DNA from: Treponema sp.
Lineage (GTDB): Bacteria; Spirochaetota; Spirochaetia; Treponematales; Breznakiellaceae
NCBI GenBank assembly: GCA_009785215.1
Contig: WQWU01000012.1
Span: 1 to 50,247, forward strand
Reading direction: 5' to 3'
DNA: 50,247 nucleotides
This document shows, piece after piece, positions 1 through 50,247 of this stretch. The stretch's first letter is position 1. Every line of letters starts with the position of its first letter. The notes under the pieces are model-generated. The model was not told the DNA's origin. It ran no database searches and saw nothing but the letters and a program-made list of their open reading frames with translations. Both the position numbers and the translations under genes were made by a program.

Positions 1-122
1 GAAAGCAAAGTTTAATCAATTAGAATTGTGTCATAGTTTCTGTTGAACCGCCGTGTACCGGTCGGTACGCACGGTGGTGTGAGAGGTCGATCGCTCAAAT
101 AATGAGCGGTCTCCTACTCGAT
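1..122 (+). mobile_element. Group II intron, 3' end only (domains V and VI)
   Basis: Positions 47-78 fold into a domain V-like hairpin. The lower stem is ACCGCCGTG against CACGGTGGT, there is a two-base GC bulge on the 3' side, and the upper stem GTACC/GGTAC closes a four-base loop. The CGC near the 5' base matches the catalytic triad position. Positions 79-122 can form domain VI (CGCTC/GAGCG plus GAGA/TCTC stems), and the sequence ends CTACTCGAT, a typical bacterial group II 3' end. The intron body and any reverse-transcriptase ORF lie left of the window. The predicted 3' splice junction is about 16 bp past the stop codon of the convergent pepF gene, so the element sits in intergenic DNA. 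The identification rests on secondary structure and remembered family sequence; exact ends are uncertain. Confidence 0.72.
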
Positions 123-138
123 GACATATCCTTCTTAT

Positions 139-1944
139 TTATCCCAGTAATTTTTCCAGTTCATCTACAAGCTGACCAAAGTTATCGCACGCCGCGTTTA
201 TAGGTTCTGCAGAACTCATATCAACGCCGGCGGCATGTAAAGCATCGATAGGGAAACGGGAACCTCCGGATTTTAAAAAGGTAAAATAATCTTCTCTTTC
301 TTTTACGCCGCCGCCCAGTACGCGGTTTGCCAATGCCAAAGCTGCAGAAACGCCCGTTGCGTATTTGTAAACATAAAATGCACGGTAAAAGTGCGGGATG
401 CGAAGCCCTTCCAGATCACTAACTTCTTCCAGAATCATTTCCGGTCCAAAATATTTTTCCAGCAGTTTGCGGTATTCAACGCGTAAAAGGTCTGTTGTAA
501 GGGGAATGCCGCTTTCTTCCAGTTCGTGCGTTATTTTTTCGAATTCGGCAAACATGGTCTGGCGGTACAATGTTGCCAATAGATCATCAGCATGTTTATT
601 AACAAGGTAAAGACGCATTTCTTTACTTTCTGCCTGTTTTAACAAATAGCGGAAAAGCAGTTCTTCGTTAAATGTGCTGGCAACTTCGGCTTCAAAAATT
701 GTGTAGTTATACTGCATAAAAGGATTGTTCCGCGCAGAGTACCATGTGTGCATTGAATGACCGCCTTCGTGCGCAAGAGTAAAAACATCGCGGATTGAAT
801 CATTTTTATAATTCATTAGAATATACGGGTCGCCTGTAAAACCGCCGGCCGAGTATGCGCCGGAATGTTTGCCTTTATTTTCGTAACGGTCTGCCCATCG
901 TTCTGAGAGCCCTTTATGCAGAACGGTAACATACTCGTCACCTAACGGAGACAGAGCAGAGCATACCATATCTGCAGCTTCGTTCCAATTTGTAGTTTTT
1001 TTAATATTGGGAACAAGAGGAGCATAAACATCATAATGCCGTAACTCCTGCAATTTTAGTGTACGTTTCCGTAAAGAATAATAGCGGTGTAAAATATCCA
1101 ATTTGCCGCTGACGGCAGAAATTAAGTTATCGTATACTGCTTCGTTTACATTGTCCGGAAACAAAGCCGCCGCGCGTGCAGAAGAATAACCCCTTATACG
1201 CGCGTTTATTACATCCTGTTTTACAGAACCGGAATACAAACTTCCCAGTGTTGTTTTATGCGCTTCGAAGCAGCCGTAAAATTTTTTATACGCATTCTGC
1301 CTTGTATTTCTGTCGCTGTCTTCCATAAAAACAGAAAAAGTAGACTGAGAGAGCGGACGGCTTCCTTCTTTTGTTTCTATTTCGCCGAAATTAAAATCTA
1401 CATTTGTAAGTACAGAAAAAGTATCACTAAGTGTGCCCTCTCCCTCTGAATGAAGCGCTAAAATTCTTTCTTCTTTATCGCCGAGAATGTAAGGTCTGTA
1501 TCTTATAATTTTCTGAAGCGCTATACGGTAATCTGTTATTCGTTCATGAGTCAGAAAATTGTCCATTTCTTTTTCCGGAATTGCAAGTATCTCTGGGTTA
1601 TCCCAGGACGATGCGGCGGCGGCTTTTGCAGATGCCATTGTTATTTTTCCAACCATTGTTCTTCCTGCAACAGCTCCCTCATCTTCGGATTGCCGCAAAA
1701 ATGCATAAGAACCAAGCTGTTCGCCTTTAATGCCGAGGCTGCAGGAAAAATCCAGATAATCTGCAAGATATTCTGCGGATTTTCCAAGGGTTCCCTTAAA
1801 TGCAGAAATTTTTTCTATATTATTTTCGTATTCTGCAAGAGCAGTATTCCACATTTCGTCATTTAAAAAAAGCGAAGATAAATCCCATGTGTCTCCGGCA
1901 GCAATTTCGTTTCTTGATGGTATATTTTGTTCGTTTTTATTCAT
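139..1944 (-). CDS. pepF: Oligoendopeptidase F (M3 family zinc metallopeptidase)
   Basis: A 601-residue cytosolic zinc peptidase of the M3B family that degrades short oligopeptides. The zinc motif HEGGH lies near residue 393 in the context TLAHEGGHSMHTWYS, as expected for PepF. The length matches the usual ~600 residues. The N-terminal half is the helical substrate-enclosing domain and the C-terminal half is catalytic. There is no signal peptide. The ATG is preceded by an AAGGAAA Shine-Dalgarno. The gene is last of the minus-strand run behind addA and hexokinase; its stop lies about 16 bp from the end of the group II intron. I see nothing truncated or missing. Confidence 0.93.
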   Translation of the reverse strand: MNKNEQNIPSRNEIAAGDTWDLSSLFLNDEMWNTALAEYENNIEKISAFKGTLGKSAEYLADYLDFSCSLGIKGEQLGSYAFLRQSEDEGAVAGRTMVGKITMASAKAAAASSWDNPEILAIPEKEMDNFLTHERITDYRIALQKIIRYRPYILGDKEERILALHSEGEGTLSDTFSVLTNVDFNFGEIETKEGSRPLSQSTFSVFMEDSDRNTRQNAYKKFYGCFEAHKTTLGSLYSGSVKQDVINARIRGYSSARAAALFPDNVNEAVYDNLISAVSGKLDILHRYYSLRKRTLKLQELRHYDVYAPLVPNIKKTTNWNEAADMVCSALSPLGDEYVTVLHKGLSERWADRYENKGKHSGAYSAGGFTGDPYILMNYKNDSIRDVFTLAHEGGHSMHTWYSARNNPFMQYNYTIFEAEVASTFNEELLFRYLLKQAESKEMRLYLVNKHADDLLATLYRQTMFAEFEKITHELEESGIPLTTDLLRVEYRKLLEKYFGPEMILEEVSDLEGLRIPHFYRAFYVYKYATGVSAALALANRVLGGGVKEREDYFTFLKSGGSRFPIDALHAAGVDMSSAEPINAACDNFGQLVDELEKLLG

Positions 1945-1957
1945 ATTATTTCCTTTA

Positions 1958-3313
1958 TTATTTTCTGCTTAATGCCGCAACTGCAGCGCCGTAAAGTGAA
2001 GCCTGTTCTACGGGAGTTACAACATAAGGCTGAGGTTTATCATTAAAAAGCATCTGATGCAGATAAGACTCAAATGAACGGCGCATGCCTTTGTAGATCA
2101 TGTAAGTTGTACCCTCTACAGCGATTCTTACAGGCGAATACGGTTCAAAGCCGTGGTTCATATGTTCTATAGTAGCAGCTAACACAGCGGCGGAAAAGAG
2201 AGCTCCGCGCTCTGTTATGATCGATGATATGTATTGAACTCCTGCAAGAGCATCATTTTCGCTGTGGGCAAACAGTGAGCCTAACGGCCCCTGAGCGGAA
2301 AGCGGAGCGCGTATGAATTCATTTAAAACCCTTGTTTCCAGATGCGGCATATTAAGGAGTTCATTGGATTTTTTAAATTGAATAACCTTGTCTTTAACTG
2401 CCTGTTTAAGGATATAAAGCGTTAATGGCCCCAGATATGCACCGGCAGCTGCTTTTTCCAGATAATAACTGCCTGGATTTTTTGTTGTATTGTCATATTC
2501 TATATCCAATTGACCCCGGTAATGAACATCAAAGTTGCCTGTTTCACATACAATGATTTGCGGCGATGAATTGGAATTAAATTTTATTTTTGGGATATTT
2601 ACTTCCGGATATGCTGTATTAAAACCAGTTCCTAAAATGAATCCTACTACAGGCCCGCTTTTTACTCCAAAATCATTTCGTGTTCTTGCAGGTTCACCGT
2701 CAGGTGATATTGATGCAATGCCGGAAAGCAATGTGGCAACAGTATCATTTAAAAGAACAATTGGGCCGTCATATTTACATCCTTTAGCTGCAAGAGCTTC
2801 ACGTAAACCTCTGCCTATTGCTTTACCTACAACATCCGGAGCATCAACTTCTTTGCTGAATGATATTAGTATTCCGTCTGCATCGGATGTAATTTCCATA
2901 GGATAAGAAAATGTAAAACCAATACCTTCTATTTTTGTATCTTTAAGAAGCGGAATTGCAGCATCGGCAATTTCACTAAAAAATTCATTTGCATTTAATT
3001 GTCCGTTAGTTCCCGGCATCGGAGTTTTCTTTGTTCCCTGCGCAACAGCTTCGCCGTTTTCATTAAAATAAATAAGGCTTGTCCGTAAATTGGTTCCGCC
3101 TGCATCCAGAGCAAGAACTGTTTTTCCCGGAGGAATATGAGTAATTGGAGTGATGTAAGACGGAATCATAGGCAGGCTTGAACTTAATCCTTCCAGGCCG
3201 CGATTCATTTCTACAAGAATTTCCTTAACCAGTGCATACGGATTTATTCCATCATAATGAAAACCGTAGTAGCGTGCAAAATCGGACAATTCATTCGCGT
3301 TGAACTTACTCAT
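1958..3313 (-). CDS. Hexokinase, eukaryotic-type
   Basis: An ATP-dependent hexose kinase of about 451 residues in the eukaryotic-like hexokinase fold found in treponemes. The phosphate-1 motif LDAGGTNLR is near residue 68. The sugar-binding and catalytic-Asp motif LLNDTVATLL is near residue 186. A downstream GFILGTGFN segment fits the second phosphate-binding loop. It would commit glucose to glycolysis in the cytoplasm. A TTG six codons upstream is in frame, but the ATG at 3313 (MSKFNANEL) is preferred because AGGAG sits directly before it. The start lies 21 bp downstream of the addA stop, so the two are probably co-transcribed. Which hexoses it uses cannot be read from sequence. Confidence 0.88.
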   Translation of the reverse strand: MSKFNANELSDFARYYGFHYDGINPYALVKEILVEMNRGLEGLSSSLPMIPSYITPITHIPPGKTVLALDAGGTNLRTSLIYFNENGEAVAQGTKKTPMPGTNGQLNANEFFSEIADAAIPLLKDTKIEGIGFTFSYPMEITSDADGILISFSKEVDAPDVVGKAIGRGLREALAAKGCKYDGPIVLLNDTVATLLSGIASISPDGEPARTRNDFGVKSGPVVGFILGTGFNTAYPEVNIPKIKFNSNSSPQIIVCETGNFDVHYRGQLDIEYDNTTKNPGSYYLEKAAAGAYLGPLTLYILKQAVKDKVIQFKKSNELLNMPHLETRVLNEFIRAPLSAQGPLGSLFAHSENDALAGVQYISSIITERGALFSAAVLAATIEHMNHGFEPYSPVRIAVEGTTYMIYKGMRRSFESYLHQMLFNDKPQPYVVTPVEQASLYGAAVAALSRK

Positions 3314-3334
3314 AACAATCTCCTGATTCAATTA

Positions 3335-6300
3335 TTATAACATAAGAAACGCTCTTTGTTCCAGATTAAACCCCTTTGCTTTTTCTGTGACTTCTACTGC
3401 ATGGCCTGTTCTTAGGTAGTAAAGCCATGTCCGGCATTGTTTTTTTGCAGAATCGGCAAATAAAGCTGATACTGCATGGTAATAACATGATAATTGCGCT
3501 GTATGTTCACCGGGGATTTCTTTTTTATCGGTTTTAAAATCTACTATATGGAACGTATCTGTATCTTCAAAAAACAGATCTATTGAACCATTAATAAAAA
3601 TTTCCTTGCCGTTTTTATTTTTTAATATGCTTCTAAATGCAAATTCGCTTTTTTTCAAGCTGGCGTTTTGCGCTACAATACCCAGCGGAGAAGCCATAAA
3701 GCGGATCGCCAATTCCTTTCCAGCTTCAAGTAAAGTTTTAAATTCCAAAGGAGACAAAAGACCGGAAATATTTGAAGGAATTACGGCTTCTGTTTTATTT
3801 AATAAAGCTTCGACGCAGATATGCGCAATAGTTCCAAAACTTCCAAAATTAAATTTTTCATTGTTTTCATCGCTGTTTTGAGAAAAACGCATTAACATAG
3901 TATCTACTTTGCTGAAAATATCATCGGATTTACTGCCGGAATATTCTTTATTGATATAAAAATCCCTGCCGGCGGTTTCTGTTGTTTCATCACTGTCTTT
4001 CTTTAACGATACAGGTGTTATATGATTGTCATACAATACCGGTGTTTTTATTATTTCTGCTTTTTCATACAGGTTTTTTTTCCTGTTAAAAAATGCGTTT
4101 AATCCTTCCTGGTTATATTTTAAATCTGTTTTTTTTGTTTCATTACTAATGCTTTCCTGCAGATAAAAAGGAATTTCTTCCAGAGTAAAAAAACCGGAAG
4201 ACGGATTGGAAGTTATTACCGGTAATATTAAACCAAAAAAAGTATCATCATCCAGAATCGAATCGCCGTTAATATGGTTTTCTTTTTTTTCGCATTTTTT
4301 ATCTATATGAGTTTTTACTTTAATAAAAAAATCATCTATTTCATCTTCTCCTGTTAAACTTAAAACACCAGTTAAAAAAAGTTTTTCTTCTGCTCGTGTC
4401 ATTGCCACGTAAAGAAGGCGGCGCAATTCAGCAGTTCTTTTGTGTTTTTCTGCGGCTTTAATCTGTTCCCAAAAAATATTTTTTTTAATATCCGGAATAT
4501 CATGGCAGTTTTGAGGCATCGGAGGGCAGAGAACTAAACCTGCATCATCCGATAAATATACATTTTTACTTTGGTTTCTTCTGCTGTATTTACCGCAGCA
4601 GCAAATAAAAACAACAGGATATTCCAATCCTTTACTTTTATGAATTGTCATTAAATGAACAGCTCCGCTTCTGTCTAAAGGTATATCAATATCTCTTAAG
4701 CGCTCACCGGAATTTTTTAAATTGCATAAGTAATCTGTAAAAGCAGCAAGCCCCTGATTTTCTTCATCTGCTCTGCTTGCAAGATGAAAAAGATAATCAT
4801 AATATTCCCGGTATATTTGTGTGTTTGGATGCCATTCTGTTTCATAACGATACCCTTCGTTATACCATAATTCGCTTATAAGTGAACTGATACTCATTTT
4901 AGCGGCTTTCTGGCAAATAGAAGAATAAACTTTTTGACCGTTAATATATTTTTCTCTGTCATCGTTATCAAGGCAAGAGAGCGGGGTTTCAGAAAAAGGT
5001 ATATCATTTTTTGTTCTTTTAAGAATTGAAATACATGCGGCAGCGCCTGATATAGAAAGACCGGCAAAGGGAGAGCGGAGCATTTCTGCATATGCCATTG
5101 TATCAAGCGGATAAGCGGCAAGGCGCAGGACAGACATAATATCGTTTACAACACCGCCGTAGAAAAGATCGTTTATATTTTCGCATTCATACGGTATTTC
5201 CAGTAATCTTAAATGTTTTTCAAAGAGATATTGCGGACCATGAGAACGAAAAAGGATAGCTATGTCTTTTGGCTGATATTTTTTTTCTCCTTCTTCTGTT
5301 GTTTCCTCCAGTAACTGTTTTATTTTTTTTGCAGTAAAACGCGCTTCGTTTTCATCTTTATCAAGCATATCGCTGTTTTCATCATTTCCATTTAATATAC
5401 ATATTGATAATTCTCCTTCTCCTTTATTTTTTGCTTCCAGCGGCGAATACGCCGCCTCGTAAAGGGGAAGCTGCTCTGATAAACCCGGAGCAAAGATAGA
5501 AGAAAAATTGTGAAGAGGCTTTTTCCCTTCTGGATCATAATAACTTCCTCCGAAAATTGCATTAAATGCTCCTATTAATGCCGGAACAGAACGGTAATTT
5601 ATTTTTAAAGGAAGGTATGCTCCTTTTATTTCTAATTGAAGTTTTCTAAAAACAGAAACATCTGCTCCCCTAAAAAGATAAATGGACTGCTTTTCATCGC
5701 CCACAAAGAAAAGTTTTCCAGGACTTAAATTTTCTGCTTTTGGAACGCTTTTATCTGCATAATCAGATTTTTCTGCAAGGAGAAAAAGAAGATCTTTTTG
5801 CAGTTCATTATTGTCCTGAAACTCATCTATCATTATTGCCTTAAATGTTTCTTTCTCGCTTTGTCTTATATCAAGCTGTTCCAAAAGTATTGTTCTGGAA
5901 AGATTTGCAATATCATTGAATGTAAGGATGCCTTCTGCCCGTTTTCTTAAAATATAACGTTTCTGAAGATCATTTAATAATGACATAAAAGAGATGATAA
6001 AACCTGCCTGTTTACAGTATAAAACAAGAGAAGAAAACTTTTCATAGAGCGATTTTATTTGTTTTACATTTTCTTTAACGGGATTTGACGCCGGTTTTCC
6101 TTTTATTGTATTAACATTATTAAGGTCGGAGATAAAATATAAAAGCTGAAGAAGCAGAATTTGGATGGGATGAGATTCCGCTTTTTCTATTACTAAAGTT
6201 ATATCTTCGTTTAATAAAAAGTTAAAAAATTCACGTATTTCCTGTGTTTTTAGGAATTTTATATTTTTATTTTTGTACGATTCCATTACCGGAACTAAAT

Positions 6301-6994
6301 TAGGGCACATTTCATTAATGACGGATTTCTGTTTTTCCAGCTCATCTATTATCGCAGTAATTTTATTTATTTGTTTTTCCCATTCGGCGCAAATAATATC
6401 AAATTGTAAAATAACATGGGAAGAGAAATCAATTTCCATATCAATCCGGCAGTAATTTACAAGAATTTCCTGAAAGATGCTTTGGGTTATATCATTTGGA
6501 CGGTTATTTGCATAAAGCCTTTCAATGGCTGGATGATGGCGGTGTTTAATTAAAAACGGAAGGGATTCTTCCAGCGCTATCTCTTCGTTTCGCTGCGGAT
6601 TTATTTCAAAATCCGGGCTTATACCATAACGGCTTGCGCACTGTTTTACCAGCGCTGTGCTGTATGAATCGAGTGTTTGTATTCTTGCGTGAATGAAATT
6701 ATCAAGAGCTTCCATTGTTCTTTCGCGTTTTTTGCCTGTTTCATTTTTTGAATGGAAAGACAGTAATGAATGAATACGCCTGAACATTTCTGCAGCGGCT
6801 TTTTTTGTAAATGTAAGAGTTAATATTTCATCGACCTTATAACCTTTCTCAGTGAGCAGCCATATAAAACGATTAGCAAGCACCATGGTTTTTCCTGAAC
6901 CTGCACCTGCTGCAACAACAGCATTATTTTCGCAAAAAACGGCATTTTTTTGTTCTTGATTAAGTTCCGGCACATTTGTTGTTTTTATATTCAT
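3335..6994 (-). CDS. addA: AddA-like UvrD-family helicase/nuclease
   Basis: A 1219-residue superfamily-1 helicase with a C-terminal RecB-type nuclease, matching AddA/RexA, the motor subunit of double-strand-break resection. Walker A AGAGSGKT is at residues 29-36. Walker B MIDEFQDNN, motif NYRS, the late motif MTIHKSKGLEYP and motif VI LLYVAMTRAEE all follow in order. The C-terminus has the nuclease signature GSIDLFF, then IVDFKTDK and QLSCY. The start ATG follows GAGGAAATC and is only 3 bp past the addB stop, so translation is likely coupled. Low-complexity Lys/Glu/Asn-rich stretches reflect AT-rich DNA. A Chi-like regulatory site cannot be inferred. Confidence 0.92.
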   Translation of the reverse strand: MNIKTTNVPELNQEQKNAVFCENNAVVAAGAGSGKTMVLANRFIWLLTEKGYKVDEILTLTFTKKAAAEMFRRIHSLLSFHSKNETGKKRERTMEALDNFIHARIQTLDSYSTALVKQCASRYGISPDFEINPQRNEEIALEESLPFLIKHRHHPAIERLYANNRPNDITQSIFQEILVNYCRIDMEIDFSSHVILQFDIICAEWEKQINKITAIIDELEKQKSVINEMCPNLVPVMESYKNKNIKFLKTQEIREFFNFLLNEDITLVIEKAESHPIQILLLQLLYFISDLNNVNTIKGKPASNPVKENVKQIKSLYEKFSSLVLYCKQAGFIISFMSLLNDLQKRYILRKRAEGILTFNDIANLSRTILLEQLDIRQSEKETFKAIMIDEFQDNNELQKDLLFLLAEKSDYADKSVPKAENLSPGKLFFVGDEKQSIYLFRGADVSVFRKLQLEIKGAYLPLKINYRSVPALIGAFNAIFGGSYYDPEGKKPLHNFSSIFAPGLSEQLPLYEAAYSPLEAKNKGEGELSICILNGNDENSDMLDKDENEARFTAKKIKQLLEETTEEGEKKYQPKDIAILFRSHGPQYLFEKHLRLLEIPYECENINDLFYGGVVNDIMSVLRLAAYPLDTMAYAEMLRSPFAGLSISGAAACISILKRTKNDIPFSETPLSCLDNDDREKYINGQKVYSSICQKAAKMSISSLISELWYNEGYRYETEWHPNTQIYREYYDYLFHLASRADEENQGLAAFTDYLCNLKNSGERLRDIDIPLDRSGAVHLMTIHKSKGLEYPVVFICCCGKYSRRNQSKNVYLSDDAGLVLCPPMPQNCHDIPDIKKNIFWEQIKAAEKHKRTAELRRLLYVAMTRAEEKLFLTGVLSLTGEDEIDDFFIKVKTHIDKKCEKKENHINGDSILDDDTFFGLILPVITSNPSSGFFTLEEIPFYLQESISNETKKTDLKYNQEGLNAFFNRKKNLYEKAEIIKTPVLYDNHITPVSLKKDSDETTETAGRDFYINKEYSGSKSDDIFSKVDTMLMRFSQNSDENNEKFNFGSFGTIAHICVEALLNKTEAVIPSNISGLLSPLEFKTLLEAGKELAIRFMASPLGIVAQNASLKKSEFAFRSILKNKNGKEIFINGSIDLFFEDTDTFHIVDFKTDKKEIPGEHTAQLSCYYHAVSALFADSAKKQCRTWLYYLRTGHAVEVTEKAKGFNLEQRAFLML

Positions 6995-6996
6995 TT

Positions 6997-9885
6997 TTAT
7001 GATTTCCTCAGAGTTATATTTTTTTCATTTTTAATGGAATATACTTTTCTGCAGATGCTGTTGTATGCGCAATTTAAGCAAATGTCAGAATCTGTTTCAT
7101 ATACTGTTAAATTTCCTGTGCGGATTTCATCTGCAAACTGCTGTGTTTTTTTGTTAAATAAATCCATCATCCCGCTGTAAACATTGTCAGTCCTTAAAAC
7201 TCTATCGGTTTGTTTTTTAGGATAATCAATTTCTGTTATTATATCATGAACAGAGCCTACAATTACTTCTGTTTTTAAAAATAGAATACTGTAAAAAAGC
7301 GCAGTATGAACTTCTGTTTTTTCATTTTCTTCTGTAAGTATAATATACATTGGAAGCTGAAAATCGCCGAGAACTTCGTCTTCATTATCTAAAATTTCAC
7401 TAAGACATTCGTTTCTTTTTGGCAGTGATGCCATTTTAAAATCTATTATTATATATTTTCCGTTTTTGTCTTTTAGTATACAGTCCAGCTTTCCGTTAAG
7501 ATAAAATGAATTTCGTTCCGCCTGATACCATGTTTCACAGCCAACTACAACCGAACCGCTAAAAAGCGCAAGAAACTGCGAAAGGCATTTTTCCAGATTA
7601 AACAGAAAATCCCTTTTTCCTGCTTTAATAAAACGCGCGCTTAGAGAGCTTAATGAAATTGACGGGAAGCCGTCAAAAATATAATCTACACATTCATTTA
7701 ATAATTTACTGTAGGAAAGAGGAAGTGAAGGTTGGCCTCTTTCTGTAATTTCCGGTTTAATTAAAGGTTTATTTTTTATTTTTTCAAGGAATAATTCAAG
7801 AGCGTAATGGTATACAATACCGGAAAGATCTTGAGCCATTAAAGTGGTTTCCGCCTGCACGTTTTTCAGATTTAAAATTCGTTCAAATAGCCAATATAAT
7901 GAACATTGATAATAAGTTTTTAAGGAAGAAGCAGAAACGCTGTATTTATCCGGGTATTTGGAATTAGCTGTCAGTTTTTCATGTATATAATTAACTATTT
8001 CGTTTATATTTTCTGATTTACCGGAAGTTTGATCCGTTTGATTCCTCCTGTTTTTCCATTCGGTAAATCCGTTTATCTGATTCTCATGCAATATTGCCGG
8101 TATTGATTCATCAAGTGAATGTTCATCATGATAATGATCTTTGGAAAATAAATCCTTAAATTGAGGGTCTGCTGCATAATTTTCTTTTGCTTTTGCCGGC
8201 ACATTTATCATTGAGTGTGCAATTGAATAACCGGAAAAAGTCTGTTCACTGCAGAAAAAAGCTGCCGATTTTAATGAATTATAAATATGCAGATTTATAT
8301 AAGCTAAAGAAGCGTCTTCGTCAAAAATGGATAATTCTTCCCGTTTTTTTCTTGTTAAAAAATCCAATCGCGTATAAATGACAGATAAATTATTTTGTCC
8401 TGCTCCAAGAATTATATGACAGGCAAAAGGAGCGGAAGCGGCTGTCTTGTAGGGAAGTATATTTACTCCGCTTTTTTTTGTCTGAGTTAGATAACTTACT
8501 TCTTTTAAATATTCCAATAGGAATAAAAAGGGATCTACAGCAGGTGTTTCGGGAAAATTCTTTTCCAGTTCTACAAGATTCATTAATTCAGAAATACATC
8601 TGGAAAGTACAATGTCTGTTTCGTCCGAACATGAATCCATGTCAAAAAATTGCTCGCGGAAAATAAAATACTGTTTTCTTAACTCTGCAAAGGAATCTGC
8701 AGATCTGAAAGCTCTTAAACGTTTACTTAAATTATTATAAAAACTATGAACTAAAGGATTAAATCCGGTTATTGGTTTTTTAAAGGCATCTTCCCAGACA
8801 TTTACATATTGCTCCGTTCCGTTTGTTTCTTCTGTCCAGGAGTAAAGGCAATTGTTTTTTATTCCGAATTCTATTAATTCATCAATTAGGGAAACATCTT
8901 TCCAGGGAAGGTTTTTATTTGTAATTAAAGAAGTAAAAGAGGTAAATGAAAAATTCTGGGATACACAGTTTATTACCGCCTGGAAAAACCTTCCTGCAGG
9001 ATAATCTGTAAGGGGTTTACTGGTGCGCTTTACATAAGGAATATTTCTGTTTTCGAATTCCCTTAAAACATAGGATTCGTACCCTTCTGTATCGGCAATG
9101 CAGACAGCAATGGAATCCCATGAAATATTCTGCTTTTCATTAAGAGAACGGATATAAAGCGAAGCTTCGGTTATTTCCCTTCTGGCATTGGTATAATAAA
9201 ATGCATTGTATTTTAAATTTTCTGTATCTGTCAGGCTGATAATTTTTACATGACCGCTTTCTGAAAGTATATCCCTATATTCGCTGTAATCGGAAAGTGA
9301 TTCCGGAAAGAATAAAAAACAATCCTTTCCTTCATTGTTAAAAGGAGGCACTTCCCATGCAGGTTCAAAAAGATTGTTTGTTTCAAGAAAATGTGCGTAA
9401 CGGTACGCCAATGTATACATGTCCAAAAAGTCGCCTTCCAGTTTATCTTTTACATTTTGTGTTTCTTTGTTTAAGATACTGTGAATAGGCAGGTTTGTAA
9501 CTTTATTAAACCATATTCCCAATTGAGGCAGTAATCGTGACAGCCACGGCGCAAACTGCGAAGATTGAAACGCCCATTCAACTCTTATTAAAGACGAAAA
9601 AATCTGTTCTTTCCCCTGTTTTACAGCTTCGCTGTTTTCTTTTACAAGACGGCTTATAAATATTTTTTTTAGGGCAGATGGTATACTTTTTTTGTTTTGA
9701 ACTTTAGATCTTATTGAATTTTGTTTAAATTTATCCCAGGCAGTAAATTTATCCATTGTTATAGCGCTGCCTTTTAAGCGCAAAAGCTGATCTGCCCATC
9801 TTGATACGGCTATATCTGTCGGGAAAATAAAAAGAGAATTGGGGTTATCGATATTTTCAAACAGAATTGTTTCGATAAGATTCAT
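6997..9885 (-). CDS. addB: AddB-like PD-(D/E)XK nuclease subunit
   Basis: A 962-residue partner of the downstream AddA. The C-terminal third contains a PD-(D/E)XK nuclease: YQCSLYWLFERIL (with an iron-sulfur type Cys), GKLDCILKD, then IIIDFKMAS. Near the C-terminus, CLNCAYNSICRK supplies the other cysteines expected of a 4Fe-4S staple, as in AddB. The N-terminal part is divergent and lacks a clear Walker A, so it is an inactivated helicase-like scaffold or a short AddB/RexB variant. The start MNLIETILF has no Shine-Dalgarno; a -10 box ends 7 nt upstream, suggesting a leaderless internal transcript. The name depends on both the nuclease motifs and the addA neighbour. Confidence 0.85.
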   Translation of the reverse strand: MNLIETILFENIDNPNSLFIFPTDIAVSRWADQLLRLKGSAITMDKFTAWDKFKQNSIRSKVQNKKSIPSALKKIFISRLVKENSEAVKQGKEQIFSSLIRVEWAFQSSQFAPWLSRLLPQLGIWFNKVTNLPIHSILNKETQNVKDKLEGDFLDMYTLAYRYAHFLETNNLFEPAWEVPPFNNEGKDCFLFFPESLSDYSEYRDILSESGHVKIISLTDTENLKYNAFYYTNARREITEASLYIRSLNEKQNISWDSIAVCIADTEGYESYVLREFENRNIPYVKRTSKPLTDYPAGRFFQAVINCVSQNFSFTSFTSLITNKNLPWKDVSLIDELIEFGIKNNCLYSWTEETNGTEQYVNVWEDAFKKPITGFNPLVHSFYNNLSKRLRAFRSADSFAELRKQYFIFREQFFDMDSCSDETDIVLSRCISELMNLVELEKNFPETPAVDPFLFLLEYLKEVSYLTQTKKSGVNILPYKTAASAPFACHIILGAGQNNLSVIYTRLDFLTRKKREELSIFDEDASLAYINLHIYNSLKSAAFFCSEQTFSGYSIAHSMINVPAKAKENYAADPQFKDLFSKDHYHDEHSLDESIPAILHENQINGFTEWKNRRNQTDQTSGKSENINEIVNYIHEKLTANSKYPDKYSVSASSLKTYYQCSLYWLFERILNLKNVQAETTLMAQDLSGIVYHYALELFLEKIKNKPLIKPEITERGQPSLPLSYSKLLNECVDYIFDGFPSISLSSLSARFIKAGKRDFLFNLEKCLSQFLALFSGSVVVGCETWYQAERNSFYLNGKLDCILKDKNGKYIIIDFKMASLPKRNECLSEILDNEDEVLGDFQLPMYIILTEENEKTEVHTALFYSILFLKTEVIVGSVHDIITEIDYPKKQTDRVLRTDNVYSGMMDLFNKKTQQFADEIRTGNLTVYETDSDICLNCAYNSICRKVYSIKNEKNITLRKS

Positions 9886-9892
9886 TTCTGAT

Positions 9893-9921
9893 AGTATAAC
9901 TTGTTATAATCTACAAGTCCA
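9893..9921 (-). promoter_or_regulatory. Predicted promoter of addB (leaderless geometry)
   Basis: Read on the minus strand: TGGACT, a 17-bp spacer, TATACT, then 7 nt to the ATG of addB. No Shine-Dalgarno lies in the gap, so transcription would begin at or next to the start codon. The -35 box matches consensus at 4 of 6 positions. It overlaps the 3' end of the upstream glycosylase-like gene. Confidence 0.45.
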
Positions 9922-10651
9922 GTATTCTTTTTCTGTAAACGCTTCCAATCCGTTTAAGAGTTTTTGCCGCAGTTTCTTCCGCAAGAGCTTGTTTTTTTAA
10001 ATCTATGGTAAATTGATTCATGGAAAAATGACGGTATAAAAATAGTTGTTTATTTTTTTCCCTGTTTTTTCCGTACAGTTCTTTTATTTTTTCTGTATAA
10101 ACTTCAAAAATGCCGCCTTTTTTCATCTCTGAATAACCGGTTATCCAGACAGGGCAGTTAAGCGCTTCATGGAAATCATAAAGTAAAGAAGCCATATCTA
10201 TCTGTGATTTATTCAGAGCTTCAAATAACTGAACTTTGTCCATCCGGCATAGCTCGCGCAGTTCTATAGTTCGCGGAGAATGAACAGGTGTTTTGTTTAA
10301 AATTAATACATTCTTTGAAAAATCAATACCTAATGCAGGATTGTCACGGAAAAATTTCTGCGCGATTTTGCCGGATGGGCCTATAAGGTAACGCCTGTTT
10401 TCTTTTGCCTGTTCACGCCGGCCCGGGTTATCTGCAACCAAAATCAGTTTAATTTCACTATTAATGGTTATATCATCCAAAGCTGTATTATATACAACCG
10501 GCGTCTCAACCGTGTAGGATTTTTCGCTGCGTTTATCTGCAAATTCCTGCTGAATGTCTTTTAAATAGGGAAGATCACGGCTAAGTTTATCAACAATGTT
10601 TTGGAAATGTTTTCTGGACTTTTTAAATCCATTCCAGGATTCCTGATTCAA
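9911..10651 (-). CDS. Uracil-DNA-glycosylase-superfamily-like protein
   Basis: A 246-residue protein with the layout of the UDG fold. A strand-loop LILVADNPGRREQ (D74-N75-P76-G77) sits where family motif A occurs. ILNKTPVHSP follows as the middle motif, and LFLYRHFSMNQ stands where the C-terminal H-P-S-type loop is usual. Motif A reads ADNPG rather than GEAPG or GINPG, so substrate and even catalytic competence are uncertain. A TTG start is chosen: AGAGGA is 7-8 nt upstream and overlaps the stop codon of the preceding coiled-coil gene, implying coupled translation. Its place directly before addB and addA supports a DNA repair role. Confidence 0.62.
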   Translation of the reverse strand: MNQESWNGFKKSRKHFQNIVDKLSRDLPYLKDIQQEFADKRSEKSYTVETPVVYNTALDDITINSEIKLILVADNPGRREQAKENRRYLIGPSGKIAQKFFRDNPALGIDFSKNVLILNKTPVHSPRTIELRELCRMDKVQLFEALNKSQIDMASLLYDFHEALNCPVWITGYSEMKKGGIFEVYTEKIKELYGKNREKNKQLFLYRHFSMNQFTIDLKKQALAEETAAKTLKRIGSVYRKRILDL

Positions 10652-10655
10652 AGTA

Positions 10656-13600
10656 TTATCCTCTTGAAGCGATCTCCAGTGTTAATTCAACTTCGCCGAT
10701 TGATAATTTCAGAGCCTCTGAAATCTGCTGATTTGTCCATCCCTGGCCTTTCAATCTTAGAACATTATCACGAAGCTGCGGAGCAGGAGCGCCTCCCTGG
10801 CCTGCCGCCGGCTGTCCTTTGCCGTATATTCCCTTTGCTAACTGCAGGCTTGCTTTTGCATTTTTATCAAGCGCTTTAAGTTCTGTTTCTGTGCGTGCCA
10901 GCCATTCGCGGGCAACATCCATATCAGCTATGCGTTTTTCAATTTGCGCAAGCGATTCATCCAGAGTGGAAATTTTTTCAACAGCATTTGTCGCTTTTTC
11001 ATTTTGAGATGCCAGTACATCAATGGATACACGCAGGTTATCAAACTGACCGGAAATTGCAGTAATAATTTTTTCTGCATTTTTAATTGCAGTTTCTGTT
11101 TTTTGCAGAGATTTAAAGTTGCGGTCAATGCCTTCGTTTGTTTGATCAAGAACTTCATTTTTCTTTTCTATGCGCTGATACTTTTGTTCGGTTTCTTTAA
11201 TGGAATCTTCAAGTTTGCGTATCTGAACCTGCACAGCCTGAAGAATGTCATCTGAAGTTGATACCTGTTCCAGTTTTTCTTTAACAGAATGAGAAGTTTT
11301 AATGGCATTGTTAAAGTCTTTTTCCATCTGTTCTATGCGGCGCTGTTCGTTAAGGAAGCGTGTCATTTTATTGTTTATTTCATCTTCAAGACGCCTTACG
11401 CTTGTTAGTTTAGCTTCCAGCTGTGTAATTTCATTTTTTCTCTGTTCCAAACGGTTAAGATCACCATTAATTTCTTCGATACTTTTTTCTAGATCTTTTT
11501 TCAGCGATCCAGTCTGATCAAATATCTTTTTCTGTGCGCCAAGTTCTTTGTGAATTTCATCAACACTTTGGCGGAACTGGGCGATGCGTTCATCATTCTC
11601 TGCTTCAGTTTCCCGGGAATGACGGCGGAGTTCTTCCAGTGAGACATCCATTTCGCGAATTCTTGAATTGTGCTGGCTTTGCCATTCATCCATTGATTGT
11701 TTTGTTTCACGCGCTTTGCCGTCAAGTTCGGAGTATGTATTTTTTGAAAATTCAGAAATATCTTCAATTTCTTTTTCCAGTTCTCTTTGTTTCTGCCGCA
11801 ATGTTTCCTGCATCGATATCTGATACTGGCCAATCTGAATATTAACTTCATTTTCTGCAGAGTTCCGTAATTCTGATAAATCTTTTTTAATCTGTTCAGA
11901 AAAAGAAACCCGTGTTTCATCGATAGTATTAATATCTTTTCTTATGCCTTCTTCAAAAGCAAATGCTTCCTGTTTTAATTTTTCAAGATCAGATGTCAGC
12001 CGTTCTCCCAGATTTGTTATGTTTCTTTTATGTTCAGATGAGATTACTTCCTCGGCTTTTTTCCAGTCATGAGTTATTTTAGTGCCGCTGTTAACAAGGC
12101 GTTCCTGCAAGCCCGCTTGCCAGTCTGCAATTTGTCTTCCGGCTTCGGAAGCGCGTTTTCCAAGCTCTGCGGTAAAATCTTTTTCAAAAGCAGTCAGCTT
12201 TTCTGATACATTGTCATATGCCTGTTTTCTGATTTTATCAAGTTCTTTGTCCATTTCTTCGAGTTCTTTCCGCAATGCATGCGCTTGGGTATTAAATGCA
12301 GCTGCAGCATTATCCATATTAACGCTTGATTCTTTTTCATACACGGAAAAATCGTTTTTAACTCTTGTAATAACATCTTTCATTGATATACGCAGTTCAT
12401 TTTCAAGCTTTCCGGCATCGTCCGCAAGGCTGTTAAGCTGTTTAACAGCTTCTGCATGACTCTTGCTGTATTCATCAATGCGCTTTTCATTTTTGGCAAT
12501 AATATCCTGTTCTGTATCCTTGCAAAGATGTTTCCAGGTTTCCATTTGTTTTTCCAGTGCAGAATCAAGATTATTATGCTGATTTGCAACGGCAGTATCG
12601 GTTTTTTCCCTTAATTCACTGATAGAAGAATCTAAATAGTTTTTATAAAGCTGGACATCAGATCCTGTTTTTTCTGTTAAATCTTTAAGTACGGCAGATA
12701 AATCATTTTGATTCTGCAAAGCAGCAGATTCGGTTTTTTCTGTTAGGTCTTTAAGAACTGCAGATAATTCGTTTTGCTGATGATGAACAGCAGCACTGGT
12801 TTTCTCTTTTAAATCTTTTAAAGCTGCTGTTAATTCGCTCTGCTGGTTAGTAACAGCGGAAGTAGTTTTATCTTTTAAATCTTTAACTGCAGCAGTTAAT
12901 TCATTTTGCTGATTAATAACAGCAGAATTAGTTTTGTCTTTTATATATTTAAGAGCAGCAGTTAATTCATTTTGCTGATGAAGAACAGCAGAGCCGGTTT
13001 TGTCTTTTATATCTTTAAGAGTGGCGGTTAATTCATTTTGCTGGTGAATAACAGCAGAATTAGTTTTGTCTTTTATATCTTTAAGGGCAGCGGTTAATTC
13101 GCTCTGCTGATGAATAACAGCAGAACCGGTTTTATCTTTTAGATCTTTAAGAGAAGCGGTTAATTCATTTTGCTGACTAATAACTGCAGAATTAGTTTTG
13201 TCTTTTAGATCTTTAAGAGAAGCGGTTAATTCACTTTGCTGATGAAGAACGGCAGAACCGGTTTTGTCTTTTAGATCTTTAAGAGCTGCAGTCAATTCAC
13301 TTTCCTGCTGTTGTACAATAGAGCCGGTTTTTTCTGTTAAATCTTTAAGAACAGCGGATAAGTCGGCTTGCTGCTGCTGTACGGCAGAATCCGATTTGTT
13401 TTTTAAATCAGCAAGAATGGAATCCATTTCTACCTGCTGATGCTTAACTGCATTGTCAGTTTTTTCCCTTAGCTCGCCAAGGATGTTTCCAAGCTCTTCA
13501 TGCTGTTGTTTCTGCAGGTTTTTTGACTGATTCTGTAATTCTGAAAGAGATGTATTTAACCGTGATATAACATCGTGGGTTTCCTGCTGCTGTTGTTTTA

Positions 13601-14927
13601 TGGCAGCGCCCGATTTTTCTTTTAAATCTGTAATGCTTGTGCTTATTTCTTTCTGCTGGCTTTTTATTGCTGAATCAAGTTCATCATATTGCTGTTTAAG
13701 GGCAGTATGCGATTTTGTCTTTAAATCGGTGATTGCATGATTCAATTCATGTTTGGAAGCTGACAAACTAGTATCTAAATCTTTACGTTGTTTTTCTGCC
13801 GCTTTTTTCAGCTCCTGAAAATTCTGGTTCCAGTCTGTCTGCTGCTGCATTAAAGCTGCATTAATTGTATCTCTTTCTTTTGTAATGGCGCTTGTAACAT
13901 CATGCTGCTGGCGCGCTAAAGAAGAAATAATATCTTCTTTTTGTTTTTTTGCCAAACTGTCAAGTTCTGCAGATCCCTTCAGCCATTCCTGATGATAATT
14001 CTTCTGCTTTGTACTTATATCAAGAATTTCTGCATTCCATTTGTCGTGTATGTTTTTAAGTTTTTCGTTTATCGATCCTTGTTCGTTTTTTAATGAATCC
14101 TGCGTAGTTTTTATTTTTTCTTCAAAAAATGTTTTTATCTGGTTTACTCTTTCCTGCGCCTGTTCGCGTAATTTTGAAAGAGCGGCATCTTCCATCTTGT
14201 CTGCGCGTTTCCCCGCATTATCCAAAACATCTTTAAGAAGTTTTTTTACCTGTTCTATATCCCGTGCCAGGACAGCTTCACGCTCCTTTTCAATCTTTAT
14301 AACAGCTTCCCTGTGTTCTTCTACCTTGCGTTCAATTACAAGCGCTGTAGCTTCATAATCCGAAACTGTAGATTTTGCGGCAGATAATACTTCTTTAACT
14401 GTCTGTTCTATAATTTCTGCATTTTTCTTTTCAAGGCGTTCTTCTGTTTCTGTAAGGTTTCTTCCGGCGGCTTCCAGCGCTCTTTCTACCTGTTCAAATT
14501 TTTCTTTTGCTTCGCTGACACGCCTTCCGGTATTTTCTACAAATGCGGATTCATCCTTAATGCGGTTGAGGTTTTCCTGAACCCTGTCCGTCATTCCAAA
14601 GAGTTCTTCAAGAGATGATTCAAATGTCCGGATATGTTCTTCTATGCGGGAAATTGCCTCTGATTTTTTTGCAAGTTCTTCTTCGGTTAATTTTTGAATG
14701 CTCTTCATTAACTGGGAAGCGGCTTTTTTTTCAACATCCAGATCAATGCCGAAATTTTTAACAGCCATGCTTTTTTCTTCTGCATAAACCGCTATTTCAT
14801 CTTTGCATTTTTCTGCATATCTTCTTACTTTATCAAGCGAACGGCTGTTTTTATCCGCAAGCCTGTATAGTATAAGAGCGCATGCTACAATGCCAAGTGT
14901 TATTAAATTACCAATTTGAAATTCCAT
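10656..14927 (-). CDS. Giant N-anchored coiled-coil protein (SpiroCoCo-like)
   Basis: A 1423-residue protein. It has one N-terminal membrane helix (about residues 6-22), then about 1300 residues of near-continuous coiled coil. A short GQP/GGAPAP-rich linker follows, and finally a C-terminal helix-turn-helix-like segment, LKGQGWTNQQISEALKL, resembling a small DNA-binding or sigma-like HTH. Large N-anchored coiled coils of this type are widespread in spirochaetes (the SpiroCoCo family) and are presumed structural. Residues about 495-775 are an exact 20-residue tandem repeat of the form QQNELTAALKDLKDKTGSAV. A GGGGGGA Shine-Dalgarno precedes the ATG, and a TATAAT also lies close to it. Its stop overlaps the Shine-Dalgarno of the glycosylase-like gene. 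The function is unproven. Confidence 0.75.
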   Translation of the reverse strand: MEFQIGNLITLGIVACALILYRLADKNSRSLDKVRRYAEKCKDEIAVYAEEKSMAVKNFGIDLDVEKKAASQLMKSIQKLTEEELAKKSEAISRIEEHIRTFESSLEELFGMTDRVQENLNRIKDESAFVENTGRRVSEAKEKFEQVERALEAAGRNLTETEERLEKKNAEIIEQTVKEVLSAAKSTVSDYEATALVIERKVEEHREAVIKIEKEREAVLARDIEQVKKLLKDVLDNAGKRADKMEDAALSKLREQAQERVNQIKTFFEEKIKTTQDSLKNEQGSINEKLKNIHDKWNAEILDISTKQKNYHQEWLKGSAELDSLAKKQKEDIISSLARQQHDVTSAITKERDTINAALMQQQTDWNQNFQELKKAAEKQRKDLDTSLSASKHELNHAITDLKTKSHTALKQQYDELDSAIKSQQKEISTSITDLKEKSGAAIKQQQQETHDVISRLNTSLSELQNQSKNLQKQQHEELGNILGELREKTDNAVKHQQVEMDSILADLKNKSDSAVQQQQADLSAVLKDLTEKTGSIVQQQESELTAALKDLKDKTGSAVLHQQSELTASLKDLKDKTNSAVISQQNELTASLKDLKDKTGSAVIHQQSELTAALKDIKDKTNSAVIHQQNELTATLKDIKDKTGSAVLHQQNELTAALKYIKDKTNSAVINQQNELTAAVKDLKDKTTSAVTNQQSELTAALKDLKEKTSAAVHHQQNELSAVLKDLTEKTESAALQNQNDLSAVLKDLTEKTGSDVQLYKNYLDSSISELREKTDTAVANQHNNLDSALEKQMETWKHLCKDTEQDIIAKNEKRIDEYSKSHAEAVKQLNSLADDAGKLENELRISMKDVITRVKNDFSVYEKESSVNMDNAAAAFNTQAHALRKELEEMDKELDKIRKQAYDNVSEKLTAFEKDFTAELGKRASEAGRQIADWQAGLQERLVNSGTKITHDWKKAEEVISSEHKRNITNLGERLTSDLEKLKQEAFAFEEGIRKDINTIDETRVSFSEQIKKDLSELRNSAENEVNIQIGQYQISMQETLRQKQRELEKEIEDISEFSKNTYSELDGKARETKQSMDEWQSQHNSRIREMDVSLEELRRHSRETEAENDERIAQFRQSVDEIHKELGAQKKIFDQTGSLKKDLEKSIEEINGDLNRLEQRKNEITQLEAKLTSVRRLEDEINNKMTRFLNEQRRIEQMEKDFNNAIKTSHSVKEKLEQVSTSDDILQAVQVQIRKLEDSIKETEQKYQRIEKKNEVLDQTNEGIDRNFKSLQKTETAIKNAEKIITAISGQFDNLRVSIDVLASQNEKATNAVEKISTLDESLAQIEKRIADMDVAREWLARTETELKALDKNAKASLQLAKGIYGKGQPAAGQGGAPAPQLRDNVLRLKGQGWTNQQISEALKLSIGEVELTLEIASRG
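12601..13440 (-). repeat. 60-bp tandem repeats within the coiled-coil gene
   Basis: About fourteen consecutive 60-bp units, each coding 20 residues of the pattern (H/Q)QQ-E-L-A-LKD-L-DKT-SAV. No unit in the core changes length. Neighbouring units differ by a few substitutions, mostly silent or conservative (K/T, G/N, V/I). Looser copies continue to about 13,800. Such an array should recombine readily, giving copy-number differences between strains. Confidence 0.9.
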
Positions 14928-14963
14928 CAGTATTATATCCCCCCTGAATAATACCTAACGTAT

Positions 14964-15665
14964 TTAATGTATCATAAAAGAATAAAGTTGGCGATAGTTA
15001 TGGAAAGAAAAATCCGCTTTTGGCTTTTTATTACCGGAGCCCAAAACTAAAGGATTTTTAATCCAGGCTGTCTTCATGCCTGCGGCAGCAGCTCCGGTAA
15101 CATCGTAAGAATGACTGTTCCCTACATAGAGTATTTTTTCGCATGGTAATTTCATTGCGGCGGCAAGTTCTTTAAATGATAAAGAATGAGGTTTAAGAGC
15201 GCCGCAGCGTTCTGAGCAAAGAACAGCATCCCAGCTGTCTCCGTCTCCCCACTTAGAAAGCCCCAGGTATTCAAGTTTTTTTTCCGGCGGAAAGTCCGAT
15301 AATAGACCAAGTTTATATCCGGCTTTTCTAAAACCGGAAAGAGAGCAGGTTACTTTTTTAAAAAGTTTGATATTTTTAAACATGGGCTCCCAGCCCCTGT
15401 ATATTAATTTATCAATTTTTTCCTTTAATTGTTCTGCGTTAACAGAAAGCAGCTTTGCAGTTAGTTTTGCCTGATAATCATAAAAACAGCCCTGAGGAAG
15501 GTTTCCTTTTTCTTGTTCTTTACGGATTATTACTCTGGCTTTTCCAAAAGCGGCAATTAAGCGTAATTCCTTCATTATAAAAGGAACAAGTCTTATGTTC
15601 AGGCGGTAATTTGGGTATAGAGTTCCATCGAGATCAAATGCTATTCCTTCAATACCGCTTCGCAT
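14964..15665 (-). CDS. HAD-superfamily hydrolase
   Basis: A 233-residue cytosolic phosphatase-like protein. HAD motif I is FDLDGTLYP near the N-terminus, with the nucleophile and acid Asp both present. Motif II is LLSDFPPEKK. Motif IV-type KILYVGNSHSYDVTGAAAAG carries the SxxxD metal site (usually GDxxxxD; here GNSHSYD). A helical cap of about 80 residues lies between motifs I and II, as in the HAD-IA group. The substrate cannot be assigned. There is no Shine-Dalgarno: TATACT ends 6 nt before the ATG, the same geometry as hisG and hisA here. It is transcribed toward the coiled-coil gene 37 bp downstream. Confidence 0.8.
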   Translation of the reverse strand: MRSGIEGIAFDLDGTLYPNYRLNIRLVPFIMKELRLIAAFGKARVIIRKEQEKGNLPQGCFYDYQAKLTAKLLSVNAEQLKEKIDKLIYRGWEPMFKNIKLFKKVTCSLSGFRKAGYKLGLLSDFPPEKKLEYLGLSKWGDGDSWDAVLCSERCGALKPHSLSFKELAAAMKLPCEKILYVGNSHSYDVTGAAAAGMKTAWIKNPLVLGSGNKKPKADFSFHNYRQLYSFMIH

Positions 15666-15671
15666 CTTAAA

Positions 15672-15677
15672 AGTATA
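15672..15677 (-). promoter_or_regulatory. -10 box of the HAD gene, leaderless spacing
   Basis: On the minus strand TATACT is followed by 6 nt and then the ATG. The -35 region is weak (TAGAAT at 17 bp). No Shine-Dalgarno is present. Confidence 0.35.
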
Positions 15678-15709
15678 ACAGTCATGATAAAATCATTCTA
15701 CTGGTTAAG

Positions 15710-17038
15710 TTATGGATCAAATCTGGAAGAAACGGGTATTTTTACAAGATTAATGTGATGTCCGGGATATCTGTTTCTAAAGGCTGTAAAAGAGGTTTCT
15801 TCGGCGCTTTCGAATACAACAATCCTGAATACTCCGTTTTCATCAAAATACGGAACAAGCGCAGCTACATGAAAATATTGACGTAACCGGGGAGAGCCCT
15901 GTTCAATACTTACAGCTGCCAGATAAAAACTAAAAGGTTCATCAATAGCCAGCGTATAAAGCAAAGGATGAAGCCCTTCTATGCCAAATCCAGCTTCTCC
16001 CAGGAAGCCAGGGTATGATTGTGCATTAAAATTTCTGCCTTGATTTACCAAAACAATAGAAAAATTATCATTCCGTACTTCGAATTCTTCCAATACGCTG
16101 TAAGCTGGAGAGCGCAGAGTTTTATTTGCTTCCGATGCAAGGTTTCTGATCCAGTCAAGTCCAAAGAAAACATCGCGGCTTTCTTCCCAGTTAGCAGTAA
16201 ATGATGAGCCGCGCTGTCCAAACGGCGCTTTTAATGGAGTTATTGCCAGTCTTTTTCCGGTTACGGGTCTAAGAATACCGTCTATCAGCCATTTGGTAAA
16301 ACCCGAACAATTTAATCCTGCATTTGCCGGGTTTTGTTCCTGTAAATTTGCAATAAAAACAAAGTTTCCATTTTCATCGATTGCGCCGTCATCCCTAAAA
16401 CTTAAATTATCAAGATGAGAACGGACATTGGAAATAAAACTGCGATGACTCCTATAACTTGCCAGGTCCGGCTCAAAATACCGCATTGGGAATTTGGTTT
16501 CTACCAACCGGAGAATATCGTTTAATTGCATTGTAAAAAGGCGATCAAAAGGAACTGCGACTGGTATGGATCGGGCAATAAAACCGCCGTACAGGACGAC
16601 ATCTAAAAAGCTTTTATCTCTGTCAAAGGGGCGGAACTGAATATGTGTATTTTGATCGCTTCGCAGAAAAATTCTGATTTGTGTAGCTTCTCCTGTATCT
16701 CTGCGGCGGGTAAGCATCCACGAACCTTGAGCCCAGCCGGGAAACTGACCTGTGGGGCTTCTATTTACAGCGCTTGTGCCCCGCATTAGTTCACGCGAAA
16801 AGAGAATCCGGAATTCTTCTGTTCCTTGCATCGTGCTTATTTGCACCCGCTCTCCGGTTTCCAAAGTATCGATTCTTGCCCGCTGGGAAAGTACTCTGCC
16901 GGGAGCTTCTATCATCCATGCGTCTCTGTATCTAATCCTTAAAAGCGAATCGTCGGAAATTCGTGATACAGGCAGATCAAAAGCATAAACAGCATTTATA
17001 TTGAGGAAGGCAAGTAAAAAAATTAAAATTACTGGCAT
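15710..17038 (-). CDS. Exported protein with an NlpC/P60-like cysteine motif
   Basis: A protein of about 442 residues. The ATG at 17038 is preferred because GAAGGG lies just upstream and it begins a signal peptide, MPVILIFLLAFLNINAVYAF. An ORF-maximal start 19 codons further up would run into the divergent htrA start. The middle of the protein has NAGLNCSGFTKWLIDGI, which looks like the catalytic-Cys helix of an NlpC/P60-type peptidase; the matching His is not obvious, though H-containing strands follow (LRQYFHVAALVPYF). If active it would work on peptidoglycan or peptides in the periplasm. I do not recognise the whole family. Confidence 0.55.
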   Translation of the reverse strand: MPVILIFLLAFLNINAVYAFDLPVSRISDDSLLRIRYRDAWMIEAPGRVLSQRARIDTLETGERVQISTMQGTEEFRILFSRELMRGTSAVNRSPTGQFPGWAQGSWMLTRRRDTGEATQIRIFLRSDQNTHIQFRPFDRDKSFLDVVLYGGFIARSIPVAVPFDRLFTMQLNDILRLVETKFPMRYFEPDLASYRSHRSFISNVRSHLDNLSFRDDGAIDENGNFVFIANLQEQNPANAGLNCSGFTKWLIDGILRPVTGKRLAITPLKAPFGQRGSSFTANWEESRDVFFGLDWIRNLASEANKTLRSPAYSVLEEFEVRNDNFSIVLVNQGRNFNAQSYPGFLGEAGFGIEGLHPLLYTLAIDEPFSFYLAAVSIEQGSPRLRQYFHVAALVPYFDENGVFRIVVFESAEETSFTAFRNRYPGHHINLVKIPVSSRFDP

Positions 17039-17095
17039 ATACCCTTCTATTATCGGCAAATTTCCATTATACTCAAAGTGTCTGTGGAGGAACAA

Positions 17096-18316
17096 ATGAA
17101 GCTGTATAGTCGCGGTCAGGTTTTATTTTTCTCATTATTGAGCGCCATGATTGTTCTGCTTTTTGCCGTTGGTTTTGGATTATTAAAACCCATCTTGCCC
17201 CGGCAGGATTCTGATATTGTGTCACTGCAGACACAGCAGGGTCAATCTGATGAATTTAAACTTGTACAATCTGAATACAGGGTACTGAATACATCCGACC
17301 TTGCCGGATTTTCTGAAAGTGAACGTGAAAACATTGCCATTTATGACAGACTAAACTCTGCAGTTGTGAATATAACTACAGAAATAATGGCAATTAACTG
17401 GTTTCTTGAACCAGTTCCCCAGGAAGGTTCTTCCGGCTCTGGATCCATAATTTCTACAAATGGGTATGTTCTTACCAATAACCATGTAATTCAGAATGCA
17501 CACAGGGTTTTTATTAATCTTGCAGATGGTTCCCAGTTTGAGGGTCAGCTTGTTGGCGTGGATCCGGAAAACGATATTGCAGTTTTAAAATTTGATCCTC
17601 CTGCTGGAATGGTATTACAGACCATCAATTACGGCGATTCTGACAGCCTTAGAGTAGGCCAAAAGGTTTTAGCCATTGGTAATCCTTTTGCTCTTGAACG
17701 AACCTTAACAGTAGGAATTGTTTCCGGTTTAGGGCGGCCGATTCAGACATCCAGAAACCGGATTATCCGCGATATGATTCAGACTGATGCATCCATTAAT
17801 CCGGGAAATTCAGGCGGGCCGTTACTTGATACACAGGGCAGAATGATCGGTATAAATACAATGATCTATTCTCCATCGGGCGGATCTGTCGGCATTGGAT
17901 TTGCAGTTCCTGTAAATACTGCTATTCGTGTTGTAAATGAAATTATTCAGCATGGAAAGGTACGCCGCGGCTGGATCGATGCAACTGTTGTACAGATTTT
18001 CCCGGGTCTTGTCCGTTATGCAAGGTTACCCGTAGATTCAGGGCTTCTTGTTTCGCGTACACGCAGGGGCGGTTTGGCAGAGAGAGCAGGTTTGCGTCAG
18101 GGTACTGAACCTGTGCAGTACGGACGAAGCGTAATATATCTTGGCGGAGACATAATAACATCTGTTAATGGTTTAAAGACTAATACGCTGGCAGATCTTT
18201 ATGCATCGCTGGAGGCATGTAAACCCGGTGATGTGGTAAGTGTAGAAATTATCCGCGGCGGACAAACACAGACATTACGGGTAACATTGGCTGATCGCGA
18301 AGAAACAATTAATTAA
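17096..18316 (+). CDS. htrA: HtrA/DegP-type serine protease
   Basis: A 406-residue periplasmic quality-control protease. The N-terminal hydrophobic helix (about residues 9-32) is a signal anchor. The trypsin-fold triad is visible: His in YVLTNNHVIQ, Asp in ENDIAVLKF, Ser in INPGNSGGPLLD. One C-terminal PDZ domain follows (GLLVSRTRRGGLAERAGLRQG, then GGDIITSVNG). One PDZ is the DegS-like or short HtrA arrangement. The ATG at 17096 is chosen over an upstream GTG because GGAGG sits 5 nt before it. It is divergent from the exported NlpC-like gene, sharing a 57-bp spacer with a TATACT box at 17068. Confidence 0.93.
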   Translation: MKLYSRGQVLFFSLLSAMIVLLFAVGFGLLKPILPRQDSDIVSLQTQQGQSDEFKLVQSEYRVLNTSDLAGFSESERENIAIYDRLNSAVVNITTEIMAINWFLEPVPQEGSSGSGSIISTNGYVLTNNHVIQNAHRVFINLADGSQFEGQLVGVDPENDIAVLKFDPPAGMVLQTINYGDSDSLRVGQKVLAIGNPFALERTLTVGIVSGLGRPIQTSRNRIIRDMIQTDASINPGNSGGPLLDTQGRMIGINTMIYSPSGGSVGIGFAVPVNTAIRVVNEIIQHGKVRRGWIDATVVQIFPGLVRYARLPVDSGLLVSRTRRGGLAERAGLRQGTEPVQYGRSVIYLGGDIITSVNGLKTNTLADLYASLEACKPGDVVSVEIIRGGQTQTLRVTLADREETIN

Positions 18317-18331
18317 GCTATATGCTTAATT
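18311..18331. terminator. Hairpin between convergent htrA and PEGA genes
   Basis: AATTAAGC, a 5-nt TATAT loop and GCTTAATT form a perfect 8-bp stem that includes the htrA stop codon. It lies between convergent ends. There is no strong T tract, so termination is plausible rather than certain. Confidence 0.45.
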
Positions 18332-18337
18332 GATTAA

Positions 18338-19825
18338 CTAATAGATAAACCCTATTTTAAGTCCGCAATAACCTCTTGTATTGGAATTTTGTATCCGTAT
18401 TCCGCCATGTAATGAAAATATAAAAATGGAAGGAAAAATATTTATTTCTGCGCCTGTTAGAAATCTCTGATTTATTTTATCCGGTAAACCAAATTCATAC
18501 TTTGCGCTTAAACCGCTTGTTAGCCAGCTATTGCGGTATAAAATGCCGGCAGAAAGTAAAAAATCCGGACTTAATCCTTCGGGGCCGTGCCAGAAAATAA
18601 TAGGACAAATAACAAAAGAAAACTGTTTTAATTCCAGCGAGATTGGCGAATAAAAACCAACGCCTTTACCGGAATCTAACGGATATTCTCCCTTATCTGC
18701 AGCCCAGGTATAAGAAGCGCCGGCAGAGAGAGCCAGCGGAAAAAAACCGGTTTTATTAAAAAAGTTATATTTAACAGAGCCGGAAATACTCCAGCCGGTT
18801 TCGTTTTCTAAACCAGGGGTAATGTTAAAAGCGCTTGTTAATTCAAAGTTTTCAAACGGGGAAAATCTTAAACCTGTTTTAAACGGCAGCCCAAAATCGC
18901 CGAATAAAATACCTGCATCCAATTGATAACTTCCCTTGGGTAATACATGAGGCAGGGGAGTAAAGACAAGTCCTGCAATTCCGTTTTCCAAAAACATTGG
19001 GAAAATAGCAGTATTGTAATTTATTTCTGTTTCCAGATTTAAAGACAGTAATTCTGTTTCGTCTGTTACTTCTATTATAACTGTATAAAAACCTTCTGCA
19101 GCAAAATTACCCTCTGAATCCCTGCCGTTCCATTGCACCTGCTGAATCCGCGATGTAAAAGATTCAAGCTCTTTAAAGTAAATTACATTATTATCTGTAT
19201 CCATTATTGTAAAACTGCCGAATCCCGGTGCGGATACCGAAAATCTGTATTCAATAATGCCAAGACTGCCCGGATTCTGCGGATTAAACCGCTTTCTGCT
19301 TTGTGAAAGATTTTCTAGTTTTAAAACAGCAGGCTGCAAAAAAATGTCTATTTCTTTGGTTATATCTTCTTCTATTAACAGCGTAATTGACGTAGTTTCC
19401 CAGCCAAAAATTTCTGCCGTTATGGTACGGTATCCTATTTGTAAATCATACAGTATTTTATTAACAAGTTCGCCTGTATGAATGGATACAAGGGCAGTTC
19501 CGCGTGATTCTTCCATTTCCATGAAAACCAAAAGCCTGCTGAAATTAAAAACTGTTATATTAAAGTTTCGTTCTTTGAATCCTTCTTTATTTAGCCTGAT
19601 ATTGTATTCGCCCGGCTGTAAATTATCCAAAGATAATGGAGTTATCCCGCGTTCAATTCCGTCTATAAAAACTTTTACCCCTTGCTGGTCTGTATTAATT
19701 TCCAAACCTCTTCCTGTTATTTCTTTTATACTATCCCTTGAATTATTGGCTGTATCACGCGCTGCAAGCAGAAACGGAAGACAGAGAAGAATTAGAAACA
19801 GAAAGCCCGTCCGTAGTGTTGTCAT
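18338..19825 (-). CDS. PEGA-domain envelope protein with predicted beta-barrel C-terminus
   Basis: A 495-residue exported protein with a signal peptide (MTTLRTGFLFLILLCLPFLLAA). Residues about 38-95 form a PEGA domain (GVKVFIDGIERGITPLSLDNLQPGEY as two short pieces). A second degenerate PEGA-like unit follows. Around residue 215-250 there is a FlgD-like Ig segment (VQWNGRDSEGNFAAEGFYTV). The last ~200 residues alternate polar and aromatic residues and end in Tyr, typical of an outer-membrane barrel. It may link periplasmic carbohydrate or peptidoglycan contacts to the outer membrane. There is no Shine-Dalgarno; a strong promoter ends 6 nt before ATG. Confidence 0.72.
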   Translation of the reverse strand: MTTLRTGFLFLILLCLPFLLAARDTANNSRDSIKEITGRGLEINTDQQGVKVFIDGIERGITPLSLDNLQPGEYNIRLNKEGFKERNFNITVFNFSRLLVFMEMEESRGTALVSIHTGELVNKILYDLQIGYRTITAEIFGWETTSITLLIEEDITKEIDIFLQPAVLKLENLSQSRKRFNPQNPGSLGIIEYRFSVSAPGFGSFTIMDTDNNVIYFKELESFTSRIQQVQWNGRDSEGNFAAEGFYTVIIEVTDETELLSLNLETEINYNTAIFPMFLENGIAGLVFTPLPHVLPKGSYQLDAGILFGDFGLPFKTGLRFSPFENFELTSAFNITPGLENETGWSISGSVKYNFFNKTGFFPLALSAGASYTWAADKGEYPLDSGKGVGFYSPISLELKQFSFVICPIIFWHGPEGLSPDFLLSAGILYRNSWLTSGLSAKYEFGLPDKINQRFLTGAEINIFPSIFIFSLHGGIRIQNSNTRGYCGLKIGFIY

Positions 19826-19831
19826 AAATGT

Positions 19832-19860
19832 ATAGTATCATTTTATCTGGTTTATCTCAA
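19832..19860 (-). promoter_or_regulatory. Promoter of the PEGA gene (leaderless geometry)
   Basis: Minus-strand TTGAGA, exactly 17 bp, TACTAT, then 6 nt to ATG. The -35 overlaps the last bases of radC. With no Shine-Dalgarno, the transcript would start at or within a base or two of the initiator. Confidence 0.55.
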
Positions 19861-20532
19861 CTTCCCGTTTTTCCTGTAACTCCACCAGGCTGTTTCTGAA
19901 AAAATAATATGATCTACAAAATGAAGGCCTAGAAGTTTTGCAACAATCGCTAGTCTTTCCGTTATTTCATCATCTTCCGGTGAGCTTTCTACCTGTCCGG
20001 ACGGGTGGTTATGCGCAACGCAGAAAGCGGCAGCTCTGTCCTGGATAATATCTGCAAATACTTCGCGGGGATGCACTATGGTCTTGTTTACAAGGCCGAT
20101 TGTTACAATTCTGACAGCCAGAACTTCATGAGCGCCGTTTAGGGAAAGGCTTATAAACCGTTCTTGTTTACGGTCTGCATAATGGCGGACAAGAGTGAAT
20201 ATATCAACAGGCTGTTTGATACGCGCAGATAATGAGCCGTACCGCCTCCTGCCGAATTCCAGCATTGCCGAAACAGCGCATGCCTTTGACTCTCCAAGGC
20301 CGGATAAGTTCAAAATTTCTTTAACAGATGGAATATCTTTATTTTTGTCCAAAAGGCCAAGTAATTCATCTGCAAGAGCATTTACATTTTTCCCCTGAAT
20401 TCCTGTATTTAACAGGATTGCCAAAAGTTCGCTGTCCGAAAGAGAAGCAGGTCCGCGGGATAACAGTTTTTCGCGCGGGCGCTGTTCAGACGGAGCGCCT
20501 AAATAAGCGTTTGTTTTGTTGTTTTTTTTCAC
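19852..20532 (-). CDS. radC: RadC/JAB-domain protein
   Basis: A 226-residue RadC-family protein. The N-terminal helix-hairpin-helix region (LLNLSGLGESKACAV-like, about residues 65-85) is followed by a JAB/MPN metalloprotease-like domain with the JAMM signature AHNHPSGQVESSPEDDE (His-x-His and Asp). The length is normal. The historical link to recombination repair is weak and its biochemical function is unknown. The start is a GTG; a TATATA stretch lies just upstream and no clear Shine-Dalgarno is seen. The PEGA gene follows 27 bp downstream with its own promoter. Confidence 0.9.
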   Translation of the reverse strand: MKKNNKTNAYLGAPSEQRPREKLLSRGPASLSDSELLAILLNTGIQGKNVNALADELLGLLDKNKDIPSVKEILNLSGLGESKACAVSAMLEFGRRRYGSLSARIKQPVDIFTLVRHYADRKQERFISLSLNGAHEVLAVRIVTIGLVNKTIVHPREVFADIIQDRAAAFCVAHNHPSGQVESSPEDDEITERLAIVAKLLGLHFVDHIIFSETAWWSYRKNGKLR

Positions 20533-20618
20533 ACTTATATATGGCGTGAATATGAACGGCGCTTTATCAGTATTTGGAATATTCGCGTTTTTTTATTTTT
20601 TTTGCCGAATATAAAAGT

Positions 20619-21215
20619 ATGAAATACGCATTTTTATCCATTATTTTATCTTTTTTTATGTCTGTTTTTGTTTTGTCCTGTATTGGCTTTCCGCTGGGAA
20701 TTGGTTATGAAAACCCCGAACCTCCTGTTCACATTATGGGGCAGGGAAAGGTTAATAGTGATAAAATGGAAAGGTTTCTTTTTAAGAATAATCCAGGGAT
20801 AAACGGGAACTATATCAGAATGATGGCAAGGTTATATATAGAAGAAGCTTCGTTTGAAGGCGTTAATCATGATATTGCCTTTGCCCAGATGTGTCTGGAG
20901 ACAGGTTTTTTGAATTTCGGCGGAGATGTTAAATTTGAGCAGAATAACTTTGCAGGTCTTGGCGCAGTAGGGAATGGAGCTCCAGGTCTTTCATTTCCTG
21001 ATCCGCGGACAGGAGTACGTGCTCACATACAGCATCTAAAAGCTTACGGATCCGAAGATCCGTTAAACCTTGCTCTGGTTAATCCCCGTTTTAGATTTGT
21101 TCGCAGGGGTTCAAGCCCGACTATCGAAGGGCTTGCCGGAACCTGGGCAGCTGACAGGCAGTATGCTGTTAAGATAAATACAATTTTACACAGACTTTAT
21201 GAATTTGCTTTTTAA
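20619..21215 (+). CDS. Glucosaminidase-domain lipoprotein
   Basis: A 198-residue protein starting at the ATG at 20619, which begins a lipoprotein signal peptide ending VFVLSC. The upstream ATG at 20574 would add 15 residues with no signal logic. The mature part is a GH73-like glucosaminidase domain: AFAQMCLETGFLNFGG carries the candidate catalytic Glu, followed by QNNFAGLGA. The domain cleaves peptidoglycan glycan strands, here from a lipid anchor. No Shine-Dalgarno is visible. It is convergent with the Eis-like gene, and the two 3' ends overlap by 4 bp. Confidence 0.85.
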   Translation: MKYAFLSIILSFFMSVFVLSCIGFPLGIGYENPEPPVHIMGQGKVNSDKMERFLFKNNPGINGNYIRMMARLYIEEASFEGVNHDIAFAQMCLETGFLNFGGDVKFEQNNFAGLGAVGNGAPGLSFPDPRTGVRAHIQHLKAYGSEDPLNLALVNPRFRFVRRGSSPTIEGLAGTWAADRQYAVKINTILHRLYEFAF

Positions 21216-22432
21216 AAGTATTCTGTTACGTGCTGAGGACGTAAAGTAAATACCCGTTTTAATGTTTCTTCGTTTTTTATCACTTCCAAAGCTGCAGATT
21301 CCGGCGTACTCCGTGAATACATGGCGTTTTCCAGAGATCTGTATCCTGTGACAAGCTGGCTTAATGTTAGAATGTCACATGATAGATCTTCATTTTTTGA
21401 AGTAACAGAAACCTTTGCACCTTCGGCTCCAAATTGAACAAGATACTTTCCGCTGTTAGCGCTTATGTTGTCATCGGTAACTTTAATAATGTATTCGCCT
21501 TCTCCGTGCGGCCGGCGCATAAGTTCAAGGGCAGTTTTAACATTTATAATTCTTGTCATATCGCGGGGTTTTAATTCTGTTTCGACCGACCATGCATCGC
21601 CGGTAAAATCAAAGGGATCTATAAATGCAGGCATGAGCCATTTAAAATTTTGAAATTGAGCGGATAGACCGCCTGCGATACTGAGTGCGCCGTAAAGCCC
21701 TTTTTTGTTTATAAAGGCAAGTTCATAAACCGACATATTATGATCTCCGTCTTCCACAACATCATGGTACTTAATATAACTAGAGGCTTTCCCGTTTTCA
21801 TCCTTCCATAGATACAGATAAGTTCCTGTTGTGTACGGGTCATCTTTTGTAAAAATTTTCCAGGCGCGGTTATCCGGCCAATAATCTCTGTGAATTCCAT
21901 GATTGATATTCTCGATATATGCAGAATGGACTTCTGCAAGAAGGGAAGTATCATCTCCCGGGAGAATGTGTGTAAATTCTCCCTTCATTCTGATTTCTGA
22001 TAAATCGCCTGTACTGATTGTTATAGAGTTTCTAACACATGTTATTTCATAGCCAAACTTACGGTAAAAATCATGAGAAAATGGAGTGAGATTCGAAAAA
22101 ACAACGCCTTTTTCATAAGCCTCCGGCAGAAGCTTCCCGAATATTTGCCGTACAAGACCGCCCTTGCGCATTTCCGGCAATGTTCCAACTCCGCTGATTC
22201 CGGACATTTTTACGCTGTGTCCGTCAAAGCGCATAAGATAATCAACCTCGAACATTCCAGCCAAAAGTTTTTTTCCGTCAAAAAAACCCCATGCCCAATC
22301 AGCAGGATGTTCATAAGGATCTAATTTTTGATTTTCTTCCTTTGAATAATCTTTACGTTGATTGTAAACAATTGTATGTATTTTCCTTAGTTGGAGGAGT
22401 TCTTCGGTTTCTAACCTGCGTATTTCCGGCAT
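21212..22432 (-). CDS. Eis-like GNAT N-acetyltransferase
   Basis: A 406-residue protein of the Eis type: two GNAT-like domains plus a C-terminal SCP2-like domain. The acetyl-CoA loop is GVGTLPEMRKGGLVRQIF (near residue 82). NLTPFSHDFYRKFGYE closes the first domain. The protein ends in an aromatic residue (VTEYF), fitting the use of the C-terminal carboxylate as catalytic base in this family. Characterised relatives acetylate amines such as aminoglycosides; the natural substrate here is unknown. Start ATG with AAGGAAGGAG upstream. It is divergent from carD. Confidence 0.83.
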   Translation of the reverse strand: MPEIRRLETEELLQLRKIHTIVYNQRKDYSKEENQKLDPYEHPADWAWGFFDGKKLLAGMFEVDYLMRFDGHSVKMSGISGVGTLPEMRKGGLVRQIFGKLLPEAYEKGVVFSNLTPFSHDFYRKFGYEITCVRNSITISTGDLSEIRMKGEFTHILPGDDTSLLAEVHSAYIENINHGIHRDYWPDNRAWKIFTKDDPYTTGTYLYLWKDENGKASSYIKYHDVVEDGDHNMSVYELAFINKKGLYGALSIAGGLSAQFQNFKWLMPAFIDPFDFTGDAWSVETELKPRDMTRIINVKTALELMRRPHGEGEYIIKVTDDNISANSGKYLVQFGAEGAKVSVTSKNEDLSCDILTLSQLVTGYRSLENAMYSRSTPESAALEVIKNEETLKRVFTLRPQHVTEYF

Positions 22433-22489
22433 TTTTTCTCCTTCCTTAATATATAGACTGTTTTTTTATTTTATGATAGTATTAAACTA

Positions 22490-22990
22490 ATGAGCAAATC
22501 AAAAACTTTTCAGGTTGACCAAAAGGTAGTTTACCCGAGCCAAGGTGTCGGAGTAATTAAAGAAATTATTCAAAAAAAATTCAAAGATTCAAAAATACCG
22601 TATTATGTTATTTATCTGGAAGTGACCGACATGACTATAATGGTTCCTGTCGATAAAGCGATAGAGTTGGGTATACGTCCTACTGTTTCCAGAGATGAAG
22701 CAACAAAAGCGCTGGATTTGTTAAGCGAAGATTATGAGCCGATTCCTACAGACTGGAAAATGCGTTATCAGATGAATTTGGAACTCCTTAAAAAAGGAAG
22801 CATAAGGGATATAGCAAGTATTGTCCGCTCTTTATATCATCGCAGTAAGGTGAAGGAATTACCTATCCAGGAAAGAAAATTATATGACTCTGCCCTGAAA
22901 TTAATGGAAGATGAAGTATCTATTTCATTGCGTAAGTCTAAAGATGAAGTTGAAAACATGATTTTCTCCCGTCTGGAAATAGAGAAGTGA
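22490..22990 (+). CDS. carD: CarD-family transcription regulator
   Basis: A 166-residue RNA-polymerase-binding regulator. The N-terminal Tudor-like RNAP interaction domain begins FQVDQKVVYPSQGVGVI. The C-terminal helical domain has RSLYHRSKVKELPIQERKLYDSAL, which contacts promoter DNA in family members. CarD stabilises open complexes at many promoters. There is no Shine-Dalgarno upstream of ATG; TATGAT ends 12 nt before it, so the leader would be very short. Its stop overlaps the GTG of ispD (GTGA), so the two are translationally coupled. The pairing with ispD fits a housekeeping operon. Confidence 0.93.
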   Translation: MSKSKTFQVDQKVVYPSQGVGVIKEIIQKKFKDSKIPYYVIYLEVTDMTIMVPVDKAIELGIRPTVSRDEATKALDLLSEDYEPIPTDWKMRYQMNLELLKKGSIRDIASIVRSLYHRSKVKELPIQERKLYDSALKLMEDEVSISLRKSKDEVENMIFSRLEIEK

Positions 22991-23688
22991 ATGATACACT
23001 TTCAATTGCGGCTATTATCTGTGCTGCAGGTTCTTCCTCGCGGATGGGCGGGATTAAAAAAGAGTATCAAAAAATAGATAACAATATTACCGTACTTGGC
23101 TCCTCCGTACTTGCTCTAATGGCAGTACCGTCTGTTAAAGTTATTATTGCGGTTATTCCGGAAAATGACGAAGCTGCTGCCCGCGAATCTTTGCCAGAAA
23201 ACTGCCGGAACGAATTTGGACATAGAATTGTTTTTGTTTCAGGCGGAAATACACGCCAGATTTCTGTATACAATGCGCTTAAATTTCTTGCTGTCAAAAA
23301 CCTGTGTTTTTCAAAACCGGATTATGTTTTAATTCACGACGGCGCAAGACCGTGGGTTACAGTTACACTTATAGAAAAATTAATTGATGCGGCAGTGTTA
23401 TACAACGCTGTAATTCCTGTTTTACCGGTTACAGAAACTCCAAAAGAAATAGAAAACGGGCAGGTAAGATATGTTAAAAATCATTTAAAACGGGTTAATG
23501 TTTGTGCGGCGCAGACGCCTCAGGGTTTTAAGTTTCCGGAGATATTTCATGCGCATGAAAAAGCCGCAGAAATAAATGAAGAGTTTACAGATGATGCAGA
23601 AATCTGGGGAAGATTCTGCGGAAAAGACGCTGTAATTGACGGCGAGGCGTTAAACAAAAAAATCACCTTCCCGGAGGATTTAAAATGA
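22987..23688 (+). CDS. ispD: 2-C-methyl-D-erythritol 4-phosphate cytidylyltransferase
   Basis: A 233-residue enzyme of the MEP isoprenoid pathway that transfers CMP from CTP to methylerythritol phosphate. The nucleotide loop AAGSSSRMGGIKKEY is at the N-terminus; VLIHDGARPWV and AAQTPQGFK are further family signatures. The GTG start overlaps the carD stop by 4 bp. The stop overlaps the ATG of the next lipoprotein (ATGA). No ispF lies beside it in this window. The enzyme is full length and nothing conserved is missing. Confidence 0.92.
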   Translation: MNDTLSIAAIICAAGSSSRMGGIKKEYQKIDNNITVLGSSVLALMAVPSVKVIIAVIPENDEAAARESLPENCRNEFGHRIVFVSGGNTRQISVYNALKFLAVKNLCFSKPDYVLIHDGARPWVTVTLIEKLIDAAVLYNAVIPVLPVTETPKEIENGQVRYVKNHLKRVNVCAAQTPQGFKFPEIFHAHEKAAEINEEFTDDAEIWGRFCGKDAVIDGEALNKKITFPEDLK

Positions 23689-24689
23689 GAAGACTTCACG
23701 CGGAGACGCGGAGACGCGGAGAACGCAGGGTTAAGAGTAAGAGATCGAAAGATATGACTACTCCCTTTTTCTCTTTGCGATCGTTACGATCTTTGCGATC
23801 GTTGTGTTTTTGTGTCTTTGTGAGAACTCTTTTATTATTATTACCTTTTTCTATTTTTTATTCTTGCGAGCGTTTTGCGGTAAATGATTCTTCTGGGCTT
23901 GTCACATGGTCGGGAGCGTATCCTGCGGTTATACTTCATGCAGGTGAAAATCCGCTTTGGTTTTTACTTACAGAAGACGGGCCTAAACATATCGATTCAA
24001 TTGATGATATTTCTCATACCTTTGCATTAATTCCATGGCCTTATGCTCCGTTTATTCGTTTTTTGCACGAAGAAAATGATAGTGTTATAATGACAGTTAA
24101 CCGTGACGGATTTTTAAAACTTGCTCCTTACGGCGGAAAAGAAAAGGGAATTGCTTTATACCGTTTTTCCGGCGGAGATTTTTGGCGGCAGTACATGGTA
24201 GGCGGTTTTGTTTTTTATAATGAACAGCCTGCTGCTGTATTGTATCTTGATGATGTTTTTTTATCCTCGGATTTGCCTCAGCCTAACCCCAGAGTTTGGT
24301 CTTTTAACATGAATTCAAATATACCGTTTCCGGTAAGTATTCCGGCCCTGGAGTTTTTCCCCGAAGAAGAAGGCTGGAATGTTGATTCTCTGCGTATTGC
24401 CGATAACGGTTTATATTATTACAGAGCGGCAAAAAGAAGCGGTTCTTCCCCGGTTGTAAGAATGTTCCGTTCTGCAGATCTTTCCGCAGAAGGCGTAGAA
24501 ATTTCTGTCGATGTTTTTTTTAATTCCATTCCGCGTGAAACTGCAGTTTCCGATCCTGCATTGCCATTATTGCCGGAAGGTTTTGTTTATACAGGGATTG
24601 GAAAAGTGGGCGGCAGTCTCTTTGCATCGTGGGAAGAACAGGAAGATTTTAGTATTGGAGCCGCAGGTTTTGTTCTAATAAAGCCTTAA
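23685..24689 (+). CDS. Putative lipoprotein with repeat-derived N-terminus
   Basis: A 334-residue protein of unknown function. GGAGG lies 8-9 nt before the ATG at 23685, and the ATG overlaps the ispD stop, so this start is well supported. Residues about 5-47 are nevertheless encoded by a repetitive DNA element (HAETRRRGER, later SLRSLRSLRSLCFCVFV). A normal lipoprotein h-region and lipobox follow (LLLLLPFSIFYSC, Cys near residue 60). The mature part has no motif I recognise; WSGAYP and repeated W/F-rich strands suggest a beta-structured extracytoplasmic protein. An ATG at 23754 is an alternative start. hisG follows with its own promoter. Confidence 0.6.
   Translation: MRRLHAETRRRGERRVKSKRSKDMTTPFFSLRSLRSLRSLCFCVFVRTLLLLLPFSIFYSCERFAVNDSSGLVTWSGAYPAVILHAGENPLWFLLTEDGPKHIDSIDDISHTFALIPWPYAPFIRFLHEENDSVIMTVNRDGFLKLAPYGGKEKGIALYRFSGGDFWRQYMVGGFVFYNEQPAAVLYLDDVFLSSDLPQPNPRVWSFNMNSNIPFPVSIPALEFFPEEEGWNVDSLRIADNGLYYYRAAKRSGSSPVVRMFRSADLSAEGVEISVDVFFNSIPRETAVSDPALPLLPEGFVYTGIGKVGGSLFASWEEQEDFSIGAAGFVLIKP
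23696..23827. repeat. Dispersed short-period repeat element inside a lipoprotein gene
   Basis: The left end is a run of GGAGACGC units (TTCACGCGGAGACGC and on). The right end read on the other strand is GTTCTCACAAAGACACAAA and on, so both ends run inward with a similar CAC-NNN-GAG/GAC rhythm. The middle carries three GATCGT/GCGATC units. This style of dispersed element occurs in many bacterial genomes. It spans about 132 nt (44 codons) and keeps the frame. Boundaries are approximate. Confidence 0.6.
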
Positions 24690-24714
24690 CATTTTCCCGC
24701 AATTTCATTAAAAT
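24686..24714 (+). promoter_or_regulatory. Promoter of hisG (leaderless geometry)
   Basis: TTAACA, exactly 17 bp, TAAAAT, then 6 nt (TAATCC) to the ATG of hisG. It starts inside the stop region of the preceding lipoprotein gene. There is no Shine-Dalgarno. Confidence 0.55.
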
Positions 24715-24720
24715 TAATCC

Positions 24721-25572
24721 ATGGAAAAGCTTAAGATATTAATTCCAAAGGGAAGAATTTTTGATAATGTAAGCCGTCTCTTTTCCGAGGCAGGTTTTTC
24801 TATTTCTTTGGCAGACAGAACTTACCGTCCGTTAATGGGCGCAGCCTGGCTTGATGCAAAAATTATGAAACCGCAGAATGTCGGAGAACTTCTGGAACTT
24901 GGAAGCCATGATGCCGGTTTTACCGGCATAGACTGGATAAAAGAAAGCGGCGCCGATGTTGAGGAAGTACTCGATCTTGGGTTTGACAAGGTACGCATCG
25001 TTGCGGCAGTTCCGCAGGATTATGATGATGTTAAATTAAAATCCAAAAAACTTGTGGTTGCAACAGAATATGTTAATCTTGCAGAAAACTGGCTGAAATC
25101 CTCAGGTTATCAATATAGAATTCTCCGCACTTACGGGGCAACAGAAGTTTTTCCTCCGGATGATGCAGATATGATTATTGACAATACTTCTTCCGGCCAA
25201 ACCCTTAAAGATAATGGTCTTAGGATTATCGGAACATTGCTGGAATCTTCTACGCGTTTTGTTGCATCTCACACCGCAATGGCTAATGCAGAAAAACGCA
25301 GCCGTATAGAAGAACTTGTTATGCTGTTCCGCGCTGTTCTGGACGGGCGTGATCGCGTTATGCTGGAAATGAATATACTTAAGGAGAACTTTGAATCTCT
25401 GGCAAGTCTTCCTGCAATGCGAAGCCCTACAGTTGCGCCGCTTTACGGCGATGCAGGTTATGCGGTAAAAATCGCAGTTAAAAAACATGAAGTTCCGGAT
25501 ATAATTCCAAAATTAAAAAAACTTGGAGCTTTGGATATTGTAGAATATGATTTACGGAAAGTAATGCAGTAA
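24721..25572 (+). CDS. hisG: ATP phosphoribosyltransferase, long form
   Basis: The first enzyme of histidine synthesis, joining ATP and PRPP. It has 283 residues, the long HisG form with a C-terminal regulatory domain, so it should not need HisZ. DAGFTGIDWI and DMIIDNTSSGQTLK (PRPP loop region) are family signatures. The C-terminal ~75 residues (YAVKIAVKKHEVPDIIPKLK) fit the ACT-like histidine-binding domain, suggesting feedback inhibition. It has its own promoter with a -10 ending 6 nt before ATG. hisB follows after 29 bp. Confidence 0.94.
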   Translation: MEKLKILIPKGRIFDNVSRLFSEAGFSISLADRTYRPLMGAAWLDAKIMKPQNVGELLELGSHDAGFTGIDWIKESGADVEEVLDLGFDKVRIVAAVPQDYDDVKLKSKKLVVATEYVNLAENWLKSSGYQYRILRTYGATEVFPPDDADMIIDNTSSGQTLKDNGLRIIGTLLESSTRFVASHTAMANAEKRSRIEELVMLFRAVLDGRDRVMLEMNILKENFESLASLPAMRSPTVAPLYGDAGYAVKIAVKKHEVPDIIPKLKKLGALDIVEYDLRKVMQ

Positions 25573-25601
25573 ACATACAGGCGTTATGGAGAAAATGAAT
25601 T

Positions 25602-26222
25602 ATGAATAGAATATCAGAAGTTGACAGAAAGACGAAAGAAACAGAAATTTATATAAAGTTAAATATTGACGGGAAAGGCGAAACAAAGCTGGATTACCCC
25701 ATAGGGTTTATGGCGCACATGTTAAATACATTTGCGCGTCATGGATTGTTTGATATCGAAGTGCGTGCAAAGGGTGACTTAGAAGTTGATCAGCATCACC
25801 TTGTAGAAGATACAGGGATTGTTCTTGGTCAGTGTTTTTTAAAAGCGCTCGGCGGTAAATGCGGCATAAAACGGAACGGAAGCTGTAGTTTTCCTATGGA
25901 TGAATGTCTGGCAAATGCCTGCATTGACCTTGGCGGAAGATCATTTTTATATTTTGGATGCCAGCTTTCGGGCATACCAATTATTTCTGTTCCTGCAGGC
26001 GGCGCTGAACAAAAATTTCAAACAGACGTTATAGAAGATTTCTGGCAGGGTTTTGTTTCTGCGGCAGGGTGTAATCTTCATCTGGATGTTGTCCGCGGCA
26101 GAAGCGATCATCATAAGATAGAAGCTATGTTTAAAGCTGCGGCAAGAGCATTACGCACCGCCTGCGAGATAGACGAACGCGCCAAAGATATTATCCCTTC
26201 AACGAAGGGCTCTCTGGCTTGA
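25602..26222 (+). CDS. hisB: Imidazoleglycerol-phosphate dehydratase
   Basis: A 206-residue monofunctional HisB without the phosphatase domain found in the enterobacterial fusion. The metal-binding motifs DQHHLVEDTGI and RSDHHKIEA are both intact. It converts imidazoleglycerol phosphate to imidazole-acetol phosphate. GGAG lies about 10 nt before the ATG. The C-terminus IPSTKGSLA is the normal family ending; its DNA forms a small CCCTTC-AAC-GAAGGG hairpin. It is followed after 49 bp by hisF. Confidence 0.94.
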   Translation: MNRISEVDRKTKETEIYIKLNIDGKGETKLDYPIGFMAHMLNTFARHGLFDIEVRAKGDLEVDQHHLVEDTGIVLGQCFLKALGGKCGIKRNGSCSFPMDECLANACIDLGGRSFLYFGCQLSGIPIISVPAGGAEQKFQTDVIEDFWQGFVSAAGCNLHLDVVRGRSDHHKIEAMFKAAARALRTACEIDERAKDIIPSTKGSLA

Positions 26223-26271
26223 TTCTGTTTTTCTCCGCGAACTCTGTGTAAAGTAATTTAGGAGAATTTTT

Positions 26272-27075
26272 ATGAGTGTTAAAAGAATTATTCCCTGTCT
26301 TGATGTTGACGACGGCAAAGTCGTTAAAGGTATTAAATTTGAGGGCATAAAAGAAGTTGGTGATCCTGTAGAACTTGCAAAAAAGTACTGTGCAGACGGC
26401 GCGGACGAACTTGCATTTTTAGACATAGGCGCTTCTGTAAAGAGCCGCGCGACATTAATAGAAGTTGTTAAAAAAACAGCAAAAGAAGTTTCTGTTCCGT
26501 TTTGCGTTGGCGGCGGAATCCGCTCTGTAGAAGACGCAAGTGCCGTTATAGAAGCAGGCGTTTCTAAAGTTTCTGTTTGCTCTTCCGCGCTTGTTAGACC
26601 GCAGCTGTTACGCGAACTGGCAGACGCCTTTGGAAGCAAAAGTGTTATGCTTGCGATAGACGCAAAAAAAGTTGCAGATATAGACGGTTCTCTAGGTTCT
26701 AACGAACCGTGCGGTTCGTTAGAACCGCGCTGGAATGCATTTTCCAAAGGCGGTAAGGAAGACTCAGGAGTTGATGCAATCGAATGGGCTGTACGCGCAG
26801 TTGAGCTTGGCGCCGGAGAAATAATGGTTAACTCGATTGACGCAGACGGAACTTGCGAAGGTTATGACATTGAACTGACGCGAAGAATCGCAAGCGCGGT
26901 TTCAGTGCCTGTTATCGCCTCGGGCGGAGCCGGAACACTTGAACAAATAGCAGAAGTTTTATTAAACACTAATGCAGATGCAGCTCTTGTAGCTTCGCTT
27001 TTGCATTTCGAAAAAACTACAGTTACAGAGATAAAGAAATATTTAGAAAATAAAGGTATAAATGTAAGGCGGTAG
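26272..27075 (+). CDS. hisF: Imidazole glycerol phosphate synthase, cyclase subunit HisF
   Basis: A 267-residue TIM barrel that closes the imidazole ring using ammonia from HisH. Catalytic Asp in CLDVDDGKVVKG and the second Asp in NSIDADGT are present; VGGGIRSVEDA and ASGGAG are the phosphate loops. Between LAIDAKKVADIDGS and RWNAFSKGG there is an extra segment of about a dozen residues (LGSNEPCGSLEP) coded by a perfect DNA palindrome; ordinary HisF passes directly through this loop. The barrel is otherwise complete, so the enzyme is probably active. AGGAGA precedes the ATG. No hisH gene is in the window. Confidence 0.93.
   Translation: MSVKRIIPCLDVDDGKVVKGIKFEGIKEVGDPVELAKKYCADGADELAFLDIGASVKSRATLIEVVKKTAKEVSVPFCVGGGIRSVEDASAVIEAGVSKVSVCSSALVRPQLLRELADAFGSKSVMLAIDAKKVADIDGSLGSNEPCGSLEPRWNAFSKGGKEDSGVDAIEWAVRAVELGAGEIMVNSIDADGTCEGYDIELTRRIASAVSVPVIASGGAGTLEQIAEVLLNTNADAALVASLLHFEKTTVTEIKKYLENKGINVRR
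26695..26726. repeat. Perfect palindrome inserted in hisF
   Basis: GGTTCTAACGAACCG, a 2-nt TG loop, then its exact complement: 15-bp arms without mismatch. It lies in frame inside hisF in a surface loop region and codes GSNEPCGSLEP. A partial extra GGTTCTCTA precedes it. It resembles a protein-coding palindromic element in the style of Rickettsia RPEs. Confidence 0.85.
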
Positions 27076-27078
27076 ATT

Positions 27079-29736
27079 ATGAAAAACTTTTACATATTTA
27101 GTTTTTTATTAATTGTACTTTTATTGTTTCCTGGCTGTAAAAATAAAAACGAACCAGTTAGTGATGAATCTGAAATTAATCCGGATTACAATATTGAAAT
27201 TTCGTTTAATGTAAGAAAACTGGATCCGCGAGGCTTTAATCCGCTTTTTACTGCTGACGCTCACAGAAAATATTTAAATGATCCGTTAAAATTTTATGAT
27301 TTGCCGGACGGCGGAGTTCCTGAAGGTCCTAATGCTGTAGTTGGAAGCGATGTTTGTGTTTTTTATCCGGTAGATAATATAACTTCTGATACAGATCTTT
27401 CAAAGCTGCCGGCTGGCGAAAGAATTCCTTTTACTACGATTATACAATTGGGAGAAAGATTAGAAAACAATAAACCTGAATGGAACAACATGTTTTTCTT
27501 TCAGGATAACTATAATTACTTTTACAAAACAGTGTGGCAGGGAAGAAATGGAGTTGTTTTTGGAGCTGATCTTTACGGCATTGGAATGTCTAATGAAATA
27601 AACAGGATTAATTCATTATTGTATAAATACGACGGCAGTTTTGAAAACTTTTTTCCAATAGCCGGTTATGAATTGTTAAATCAGGATATCTATGATGAAC
27701 TAGAATCGATTGGTATAGCTTTTCAGGAAGTTAAAACAAATGAATATAGATTGAATTTGGATAATCCGGATGACATGATAAGTCTTTACAGCAGTTTAAT
27801 AAATAAACCTACATTATCAATATTTGTTACTACAGATTTAGCAGCTCATGCGAGTCATTTAGTGTTTAGCCGGCTTATTCAGTATCTGGAAGAAGAATAT
27901 TTTTTCCCTCAAATGATCAAACTAACAGATGAATATGTAAAAGCTATAGAGCAAAAAAAAGGACAAATACCGGATAATATTTACAACACAAGTTTGTTTT
28001 ATTTTCAGACTGCGCAGGCTTTATTGGCTTTGGCTCCGGATAAAGAAGAAGACAGGTATTATTACGGCAGAGGGGAAAATGATTACCGTGTAATGGGTAT
28101 GAAATATATTGATGTCGATGCCGCGAAGGTTTTAGCAAATTATCCGCGTCAGGTAGTTTCAGAAATAGAAAAAATGAATGTTGGAGCCGGTTTCAGCCGA
28201 TCATCGATTTTTAATTTTGAAGAAGATTTTTCTCAGTATAAACCAAGAGGGCATTATACAAAAAACGGAGTTCTTGGCGCTTACTTTCGCGCTCTTATGT
28301 GGTACGGAAGAATCAATTTTAATCTTGGCGATGAAGGCAATACAAGAGACCTTGCAATGCTGCTGGCTCCAACAGCGTTATTTATTACAGATTTAACAGA
28401 AAATTCTCCCGAAATAAAAAATTTATGGAAATCACTTTTTGATCCTATAACAGAATTAATTGGCATATCAGATGATATAAGTTTTTATGAATTGGCTCCG
28501 CTTTGGAATCAAGTAAAAGGCGCAGGATTTAATTCGTGGTACAGCGAACCCGGCAGGCTTCAGAGATTTATAACAAGAGATTTTAGGCAATTACGAACGC
28601 CATCTATCTCCAGTTCATCATTATTTATTGGTCCTTATGCAGGCGGTGAAGATCCTTCGGAACGCCGCCCTCCTGTTGGATGGCGTTTGTTCGGACAGCG
28701 TTATACATTAGACAGCGAAATACATCATCATTTTTCTCCGCCCAGATTTCTTCCGCCTTCTGACGATCTTCCTGTCCGCGATATGGTTCGCGGATTGGAT
28801 GTTATGAAAGTTTTAGGTTCAAGAACTGCAGACTGGCTTTTAAGCGTAAGTGATTATCCATTGTATCCCGGTTTGCAGGAAAGGATGAATTATTTACAGC
28901 GCGATCTTGGAAATCTAAATAATGATTATTGGTTTTCTACTTATTATACAAATGTTTTATATAACATAAAAGCTCTTGCGCTTTTTGAAAATGGAACAGG
29001 TTTTTATTTTACAGAAAAACCCGGCTGGAATCTAAAAGCGATGAATGCAGCTCATGGAACATGGGCAGAGCTTCGTCACGCTACACTGCTTTATGTTAAT
29101 CAGTCTTATGGTGAAAGCGGGGGAGGGGAACCAATGCAGCCAACATTCAGAACACGTCCGCTTCCGGAACCGGTGCATTATATAGAACCGAATATTCCGT
29201 TCTGGGATTCTTCTGCTGCTTCATATAAAAAAATATATGAAATACTGGAAAGATATGATTATCTTGATCAAAGAACAGCTCAGTCTTTGGAACGCCTGCA
29301 ATATGTATTTTCCAAAGCTGCGCGGATATCCAGGCTTCAGGCAGAAGACAAAGAAGTTTCCAGAGAGGACATTAAATGGATCAGCCAGATTGCAAGAGAG
29401 TTTACATTTTTAGTTATGAGACATGTAAGAGGAAATGTAACAGATGTAAATGAACTTAGAATGGCTCTGGTTGTAGATGTATATACCAATGCAGAAGCAG
29501 GAATGGTATTGGAAACAGCAGTTGGAATACCGTATCGTATTTATGTTCCGTTAAATGACGGGCAGGGCGGCAAGCGAATTGCAATGGGTTATAGTTTTAG
29601 TTATTACGAGTTTAATCAGCCAATGTCAAAAAGACTTAATAACGATGAATGGAAAGCGATGGTCTATGACGAAGAGTTTGATATGAGTGAGTATCTTCCT
29701 TTCTGGATGCAGGGAAGAGTTTTAAATGCAAGGTAA
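27079..29736 (+). CDS. DUF3160-type lipoprotein
   Basis: An 885-residue exported lipoprotein. The signal peptide ends LLLFPGC, with Cys as lipidation site. The mature part is mostly helical and aromatic and fits what I know as DUF3160 (long, with RLFGQRYTLDSEI, LRHATLLYVNQSYG and AVGIPYRIYVPL segments). Biochemical function is unknown. The ATG lies 3 bp after the hisF stop, so it is in the hisG-hisB-hisF transcript. Its 3' end overlaps the next gene by 11 bp. Nothing links the sequence itself to histidine metabolism. Confidence 0.72.
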   Translation: MKNFYIFSFLLIVLLLFPGCKNKNEPVSDESEINPDYNIEISFNVRKLDPRGFNPLFTADAHRKYLNDPLKFYDLPDGGVPEGPNAVVGSDVCVFYPVDNITSDTDLSKLPAGERIPFTTIIQLGERLENNKPEWNNMFFFQDNYNYFYKTVWQGRNGVVFGADLYGIGMSNEINRINSLLYKYDGSFENFFPIAGYELLNQDIYDELESIGIAFQEVKTNEYRLNLDNPDDMISLYSSLINKPTLSIFVTTDLAAHASHLVFSRLIQYLEEEYFFPQMIKLTDEYVKAIEQKKGQIPDNIYNTSLFYFQTAQALLALAPDKEEDRYYYGRGENDYRVMGMKYIDVDAAKVLANYPRQVVSEIEKMNVGAGFSRSSIFNFEEDFSQYKPRGHYTKNGVLGAYFRALMWYGRINFNLGDEGNTRDLAMLLAPTALFITDLTENSPEIKNLWKSLFDPITELIGISDDISFYELAPLWNQVKGAGFNSWYSEPGRLQRFITRDFRQLRTPSISSSSLFIGPYAGGEDPSERRPPVGWRLFGQRYTLDSEIHHHFSPPRFLPPSDDLPVRDMVRGLDVMKVLGSRTADWLLSVSDYPLYPGLQERMNYLQRDLGNLNNDYWFSTYYTNVLYNIKALALFENGTGFYFTEKPGWNLKAMNAAHGTWAELRHATLLYVNQSYGESGGGEPMQPTFRTRPLPEPVHYIEPNIPFWDSSAASYKKIYEILERYDYLDQRTAQSLERLQYVFSKAARISRLQAEDKEVSREDIKWISQIAREFTFLVMRHVRGNVTDVNELRMALVVDVYTNAEAGMVLETAVGIPYRIYVPLNDGQGGKRIAMGYSFSYYEFNQPMSKRLNNDEWKAMVYDEEFDMSEYLPFWMQGRVLNAR

Positions 29737-30583
29737 AATTCATTTTTTAATTGTTTTAGTTTTAATTATTTCCTGCAATAAAAGCGAAGATGTTCCGGTA
29801 TATGAAACATGGAACTCTTTAAATGAAATGGAATACTGGTTTCCTGTAAGACCTGTGCCGGAAGAAAAACCTTCGTTGGGTTCTTTTCCGTGGGCAGGGA
29901 TAACAAGCCATCATATTTTAGCTCACGAGTATTTAGATGCCTACTTTTTTTATCTTTCGCAGATGAGGGAGATTAAGACATTCTACATTTTAAGTCCTGA
30001 TCATTTTAGTCTTTCTTTACAACCCTATTCGTTAACCAACGGCAGCTGGAACAGCGGTATTGGTCTTGTAGAATCCGATGTTAATAAGGTGCGTTCTCTT
30101 GCGAAAGCGCTAGAAGTTCCGCTGGATACAGATGTGTTTTTGTATGAACACGGAATTTCCGCTCTTATGCCGTATATAAAAAATTATTTTCCTAGTGCAA
30201 AAGTTGTTACAATTATTCATGGCAGAGTTCCAGAAGTAAACACACTTATAAGCGGAAAACTAACAGATGCTTTGGAACTAGAGTTTAACGAAGCCGGAAA
30301 ACAGGAAAACTTTTTATTAATCTCTGCAGATTTCTCGCATGGCGAAAACAGGGAAATAACAAATAACTTTGATATTGATTCGCGCCGCTATTTAGAAGAC
30401 ACGGTTAATGTATCATGGAATTTTGTCTGCTGCGATAACCGCGCAGGTATTTATATTCTAAACCGCCTTGGAAAAAAGAATTTAAAATCCAGCATTTTAT
30501 ATCACACAAATTCCTGGGAAATTTCTGGTCAGCAGGAAGATGATATTACTAGTTACTTTTTTGTTTTTTTCGGGGATGAGTAG
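29726..30583 (+). CDS. MEMO-family (AmmeMemoRadiSam system protein B) lipoprotein
   Basis: A 285-residue protein with the MEMO fold. TSHHILAHEY, ILSPDHF, YEHGISALMPYI and LLISADFSHG give the His/Asp metal-site residues shared with MEMO1 and extradiol-dioxygenase-like proteins. Unlike typical MEMO proteins it starts with a lipoprotein signal peptide (IISC lipobox, Cys about residue 16), so it would be extracytoplasmic. The start ATG overlaps the DUF3160 gene by 11 bp, implying coupled translation and joint function. The usual AMMECR1 and radical-SAM partners are absent here. It converges on the ABC transporter genes. Confidence 0.8.
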   Translation: MQGKIHFLIVLVLIISCNKSEDVPVYETWNSLNEMEYWFPVRPVPEEKPSLGSFPWAGITSHHILAHEYLDAYFFYLSQMREIKTFYILSPDHFSLSLQPYSLTNGSWNSGIGLVESDVNKVRSLAKALEVPLDTDVFLYEHGISALMPYIKNYFPSAKVVTIIHGRVPEVNTLISGKLTDALELEFNEAGKQENFLLISADFSHGENREITNNFDIDSRRYLEDTVNVSWNFVCCDNRAGIYILNRLGKKNLKSSILYHTNSWEISGQQEDDITSYFFVFFGDE

Positions 30584-30587
30584 ATAA

Positions 30588-31412
30588 TTACCCTTGCGAA
30601 TACCTTTCCAAAAACCGTTTCAACCTATCGCTGGAAGGATTATCAAGCAGTTCTGGTTTTCCGTATTCTACAATGAGACCTTCATCGATAAATAAAATTG
30701 TGTCTGCAACTTGACGAGCAAAATGCATTTCGTGCGTTACAATAATCATGGTTGTATTTTGTGCCAGAGGGGAACCTTCGCCGCGTTGCGGCTCGGTGGC
30801 GGGTTCTGCAAGATTACGGATTACTTTTAATACTTCACCTGTTAGTTCTGGATCAAGAGCAGAAGTTGGCTCATCAAAACATAGAATGTCAGGTTTTAAT
30901 GCCAGAGCTCTTGCAATTGCAACACGCTGCTGCTGTCCCCCGGATAACTGATGCGGATAAAAATCTTTTTTACTAGTTAGGCCAATTTTATCCAATAATT
31001 GCATACCATCGTTATGGATTTCTTCTATAATGCTTTTTTTATTTTTTTTGTAATCAGGTAATTTTTTTGCGGCAAGTTCCCGTGCAAGTACAACATTTTT
31101 AAATGCCGTGTACTGCGGAAATAAATTAAACGATTGAAACACAAGTCCAAAATGCAATCGCTTTTGGCGAAGTGTGGATTTATCAGTTTTTTTATGATCA
31201 TCAGAATCAAATAATGTTTCGCCTCGTACAACAATGCGTCCGCAATCAGGTTTTTCCAAAAAATTTAAACAGCGTAAGAGAGTAGTTTTTCCGCTGCCGC
31301 TTGATCCAATAACAGCAAGCACTTCACCTTCGTTTAATGAAAAAGTAATGTCGTTTAGGACTTCGGCAGTGCCGAAACGTTTTGCAATTTTTTCAACTTC
31401 CAAAATAGCCAT
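30588..31412 (-). CDS. Polar amino-acid ABC transporter, ATP-binding protein
   Basis: A 274-residue ATPase of the GlnQ/HisP/ArtP family. Walker A GSSGSGKT, Q-loop LVFQSFNLFP, signature LSGGQQQRVAIARAL, Walker B ILCFDEPTSALDPE and switch VTHEM are all in order. Between the D-loop helix (IRNLAE) and TTMIIVTHEM lies an extra 14-16 residues (PATEPQRGEGSPLAQN) not present in usual relatives, encoded by imperfect inverted-repeat DNA. The insertion is between Walker B and the H-loop but seems to spare both. The gene is last of a minus-strand operon with permease and binding protein. The substrate is probably a polar amino acid; histidine is a contextual guess. Confidence 0.92.
   Translation of the reverse strand: MAILEVEKIAKRFGTAEVLNDITFSLNEGEVLAVIGSSGSGKTTLLRCLNFLEKPDCGRIVVRGETLFDSDDHKKTDKSTLRQKRLHFGLVFQSFNLFPQYTAFKNVVLARELAAKKLPDYKKNKKSIIEEIHNDGMQLLDKIGLTSKKDFYPHQLSGGQQQRVAIARALALKPDILCFDEPTSALDPELTGEVLKVIRNLAEPATEPQRGEGSPLAQNTTMIIVTHEMHFARQVADTILFIDEGLIVEYGKPELLDNPSSDRLKRFLERYSQG
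30772..30806. repeat. Imperfect palindromic insertion in the ABC ATPase gene
   Basis: Outer arms GAACC/GGTTC and an inner GCCGC-GTT-GCGGC hairpin enclose asymmetric bases. On the coding strand it reads EPATEPQRGEGS in frame. It is GC-rich against AT-rich surroundings. Confidence 0.55.
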
Positions 31413-31414
31413 TT

Positions 31415-32059
31415 TTACGCCTTAAAATAACTTAATCGTTTTTCTATATATCCAAACATTATTGTCAGGATACCTACAAATATCAAATAAAATACACCAG
31501 TATAAAATAACGGCCAAATGAAACCTCTGGCTGCCATAAACTCCGCTTCTCTGATAATTTCTACAACCATAACAACTCTTGCAAGCGCAGTATCTTTAAC
31601 AAGTGTTATAACTTCGTTGGCTGTTGGCGGGATAATACGTTTTATTACCTGTAAAAAAATTACACGAAAGAAAATTTGCAATTTTGTCAAACCCAATACT
31701 TGCCCTGCTTCGTACTGGCTGTGCGAAATACTTTCGATTCCGCCTCGGTATATTTCGCTGAAGTAACAAGCGTAGTTTATAGAGAAGGCAATTATTGCAG
31801 CATTAAATCGGGTTGATATAGGTGTGCCAAAAAGCAGTCCCGGTACATAAAAAATAACCAGGACTTGCAGCATCAATGGTGTGCCTCGGACGATCCATAC
31901 AATGAATTTAACAAACACACGTAATGGGGTAAATTTAGACATGGAGCCAAACGAAATTAACAATCCTAATGGAAGCGAAAATAGCAATGTCATCGCAAAC
32001 AAAAGAAGTGTGGTTTGAAACCCACCCCATAAAACATGTGTTACATTCCAAAAACTCAA
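31415..32059 (-). CDS. Polar amino-acid ABC transporter, permease
   Basis: A 214-residue inner-membrane permease of the HisMQ/GlnP type with about five membrane helices. The EAA-like cytoplasmic loop (EAGQVLGLTKLQIFFRVIFLQ, in part) contacts the ATPase. The start is taken as TTG at 32059, with AGGA about 8 nt upstream; the ATG nearby is out of frame and stops at once. A single permease gene implies a homodimer. It is 2 bp from the ATPase gene and 24 bp after the binding protein gene. Confidence 0.88.
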   Translation of the reverse strand: MSFWNVTHVLWGGFQTTLLLFAMTLLFSLPLGLLISFGSMSKFTPLRVFVKFIVWIVRGTPLMLQVLVIFYVPGLLFGTPISTRFNAAIIAFSINYACYFSEIYRGGIESISHSQYEAGQVLGLTKLQIFFRVIFLQVIKRIIPPTANEVITLVKDTALARVVMVVEIIREAEFMAARGFIWPLFYTGVFYLIFVGILTIMFGYIEKRLSYFKA

Positions 32060-32083
32060 ATGTTCATCCTATGACCAAAAAAA

Positions 32084-32881
32084 TTATTGGCCGAAAGTTG
32101 TGTCTATTACAAGTCTTTCATTAAGACCGTATTTAAGAGCTATCTCCATAAGTTTGCCTTCTTGATACAGTTCAAGCATTGCCTGATTAACTCTGTCTCT
32201 TAGCGGGTCTCCGCTTCTGAAACCGATAGCAAAAACTTCATTACCTAAATCGATGTCTGCAATTACAAGATCAGTATAATCGCCCGAGCCTGTTATTTGC
32301 TGTGCCAGAATTAAATCGATAATAGCTCCGTCAGAAGCGCCTGCTTTAACTTCCATGAATGTATTGATTTGAGCAGGTGCGCCGATGATCTGACCGTTTT
32401 CTCCGGCAAGATTTCTAGCTTTGGTTTCGCCTGCGGATCCAGCTTCTACTGCAAGTGTTTTACCAGCCAAAGCTGCTGCAGATGTAAATTCAGAAGCTCT
32501 TTCGGCTCTTACAACAACACACTGAGTATTAAGCATATAACTGTAAGTCATATCGCATAAATTGATTCTTGGCGTGCCGTCAGGTTCATTTGCAGTAGCG
32601 GTAAATCCGTTCCAAATTGCATCGATCGATCTAGAATCAAGTTCGATAAATTTATTGGACCATTCAATTAATTGAAATTCCACTTTCATACCCAGTTTTT
32701 TACCTACAAGTAAGGCGAATTCTGTGTCAAATCCTGTCCAATTTCCTCTTGCATCCCTAAAGTTCATTGGTTCGTATTCTGTTACTCCGCATATGAGTGT
32801 GCCTTCATTTCTGCTGCATGATGTAAATATAACCATGCCAAGCAAAAAAATGACCAGAACAGCAATTGTAAACTTTTTCAT
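32084..32881 (-). CDS. Polar amino-acid ABC transporter, substrate-binding lipoprotein
   Basis: A 265-residue SBP family 3 protein. The lipoprotein signal peptide ends VIFTSC. The mature protein begins with the ligand-binding strand LICGVTEYEPMNF and contains GFDTEFALLVGKKLGM and WNGFTATANE, which fit the two-lobed fold. AAGGAGAG precedes the ATG. It is divergent from hisA-hisI-hisE with a 46-bp spacer, so expression of transporter and histidine genes may be linked. Ligand identity cannot be read directly. Confidence 0.9.
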   Translation of the reverse strand: MKKFTIAVLVIFLLGMVIFTSCSRNEGTLICGVTEYEPMNFRDARGNWTGFDTEFALLVGKKLGMKVEFQLIEWSNKFIELDSRSIDAIWNGFTATANEPDGTPRINLCDMTYSYMLNTQCVVVRAERASEFTSAAALAGKTLAVEAGSAGETKARNLAGENGQIIGAPAQINTFMEVKAGASDGAIIDLILAQQITGSGDYTDLVIADIDLGNEVFAIGFRSGDPLRDRVNQAMLELYQEGKLMEIALKYGLNERLVIDTTFGQ

Positions 32882-32893
32882 TAAGTTCTCTCC

Positions 32894-32922
32894 TTTTCAG
32901 TTTTAATAAAATTCATTATAAT
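32894..32922 (+). promoter_or_regulatory. Promoter of hisA-hisI-hisE (leaderless geometry)
   Basis: TTTTCA, exactly 17 bp, TATAAT, then 5 nt to ATG. There is no Shine-Dalgarno. The divergent binding-protein gene starts 13 bp from the -35 box. Confidence 0.55.
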
Positions 32923-32927
32923 GAACT

Positions 32928-34271
32928 ATGGTAATAGCTTCAATAGACATTCAAAACGGCAAAGTCGTTCAATTAAAACAAGGCGATGAACTTGTTCTTC
33001 AGCGTGATAATGCAGAAGAATTGGCAGAGGAATTTGATCGATACGGCGAAATCGCTGTAATAGACCTTGATGCCGCAATGGGCAAGGGCAGTAACCTTGA
33101 AATGATAAAACCTCTTTTACGAAAGGCCGAGTGCAGAGTAGGCGGCGGAATAAGAACGCCTGCACAGGCAAAAGAACTTATTAGCCTTGGAGCCAGAAAA
33201 ATTATTGTTGGATCGAGTGTTTTCCGTGTCGATGGCGCTGCTGGCAGCACATTTGGTATAAACATTCCGTTTCTGGAAGAAATGTCAAAAAAAATCGGAC
33301 GCGAAAGATTGATAGTTGCAGTTGACGCCCGCACTAGCGAATCCGGTTTGTGCGAAATAGTCGTAGACGGCTGGAAGACACCAACAGGACTCGATTTAAT
33401 TCAAGCTGCAAAAGCGGTTGAACCGTATGTTGGAGAACTTCTTTTTACAAATGTTGATCGTGAAGGCACAATGACAGGTGCAGATTTAGCTCCTGCGCAA
33501 AAATTGCGGGAAGTTGTGTCATGTTTAATTACTGTTGCGGGAGGAGTTTCTACGCTGAACGATGTCGAAGAAATTGCCGCACTTGGCTGCGATGTACAGC
33601 TTGGAATGGCTTTGTATCAGGGAAAGATAAATCTGGCCGATGCATTTATCGCTTCTTTAAATTGGAAAAAAGGTCAGCCGTCTGAATTAAATGCTTCGAT
33701 TCCTGATACTCCTATTTTTATTGCACATCGATATCTTTTACCAGTCATTGTCCAGACTTTGGACGGACAGGTGATGATGACAGGTTTTGCCGACAAGGAA
33801 GCGTTAGGTGAAACATTTAAACGCGGTAATGTTTGTTTTCACAGCCGTACAAGAAATAAGCTTTGGATGAAAGGCGAAAACTCTGGTAATGTTTTAAAAC
33901 TTAAACGGTTAAGAGCCGATTGCGACAGAGACGCAATTCTTGCTATCGCAGAACCTGCAGGCCCTGTGTGTCATACAGGAGCTTGGTCTTGTTTTGGAAC
34001 AAACAGAAAATATTCATGGGAATTATTGCAGGATATTATTAAGGAACGTTTTAGAGACCCAAAACCCGGATCTTATACCGCAACATTAGATGATGAGCTT
34101 GTACGGGAAAAAATAATGGAAGAAGCGCAGGAATTATGTGATGCAAAAGACCCAAGCGAAGTTATTTGGGAAGCTGCGGATTTGCTTTACTTTGCGACAG
34201 TGCTAATGACTCGTGCAGGAGTAACTGTGCAGGAAGTTTTTGATGAACTTGATCGGCGGAATAAAAAATAA
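32928..34271 (+). CDS. hisAIE: Trifunctional HisA-HisI-HisE fusion
   Basis: A 447-residue fusion of three histidine enzymes. Residues 1 to about 250 are the HisA TIM barrel, a ProFAR isomerase (ASIDIQNGKVVQL; VGGGIRTPAQA; FTNVDREGTM). Residues about 265-360 are HisI, PR-AMP cyclohydrolase (FHSRTRNKLWMKGENSGN; LRADCDRDAI; GPVCHTGAWSCF, the zinc cysteines). Residues about 363-447 are HisE, PR-ATP pyrophosphohydrolase (EKIMEEAQELCDA; WEAADLLYF). HisIE fusions are common, but attachment to HisA is not. All catalytic motifs look intact, so one polypeptide would do steps 2, 3 and 4. hisC starts 13 bp downstream. Confidence 0.92.
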   Translation: MVIASIDIQNGKVVQLKQGDELVLQRDNAEELAEEFDRYGEIAVIDLDAAMGKGSNLEMIKPLLRKAECRVGGGIRTPAQAKELISLGARKIIVGSSVFRVDGAAGSTFGINIPFLEEMSKKIGRERLIVAVDARTSESGLCEIVVDGWKTPTGLDLIQAAKAVEPYVGELLFTNVDREGTMTGADLAPAQKLREVVSCLITVAGGVSTLNDVEEIAALGCDVQLGMALYQGKINLADAFIASLNWKKGQPSELNASIPDTPIFIAHRYLLPVIVQTLDGQVMMTGFADKEALGETFKRGNVCFHSRTRNKLWMKGENSGNVLKLKRLRADCDRDAILAIAEPAGPVCHTGAWSCFGTNRKYSWELLQDIIKERFRDPKPGSYTATLDDELVREKIMEEAQELCDAKDPSEVIWEAADLLYFATVLMTRAGVTVQEVFDELDRRNKK

Positions 34272-34284
34272 TGAGGAATTAGTA

Positions 34285-35478
34285 ATGAGCAGTTTTTGGA
34301 ATGAACGTACTAAAAATCTTTCTCCGTATGTGGCTGGCGAACAGCCTAAGGACAGGCAGTTTATTAAACTTAACACAAATGAAAACCCGTATCCGCCGTC
34401 TCCAAAAGTTATCGAAGCTATTAAAAAAGCAGCCGATGAAAAACTCCGCTTATATCCTGATCCCGAATGTACACAGCTGCGTGAAGTTATTGCCGCCCGT
34501 TACGGCGTAAAAACAGAACAAGTTTTTGCAGGAAACGGTTCAGATGAAATCTTGGGTTTTGCATTTGGCGCTTTTTTTGAATCAAATACGCTTTGCTGTT
34601 TGCATTGCGAAGCGCAAAGTGCAGGGCAGTGTACAACAGACTGTTGTACAACAGATTGTTGTTCATCCTGCGCCGATTGCGGAGGTTCATTACGGCCTGC
34701 ACCCATTCTTTTCCCTGATATTACATACAGCTTTTATCCTGTATATGCAAAACTTTGGGATATACCATTTAAAACAATTCCATTACGTGATGATTTTACC
34801 ATCAATATAGAAGAATATAAAATTCAAAGCGGCGGTATAATCCTTCCTAATCCCAATGCTCCTACATCAATCGCTTTAACTGTAAATGAATTATTATCAC
34901 TCGCTTTATATCTTGAACCTTTAAATAAAGTTTTAATTATAGATGAAGCTTACATAACGTTTAGTACCGATAAAGATTCACAATCTATTATTCCATATAT
35001 CGATAAACATCCTAATCTTCTTGTTGTACATACGCTTTCTAAATCTGCATCTTTAGCTGGGCTTCGTATTGGTTTTGCTATCGGTAACGAAAAATTAATA
35101 GAAGCTCTTTGCCGTATTCGTGATTCGTTTAATTCATATACGCTTGATCGGCTTGCGTTAGCTGGAGCAACAGCTGCTGTTTCTGAAACGCAGTATTATA
35201 ATGATGTAAACGCTCGTGTAATCGTTACAAGAGAGAGGGTAATAAATGAACTGCGCACTCTTGGGTTTGAAATTTTACCATCATCGGCTAATTTTGTTTT
35301 TATCAAAGCGCCTAACATTAACGGAGCGGTTATTTTTAATAAATTACGTGAAAGAGGAATATTAGTAAGGCATTTTAATAAAGAAAGAATAACCGATTAT
35401 TTACGTGTAAGCATCGGCACAGAAGACGAAATGGATGCTTTTTTAAATGCCTGCAGAGAAATCACCCGAGTTTCTTGA
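34285..35478 (+). CDS. hisC: Histidinol-phosphate aminotransferase with Cys-rich insertion
   Basis: A 397-residue PLP enzyme of fold type I. LNTNENPYPPSPK, GNGSDEILGFAFGAF and LSKSASLAGLRIGFAIG (PLP Lys about 253) identify HisC. The ATG at 34285 is used because AGGAA lies before it and the protein starts MSSFWNERTK as usual; the longer frame would overlap hisA-I-E. Between GAFFESNT and PILFPDITYSFYPVYAKLW are about 37 extra residues with nine cysteines (LHCEAQSAGQC, TTDCCTTDCCSSCADCGG), encoded by palindromic DNA. Ordinary HisC has a short turn there. The rest is full length. Confidence 0.9.
   Translation: MSSFWNERTKNLSPYVAGEQPKDRQFIKLNTNENPYPPSPKVIEAIKKAADEKLRLYPDPECTQLREVIAARYGVKTEQVFAGNGSDEILGFAFGAFFESNTLCCLHCEAQSAGQCTTDCCTTDCCSSCADCGGSLRPAPILFPDITYSFYPVYAKLWDIPFKTIPLRDDFTINIEEYKIQSGGIILPNPNAPTSIALTVNELLSLALYLEPLNKVLIIDEAYITFSTDKDSQSIIPYIDKHPNLLVVHTLSKSASLAGLRIGFAIGNEKLIEALCRIRDSFNSYTLDRLALAGATAAVSETQYYNDVNARVIVTRERVINELRTLGFEILPSSANFVFIKAPNINGAVIFNKLRERGILVRHFNKERITDYLRVSIGTEDEMDAFLNACREITRVS
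34591..34703. repeat. Palindromic in-frame insertion in hisC
   Basis: It contains TGTACAACA-GAC-TGTTGTACA (34630-34650, 9-bp perfect arms), a second overlapping TGTTGTACAACA palindrome, and TTGCG-AAG-CGCAA (34605-34617). It codes the extra Cys-rich segment of HisC. Outer limits are judged from where normal HisC sequence stops and resumes. Confidence 0.65.
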
Positions 35479-35502
35479 AAATTAAATTATGTATAATTAG
35501 AG

Positions 35503-35547
35503 AACTTATAATAACTTCAGTTTTAAAAACTAAAGTTATTATAAGTT
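35503..35547. terminator. Bidirectional terminator between hisC and the chemoreceptor gene
   Basis: The outer arms AACTTATAATAACTT and AAGTTATTATAAGTT pair perfectly over 15 bp; one C/A mismatch follows, then AGTTTT/AAAACT around a 1-3 nt loop. The right side continues into T5. It lies between convergent gene ends, 25 bp after hisC. It is AT-rich but very long. Confidence 0.7.
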
Positions 35548-35557
35548 TTTGCGCCTA

Positions 35558-37411
35558 CTATTCAATTTTGAAATTTGCCACTTCCTTCATTAATAGTTCG
35601 ATGCCGTCACGGTTTTTAATACAAATTTCATTAACTTGGTGCACAGCAACATTTACCTGATCCGCTCCGCTTGCCATTTCGTTCATGCTCTGAGTTATTT
35701 CCTGTGTTACTTTTTCCAGGTTTTTGCTTTCATTTATAACTTCATTAGACCCCTGAAGCATTTCTTCCGAACCGGTTTTTACTTGTCTGGTTACTTCATT
35801 AACATTGCTGATACCTTCAAGTACCTGTTTTGAGCCTTCCCCTTGTTCTTCCATTGAGTTCAGGATGTTTTGTTCCTGTTCTGAAACAATTTTTACGCTG
35901 GAATCGATAGCTTCAAATCTTGCCAGAACGTTTTCGGTGGACTTGCTTATTTTATCAACTGACTCTTTCATCTTTTTAAGAACAGCGCCGATTGTTTTAG
36001 ATTGTCCGCCGGAATTCTCTGCAAGTTTACGTATTTCATCAGCTACAACGGCAAACCCCTTGCCGGCTTCGCCGGCGTGCGCAGCTTCGATAGCTGCATT
36101 CATGGAAAGCAAGTTAGTTTGGCTTGCAATATTCTGCATAACAGAATTGATTTCTAAAAGCCCTTCAGATTCCCGTGCTATTTCCTGAATATCAGAAACA
36201 ACTTCCTGAATACCCTGACGTCCTACTTCGGATGCTTCTTTTAGCTTATTTACATTAACAGTATTATTGCTGAGAGTTGCAGTAACAGATTGAATGTTGG
36301 CTATCATTTCTTCTATTGCGGAAGATGCCTGAGAAACATTTAAACTTTGATCTTCGATAAGGCCGTTTAATTTGTTTATATTTATTGTTACCTGTTCCAT
36401 AGTTGCATTTGTTTCTGTTACGCTGGCGCTTTGATTAATAACACGGCTTTTTATGCTTTGGACATTTGCAGTAATTTGATTAATAGAAGCGGCAGTTTCT
36501 GACATATTAGAAGAAAGATCTGTTCCTATACTGGATAAAAGATCCGCTTCGCTTTTAATACTAACTACCAATGCTTTAATTTTTCCTACAGTAGTATTTA
36601 TATGCTGTTTCATTTCTCCGATTTCATCGTAACTTTTAATTACAACCTGCTGAGTTAAATCTCCGTCTTCCAAATGGATAAGCATATCTATTACAGCTCT
36701 AATCGGTTTTAACAGAATAATTCTGCAGAAAAATACATTAATAAATATTGATATTAAAAGAATTATAACAGCCTGAATGGCAATCGTAATAATTTTAGAT
36801 GTTCTAAAACTTATAATATATTCATCGATAGATGCCATTTCTATTCCAATAAATAAAATACCGATAATTTCATTTGAATTAGGTGCAAATATTGGCCTGT
36901 ATTTGGCATAATAATCCTCTCCCAATATTACTGCAACGCCGATATAATCATTACCGGACATAATAGGATTATAGGCTGCGCTGCCTGATCCAAGTAATGT
37001 ATCAACCGCTCTGCTTCCTGAATTATCTACAATACTTGTAGTTATCCGGCGGAAGTCAGTGGATTGCCCAGAACCTTCACGCATAAAAATAGTTACATGT
37101 ACACCAAGATCTCTTGATATTCGATCTATTACAACATAATCATGTTTTAATGAATTTCCATGTTCATCTGTAAGAGAATTATTTCTTATTCTTATTTGTC
37201 CGTATTCATTCTTTAGGATATATTCAAGCGATGACATATCACCGTTTAATTTATTTCTACCCATAATAATTGCAGCTTCGTGGCTCGAGTTTTCTACGGA
37301 TTGAATGCTTATTACGGAAAGAACCAGTATAGCCAAGACTAATAATACTGCATAAATCCCGGAAAGTTTAAGTAATAAGCTTCTTTTTTTCATTTTAATT
37401 GAATTCTCCAT
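35558..37411 (-). CDS. Methyl-accepting chemotaxis protein
   Basis: A 617-residue chemoreceptor. TM1 is about residues 12-32. A periplasmic Cache-like sensor follows ([16 protein letters not shown], then [22 protein letters not shown]). TM2 is about 204-228, then HAMP ([19 protein letters not shown]), then the long MA signalling coiled coil with the conserved tip [18 protein letters not shown] and [16 protein letters not shown]. It should signal through CheW/CheA to the flagella. The ligand is unknown. The ATG has AGGGGA before it. It lies isolated between hisC and hisD, opposite in strand. No CheR-binding pentapeptide is seen at the C-terminus. Confidence 0.93.
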
Positions 37412-37563
37412 AATATTCCCCTAGGTAATAATCATTGAAATTTATAATTATCTTAACATATAAAGAAAAGACATTCAATACCAATATGTTGCTCTTATCC
37501 TTATAAATAGTATAAAATCGTCGTATATAGCAATTTATTCTATATAATATGAGGGATAATCAA

Positions 37564-38910
37564 ATGAAGATAATAAATAGCGATGATTTTGATGTTTATT
37601 GGAAGAATCTCCCCGGGCAAACCAGCGATTCCAGGACAGAAAAGACCGTAAAAAGAATAATAGCTGATGTACGAAAAAACGGAGATGCAGCTGTCCGTAA
37701 ATATGCATCCAAATTTGATAAATCGTCTCCAATAAAACTGGAAGTGCCTTTTTCCGAAGCAAAAAAAGCGCTGGAACAGCTGCGTAAAAGTGATCCTTCC
37801 CTTGTAGATGCTCTGGAATTATCCGCAAAACACTTAAAAATATTCTCCCAAAAGCAAAAGGAACAATTTTCCGATTTTGAATTTGAGATGGATAGCGGTT
37901 TTGTAACAGGGCAGCGGATAATTCCGGTTCAGCGTGCAGCAGTTTATATCCCCGGCGGACGATTTCCTCTTTTTTCATCGGTTCTAATGTGTTTAATTCC
38001 TGCTTTTTGCGCCGCCGTTGATGAAGTAATACTTTCATCTCCGCCAATGACAGACGGTCTCCCCGATAAAAAAATCCTGGCTGCAGCAGCCATAGCTGTT
38101 ATTAGCTGCGGTGCGGCAGAAAAACAAATACGTATTTTTGCAATCGGCGGCGCACAGGCAATCGCCGCTCTTGCGATTGGAACTGAATCTGTTCCGCGTA
38201 TTGATGTTATAACGGGGCCTGGGAACAAGTATGTTGCCGCTGCAAAACGTATTCTTTTTGGTGAAGTTGGAATTGATTTTATTGCAGGGCCTTCTGATGT
38301 GCTTGTAATAACAGATGGAAAAGCAGATAACATGCAGCTTTCGGCAAATTTTGACGCGGCTGATTTTGCAGCGGCAGATATGATTGCTCAGGCGGAACAT
38401 GACCCTGATGCCCGTGCAAGAGCTTTAGTTCCAACCAGGGAATTTGCAGACGAAATCGCAGCGGCAATAGAACGCCGTTTGGCAGTATTACCTACGGCAA
38501 AAACAGCGCGGGCTTCGTTAGATGCAGGCGGCATTATTATTGTTTATAAAAACAAAGAAGAAGCTGTACGAATATCAAATATAATCGCGCCTGAACATCT
38601 TGAACTGCAAATATCAGATAATGACAGCTGGATACCTTTTTTAAAAAACTACGGCTCGCTTTTTATCGGAGTTTTATCTGCAGAAGTTCTAGGAGATTAT
38701 TCTGCCGGCGTAAACCATACGCTGCCGACAGAAACAAGCGCGCGTTTTACAGGCGGCCTGTCTGTGCGCCACTTTTTAAAAACTGTTACAACCTTGCGCT
38801 GTTCCAGCGGCGAAGGATATGAAAAAATACGTAACGCCGCGGAAATTATCGGCAGAATAGAAGGATTGGAAGGTCACGCTTTAAGCGCTGCCAGAAGAAA
38901 TATTAATTAA
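37564..38910 (+). CDS. hisD: Histidinol dehydrogenase
   Basis: A 448-residue NAD-dependent enzyme for the last two oxidations of histidine synthesis. GGRFPLFSSVLMCLIPA (short form of the PGG..YPS motif), GPGNKYVAAAKR, IDFIAGPSDVL, AQAEHDPDARA, APEHLEL and NHTLPT are all present, covering the zinc and catalytic positions. The start at 37564 is preferred over the ATG at 37549 because GAGGGAT lies between them in Shine-Dalgarno position. A TATAAT at 37543 is a likely -10. A few extra residues (DNMQLSANFDAADF) lie before the AADMIAQAEHD segment. It is separated from the other his genes by the chemoreceptor. Confidence 0.94.
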   Translation: MKIINSDDFDVYWKNLPGQTSDSRTEKTVKRIIADVRKNGDAAVRKYASKFDKSSPIKLEVPFSEAKKALEQLRKSDPSLVDALELSAKHLKIFSQKQKEQFSDFEFEMDSGFVTGQRIIPVQRAAVYIPGGRFPLFSSVLMCLIPAFCAAVDEVILSSPPMTDGLPDKKILAAAAIAVISCGAAEKQIRIFAIGGAQAIAALAIGTESVPRIDVITGPGNKYVAAAKRILFGEVGIDFIAGPSDVLVITDGKADNMQLSANFDAADFAAADMIAQAEHDPDARARALVPTREFADEIAAAIERRLAVLPTAKTARASLDAGGIIIVYKNKEEAVRISNIIAPEHLELQISDNDSWIPFLKNYGSLFIGVLSAEVLGDYSAGVNHTLPTETSARFTGGLSVRHFLKTVTTLRCSSGEGYEKIRNAAEIIGRIEGLEGHALSAARRNIN

Positions 38911-38937
38911 AAGAAAATAGATTAAAGGAGAGTTTCT

Positions 38938-40008
38938 ATGCAGAGAGTAGGCGTAGTTGGAATGGGAAATATCAGCAAAATCTATCTTGATAACCTAACA
39001 GGTATGTTTAAAGATAAAGTAAAATTAACAGCTGTTGGTTCAAGGACATTATCAAGAGCAGAAAAAGCAGCAGAAGATTATAATGTTACAGCTTTTAAAA
39101 CGTTAGATGAAATGTTAAGAAGCAAAGATATCGATATAATTTTAAATCTTACTCCGCCTAAGGCGCATCATGAAGTTGCACTTGCAGCTATAAGAGCGGG
39201 AAAACATGTTTATAACGAAAAACCAATTTGTACAAAACGCGAAGAAGCAATGGAATTGTTTGATGCAGCAGAAGAAATGGGAGTAAGAATAGGGGGAGCG
39301 CCCGATACATTTATGGGAGCCGGGCTTCAGACTTGCCGGAAATTAATCGATGACGGCTGGATAGGACAGCCGGTAGCCGCGACTGCTTTTATAATGAATC
39401 ATGGCCATGAACATTGGCATCCAGCGCCGCATTTTTTCTATAAAGACGGCGGCGGTCCTATGCTGGATCTGGGGCCGTATTATTTAACTGCGCTTGTAAA
39501 CCTTTTAGGTCCTGTAAAAAGAGTATGCGGAAGTGCAAAAATCAGTTTTGATACAAGAACGATAACAAATGAGCATTTGAACGGCGATATAATCGATGTA
39601 GAAATTCCTACACATATCGCAGGAATTCTGGATTTTAAAAACGGGGCGATAGCTACCATAATTACAAGTTTTGATGTTTATTCTCATACACTGCCGTTTA
39701 TAGAGATTTACGGCTCGGAAGGAACAATGCAGGTTCCCGATCCAAATACATTCGGCGGCCCTGTATTGGTTAAACGTTTCCGCGATGAAACATGGTCAGA
39801 AATACCTTTGTTAAAAAAATATGCAGAGAATTCACGCGGATTGGGAGTTGCAGAAATGGCAAGAGCAATTGAAGAAGACTGTCCGCACCGCGCTTCATTT
39901 GAGCTTACATATCATGTTTTGGATATTATGCACGGCATACATGATGCATCCAACAGCAGCAGATACTATAAAGTTAAAAGCAAATGTAAACGCCCGGAAG
40001 CATTATAA
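38938..40008 (+). CDS. Gfo/Idh/MocA-family oxidoreductase
   Basis: A 356-residue NAD(P)-dependent dehydrogenase. The N-terminal Rossmann motif is GVVGMGNISKIYLDNL; VYNEKPICTKREEA carries the EKP motif that positions the catalytic Lys; the C-terminal alpha/beta domain includes GGGPMLDLGPYYLTALVNLLGP. The family oxidises or isomerises sugars and cyclitols; the substrate is not assignable. AAGGAG precedes the ATG, 28 bp after hisD, so it is probably co-transcribed. It marks the right edge of the housekeeping region; the accessory module begins 97 bp downstream. Confidence 0.9.
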   Translation: MQRVGVVGMGNISKIYLDNLTGMFKDKVKLTAVGSRTLSRAEKAAEDYNVTAFKTLDEMLRSKDIDIILNLTPPKAHHEVALAAIRAGKHVYNEKPICTKREEAMELFDAAEEMGVRIGGAPDTFMGAGLQTCRKLIDDGWIGQPVAATAFIMNHGHEHWHPAPHFFYKDGGGPMLDLGPYYLTALVNLLGPVKRVCGSAKISFDTRTITNEHLNGDIIDVEIPTHIAGILDFKNGAIATIITSFDVYSHTLPFIEIYGSEGTMQVPDPNTFGGPVLVKRFRDETWSEIPLLKKYAENSRGLGVAEMARAIEEDCPHRASFELTYHVLDIMHGIHDASNSSRYYKVKSKCKRPEAL

Positions 40009-40069
40009 AGATTAAAAAGATAAAAGGTTCGCTGTTAAATAAGGCGCCGGTATTTTTATAATACTGATC

Positions 40070-40098
40070 TTGTTTAAATACGCAATGCGTATTATATT
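40070..40098 (+). promoter_or_regulatory. Promoter with spacer-embedded palindromic operator, copy 1
   Basis: TTGTTT, 17-bp spacer, TATATT. The 17-nt perfect palindrome AATACGCA-A-TGCGTATT spans 40077-40093, so it fills the spacer. The -10 ends 6 nt before the ATG at 40105 and there is no Shine-Dalgarno. Binding of a dimeric regulator here would block RNA polymerase or, if MerR-like, remodel the spacer. Confidence 0.75.
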
Positions 40099-40104
40099 TA
40101 TCCT

Positions 40105-43044
40105 ATGCCGGAACATATTAAAATTAAGGCTTTACGTGATAAAATAGCAGCTTCCAAAGCAAGTAAAGCGGCAATTGCTCCATTTATGGCTTCAGTTGAA
40201 TTTGATATGGGTAGGCAAAAACCTATCGGAATAAAAAATCTGTTTATTCATTGGTTAGAGAAGGGTAACAAATACTGGCTTAATCCAATGGATAAAACCG
40301 GCGGGGTTGGAGCGTTAGAAGAAATCTTGTTTAAATACCAGGGAGATATTAATGTTCTGCAGCCTTTTATTCAGCTTTTAACGCAATTAGCCGAAGCAGG
40401 TATTTCTCCAAGGGCATTTACTGAATATGTTTTACTACCTAGAATGCGGCAGGATTATAACTGGCGGAATTGGAAAGAAAATCATCTAGAAGCTTTACAG
40501 ATTATTGCAAAATTACTTATAACGGCAAAGGAACATCCGCCTTTTAATCATGAGCATATAGGGGTTGGCCGGACAAAACTTGCAAGAGATATAGTTCTTG
40601 TCAGGTATATAGGAAGACCATTAGCGTTATATCCCTTGGTTCAATTAAGTGACGAAGAAAAACTAAGACATTACGAAGAAATATGGCAGAAAATTTCCTT
40701 AAAAGATCCTTTGTGTCTTTACTTTATGAGAAATAATGCGCTTCAGTTTGTATATATTATGTCCGGAAAAATAGATCTTATTCAATTAGTTGCTATTGTT
40801 GAGCAGCTTCCAGAAATTGAACTAGCTTTTGAAGCTGTTGTAAACAATAAAAATATTAATTTAAAAAATATTAAAGCAATGAATCTTTATGATAGCGATA
40901 TTAACACAGCAATATTATCAAGAAAAAGCGCCGGTTATTACAGTCTTGATTTTGCCATAGAGATTAAAGCATTTTTTAATATTGTTAAAGCGCTTATAAA
41001 AAAATCTACGGGCGTATATCTTTGTGCTTTTTATGCAAAACTATTAAAAAAATACCTAAATCCTGTAATCGCCGAAATGATTTACAATCTGGTGTGTGTT
41101 ATAGAAGATAGCGGCGGTATGTATATATATAAATGGCATACAAACAAGCTTTTAGGTTTTTCTAAAACAAATATGCAGAAATATCTGCAATTTTTGAAAG
41201 ATCATAATGGATGCGATCCGTTATATCCCAGAGGGCAGCTGCTTTTCCGCGATGAAGATGCCGCAAAAGAGTCAATAGCTGCAGCAAAACTTGCAGAAGA
41301 ATTAGGTTTATGTGATACATTTCTTAAAAATAAAACAAATATTTCCTATAAAGATTTATTATTTGCATATATAAATAAATATCCAGACAATAGAGAGATA
41401 ATCGAAAAATTTCAGAATAATATGCTTTCCGGCACCGACCGTTTGTGGAATAAAGAATTTATAAAACAACTGGATATTTTAGGAAGCGAAAAAAGAAGCC
41501 TGCATGGTTTATTATTACGTTCTATTATTCGCGGCATAGGCAGCGGGTATTCTAGAGTGAGATCTTTTTGTTTTGAAGATGTTTTTAATAAATATGGAAT
41601 TGTAAATACATTGCCGGCTTTAAATGTTAGAACAGTATTTCAGATGCCAATTGTTCCGATAGGGCAAAGCACCTGCGAAAAAGATAAATTTGCACGTAAA
41701 CAAATTAACCTTATTAATATAGAAAAGGTATGGAATGCACTGTGTGAAACTGACCCATTAAATGCAGATTATACACTTTCTTTTATTGATAGCTGGATAG
41801 CTGAACTGACTGAACCTTTTGATAAAGCGTTTAAAAGAAAAATATCATGCGAAAAAGATCTGCAGAAAATGCAGCAAATACCGGATGATGATGAAATAAA
41901 AGAAAAGCTAAAAAAGGATATAACAAAACAAAATAAAATAATTAGTACGCTTATTAATAAGAAGAAGCATTATATTAAAATAATAAAGGAATTTAATTCT
42001 TTAAATGATTTGCAAAAATTTACAACAGCTCTTATACTTGCAGGAAGTAAAGATAATTCTACCGATGATATTTCTTATTATGCGGCAGCTTTGCTTCTTT
42101 ATAAATACAAACATTTAGAAAGTATTTCATCCAGAATGAACTTTCTAAAAGAAGATGTAAGTATAGATGTTATAAGTTATCAGCAGTTGTTATATCTTTT
42201 AAATCTTTTAGAAACCTTATTTATTGAATTACGCGAAGACAAAGAAATAATAGTTCTTTTAAAAACAGATACTGTTTTACAGGAAATACTGGAACCATAT
42301 ATCGTAACAAAAAAGAAAAAAATAACAATGGACGCACTGGACGCCGCTGCAAAAAAAATAACAAGTTTTGCATCACTATTGGCAGAGCGCGCAAAATGGC
42401 AGAGAATCCTTGTCAGCCTGGAAGAAAAAAATGAAAAATATTATCATAATATGGAAATATATACATCTAAAACATTTATGGATTCCTATTACGGCGATAT
42501 GGGAGGAATTTGCCTTTCTTCCTGGCCGTTTGAAATACTGCGCCCTGGTTTTTATATACAGAGGTTTGTAGATTTAACGGACAGACAGATTATTGGAATG
42601 TCTATAATAGGCTTTTCTAAAGGGGGTTTTAGCTGTTCCAAAACACGCGCAAATAAGTATATACATGTTTTTGGTTTTAATCCGCTTTTTTCTTTTATTA
42701 GAAATTTTACTGATGAACAGTTATTTAATTTATATTTACAATTCCGTTTAAACCTGGAAAAAATTGCATGGGAAACAAAACTGCCTGTTGTTCTTTCCGG
42801 GATAGATTCCAAAACCGGACTGATTTCTAACAATCTATACTTTGAGACTTTGATTAAAGTGTTTGAATCAAATATGCCATCTGCAATAAAAGTAAAAAAC
42901 GCAAAAGGTTTTTCTATGTATTATCACCCAAGGGAGTATCAAAGAGCGCTGCTAATAATTGATCCGCGTGGATGTGAGAATATTAAAGACCTTTCGGCAA
43001 TTCCTACTTTTATAGCACATAGACAATTGGCTATAATAAGTTAA
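40105..43044 (+). CDS. Large protein of unknown function (979 aa), accessory module
   Basis: I do not recognise this 979-residue protein. It has no signal peptide and no obvious membrane helix. The first ~570 residues look helical and repeat-like (many LxxLL and IxxL stretches). Residues about 575-640 are a charged Lys/Glu coiled coil. From about 790 the character changes to a compact alpha/beta domain (SYYGDMGGICLSSW, DRQIIGMSIIGFS, WETKLPVVLSGIDS), loosely reminiscent of a GNAT-like fold, though no catalytic motif can be defended. The operator-containing promoter ends 6 nt before ATG. Next is the 77-residue gene, after 30 bp. An alternative start is Met28. It probably works with the VWA-PP2C-kinase genes that share its operator. 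Confidence 0.6.
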   Translation: MPEHIKIKALRDKIAASKASKAAIAPFMASVEFDMGRQKPIGIKNLFIHWLEKGNKYWLNPMDKTGGVGALEEILFKYQGDINVLQPFIQLLTQLAEAGISPRAFTEYVLLPRMRQDYNWRNWKENHLEALQIIAKLLITAKEHPPFNHEHIGVGRTKLARDIVLVRYIGRPLALYPLVQLSDEEKLRHYEEIWQKISLKDPLCLYFMRNNALQFVYIMSGKIDLIQLVAIVEQLPEIELAFEAVVNNKNINLKNIKAMNLYDSDINTAILSRKSAGYYSLDFAIEIKAFFNIVKALIKKSTGVYLCAFYAKLLKKYLNPVIAEMIYNLVCVIEDSGGMYIYKWHTNKLLGFSKTNMQKYLQFLKDHNGCDPLYPRGQLLFRDEDAAKESIAAAKLAEELGLCDTFLKNKTNISYKDLLFAYINKYPDNREIIEKFQNNMLSGTDRLWNKEFIKQLDILGSEKRSLHGLLLRSIIRGIGSGYSRVRSFCFEDVFNKYGIVNTLPALNVRTVFQMPIVPIGQSTCEKDKFARKQINLINIEKVWNALCETDPLNADYTLSFIDSWIAELTEPFDKAFKRKISCEKDLQKMQQIPDDDEIKEKLKKDITKQNKIISTLINKKKHYIKIIKEFNSLNDLQKFTTALILAGSKDNSTDDISYYAAALLLYKYKHLESISSRMNFLKEDVSIDVISYQQLLYLLNLLETLFIELREDKEIIVLLKTDTVLQEILEPYIVTKKKKITMDALDAAAKKITSFASLLAERAKWQRILVSLEEKNEKYYHNMEIYTSKTFMDSYYGDMGGICLSSWPFEILRPGFYIQRFVDLTDRQIIGMSIIGFSKGGFSCSKTRANKYIHVFGFNPLFSFIRNFTDEQLFNLYLQFRLNLEKIAWETKLPVVLSGIDSKTGLISNNLYFETLIKVFESNMPSAIKVKNAKGFSMYYHPREYQRALLIIDPRGCENIKDLSAIPTFIAHRQLAIIS

Positions 43045-43074
43045 TATATTGATGTAATTTACAGGAGGGGGTAT

Positions 43075-43308
43075 ATGTCAAGATATGGTATCAGCGATTT
43101 CAAAGCATTTTCACAATATTACTTTAATTGTAGAGGAAAATTAGAATATGTAAGATTTAAATTTTCACATCATCTTGACCGCAGAGGCATTGAGGTTGAA
43201 CTTGATAATGATGAAAATTTTGAATTTGAGGATGCTTTAACTGACATAGTGGAATGGGCATTCAAGTTGGGAGTAGAATCTAAAGGTGGACTTATTTCCA
43301 ACATGTGA
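43075..43308 (+). CDS. Small acidic protein of unknown function (77 aa)
   Basis: A 77-residue protein with a very strong AGGAGGGGG Shine-Dalgarno about 6 nt before the ATG, 30 bp after the 979-residue gene. The sequence mixes aromatics (SQYYFN) with an acidic stretch (VELDNDENFEFEDALTDIVEW). No family recognised. The strong ribosome site and operon position argue it is real. It may be a partner or specificity factor of the large protein. Confidence 0.6.
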   Translation: MSRYGISDFKAFSQYYFNCRGKLEYVRFKFSHHLDRRGIEVELDNDENFEFEDALTDIVEWAFKLGVESKGGLISNM

Positions 43309-43407
43309 TGATTAGGTTTAATATCGAGGATTGGGTCGTAGATAGCATCGTAAGGAACGATACAAAAAGCGGATATTAGGTTGTAAAAGTACTTCAAAAT
43401 CATTATA

Positions 43408-43436
43408 TTGACAAAATACGCAATGCGTAATATAAT
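43408..43436 (+). promoter_or_regulatory. Promoter with spacer-embedded palindromic operator, copy 2
   Basis: A consensus TTGACA, 17-bp spacer, consensus TATAAT. The spacer contains AATACGCAATGCGTAAT: core TACGCA-A-TGCGTA is identical to copy 1, with one mismatch in the flanks. It is 53 bp upstream of the VWA gene, which has its own GAGAGG Shine-Dalgarno, so this transcript is leadered, unlike copy 1. Confidence 0.8.
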
Positions 43437-43488
43437 GCCGTTATAGCGTATAAATAGAATTAAACTACAAAAAAGAGAGGAAAAACAA

Positions 43489-44181
43489 ATGACCCAAGAA
43501 ACCTATGGCCCACCGCCTTTAGCTCCTGGAGAACCCCATTTAGCATGTGTTTTATTGCTGGATACATCCGGTTCAATGTCAGGATCGCCAATTGCAAGTC
43601 TTAATCAAGCTTTGCAGCGATTTAAAGAACAGGTATCGATGGATGAAATGGCTCAAAAGAGAGTTGATATTGCCATTATCGAGTTTAATGATACTGCTCG
43701 TCTTATACAGGATTTTACTCCAATAAGAAATATGCAGCCGATTACCTTGCAAGCAACAGGTTCAACTTCTATGGGAGCTGGTATTAATATGGCTATTGAT
43801 ATGGTTAAAGGAAGAAATCGTTATTATAACAGCATAGGTACTCCGGTTTTTAAGCCGTGGATATTTATGATTACCGACGGAGGACCGACAGATAGTATTG
43901 ATGAAGCAGCACGCCGTATTCAGGAAGAAGAAAGTAAAGGCACACATGGAAAGTTAAAATTTTTTGCGTTGGGTGTAGAAGGGTATTCTAAAGATGCGTT
44001 GTTTAGACTCACAAATAGAGTAATGGAATTAAGAGATAAGGATTTCTCCAGTATCTTTGACTGGATGGGCAAGAGCATGGTTGCAATTTCTGTTAGTCGT
44101 GTTGGTGAAGAAGCGCCATTACCCTTGCTTCCCGAAAATGCAAAAAAAGCTGATCCAAACAGGGATGTCAGCACTTGGTGA
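43489..44181 (+). CDS. TerY-type von Willebrand factor A domain protein
   Basis: A 230-residue VWA protein. The MIDAS metal site is complete: D25-x-S27-x-S29 in LLDTSGSMSG, Thr in TGSTSMGAGI (about 93), Asp in ITDGGPTD (about 130). The size and order with PP2C and kinase fit TerY of the TerY-phosphorylation triad known from tellurite-resistance-type stress systems. VWA proteins bind partner proteins through the metal, so it is a likely scaffold or the phosphorylated target. GAGAGG is the Shine-Dalgarno. The PP2C gene follows after 35 bp. No TerD, TerB or TerC homologues are in the window. Confidence 0.85.
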   Translation: MTQETYGPPPLAPGEPHLACVLLLDTSGSMSGSPIASLNQALQRFKEQVSMDEMAQKRVDIAIIEFNDTARLIQDFTPIRNMQPITLQATGSTSMGAGINMAIDMVKGRNRYYNSIGTPVFKPWIFMITDGGPTDSIDEAARRIQEEESKGTHGKLKFFALGVEGYSKDALFRLTNRVMELRDKDFSSIFDWMGKSMVAISVSRVGEEAPLPLLPENAKKADPNRDVSTW

Positions 44182-44216
44182 AATTGGCAGTTGTAACTAT
44201 TATGGATGGTTAACAA

Positions 44217-45086
44217 ATGATTTATACATACGGTTTTTCAGAGGTAGGTTCTTCGCATCTGGACAGTAAACAGCCATGTCAGGATGCTAATAAAATTGAA
44301 AGAACAAAAAACGGCTGGATTGTAGCTGCAATCGCAGATGGAGTGGGCAGTTGTAAATATTCTGATGTTGCATCCCGTATTGCGGTTGATACATCTGTTT
44401 GTGTTTGCGTAGACGAGATTAATAAAAATGGTAAAAAAGCTAATCTATTAAAAACAATAGAAAAATCATTTACACAAGCTGAGGGGGAGATAGATAAACA
44501 TTCACTTACCAAGGGACATTTAATAACTGATTACGATACTACGTTGGATTTGGTTATTTATGATGGAAAACACGTTACGTACGGACATTGCGGTGATGGC
44601 GGAATTATAGGTTTAACTGCTAATGGAGAATATCTAAGTATAACATCTCCTCAAAAATCGGAAGGTATTTACGTAGTGCCTTTACGTGCCGGTAAAGATT
44701 CATGGCAAATTGACAATCTCAAAGGGGATTTTGCTTCTGTTTTACTTGCAACCGATGGTGTTTACGATGTTTTCTTTCCTTATTTGTTAAAAGGTAAAGA
44801 AGTTGAAATTTATGTTCCTTTAATAAGATATTTCATGGACAATAATATATTAAAGGCTTCAAAAAAAACAATAGACATTGTCGAAAAAGAAAGGAAAAAA
44901 TATTTTTACAGCGAGGCTTGCTCTTCTATAACAGATGATAAAACCATCGTTGTTCTTATAAATGATGCTGTTAAACCAATGTTAAAAGAGGATTCATATT
45001 ATTCAGAGCCGGATTGGAATGCTCTGCAATTAGAATGGGATAAAAAAGCATATCCGCATTTACATGTAAATAATAAGGTGAAATAA
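44217..45086 (+). CDS. PP2C-family serine/threonine phosphatase
   Basis: A 289-residue soluble PP2C phosphatase. Metal-binding motifs are intact: QDAN (D23), IADGVGS (D41), YGHCGDGGI, LLATDGVYD, and the final DDKTIVVL. It would remove phosphates placed by the downstream kinase. The ATG overlaps sequence right after the VWA gene. Only 1 bp separates its stop from the TTG of the transglutaminase-like gene. As the middle member of the VWA-PP2C-kinase triad its partner assignment is good, but the real substrate is unknown. Confidence 0.88.
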   Translation: MIYTYGFSEVGSSHLDSKQPCQDANKIERTKNGWIVAAIADGVGSCKYSDVASRIAVDTSVCVCVDEINKNGKKANLLKTIEKSFTQAEGEIDKHSLTKGHLITDYDTTLDLVIYDGKHVTYGHCGDGGIIGLTANGEYLSITSPQKSEGIYVVPLRAGKDSWQIDNLKGDFASVLLATDGVYDVFFPYLLKGKEVEIYVPLIRYFMDNNILKASKKTIDIVEKERKKYFYSEACSSITDDKTIVVLINDAVKPMLKEDSYYSEPDWNALQLEWDKKAYPHLHVNNKVK

Positions 45087-45087
45087 G

Positions 45088-46095
45088 TTGTTTTTGGAAT
45101 TAATTGGATTTTTTAAGCCCTCTGATAAATTTGATAGTTTCTATTATAAACAGTTATCAGATAAGCAAAAACATGTATTTAAGGCAATGACAGCCGGTAT
45201 CAAAATGTTTACAAAAGAAATTGAAGTTCCCTTGTTGACGATGGATGAAATAAGCATGATATTTAATTATATCATGCTTGATAACCCGATGTTTTATTAT
45301 GTATCGGCTTTTAAGCAAATAACCAATGTTAATAATCAAAAGTGTATTATTAAACCTGTATATAAATATATTTATTTTTTTATAATGCAGAAAAATAAAA
45401 CAATAAAAGGAAATTTACAAATTTTTAACGAATTAAAATGTAAAAGCGAATTGGAAAAAGAATTATATGTTCACGACTATTGTTTGGATAATTTTAAATA
45501 TGATAATACATTCAGTGATTACTCATATACAGTACTTGGGCCGGTATTAAACAATACTGCTGTATGCGAAGGAATTGCTAAATTTGTTAAACTAACGCTT
45601 GATTATCTTGGTGTAAAAAATATGATTGTGCACGGTAAAGCTAAAAATCCTGTAAACAATATTTTAGAATTGCATACATGGAATATTGTGATAATAAACG
45701 GCAAAAAATATCATTTGGATGTTACTTTTGATATGACACTAAAAAATAAAATAAATCGTTATGATTATTTTAATCTTTGTGATGAGGATATAAAAAAGGA
45801 TCATATAATAATTAATAATCTTCCTGCATGTTTAACAGCAGAAAATGATTATTACTCATTAAGTTCTTCTGTTGTGAATACACCCGGTGAATTGGAAGTA
45901 TTCATAAATAAGAAATTAATCCAAAAAATAAAAACATTTATTGTAAAAATAAAAAACGTGAAAGATAAGGAAAATATCGTGAATAGAGTTATCTCTATTG
46001 CCCAGCAGCAATATCAAAATATTTTTAACTGCGGTGTAAAGGTAGAAGTAAATTATAATATATCCCAGCTAATTTTTGAGGTAAGTTATATATGA
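45088..46095 (+). CDS. Transglutaminase-like cysteine enzyme
   Basis: A 335-residue protein with a transglutaminase/peptidase-like core. Cys160 is in NTAVCEGIAKFVKLTLDYLG, His196 in LHTWNIVIING, Asp211 in YHLDVTFD, giving the Cys-His-Asp triad in correct order and spacing. The N-terminal 150 residues are Lys/Phe/Tyr-rich and unrecognised. There is no signal peptide, so it is probably cytoplasmic. The start is TTG at 45088, with AAGGTGA about 8 nt upstream. Its stop overlaps the kinase ATG (ATGA). A transglutaminase-like gene between PP2C and kinase is not part of the textbook triad and may be the module's effector. Confidence 0.72.
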   Translation: MFLELIGFFKPSDKFDSFYYKQLSDKQKHVFKAMTAGIKMFTKEIEVPLLTMDEISMIFNYIMLDNPMFYYVSAFKQITNVNNQKCIIKPVYKYIYFFIMQKNKTIKGNLQIFNELKCKSELEKELYVHDYCLDNFKYDNTFSDYSYTVLGPVLNNTAVCEGIAKFVKLTLDYLGVKNMIVHGKAKNPVNNILELHTWNIVIINGKKYHLDVTFDMTLKNKINRYDYFNLCDEDIKKDHIIINNLPACLTAENDYYSLSSSVVNTPGELEVFINKKLIQKIKTFIVKIKNVKDKENIVNRVISIAQQQYQNIFNCGVKVEVNYNISQLIFEVSYI

Positions 46096-47453
46096 TAAAA
46101 AACATGATATACACAGGTAAAAGCGGAATTTTATATTATCTTTCAGATAAGCCGTTTTCATCCGGCGGCGAGGGCTTCATACATAATGTTAATGGTAAAC
46201 CAGACATTGTTGCAAAAATTTATAGAATAGAAAAGTTAAGTTATGAAAAAGAACGTAAATTATTAAAAATGATAGATTATAAACCAGAAGAAAATATGTT
46301 AACGCAAATAGCATGGCCTATAGACGTACTCTATGATTCATATAATAAATTCGCAGGTTTTACTATGCGTAAAATGTCTATAAATAAAGATTTAAACGTT
46401 ATTTATGAATATGGTTCAGATAATTATTCCAAATTATTATGGGAAAATAAGATAATCATCGCAGAAAATCTTTGTGCAGTTCTTCATTCAATACACGATA
46501 ATGGTCATCACGTTTGCGGCGATTTAAATCCAAAAAATATAAGCGTTAATCCTGAAACAGGATTTGTTGTGTTCCTTGATACCGATTCTTATCATATTCA
46601 GGATGGTATAAATACTTACCGCTGCGAAGTAGGGATGCCGGATTATTTACCATTCGAAATTCAAAATAAAATGCGTGGTGATATAACACTTGTAACAGCA
46701 AACTTACCTACATTTACAGAAGAAACTGATAATTTTGCTTTAGCTATACACATTTTTCAATTGCTTATGAATGGAGCGCATCCATTTGCTTGCAGAGTAG
46801 ATTATTCGCAGAGTCACCCATCTGTAGCGGCTCCGCAGCCTGTTGATAATATTATTAAAGGTAAATTTCCTTTTATGATGTTTTTAACAGGAATTAAAAT
46901 ACCAGTTTATGCACCGGAAATTAAAATATTAACAAAAAAATTGCAGGATTTGTTTAAATTGGCTTTTATAGATGGTCATAAAGATCCAACAAAACGTCCA
47001 AAACCTGAAGAATGGCATATAGCATTACGTGAATTAAGGCAGAATTTAACTAAATGTTCAAAGGTATCACATCATCAATATTATACAAGTTTATCATCAT
47101 GTCCATGGTGTGAGGTAGATAATAAATTTAAAAAGCCGAGTAAAGCAGCTATTAAGCAAACATTGATAAAAGCACCCTCATATACAACGACTATGAAAAA
47201 TAAAATTAATCTTAAAAAGGCTGCTATTGTAATTATTATTGCTAGTATTATCGGATATTTGATATCTATAAATAATAACGATAGACAATCTGCTGATACA
47301 AGACCGCGCCCGCACGAAGGTGTTTCGAATCCAATAACAGCGCCGGCGAATAATAATCAGACAGCACCAAGACCTGCGCCGGCTCCTGCTCGGCCGCAGC
47401 CTTCGCCTGCACCGCCGCCAGCTGCTATACCGCCGCCCGTAGGCGATTGGTAA
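46092..47453 (+). CDS. COG4248-like protein kinase with zinc motif, TM helix and proline-rich tail
   Basis: A 453-residue kinase. SSGGEGFIHNV is the Gly-rich loop, VAKIY holds the ATP-binding Lys, and HVCGDLNPKNISV (Asp about 143) is the catalytic loop. FLDTDSYHI replaces the DFG motif with DTD, as in the TerY-P kinase group. The activation region RCEVGMPDYLPFE is followed by helices. After the kinase domain, SSCPWCEVD (about 336) with an upstream HHQYY suggests a zinc-ribbon remnant. Then comes one membrane helix (about 376-393) and a 50-residue Pro/Ala-rich tail. The tail lies outside the inner membrane if the kinase is cytoplasmic. The ATG overlaps the previous stop. Confidence 0.82.
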   Translation: MIKNMIYTGKSGILYYLSDKPFSSGGEGFIHNVNGKPDIVAKIYRIEKLSYEKERKLLKMIDYKPEENMLTQIAWPIDVLYDSYNKFAGFTMRKMSINKDLNVIYEYGSDNYSKLLWENKIIIAENLCAVLHSIHDNGHHVCGDLNPKNISVNPETGFVVFLDTDSYHIQDGINTYRCEVGMPDYLPFEIQNKMRGDITLVTANLPTFTEETDNFALAIHIFQLLMNGAHPFACRVDYSQSHPSVAAPQPVDNIIKGKFPFMMFLTGIKIPVYAPEIKILTKKLQDLFKLAFIDGHKDPTKRPKPEEWHIALRELRQNLTKCSKVSHHQYYTSLSSCPWCEVDNKFKKPSKAAIKQTLIKAPSYTTTMKNKINLKKAAIVIIIASIIGYLISINNNDRQSADTRPRPHEGVSNPITAPANNNQTAPRPAPAPARPQPSPAPPPAAIPPPVGDW

Positions 47454-47467
47454 AAGGGAGTGTAATA

Positions 47468-48382
47468 ATGAAGAAACCAATGTACATAATATATTTTTTT
47501 ATATTTTTGATAATAAACAGTATTCCAGTTTTTGCTTCCAATAATGAGACAAGAATATTTGTTAATGGAAAACGGGTGAGGTTTAATCTGCCGTTAAGAA
47601 TAGAACAAGAAATAATACTAGCTCCGGTTAATCCAATAGCTGAAAAATTAAGAGCGGATGTACGCTGGAATGCAAATACTGCAACTACTACCATAATTTA
47701 TGGAAATACAGGAGTTGCCATAGCAGTAGGTAATCCAAATATGACTGTTCGTAACATGGATACTGAAACAATAAATACAATTCCATTATCTGCAACACCA
47801 AGATATATAAATGGCGTTGTTTATATGCCGGTTGGAGAAATATTTAATACATTAAAATTGAATGTGTTATGGGATAGGCAAAGCAGTATATTGCAAATTA
47901 ATACACCTGATTATGTGCTATTTCCTCCGCCGTTACCTTCTGAACAAGTTAGAAATGACTTGGAGTTATCTGCTTATATCAGTTTTAGTGAAAGAGACGA
48001 AGTTGTATTTACCGGTTCTATTGGTTTTTATTTGTCTTTATTTCCTTATACTTTTTTTGGTGTAGAAGCAAGATTAGGAAATCGTGCTGATGTAGTAGAC
48101 AGAGGTGAAAAAAATACTAATGGTACACCTAAGAAAAGCCGTGAAAACCAAAAACTGTATGCAGGAGGAGCTCCTGTTTTAGGGGTATTGTATCCAATTG
48201 AAAATGAAATAAGAATACTGGCAGATATTACATGCGAAATAGGAACTCTTGGAATTGCTCCCGGCGCTGGCATTGGAATAATTGTTGAACATATAACTTT
48301 TAAATATAGGGGTATATTTCTAAATGGTCAATTTTGCAATGTTCTTATGCTTGGTATATCTATACCATGGAATAATAAGTAA
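47468..48382 (+). CDS. Exported stalk-domain (copper-amine-oxidase-N-like) protein
   Basis: A protein of about 304 residues. The ATG at 47468 is chosen for its GGGAGTG Shine-Dalgarno and signal peptide (KPMYIIYFFIFLIINSIPVFA). Residues about 25-145 match the stalk domain: IFVNGKRVRFNLPLRIE, ILAPVNPIAEKL, RYINGVVYMPVGEIF, LWDRQSSILQINT. The C-terminal half is strand-rich with glycines (GVEARLGNRA, GAGIGIIVEHI), resembling a small outer-membrane barrel or lipocalin-like domain. It follows the kinase by 14 bp and is likely in the same transcript, giving the module an envelope component. The function is unknown. Confidence 0.72.
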   Translation: MKKPMYIIYFFIFLIINSIPVFASNNETRIFVNGKRVRFNLPLRIEQEIILAPVNPIAEKLRADVRWNANTATTTIIYGNTGVAIAVGNPNMTVRNMDTETINTIPLSATPRYINGVVYMPVGEIFNTLKLNVLWDRQSSILQINTPDYVLFPPPLPSEQVRNDLELSAYISFSERDEVVFTGSIGFYLSLFPYTFFGVEARLGNRADVVDRGEKNTNGTPKKSRENQKLYAGGAPVLGVLYPIENEIRILADITCEIGTLGIAPGAGIGIIVEHITFKYRGIFLNGQFCNVLMLGISIPWNNK

Positions 48383-48418
48383 AGATAAGAATATATTCAT
48401 ATGACAAAAACAATAAAA

Positions 48419-48459
48419 CGCAGAAAACCTTGTTAATGAACAAGTTTTGTGAGTTGTAA
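48419..48459 (+). pseudogene. DUF1016/YhcG tail fragment, copy 1
   Basis: In one frame this reads QKTLLMNKFCEL and then a stop. It aligns with QKTLLMNKLREL of the longer fragment at 49.9 kb, with about five base differences in 40. No upstream part of the gene remains. The rest of 48,383-48,620 shows nothing I can support. Confidence 0.5.
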
Positions 48460-48620
48460 GATTTGTCATCCCATTTTTGCCAAAATCTGCTCTTTTACAT
48501 CGATTTACCTCATAACCCTCAGTTTTTAGGAGATACCATATCCCCCCATTTTTCTCACCACATATACACGTTTGCTTGTTTTTTCTGGATTTTCATTGTA
48601 TATTTACTCTGGAGGTTCTT

Positions 48621-48923
48621 ATGACCTTAACACAAACTGTAGATATTCTGGCTGACAGGCGAGTTCGTTTTGATTTTGAAGTTCCTCGTGAAATACCGGA
48701 AGGAAAAGCAAGAGTTGAGTTTAAAGTTATACCCTTTGTGAAAAAAGAGGAAGAAACGGCTGATAATAAGAAACTACATTTTACCAGAGAGGAACTTGAC
48801 GAAATGGTAAAAAACTCGGAGTCTTTAAAAGTACTTACAGGTATTCTGTCTGAATTAAGGGATGCTGATCTTGATGAAATTCGTATAGCACGGCTGGCAA
48901 AACATTTATATGGAATGGGATGA
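48621..48923 (+). CDS. Putative antitoxin (upstream partner of a PIN toxin)
   Basis: A 100-residue protein from the ATG at 48621, which has GGAGG about 5 nt upstream; a longer frame from 48576 lacks a ribosome site. MTLTQTVDILADRRVRFDFEVP looks like the short beta-strand DNA-binding start of an AbrB/MazE-like antitoxin, followed by a charged toxin-binding tail (FTREELDEMVKN). Its 3' end overlaps a PIN-domain tail by 14 bp. The normal toxin N-terminus is absent, so the antitoxin is probably an orphan. Family assignment is by layout. Confidence 0.55.
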   Translation: MTLTQTVDILADRRVRFDFEVPREIPEGKARVEFKVIPFVKKEEETADNKKLHFTREELDEMVKNSESLKVLTGILSELRDADLDEIRIARLAKHLYGMG

Positions 48924-49080
48924 TTTTGAAGACTTTGTCCAGTTTGTTGTTGGTGAAAGCCTTTCTGTTGATTGCATCGTAACCAGAAACGTTCAAGATT
49001 TTATCTCCAGTTTAATACCTGTATTAACACCGGAAAAGTTTTTGAAAACTATCAATGCCGCAAACAATTCTGTGACCTAG
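48910..49080 (+). pseudogene. C-terminal remnant of a PIN-domain (VapC-like) toxin
   Basis: A 56-residue frame starting ATG at 48910: MEWDDFEDFVQFVVGESLSV, then DCIVTRNVQDF and IPVLTPEKFLKTI. This is the last third of a PIN ribonuclease, including the conserved D-x-I-V-T-R-N-x-x-D-F stretch. The N-terminal part with the first catalytic Asp is missing. The overlap with the antitoxin frame suggests an internal deletion that joined the two. Activity is not expected. Confidence 0.6.
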
Positions 49081-49113
49081 AGTATACTTAGAAAAGGTTA
49101 AAAAGTATTTAAA

Positions 49114-49797
49114 ATGCCAAGAAAACAAATTTACTCACCAGTACATATACATAATAAAAATAAAATGCCTGATGAATCAAGTATAAATAGTCATTGTTTT
49201 AAGAGAATAATGATTACATTAGGACTACTTTAAAGAAAGATAGTAGAAAAAAAAGGACTAAAAGAAGTTAAAATAGATTTTGACGGGGCAAAAATTCAGG
49301 ATGGCAGAGGGAATCGACAGCTTAAAACAGAGGCGGCTCACAATTTACCTCGCAATATACTTATTAATGGACTTTCTACATGGGAGTATATAAATGATCC
49401 CGAATGCAATTTTCACGATAGGACAAAAAAACAATTATATTTATTATCAGCATCGACTGTTATTGTAAAAAGAGAAATTAATTATATTGATTCGCAGTGG
49501 GAAAAAAATGGAATAATGGATGTATTAATAAAATATTTTTATGAGTGTATAAATGTAGAGATGAATACAGATGGCGAGTTTCAATTATTGCTAATTGCTG
49601 GAAAAGATTTAATTGATGGTTGTAAAATGACATTTAATGAAACCATAGAAAAGATAAAAAAACGTAAAACTTATAAAAATAAAAATGAGATATTAGATAA
49701 AGCTTTTGAAGAATATAATAATGTTATTGAAAGTTTTGATTATAATTATTTTATCGAGAGATTTTTAGATATATATAAGTTACCTCAATATAAATAA
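49114..49797 (+). pseudogene. Unknown gene broken by one in-frame stop
   Basis: One continuous frame of about 227 codons from ATG 49114 to TAA 49797 is interrupted only by TAA at 49231-49233. Before it: MPRKQIYSPVHIHNKNKMPD and further to ITLGLL; after it: RKIVEKKGLKEVKIDFDGAK and on to FLDIYKLPQYK. The downstream piece has an internal ATG at 49516 that would yield only 93 residues. No family recognised. Lys/Asn/Ile-rich composition is typical of acquired AT-rich genes. A point mutation in a once-intact gene is the simplest reading. Confidence 0.6.
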
Positions 49798-50027
49798 GAC
49801 TGGGGTTACCCAGTGTAGGAAATCCAAGTGTTGGATTAATCCTTTGTTCCAAGAAAGATGATGCTGTTGTGGAATACGCGCTTAGTCGTAGTATGTCGCC
49901 AGCCTTAATTGCCGAGTATCAAACTCATCTGCCGCAGAAAACCTTATTAATGAACAAGCTTCGTGAACTGCGTGAATTGGCAGAGTCAGAAGGGCTAGTT
50001 GATGATGAGGAAGGGAGAGAGAATTAG
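49794..50027 (+). pseudogene. DUF1016/YhcG nuclease C-terminal fragment, copy 2
   Basis: A frame of 77 codons without a proper start. VGNPSVGLILCSKKDDAVVE, YALSRSMSPALIAEYQTHLP and QKTLLMNKLRELRELAES match the C-terminus of PDDEXK-type DUF1016 (YhcG) proteins, which end in a similar NPPIGLILC...YKLYLP pattern. The nuclease body is gone. The final part is repeated at 48,419. It overlaps the stop of the preceding broken gene in another frame. Confidence 0.65.
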
Positions 50028-50152
50028 TTTAATATTTCCTATAAATATTATGAACAGCATCTCTAAAATAAAAATTAGTTTATCTATTGCGTTACAAAAC
50101 AATTTATACAAAAAGTGGATATTGTGGGCTTGCCCCCATCAAGTACACAAAG

Positions 50153-50247
50153 TTAAGCAGCCATGTTGCGTAAATGATATTCATTAGGCGCAACATAGTC
50201 AAGTACCGAATGCATACGCTCCCGGTTATAATAACTCTCGATGTAAA
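50153..50247 (-). CDS. IS3-family transposase OrfB, C-terminal end (runs off window)
   Basis: The minus-strand frame reads YIESYYNRERMHSVLDYVAP, then NEYHLRNMAA and a stop at 50153. This is the typical C-terminus of an IS3/IS150-type DDE transposase (IESYYNR.R.HS.L.Y..P). The N-terminal part lies beyond 50247. The segment from about 50123 (TGTGGGCTTGCCCCC) to the stop may hold the terminal inverted repeat. Whether the element is intact cannot be judged. Confidence 0.85.
   Translation of the reverse strand, partial: YIESYYNRERMHSVLDYVAPNEYHLRNMAA

Follow-up and report, generated by a model that had tools for sequence, protein, structure and literature searches.

The window, i.e. the whole 50,247-nucleotide stretch of Treponema sp. 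contig WQWU01000012.1 analyzed here, harbors on its forward strand an operon (43408-48382) that opens with a sigma-70 promoter, followed in close succession by the genes for a VWA protein, a PP2C phosphatase, a transglutaminase-like protein (TGc), a kinase and an exported stalk-domain protein. On balance, this operon is probably a TerY-P-type phosphorylation switch whose effector slot is occupied, in a lineage-specific manner, by a transglutaminase-like thiol enzyme, with the 979-aa gene lying upstream not being a conserved part of it. The triad itself is known and common, and what appears to be new, as judged from sequence comparison, is the presence of TGc between PP2C and kinase, which within our sample is found in this genome only.

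All seven open reading frames listed in the preliminary description of this DNA lie at the positions given there, and its reading of the triad enzymes is borne out by family profiles and residue conservation. The VWA protein (43489-44181) is a TerY-like stand-alone adaptor (PF00092, 2.3e-11) with a full MIDAS, since D25-S27-S29, T93 and D130 are invariant in 9 aligned rows. The PP2C-family Ser/Thr phosphatase (44217-45086; PF13672, 5.4e-29) shows an invariant D41-G42 in 8 rows, and the GDG and DD motifs in seven of them, the eighth (L102) being short, which corroborates the described set of metal motifs. The Hanks-type kinase (46092-47453) finds no match with Pfam alone, but matches phrog_37888 (3e-35), and displays K42, D144, D163 and D165 invariant in 9 rows, the last two belonging to the DTD variant. 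A simple hydropathy scan yields one hydrophobic stretch (372-390) followed by a Pro-rich tail. Relatives can be aligned with it at the active-site residues and along a C..H..CPWC stretch, while zinc-ribbon and OB models do not match the window kinase; a PADLOC search yields weak generic kinase matches (PD-T4-6, 1e-3; MkoA, 4e-3).

Concerning the relationships of the kinase, it falls in a 100/100 group comprising 11 of 38 rows, all collected by similarity to window proteins and with the IncHI2A kinase left out. The group hosts kinases from VWA-PP2C-kinase operons of Granulicella, Pseudomonas, Sinorhizobium and two Deinococcus plasmids, as well as a phage record and, with a different gene order, four kinases from spirochaetes. 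This composition supports the assignment of the VWA-PP2C-kinase set as a TerY-P-type triad. The plasmid operons (Granulicella pACIX901, pQBR103, Sinorhizobium, Deinococcus) share gene order and compactness with the window, and their kinases are the closest kinase relatives found (about 28-32%), four of five showing hydrophobic segments. They differ in that PP2C and kinase abut, TGc is missing and the kinases are longer, some of them ending, by eye, in helix-hairpin-helix-like parts, unlike the one described here. No close kinase relatives were found in viral contigs.

The TerY-P triad of the IncHI2 ter region was reportedly described by Anantharaman and colleagues in 2012, a study cited by PMC11090510. 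The canonical IncHI2A region runs in one direction through VWA, TerD, VWA, a TerY_C protein, PP2C and kinase, and the window resembles it in the order of VWA, PP2C and kinase and apparently also in the C-terminal cysteine motif of the latter. It differs in lacking TerD and TerY_C, in the inserted TGc and added stalk protein, and in the single hydrophobic helix and Pro-rich tail of its kinase, to which the IncHI2A kinase matches weakly (27% over half of the query). In line with the preliminary description, TerD was not found, there being no PF02342 match in the genome (75% complete), and the TerY_C metal-binding domain is absent from the window proteins in a Pfam scan. A TerY-P anti-phage system was reportedly presented by Gao and colleagues in 2020. 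It has the same three enzyme types as the window, which in contrast shows no match to any OB-fold model nor, among its proteins, to the PADLOC TerY models. It should be noted that the latter are weak for spirochaetes, since a resident spirochaete VWA (L116) reaches E=0.023 only. The triad is described in a passage of PMC11090510, and excerpts of PMC7699616, PMC11090510 and PMC10889362 present the stand-alone defence version with an OB-fold kinase. Section 29 of PMC7159879 mentions kinases with a zinc ribbon or TM helices next to PP2C and VWA. Neither a MoxR ATPase nor a GAP1/GTPase partner, as found in vWA ternary and GAP1 conflict systems, was detected by Pfam in the nine window proteins scanned.

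The protein that sets this operon apart, TGc (45088-46095), scores one bit below the PF01841 cut-off (2e-4, 22.0 bits versus 23). A sequence-profile match to the transglutaminase-like protein of PDB 9crn covers most of its length (2.4e-33), with the Cys-His-Asp residues in common; Cys160, His196 and Asp211 are invariant in 5 rows. This triad within a TGc core places the protein, by sequence, in the transglutaminase-like superfamily, in line with the initial reading. NF045980 (the MAG6410 family) also matches, across residues 101-311 (2.8e-17), but with 62 bits, where 450 are required, TGc is not a member. The gene is joined to its neighbours by 1 bp on the PP2C side and by a 4-bp overlap with the kinase start. 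TGc, like the stalk gene, is built into the operon, in keeping with the tight packing noticed at the outset.

Triad genes occur in 41 of the stretches compared, window included, and all three in 38, i.e. at 37 other loci. The same gene order is found in 13 other loci, with PP2C and kinase abutting, and the window alone has a gene between the two. TGc adjoins the triad at none of the 37 within the flanks compared, and neither does the 979-aa family. A TerY_C-like protein flanks 12 of the 37, and other genes also enter or accompany related triads, some of which carry a CARF nuclease or a helicase. In L157, from a related spirochaete, VWA and PP2C are separated by a Card1-like CARF nuclease and a small ORF, and L162 has an inserted ankyrin protein. 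The resident spirochaete branch shows arrays of proteins with a common 97-residue N-terminal adaptor-like domain and varied tails. One TGc homologue lies amid such genes in L118; a partnership with this adaptor-domain family was considered and discarded, both being present in 3 genomes with 2.9 expected.

Alternatively, TGc could be a mere passenger: its gene, being mobile, may have come to lie between those of PP2C and kinase, with nothing more than transcription in common with them. This is rather doubtful, even if its G+C content (26%) is the lowest of the operon, the other 37 triad loci lack it and the homologues examined (L118, L119, L120 and L137) all lie away from triads, unlike TGc itself. 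Against it, the catalytic triad is intact, the junctions leave PP2C and kinase undisrupted, and the third-position G+C of TGc (0.233) equals that of the kinase (0.232). Across 146 genomes, TGc and VWA matches coincide in 5 against 3.4 expected (p=0.24, not significant), the two lying on different contigs in the 4 genomes other than this one, while TGc and kinase coincide in 4 against 1.6 expected (p=0.06, window genome counted). Given that TGc is found at none of the other triads, its functional link to the triad is drawn from operon structure in one draft genome. Our literature search retrieved nothing joining TerY-P with a transglutaminase and no His-Xaa-Ser link; as effectors of other VWA conflict systems, transglutaminase-like peptidases do appear occasionally in the parts of PMC7159879 and PMC8195603 consulted.

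The operon is preceded by the genes for the 979-aa orphan protein (40105-43044) and for a 77-aa protein (43075-43308) with an AGGAGG-type ribosome-binding site. The only tie of the former to the triad is the palindrome TACGCAATGCGTA, present in two copies, one (40079-40091) before the 979-aa gene and one (43417-43429) in the spacer of the VWA promoter (43408-43436, TTGACA-17-TATAAT). The latter promoter matches the consensus at 12 of 12 positions and is the best of 49 promoter-like sites in a promoter scan, a number in no excess over the 44.1 +/- 6.7 expected by chance. The 979-aa promoter (40070-40098, TTGTTT-17-TATATT), also with the palindrome in its spacer, was read by eye: its -35 box has 3 of 6 consensus matches, and it is absent from the scan list. 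As its -10 box ends 6 bp upstream of the ATG, the transcript may be leaderless. Allowing at most one mismatch, the 17-mer with the palindrome has just these two sites in the 1.9-Mb genome. In 145 related genomes the 15-mer shows 4 sites, all in long ORFs of four genomes, so a toxin-antitoxin operator is not supported; on an 8.7-kb contig of genome G020, toxin-antitoxin-rich as judged by eye, the palindrome match is no better than chance. Three matches occur in viral contigs, two of them promoter-like by eye, ahead of unrelated genes. The proposal of a common operator for both upstream genes stands for the 979-aa gene, the 77-aa gene having no copy of its own.

The preliminary description had gone further, making the 979-aa protein and TGc an effector arm of a conserved system, to be recognized by recurrence of the 979-aa gene beside VWA-PP2C-TGc-kinase. 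Such recurrence was not found. The 979-aa family, a stand-alone spirochaete family present in 13 of 146 genomes, appears in 14 other stretches with no other window protein adjoining, although in several of them the contig breaks off close to the gene; its coincidence with VWA (2 genomes versus 2.2 expected) shows no excess, so that both it and TGc normally live apart from the triad, in other stretches or on different contigs. That all seven genes form one system, the 979-aa protein serving as the triad's large effector partner, is therefore very unlikely, in spite of the identical palindrome that the two promoters, and no other site in the genome, carry; moreover, the 979-aa gene lacks here some 30-50 N-terminal residues of its complete relatives, which resembles a recent rearrangement. 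Probably it is co-regulated with the operon in this genome through the common palindrome, rather than being a conserved partner. In three f5 genomes (L029, L030, L035) its homologues lie downstream of PAS-GGDEF-EAL or GGDEF-EAL genes. Family searches with the 979-aa and 77-aa proteins gave nothing above a cut-off, MtrH-like and tRNA_NucTransf2 matches of the former falling below it and being set aside; the 979-aa family profile matched no PDB sequence at E<=1, and an AlphaFold model from a 2-sequence alignment reached a mean pLDDT of 38.3 and a pTM of 0.26. The 77-aa protein has one homologue (55%), in G020.

The last gene of the operon (47468-48382) encodes the stalk protein, with a Cu-amine-oxidase N-terminal domain (PF07833, 4.5e-17) and a hydrophobic N terminus, in agreement with the exported protein first described; the ATG at 47468 is the more likely start, and the TTG at 47447 a possible one. 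No relatives of it occur at any other triad among the 37 loci compared. Further downstream, the supposed mobile and toxin-antitoxin debris is not substantiated, ORFs 48576 and 49516 scoring below every family cut-off. The exported stalk domain, together with the kinase helix and Pro-rich tail, would also suit an operon for envelope or cell-wall homeostasis instead of defence. In such an operon the membrane kinase would sense the wall together with the stalk protein, and TGc would act on a target in the cytoplasm or associated with the membrane, by trimming or cross-linking it. Section 29 of PMC7159879 assigns to GAP1-N2 systems, which in some cases include membrane kinase-PP2C-VWA sets, a location near membrane and wall. 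The CARF nuclease or helicase of some related triads, and the protection of Pseudomonas against phage by TerY-P in the relevant part of PMC10889362, speak against this role, which we consider unlikely.

In the favoured reading, the operon is a TerY-P-type switch of the branch known from plasmids and one phage record, in which the VWA protein would act as a metal-dependent protein binder recruiting the kinase and its antagonist PP2C to a target; the available passages on TerY-P name none for the kinase. The kinase would sit in the inner membrane via its one helix, the zinc-knuckle-like stretch inside and the Pro-rich tail outside, with the exported stalk protein as its likely envelope partner. 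TGc, inserted between phosphatase and kinase, would most likely deliver the output, either as a peptidase or through amide transfer, its activity being controlled by phosphorylation and dephosphorylation upon stress or phage attack. More tentatively, TerY-P triads may be a chassis with an exchangeable in-operon effector slot, filled by TGc here, by the Card1-like CARF nuclease in L157 and by the adaptor-domain arrays in the resident branch, the 979-aa gene having additionally been captured here via a private operator. TerY-P triads are widespread and anti-phage where tested, and TGc between phosphatase and kinase offers a concrete candidate output enzyme, while genes inserted inside triads, i.e. 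Card1-like nuclease, ankyrin protein and TGc, may provide a route to further candidate outputs.

The seven genes that the preliminary description had named on the forward strand are all present, those of a 979-aa protein (40105..43044) and a 77-aa protein (43075..43308) being followed by VWA (43489-44181), PP2C (44217-45086), the transglutaminase-like TGc (45088-46095), a kinase (46092-47453) and a stalk-domain protein (47468-48382). Its domain assignments also hold: the VWA protein has its MIDAS and TGc its Cys-His-Asp residues, PP2C is as named, the kinase is a Hanks-type enzyme showing the DTD variant, and the last gene encodes an exported protein bearing a Cu-amine-oxidase N-terminal (stalk) domain. 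Neither the 979-aa nor the 77-aa protein gave a match above cut-off in family profile searches. A single base pair separates PP2C from TGc, which in turn shares 4 bp with the kinase gene; the most likely start of the stalk gene is ATG 47468, 14 bp past the kinase stop and preceded by GGGAG. The window is one entire contig (C12, 50,247 bases) of a 1.9 Mb genome in 54 contigs, 75% complete.

The promoter of the VWA operon reads TTGACA-17-TATAAT; it is the sole 12/12 site among 49 found in the region by a promoter scan, where weaker promoter-like sites occur at chance level, and its spacer contains the palindrome TACGCAATGCGTA. The palindrome occupies the same position in the 979-aa promoter, TTGTTT-17-TATATT, which was read by eye and is missing from the scan list because its -35 box is poor; the end of its -10 box lies 6 bp upstream of the ATG. 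With at most one mismatch, the palindrome 17-mer has two sites only in its own genome, before the VWA operon and before the 979-aa gene, and the 15-mer is present in 5 of 146 genomes, its 4 sites beyond the own genome all lying within long ORFs. The palindrome is therefore a real link between the two units, but one private to this genome as far as sampled.

The 979-aa family occurs in 13 of the 146 genomes, and also on a single contig labelled Margulisiibacteriota. The window protein lacks ~30-50 N-terminal residues found in complete relatives, which would fit a rearrangement placing the gene under the palindrome promoter. In three genomes of one family the homologues come after a PAS-GGDEF-EAL or GGDEF-EAL gene (L029:7322-12194, L030:13662-17868, L035:8040-12655), which may point to a function tied to c-di-GMP. 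The window's own genome has, on a 3-kb contig, an 87-aa ORF (L021:1366-1629) that matches the 979-aa protein only over residues 906-975, at its C-terminal end, and lies near an ORF that appears HTH-like by eye.

Co-occurrence was scored over 146 genomes, the window's included and many of them drafts, with E-values per genome and kinship ignored. On this basis VWA and the 979-aa family meet in 2 genomes (2.2 expected), VWA and TGc in 5 (3.4 expected, p=0.24) and kinase and TGc in 4 (1.6 expected, p=0.06); in all 4 other genomes having both VWA and TGc the matches lie on different contigs. Homologues of the stalk protein are partial matches in three genus mates, and the 77-aa protein has one homologue. 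Hence, a conserved seven-gene system is not supported, the genes being found together only here in the sample, which the preliminary description had itself named as contrary to its proposal. The neighbourhood survey agrees, since no other window protein adjoins a 979-aa homologue in the 14 fetched stretches, several of which end at a contig end near the gene and show their flanks only partly.

The VWA-PP2C-kinase core, on the other hand, is of a known kind. Stretches fetched around VWA and kinase matches (flanks from almost nothing to 7 kb; 11 mostly weak VWA matches left out) were scored with iterated profiles, and all three genes are present in 38 loci including the window, with part of the triad in 3 more. 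A kinase tree of 38 rows, all collected for their similarity to proteins of the window, splits into 27 rows, of which 21 are nearly all resident spirochaete triads ordered kinase-VWA-PP2C and 6 are ordered VWA-PP2C-kinase, and 11 rows (support 100/100) including the window kinase. It shares this group with VWA-PP2C-kinase operons of Acidobacteriota, Pseudomonas, Sinorhizobium and Deinococcus plasmids, with one phage record and with four spirochaete kinases whose genes are ordered otherwise. The 37 other complete loci and the place of the kinase within the 100/100 group mark the core as a TerY-P-type triad. An Enterobacter IncHI2A plasmid carries a canonical ter region with terW, VWA, TerD, VWA, a TerY_C protein, PP2C and kinase in a row; among the 37 other triads, 12 have a TerY_C-like protein alongside (PF15616 in the single one scanned). 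Passages of earlier papers describe the triad as VWA, PP2C and a kinase with zinc ribbon, tied to restriction systems and stand-alone phage defence (PMC11090510, PMC7699616, PMC10889362, PMC4978471), and one section describes membrane versions of the trio (PMC7159879 section 29).

Beside resident spirochaete triads, at 11 of the 37 other triad loci, stand proteins sharing a 97-residue N-terminal adaptor-like domain that contains '...LLADYTKGEYKKE...', with variable tails (FGE-sulfatase, DUF5050, GYF_2 plus biotin/lipoyl, zinc ribbons); the domain was seen at L105, L106, L107, L108, L109, L110, L115, L116, L118, L161, L164, L165 and L167. By a profile built largely from triad-flanking copies and the L118 examples, it occurs in 21 of 146 genomes; a VWA match is present in 15 of these (3.6 expected, p=1e-9, kinship ignored), and 34 of 68 copies lie at most 10 kb from one; the window's genome, 75% complete, has no match. 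The family is possibly one of triad partners or effectors. Elsewhere, a protein of 743 aa encoded immediately upstream of a triad (L107:5326-7557) matches the VWA profile and ATP-dependent DNA ligase domains (PF04679, PF01068), and a Sinorhizobium triad (L135:1366-7866) lies directly 3' of annotated His-Xaa-Ser genes hxsB, hxsC and hxsA, and its kinase is followed by an SH3-domain protein whose N terminus is hydrophobic.

What sets the window apart is the position of TGc. In all 13 other VWA-PP2C-kinase loci the frames of PP2C and kinase either abut or overlap, with a largest gap of 3 bp; here 996 bp separate them and TGc occupies the space, an insertion unique in the sample. TGc could be a passenger gene, which we regard as the less likely reading. 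Its matches, in 20 of 146 genomes, are mostly restricted to the core; no triad lies near the three best homologues (L118, L119, L120) or a plasmid homologue (L137), the one in L118 standing among adaptor-domain genes, and our literature search found no paper treating TerY-P together with a transglutaminase. That the combination is seen in one draft genome counts against the mechanism proposed below. Other triads also hold inserted or adjoining genes. L157:7003-12160 has in a row VWA, a Card1-like CARF nuclease (PF09002 1.4e-12; PADLOC CARF_PDDEXK 4.5e-191), a 156-aa ORF that contains a DxSxS stretch but has no Pfam match, PP2C and kinase, so that a nuclease of CRISPR-ancillary type lies within a TerY-P-type triad. 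In L162 an ankyrin protein and other ORFs lie between VWA and PP2C, and in a phage-labelled record from human faeces (L132:4507-10544) VWA-PP2C-kinase precedes a helicase of 1049 aa that resembles MkoA of Mokosh (PADLOC 1.8e-99).

With modest confidence, we favour a TerY-P-type switch with TGc as its output enzyme. The kinase would be anchored in the membrane, the stalk protein would act as its envelope partner, and the inserted TGc would be under kinase control; the operon may serve in stress or defence.
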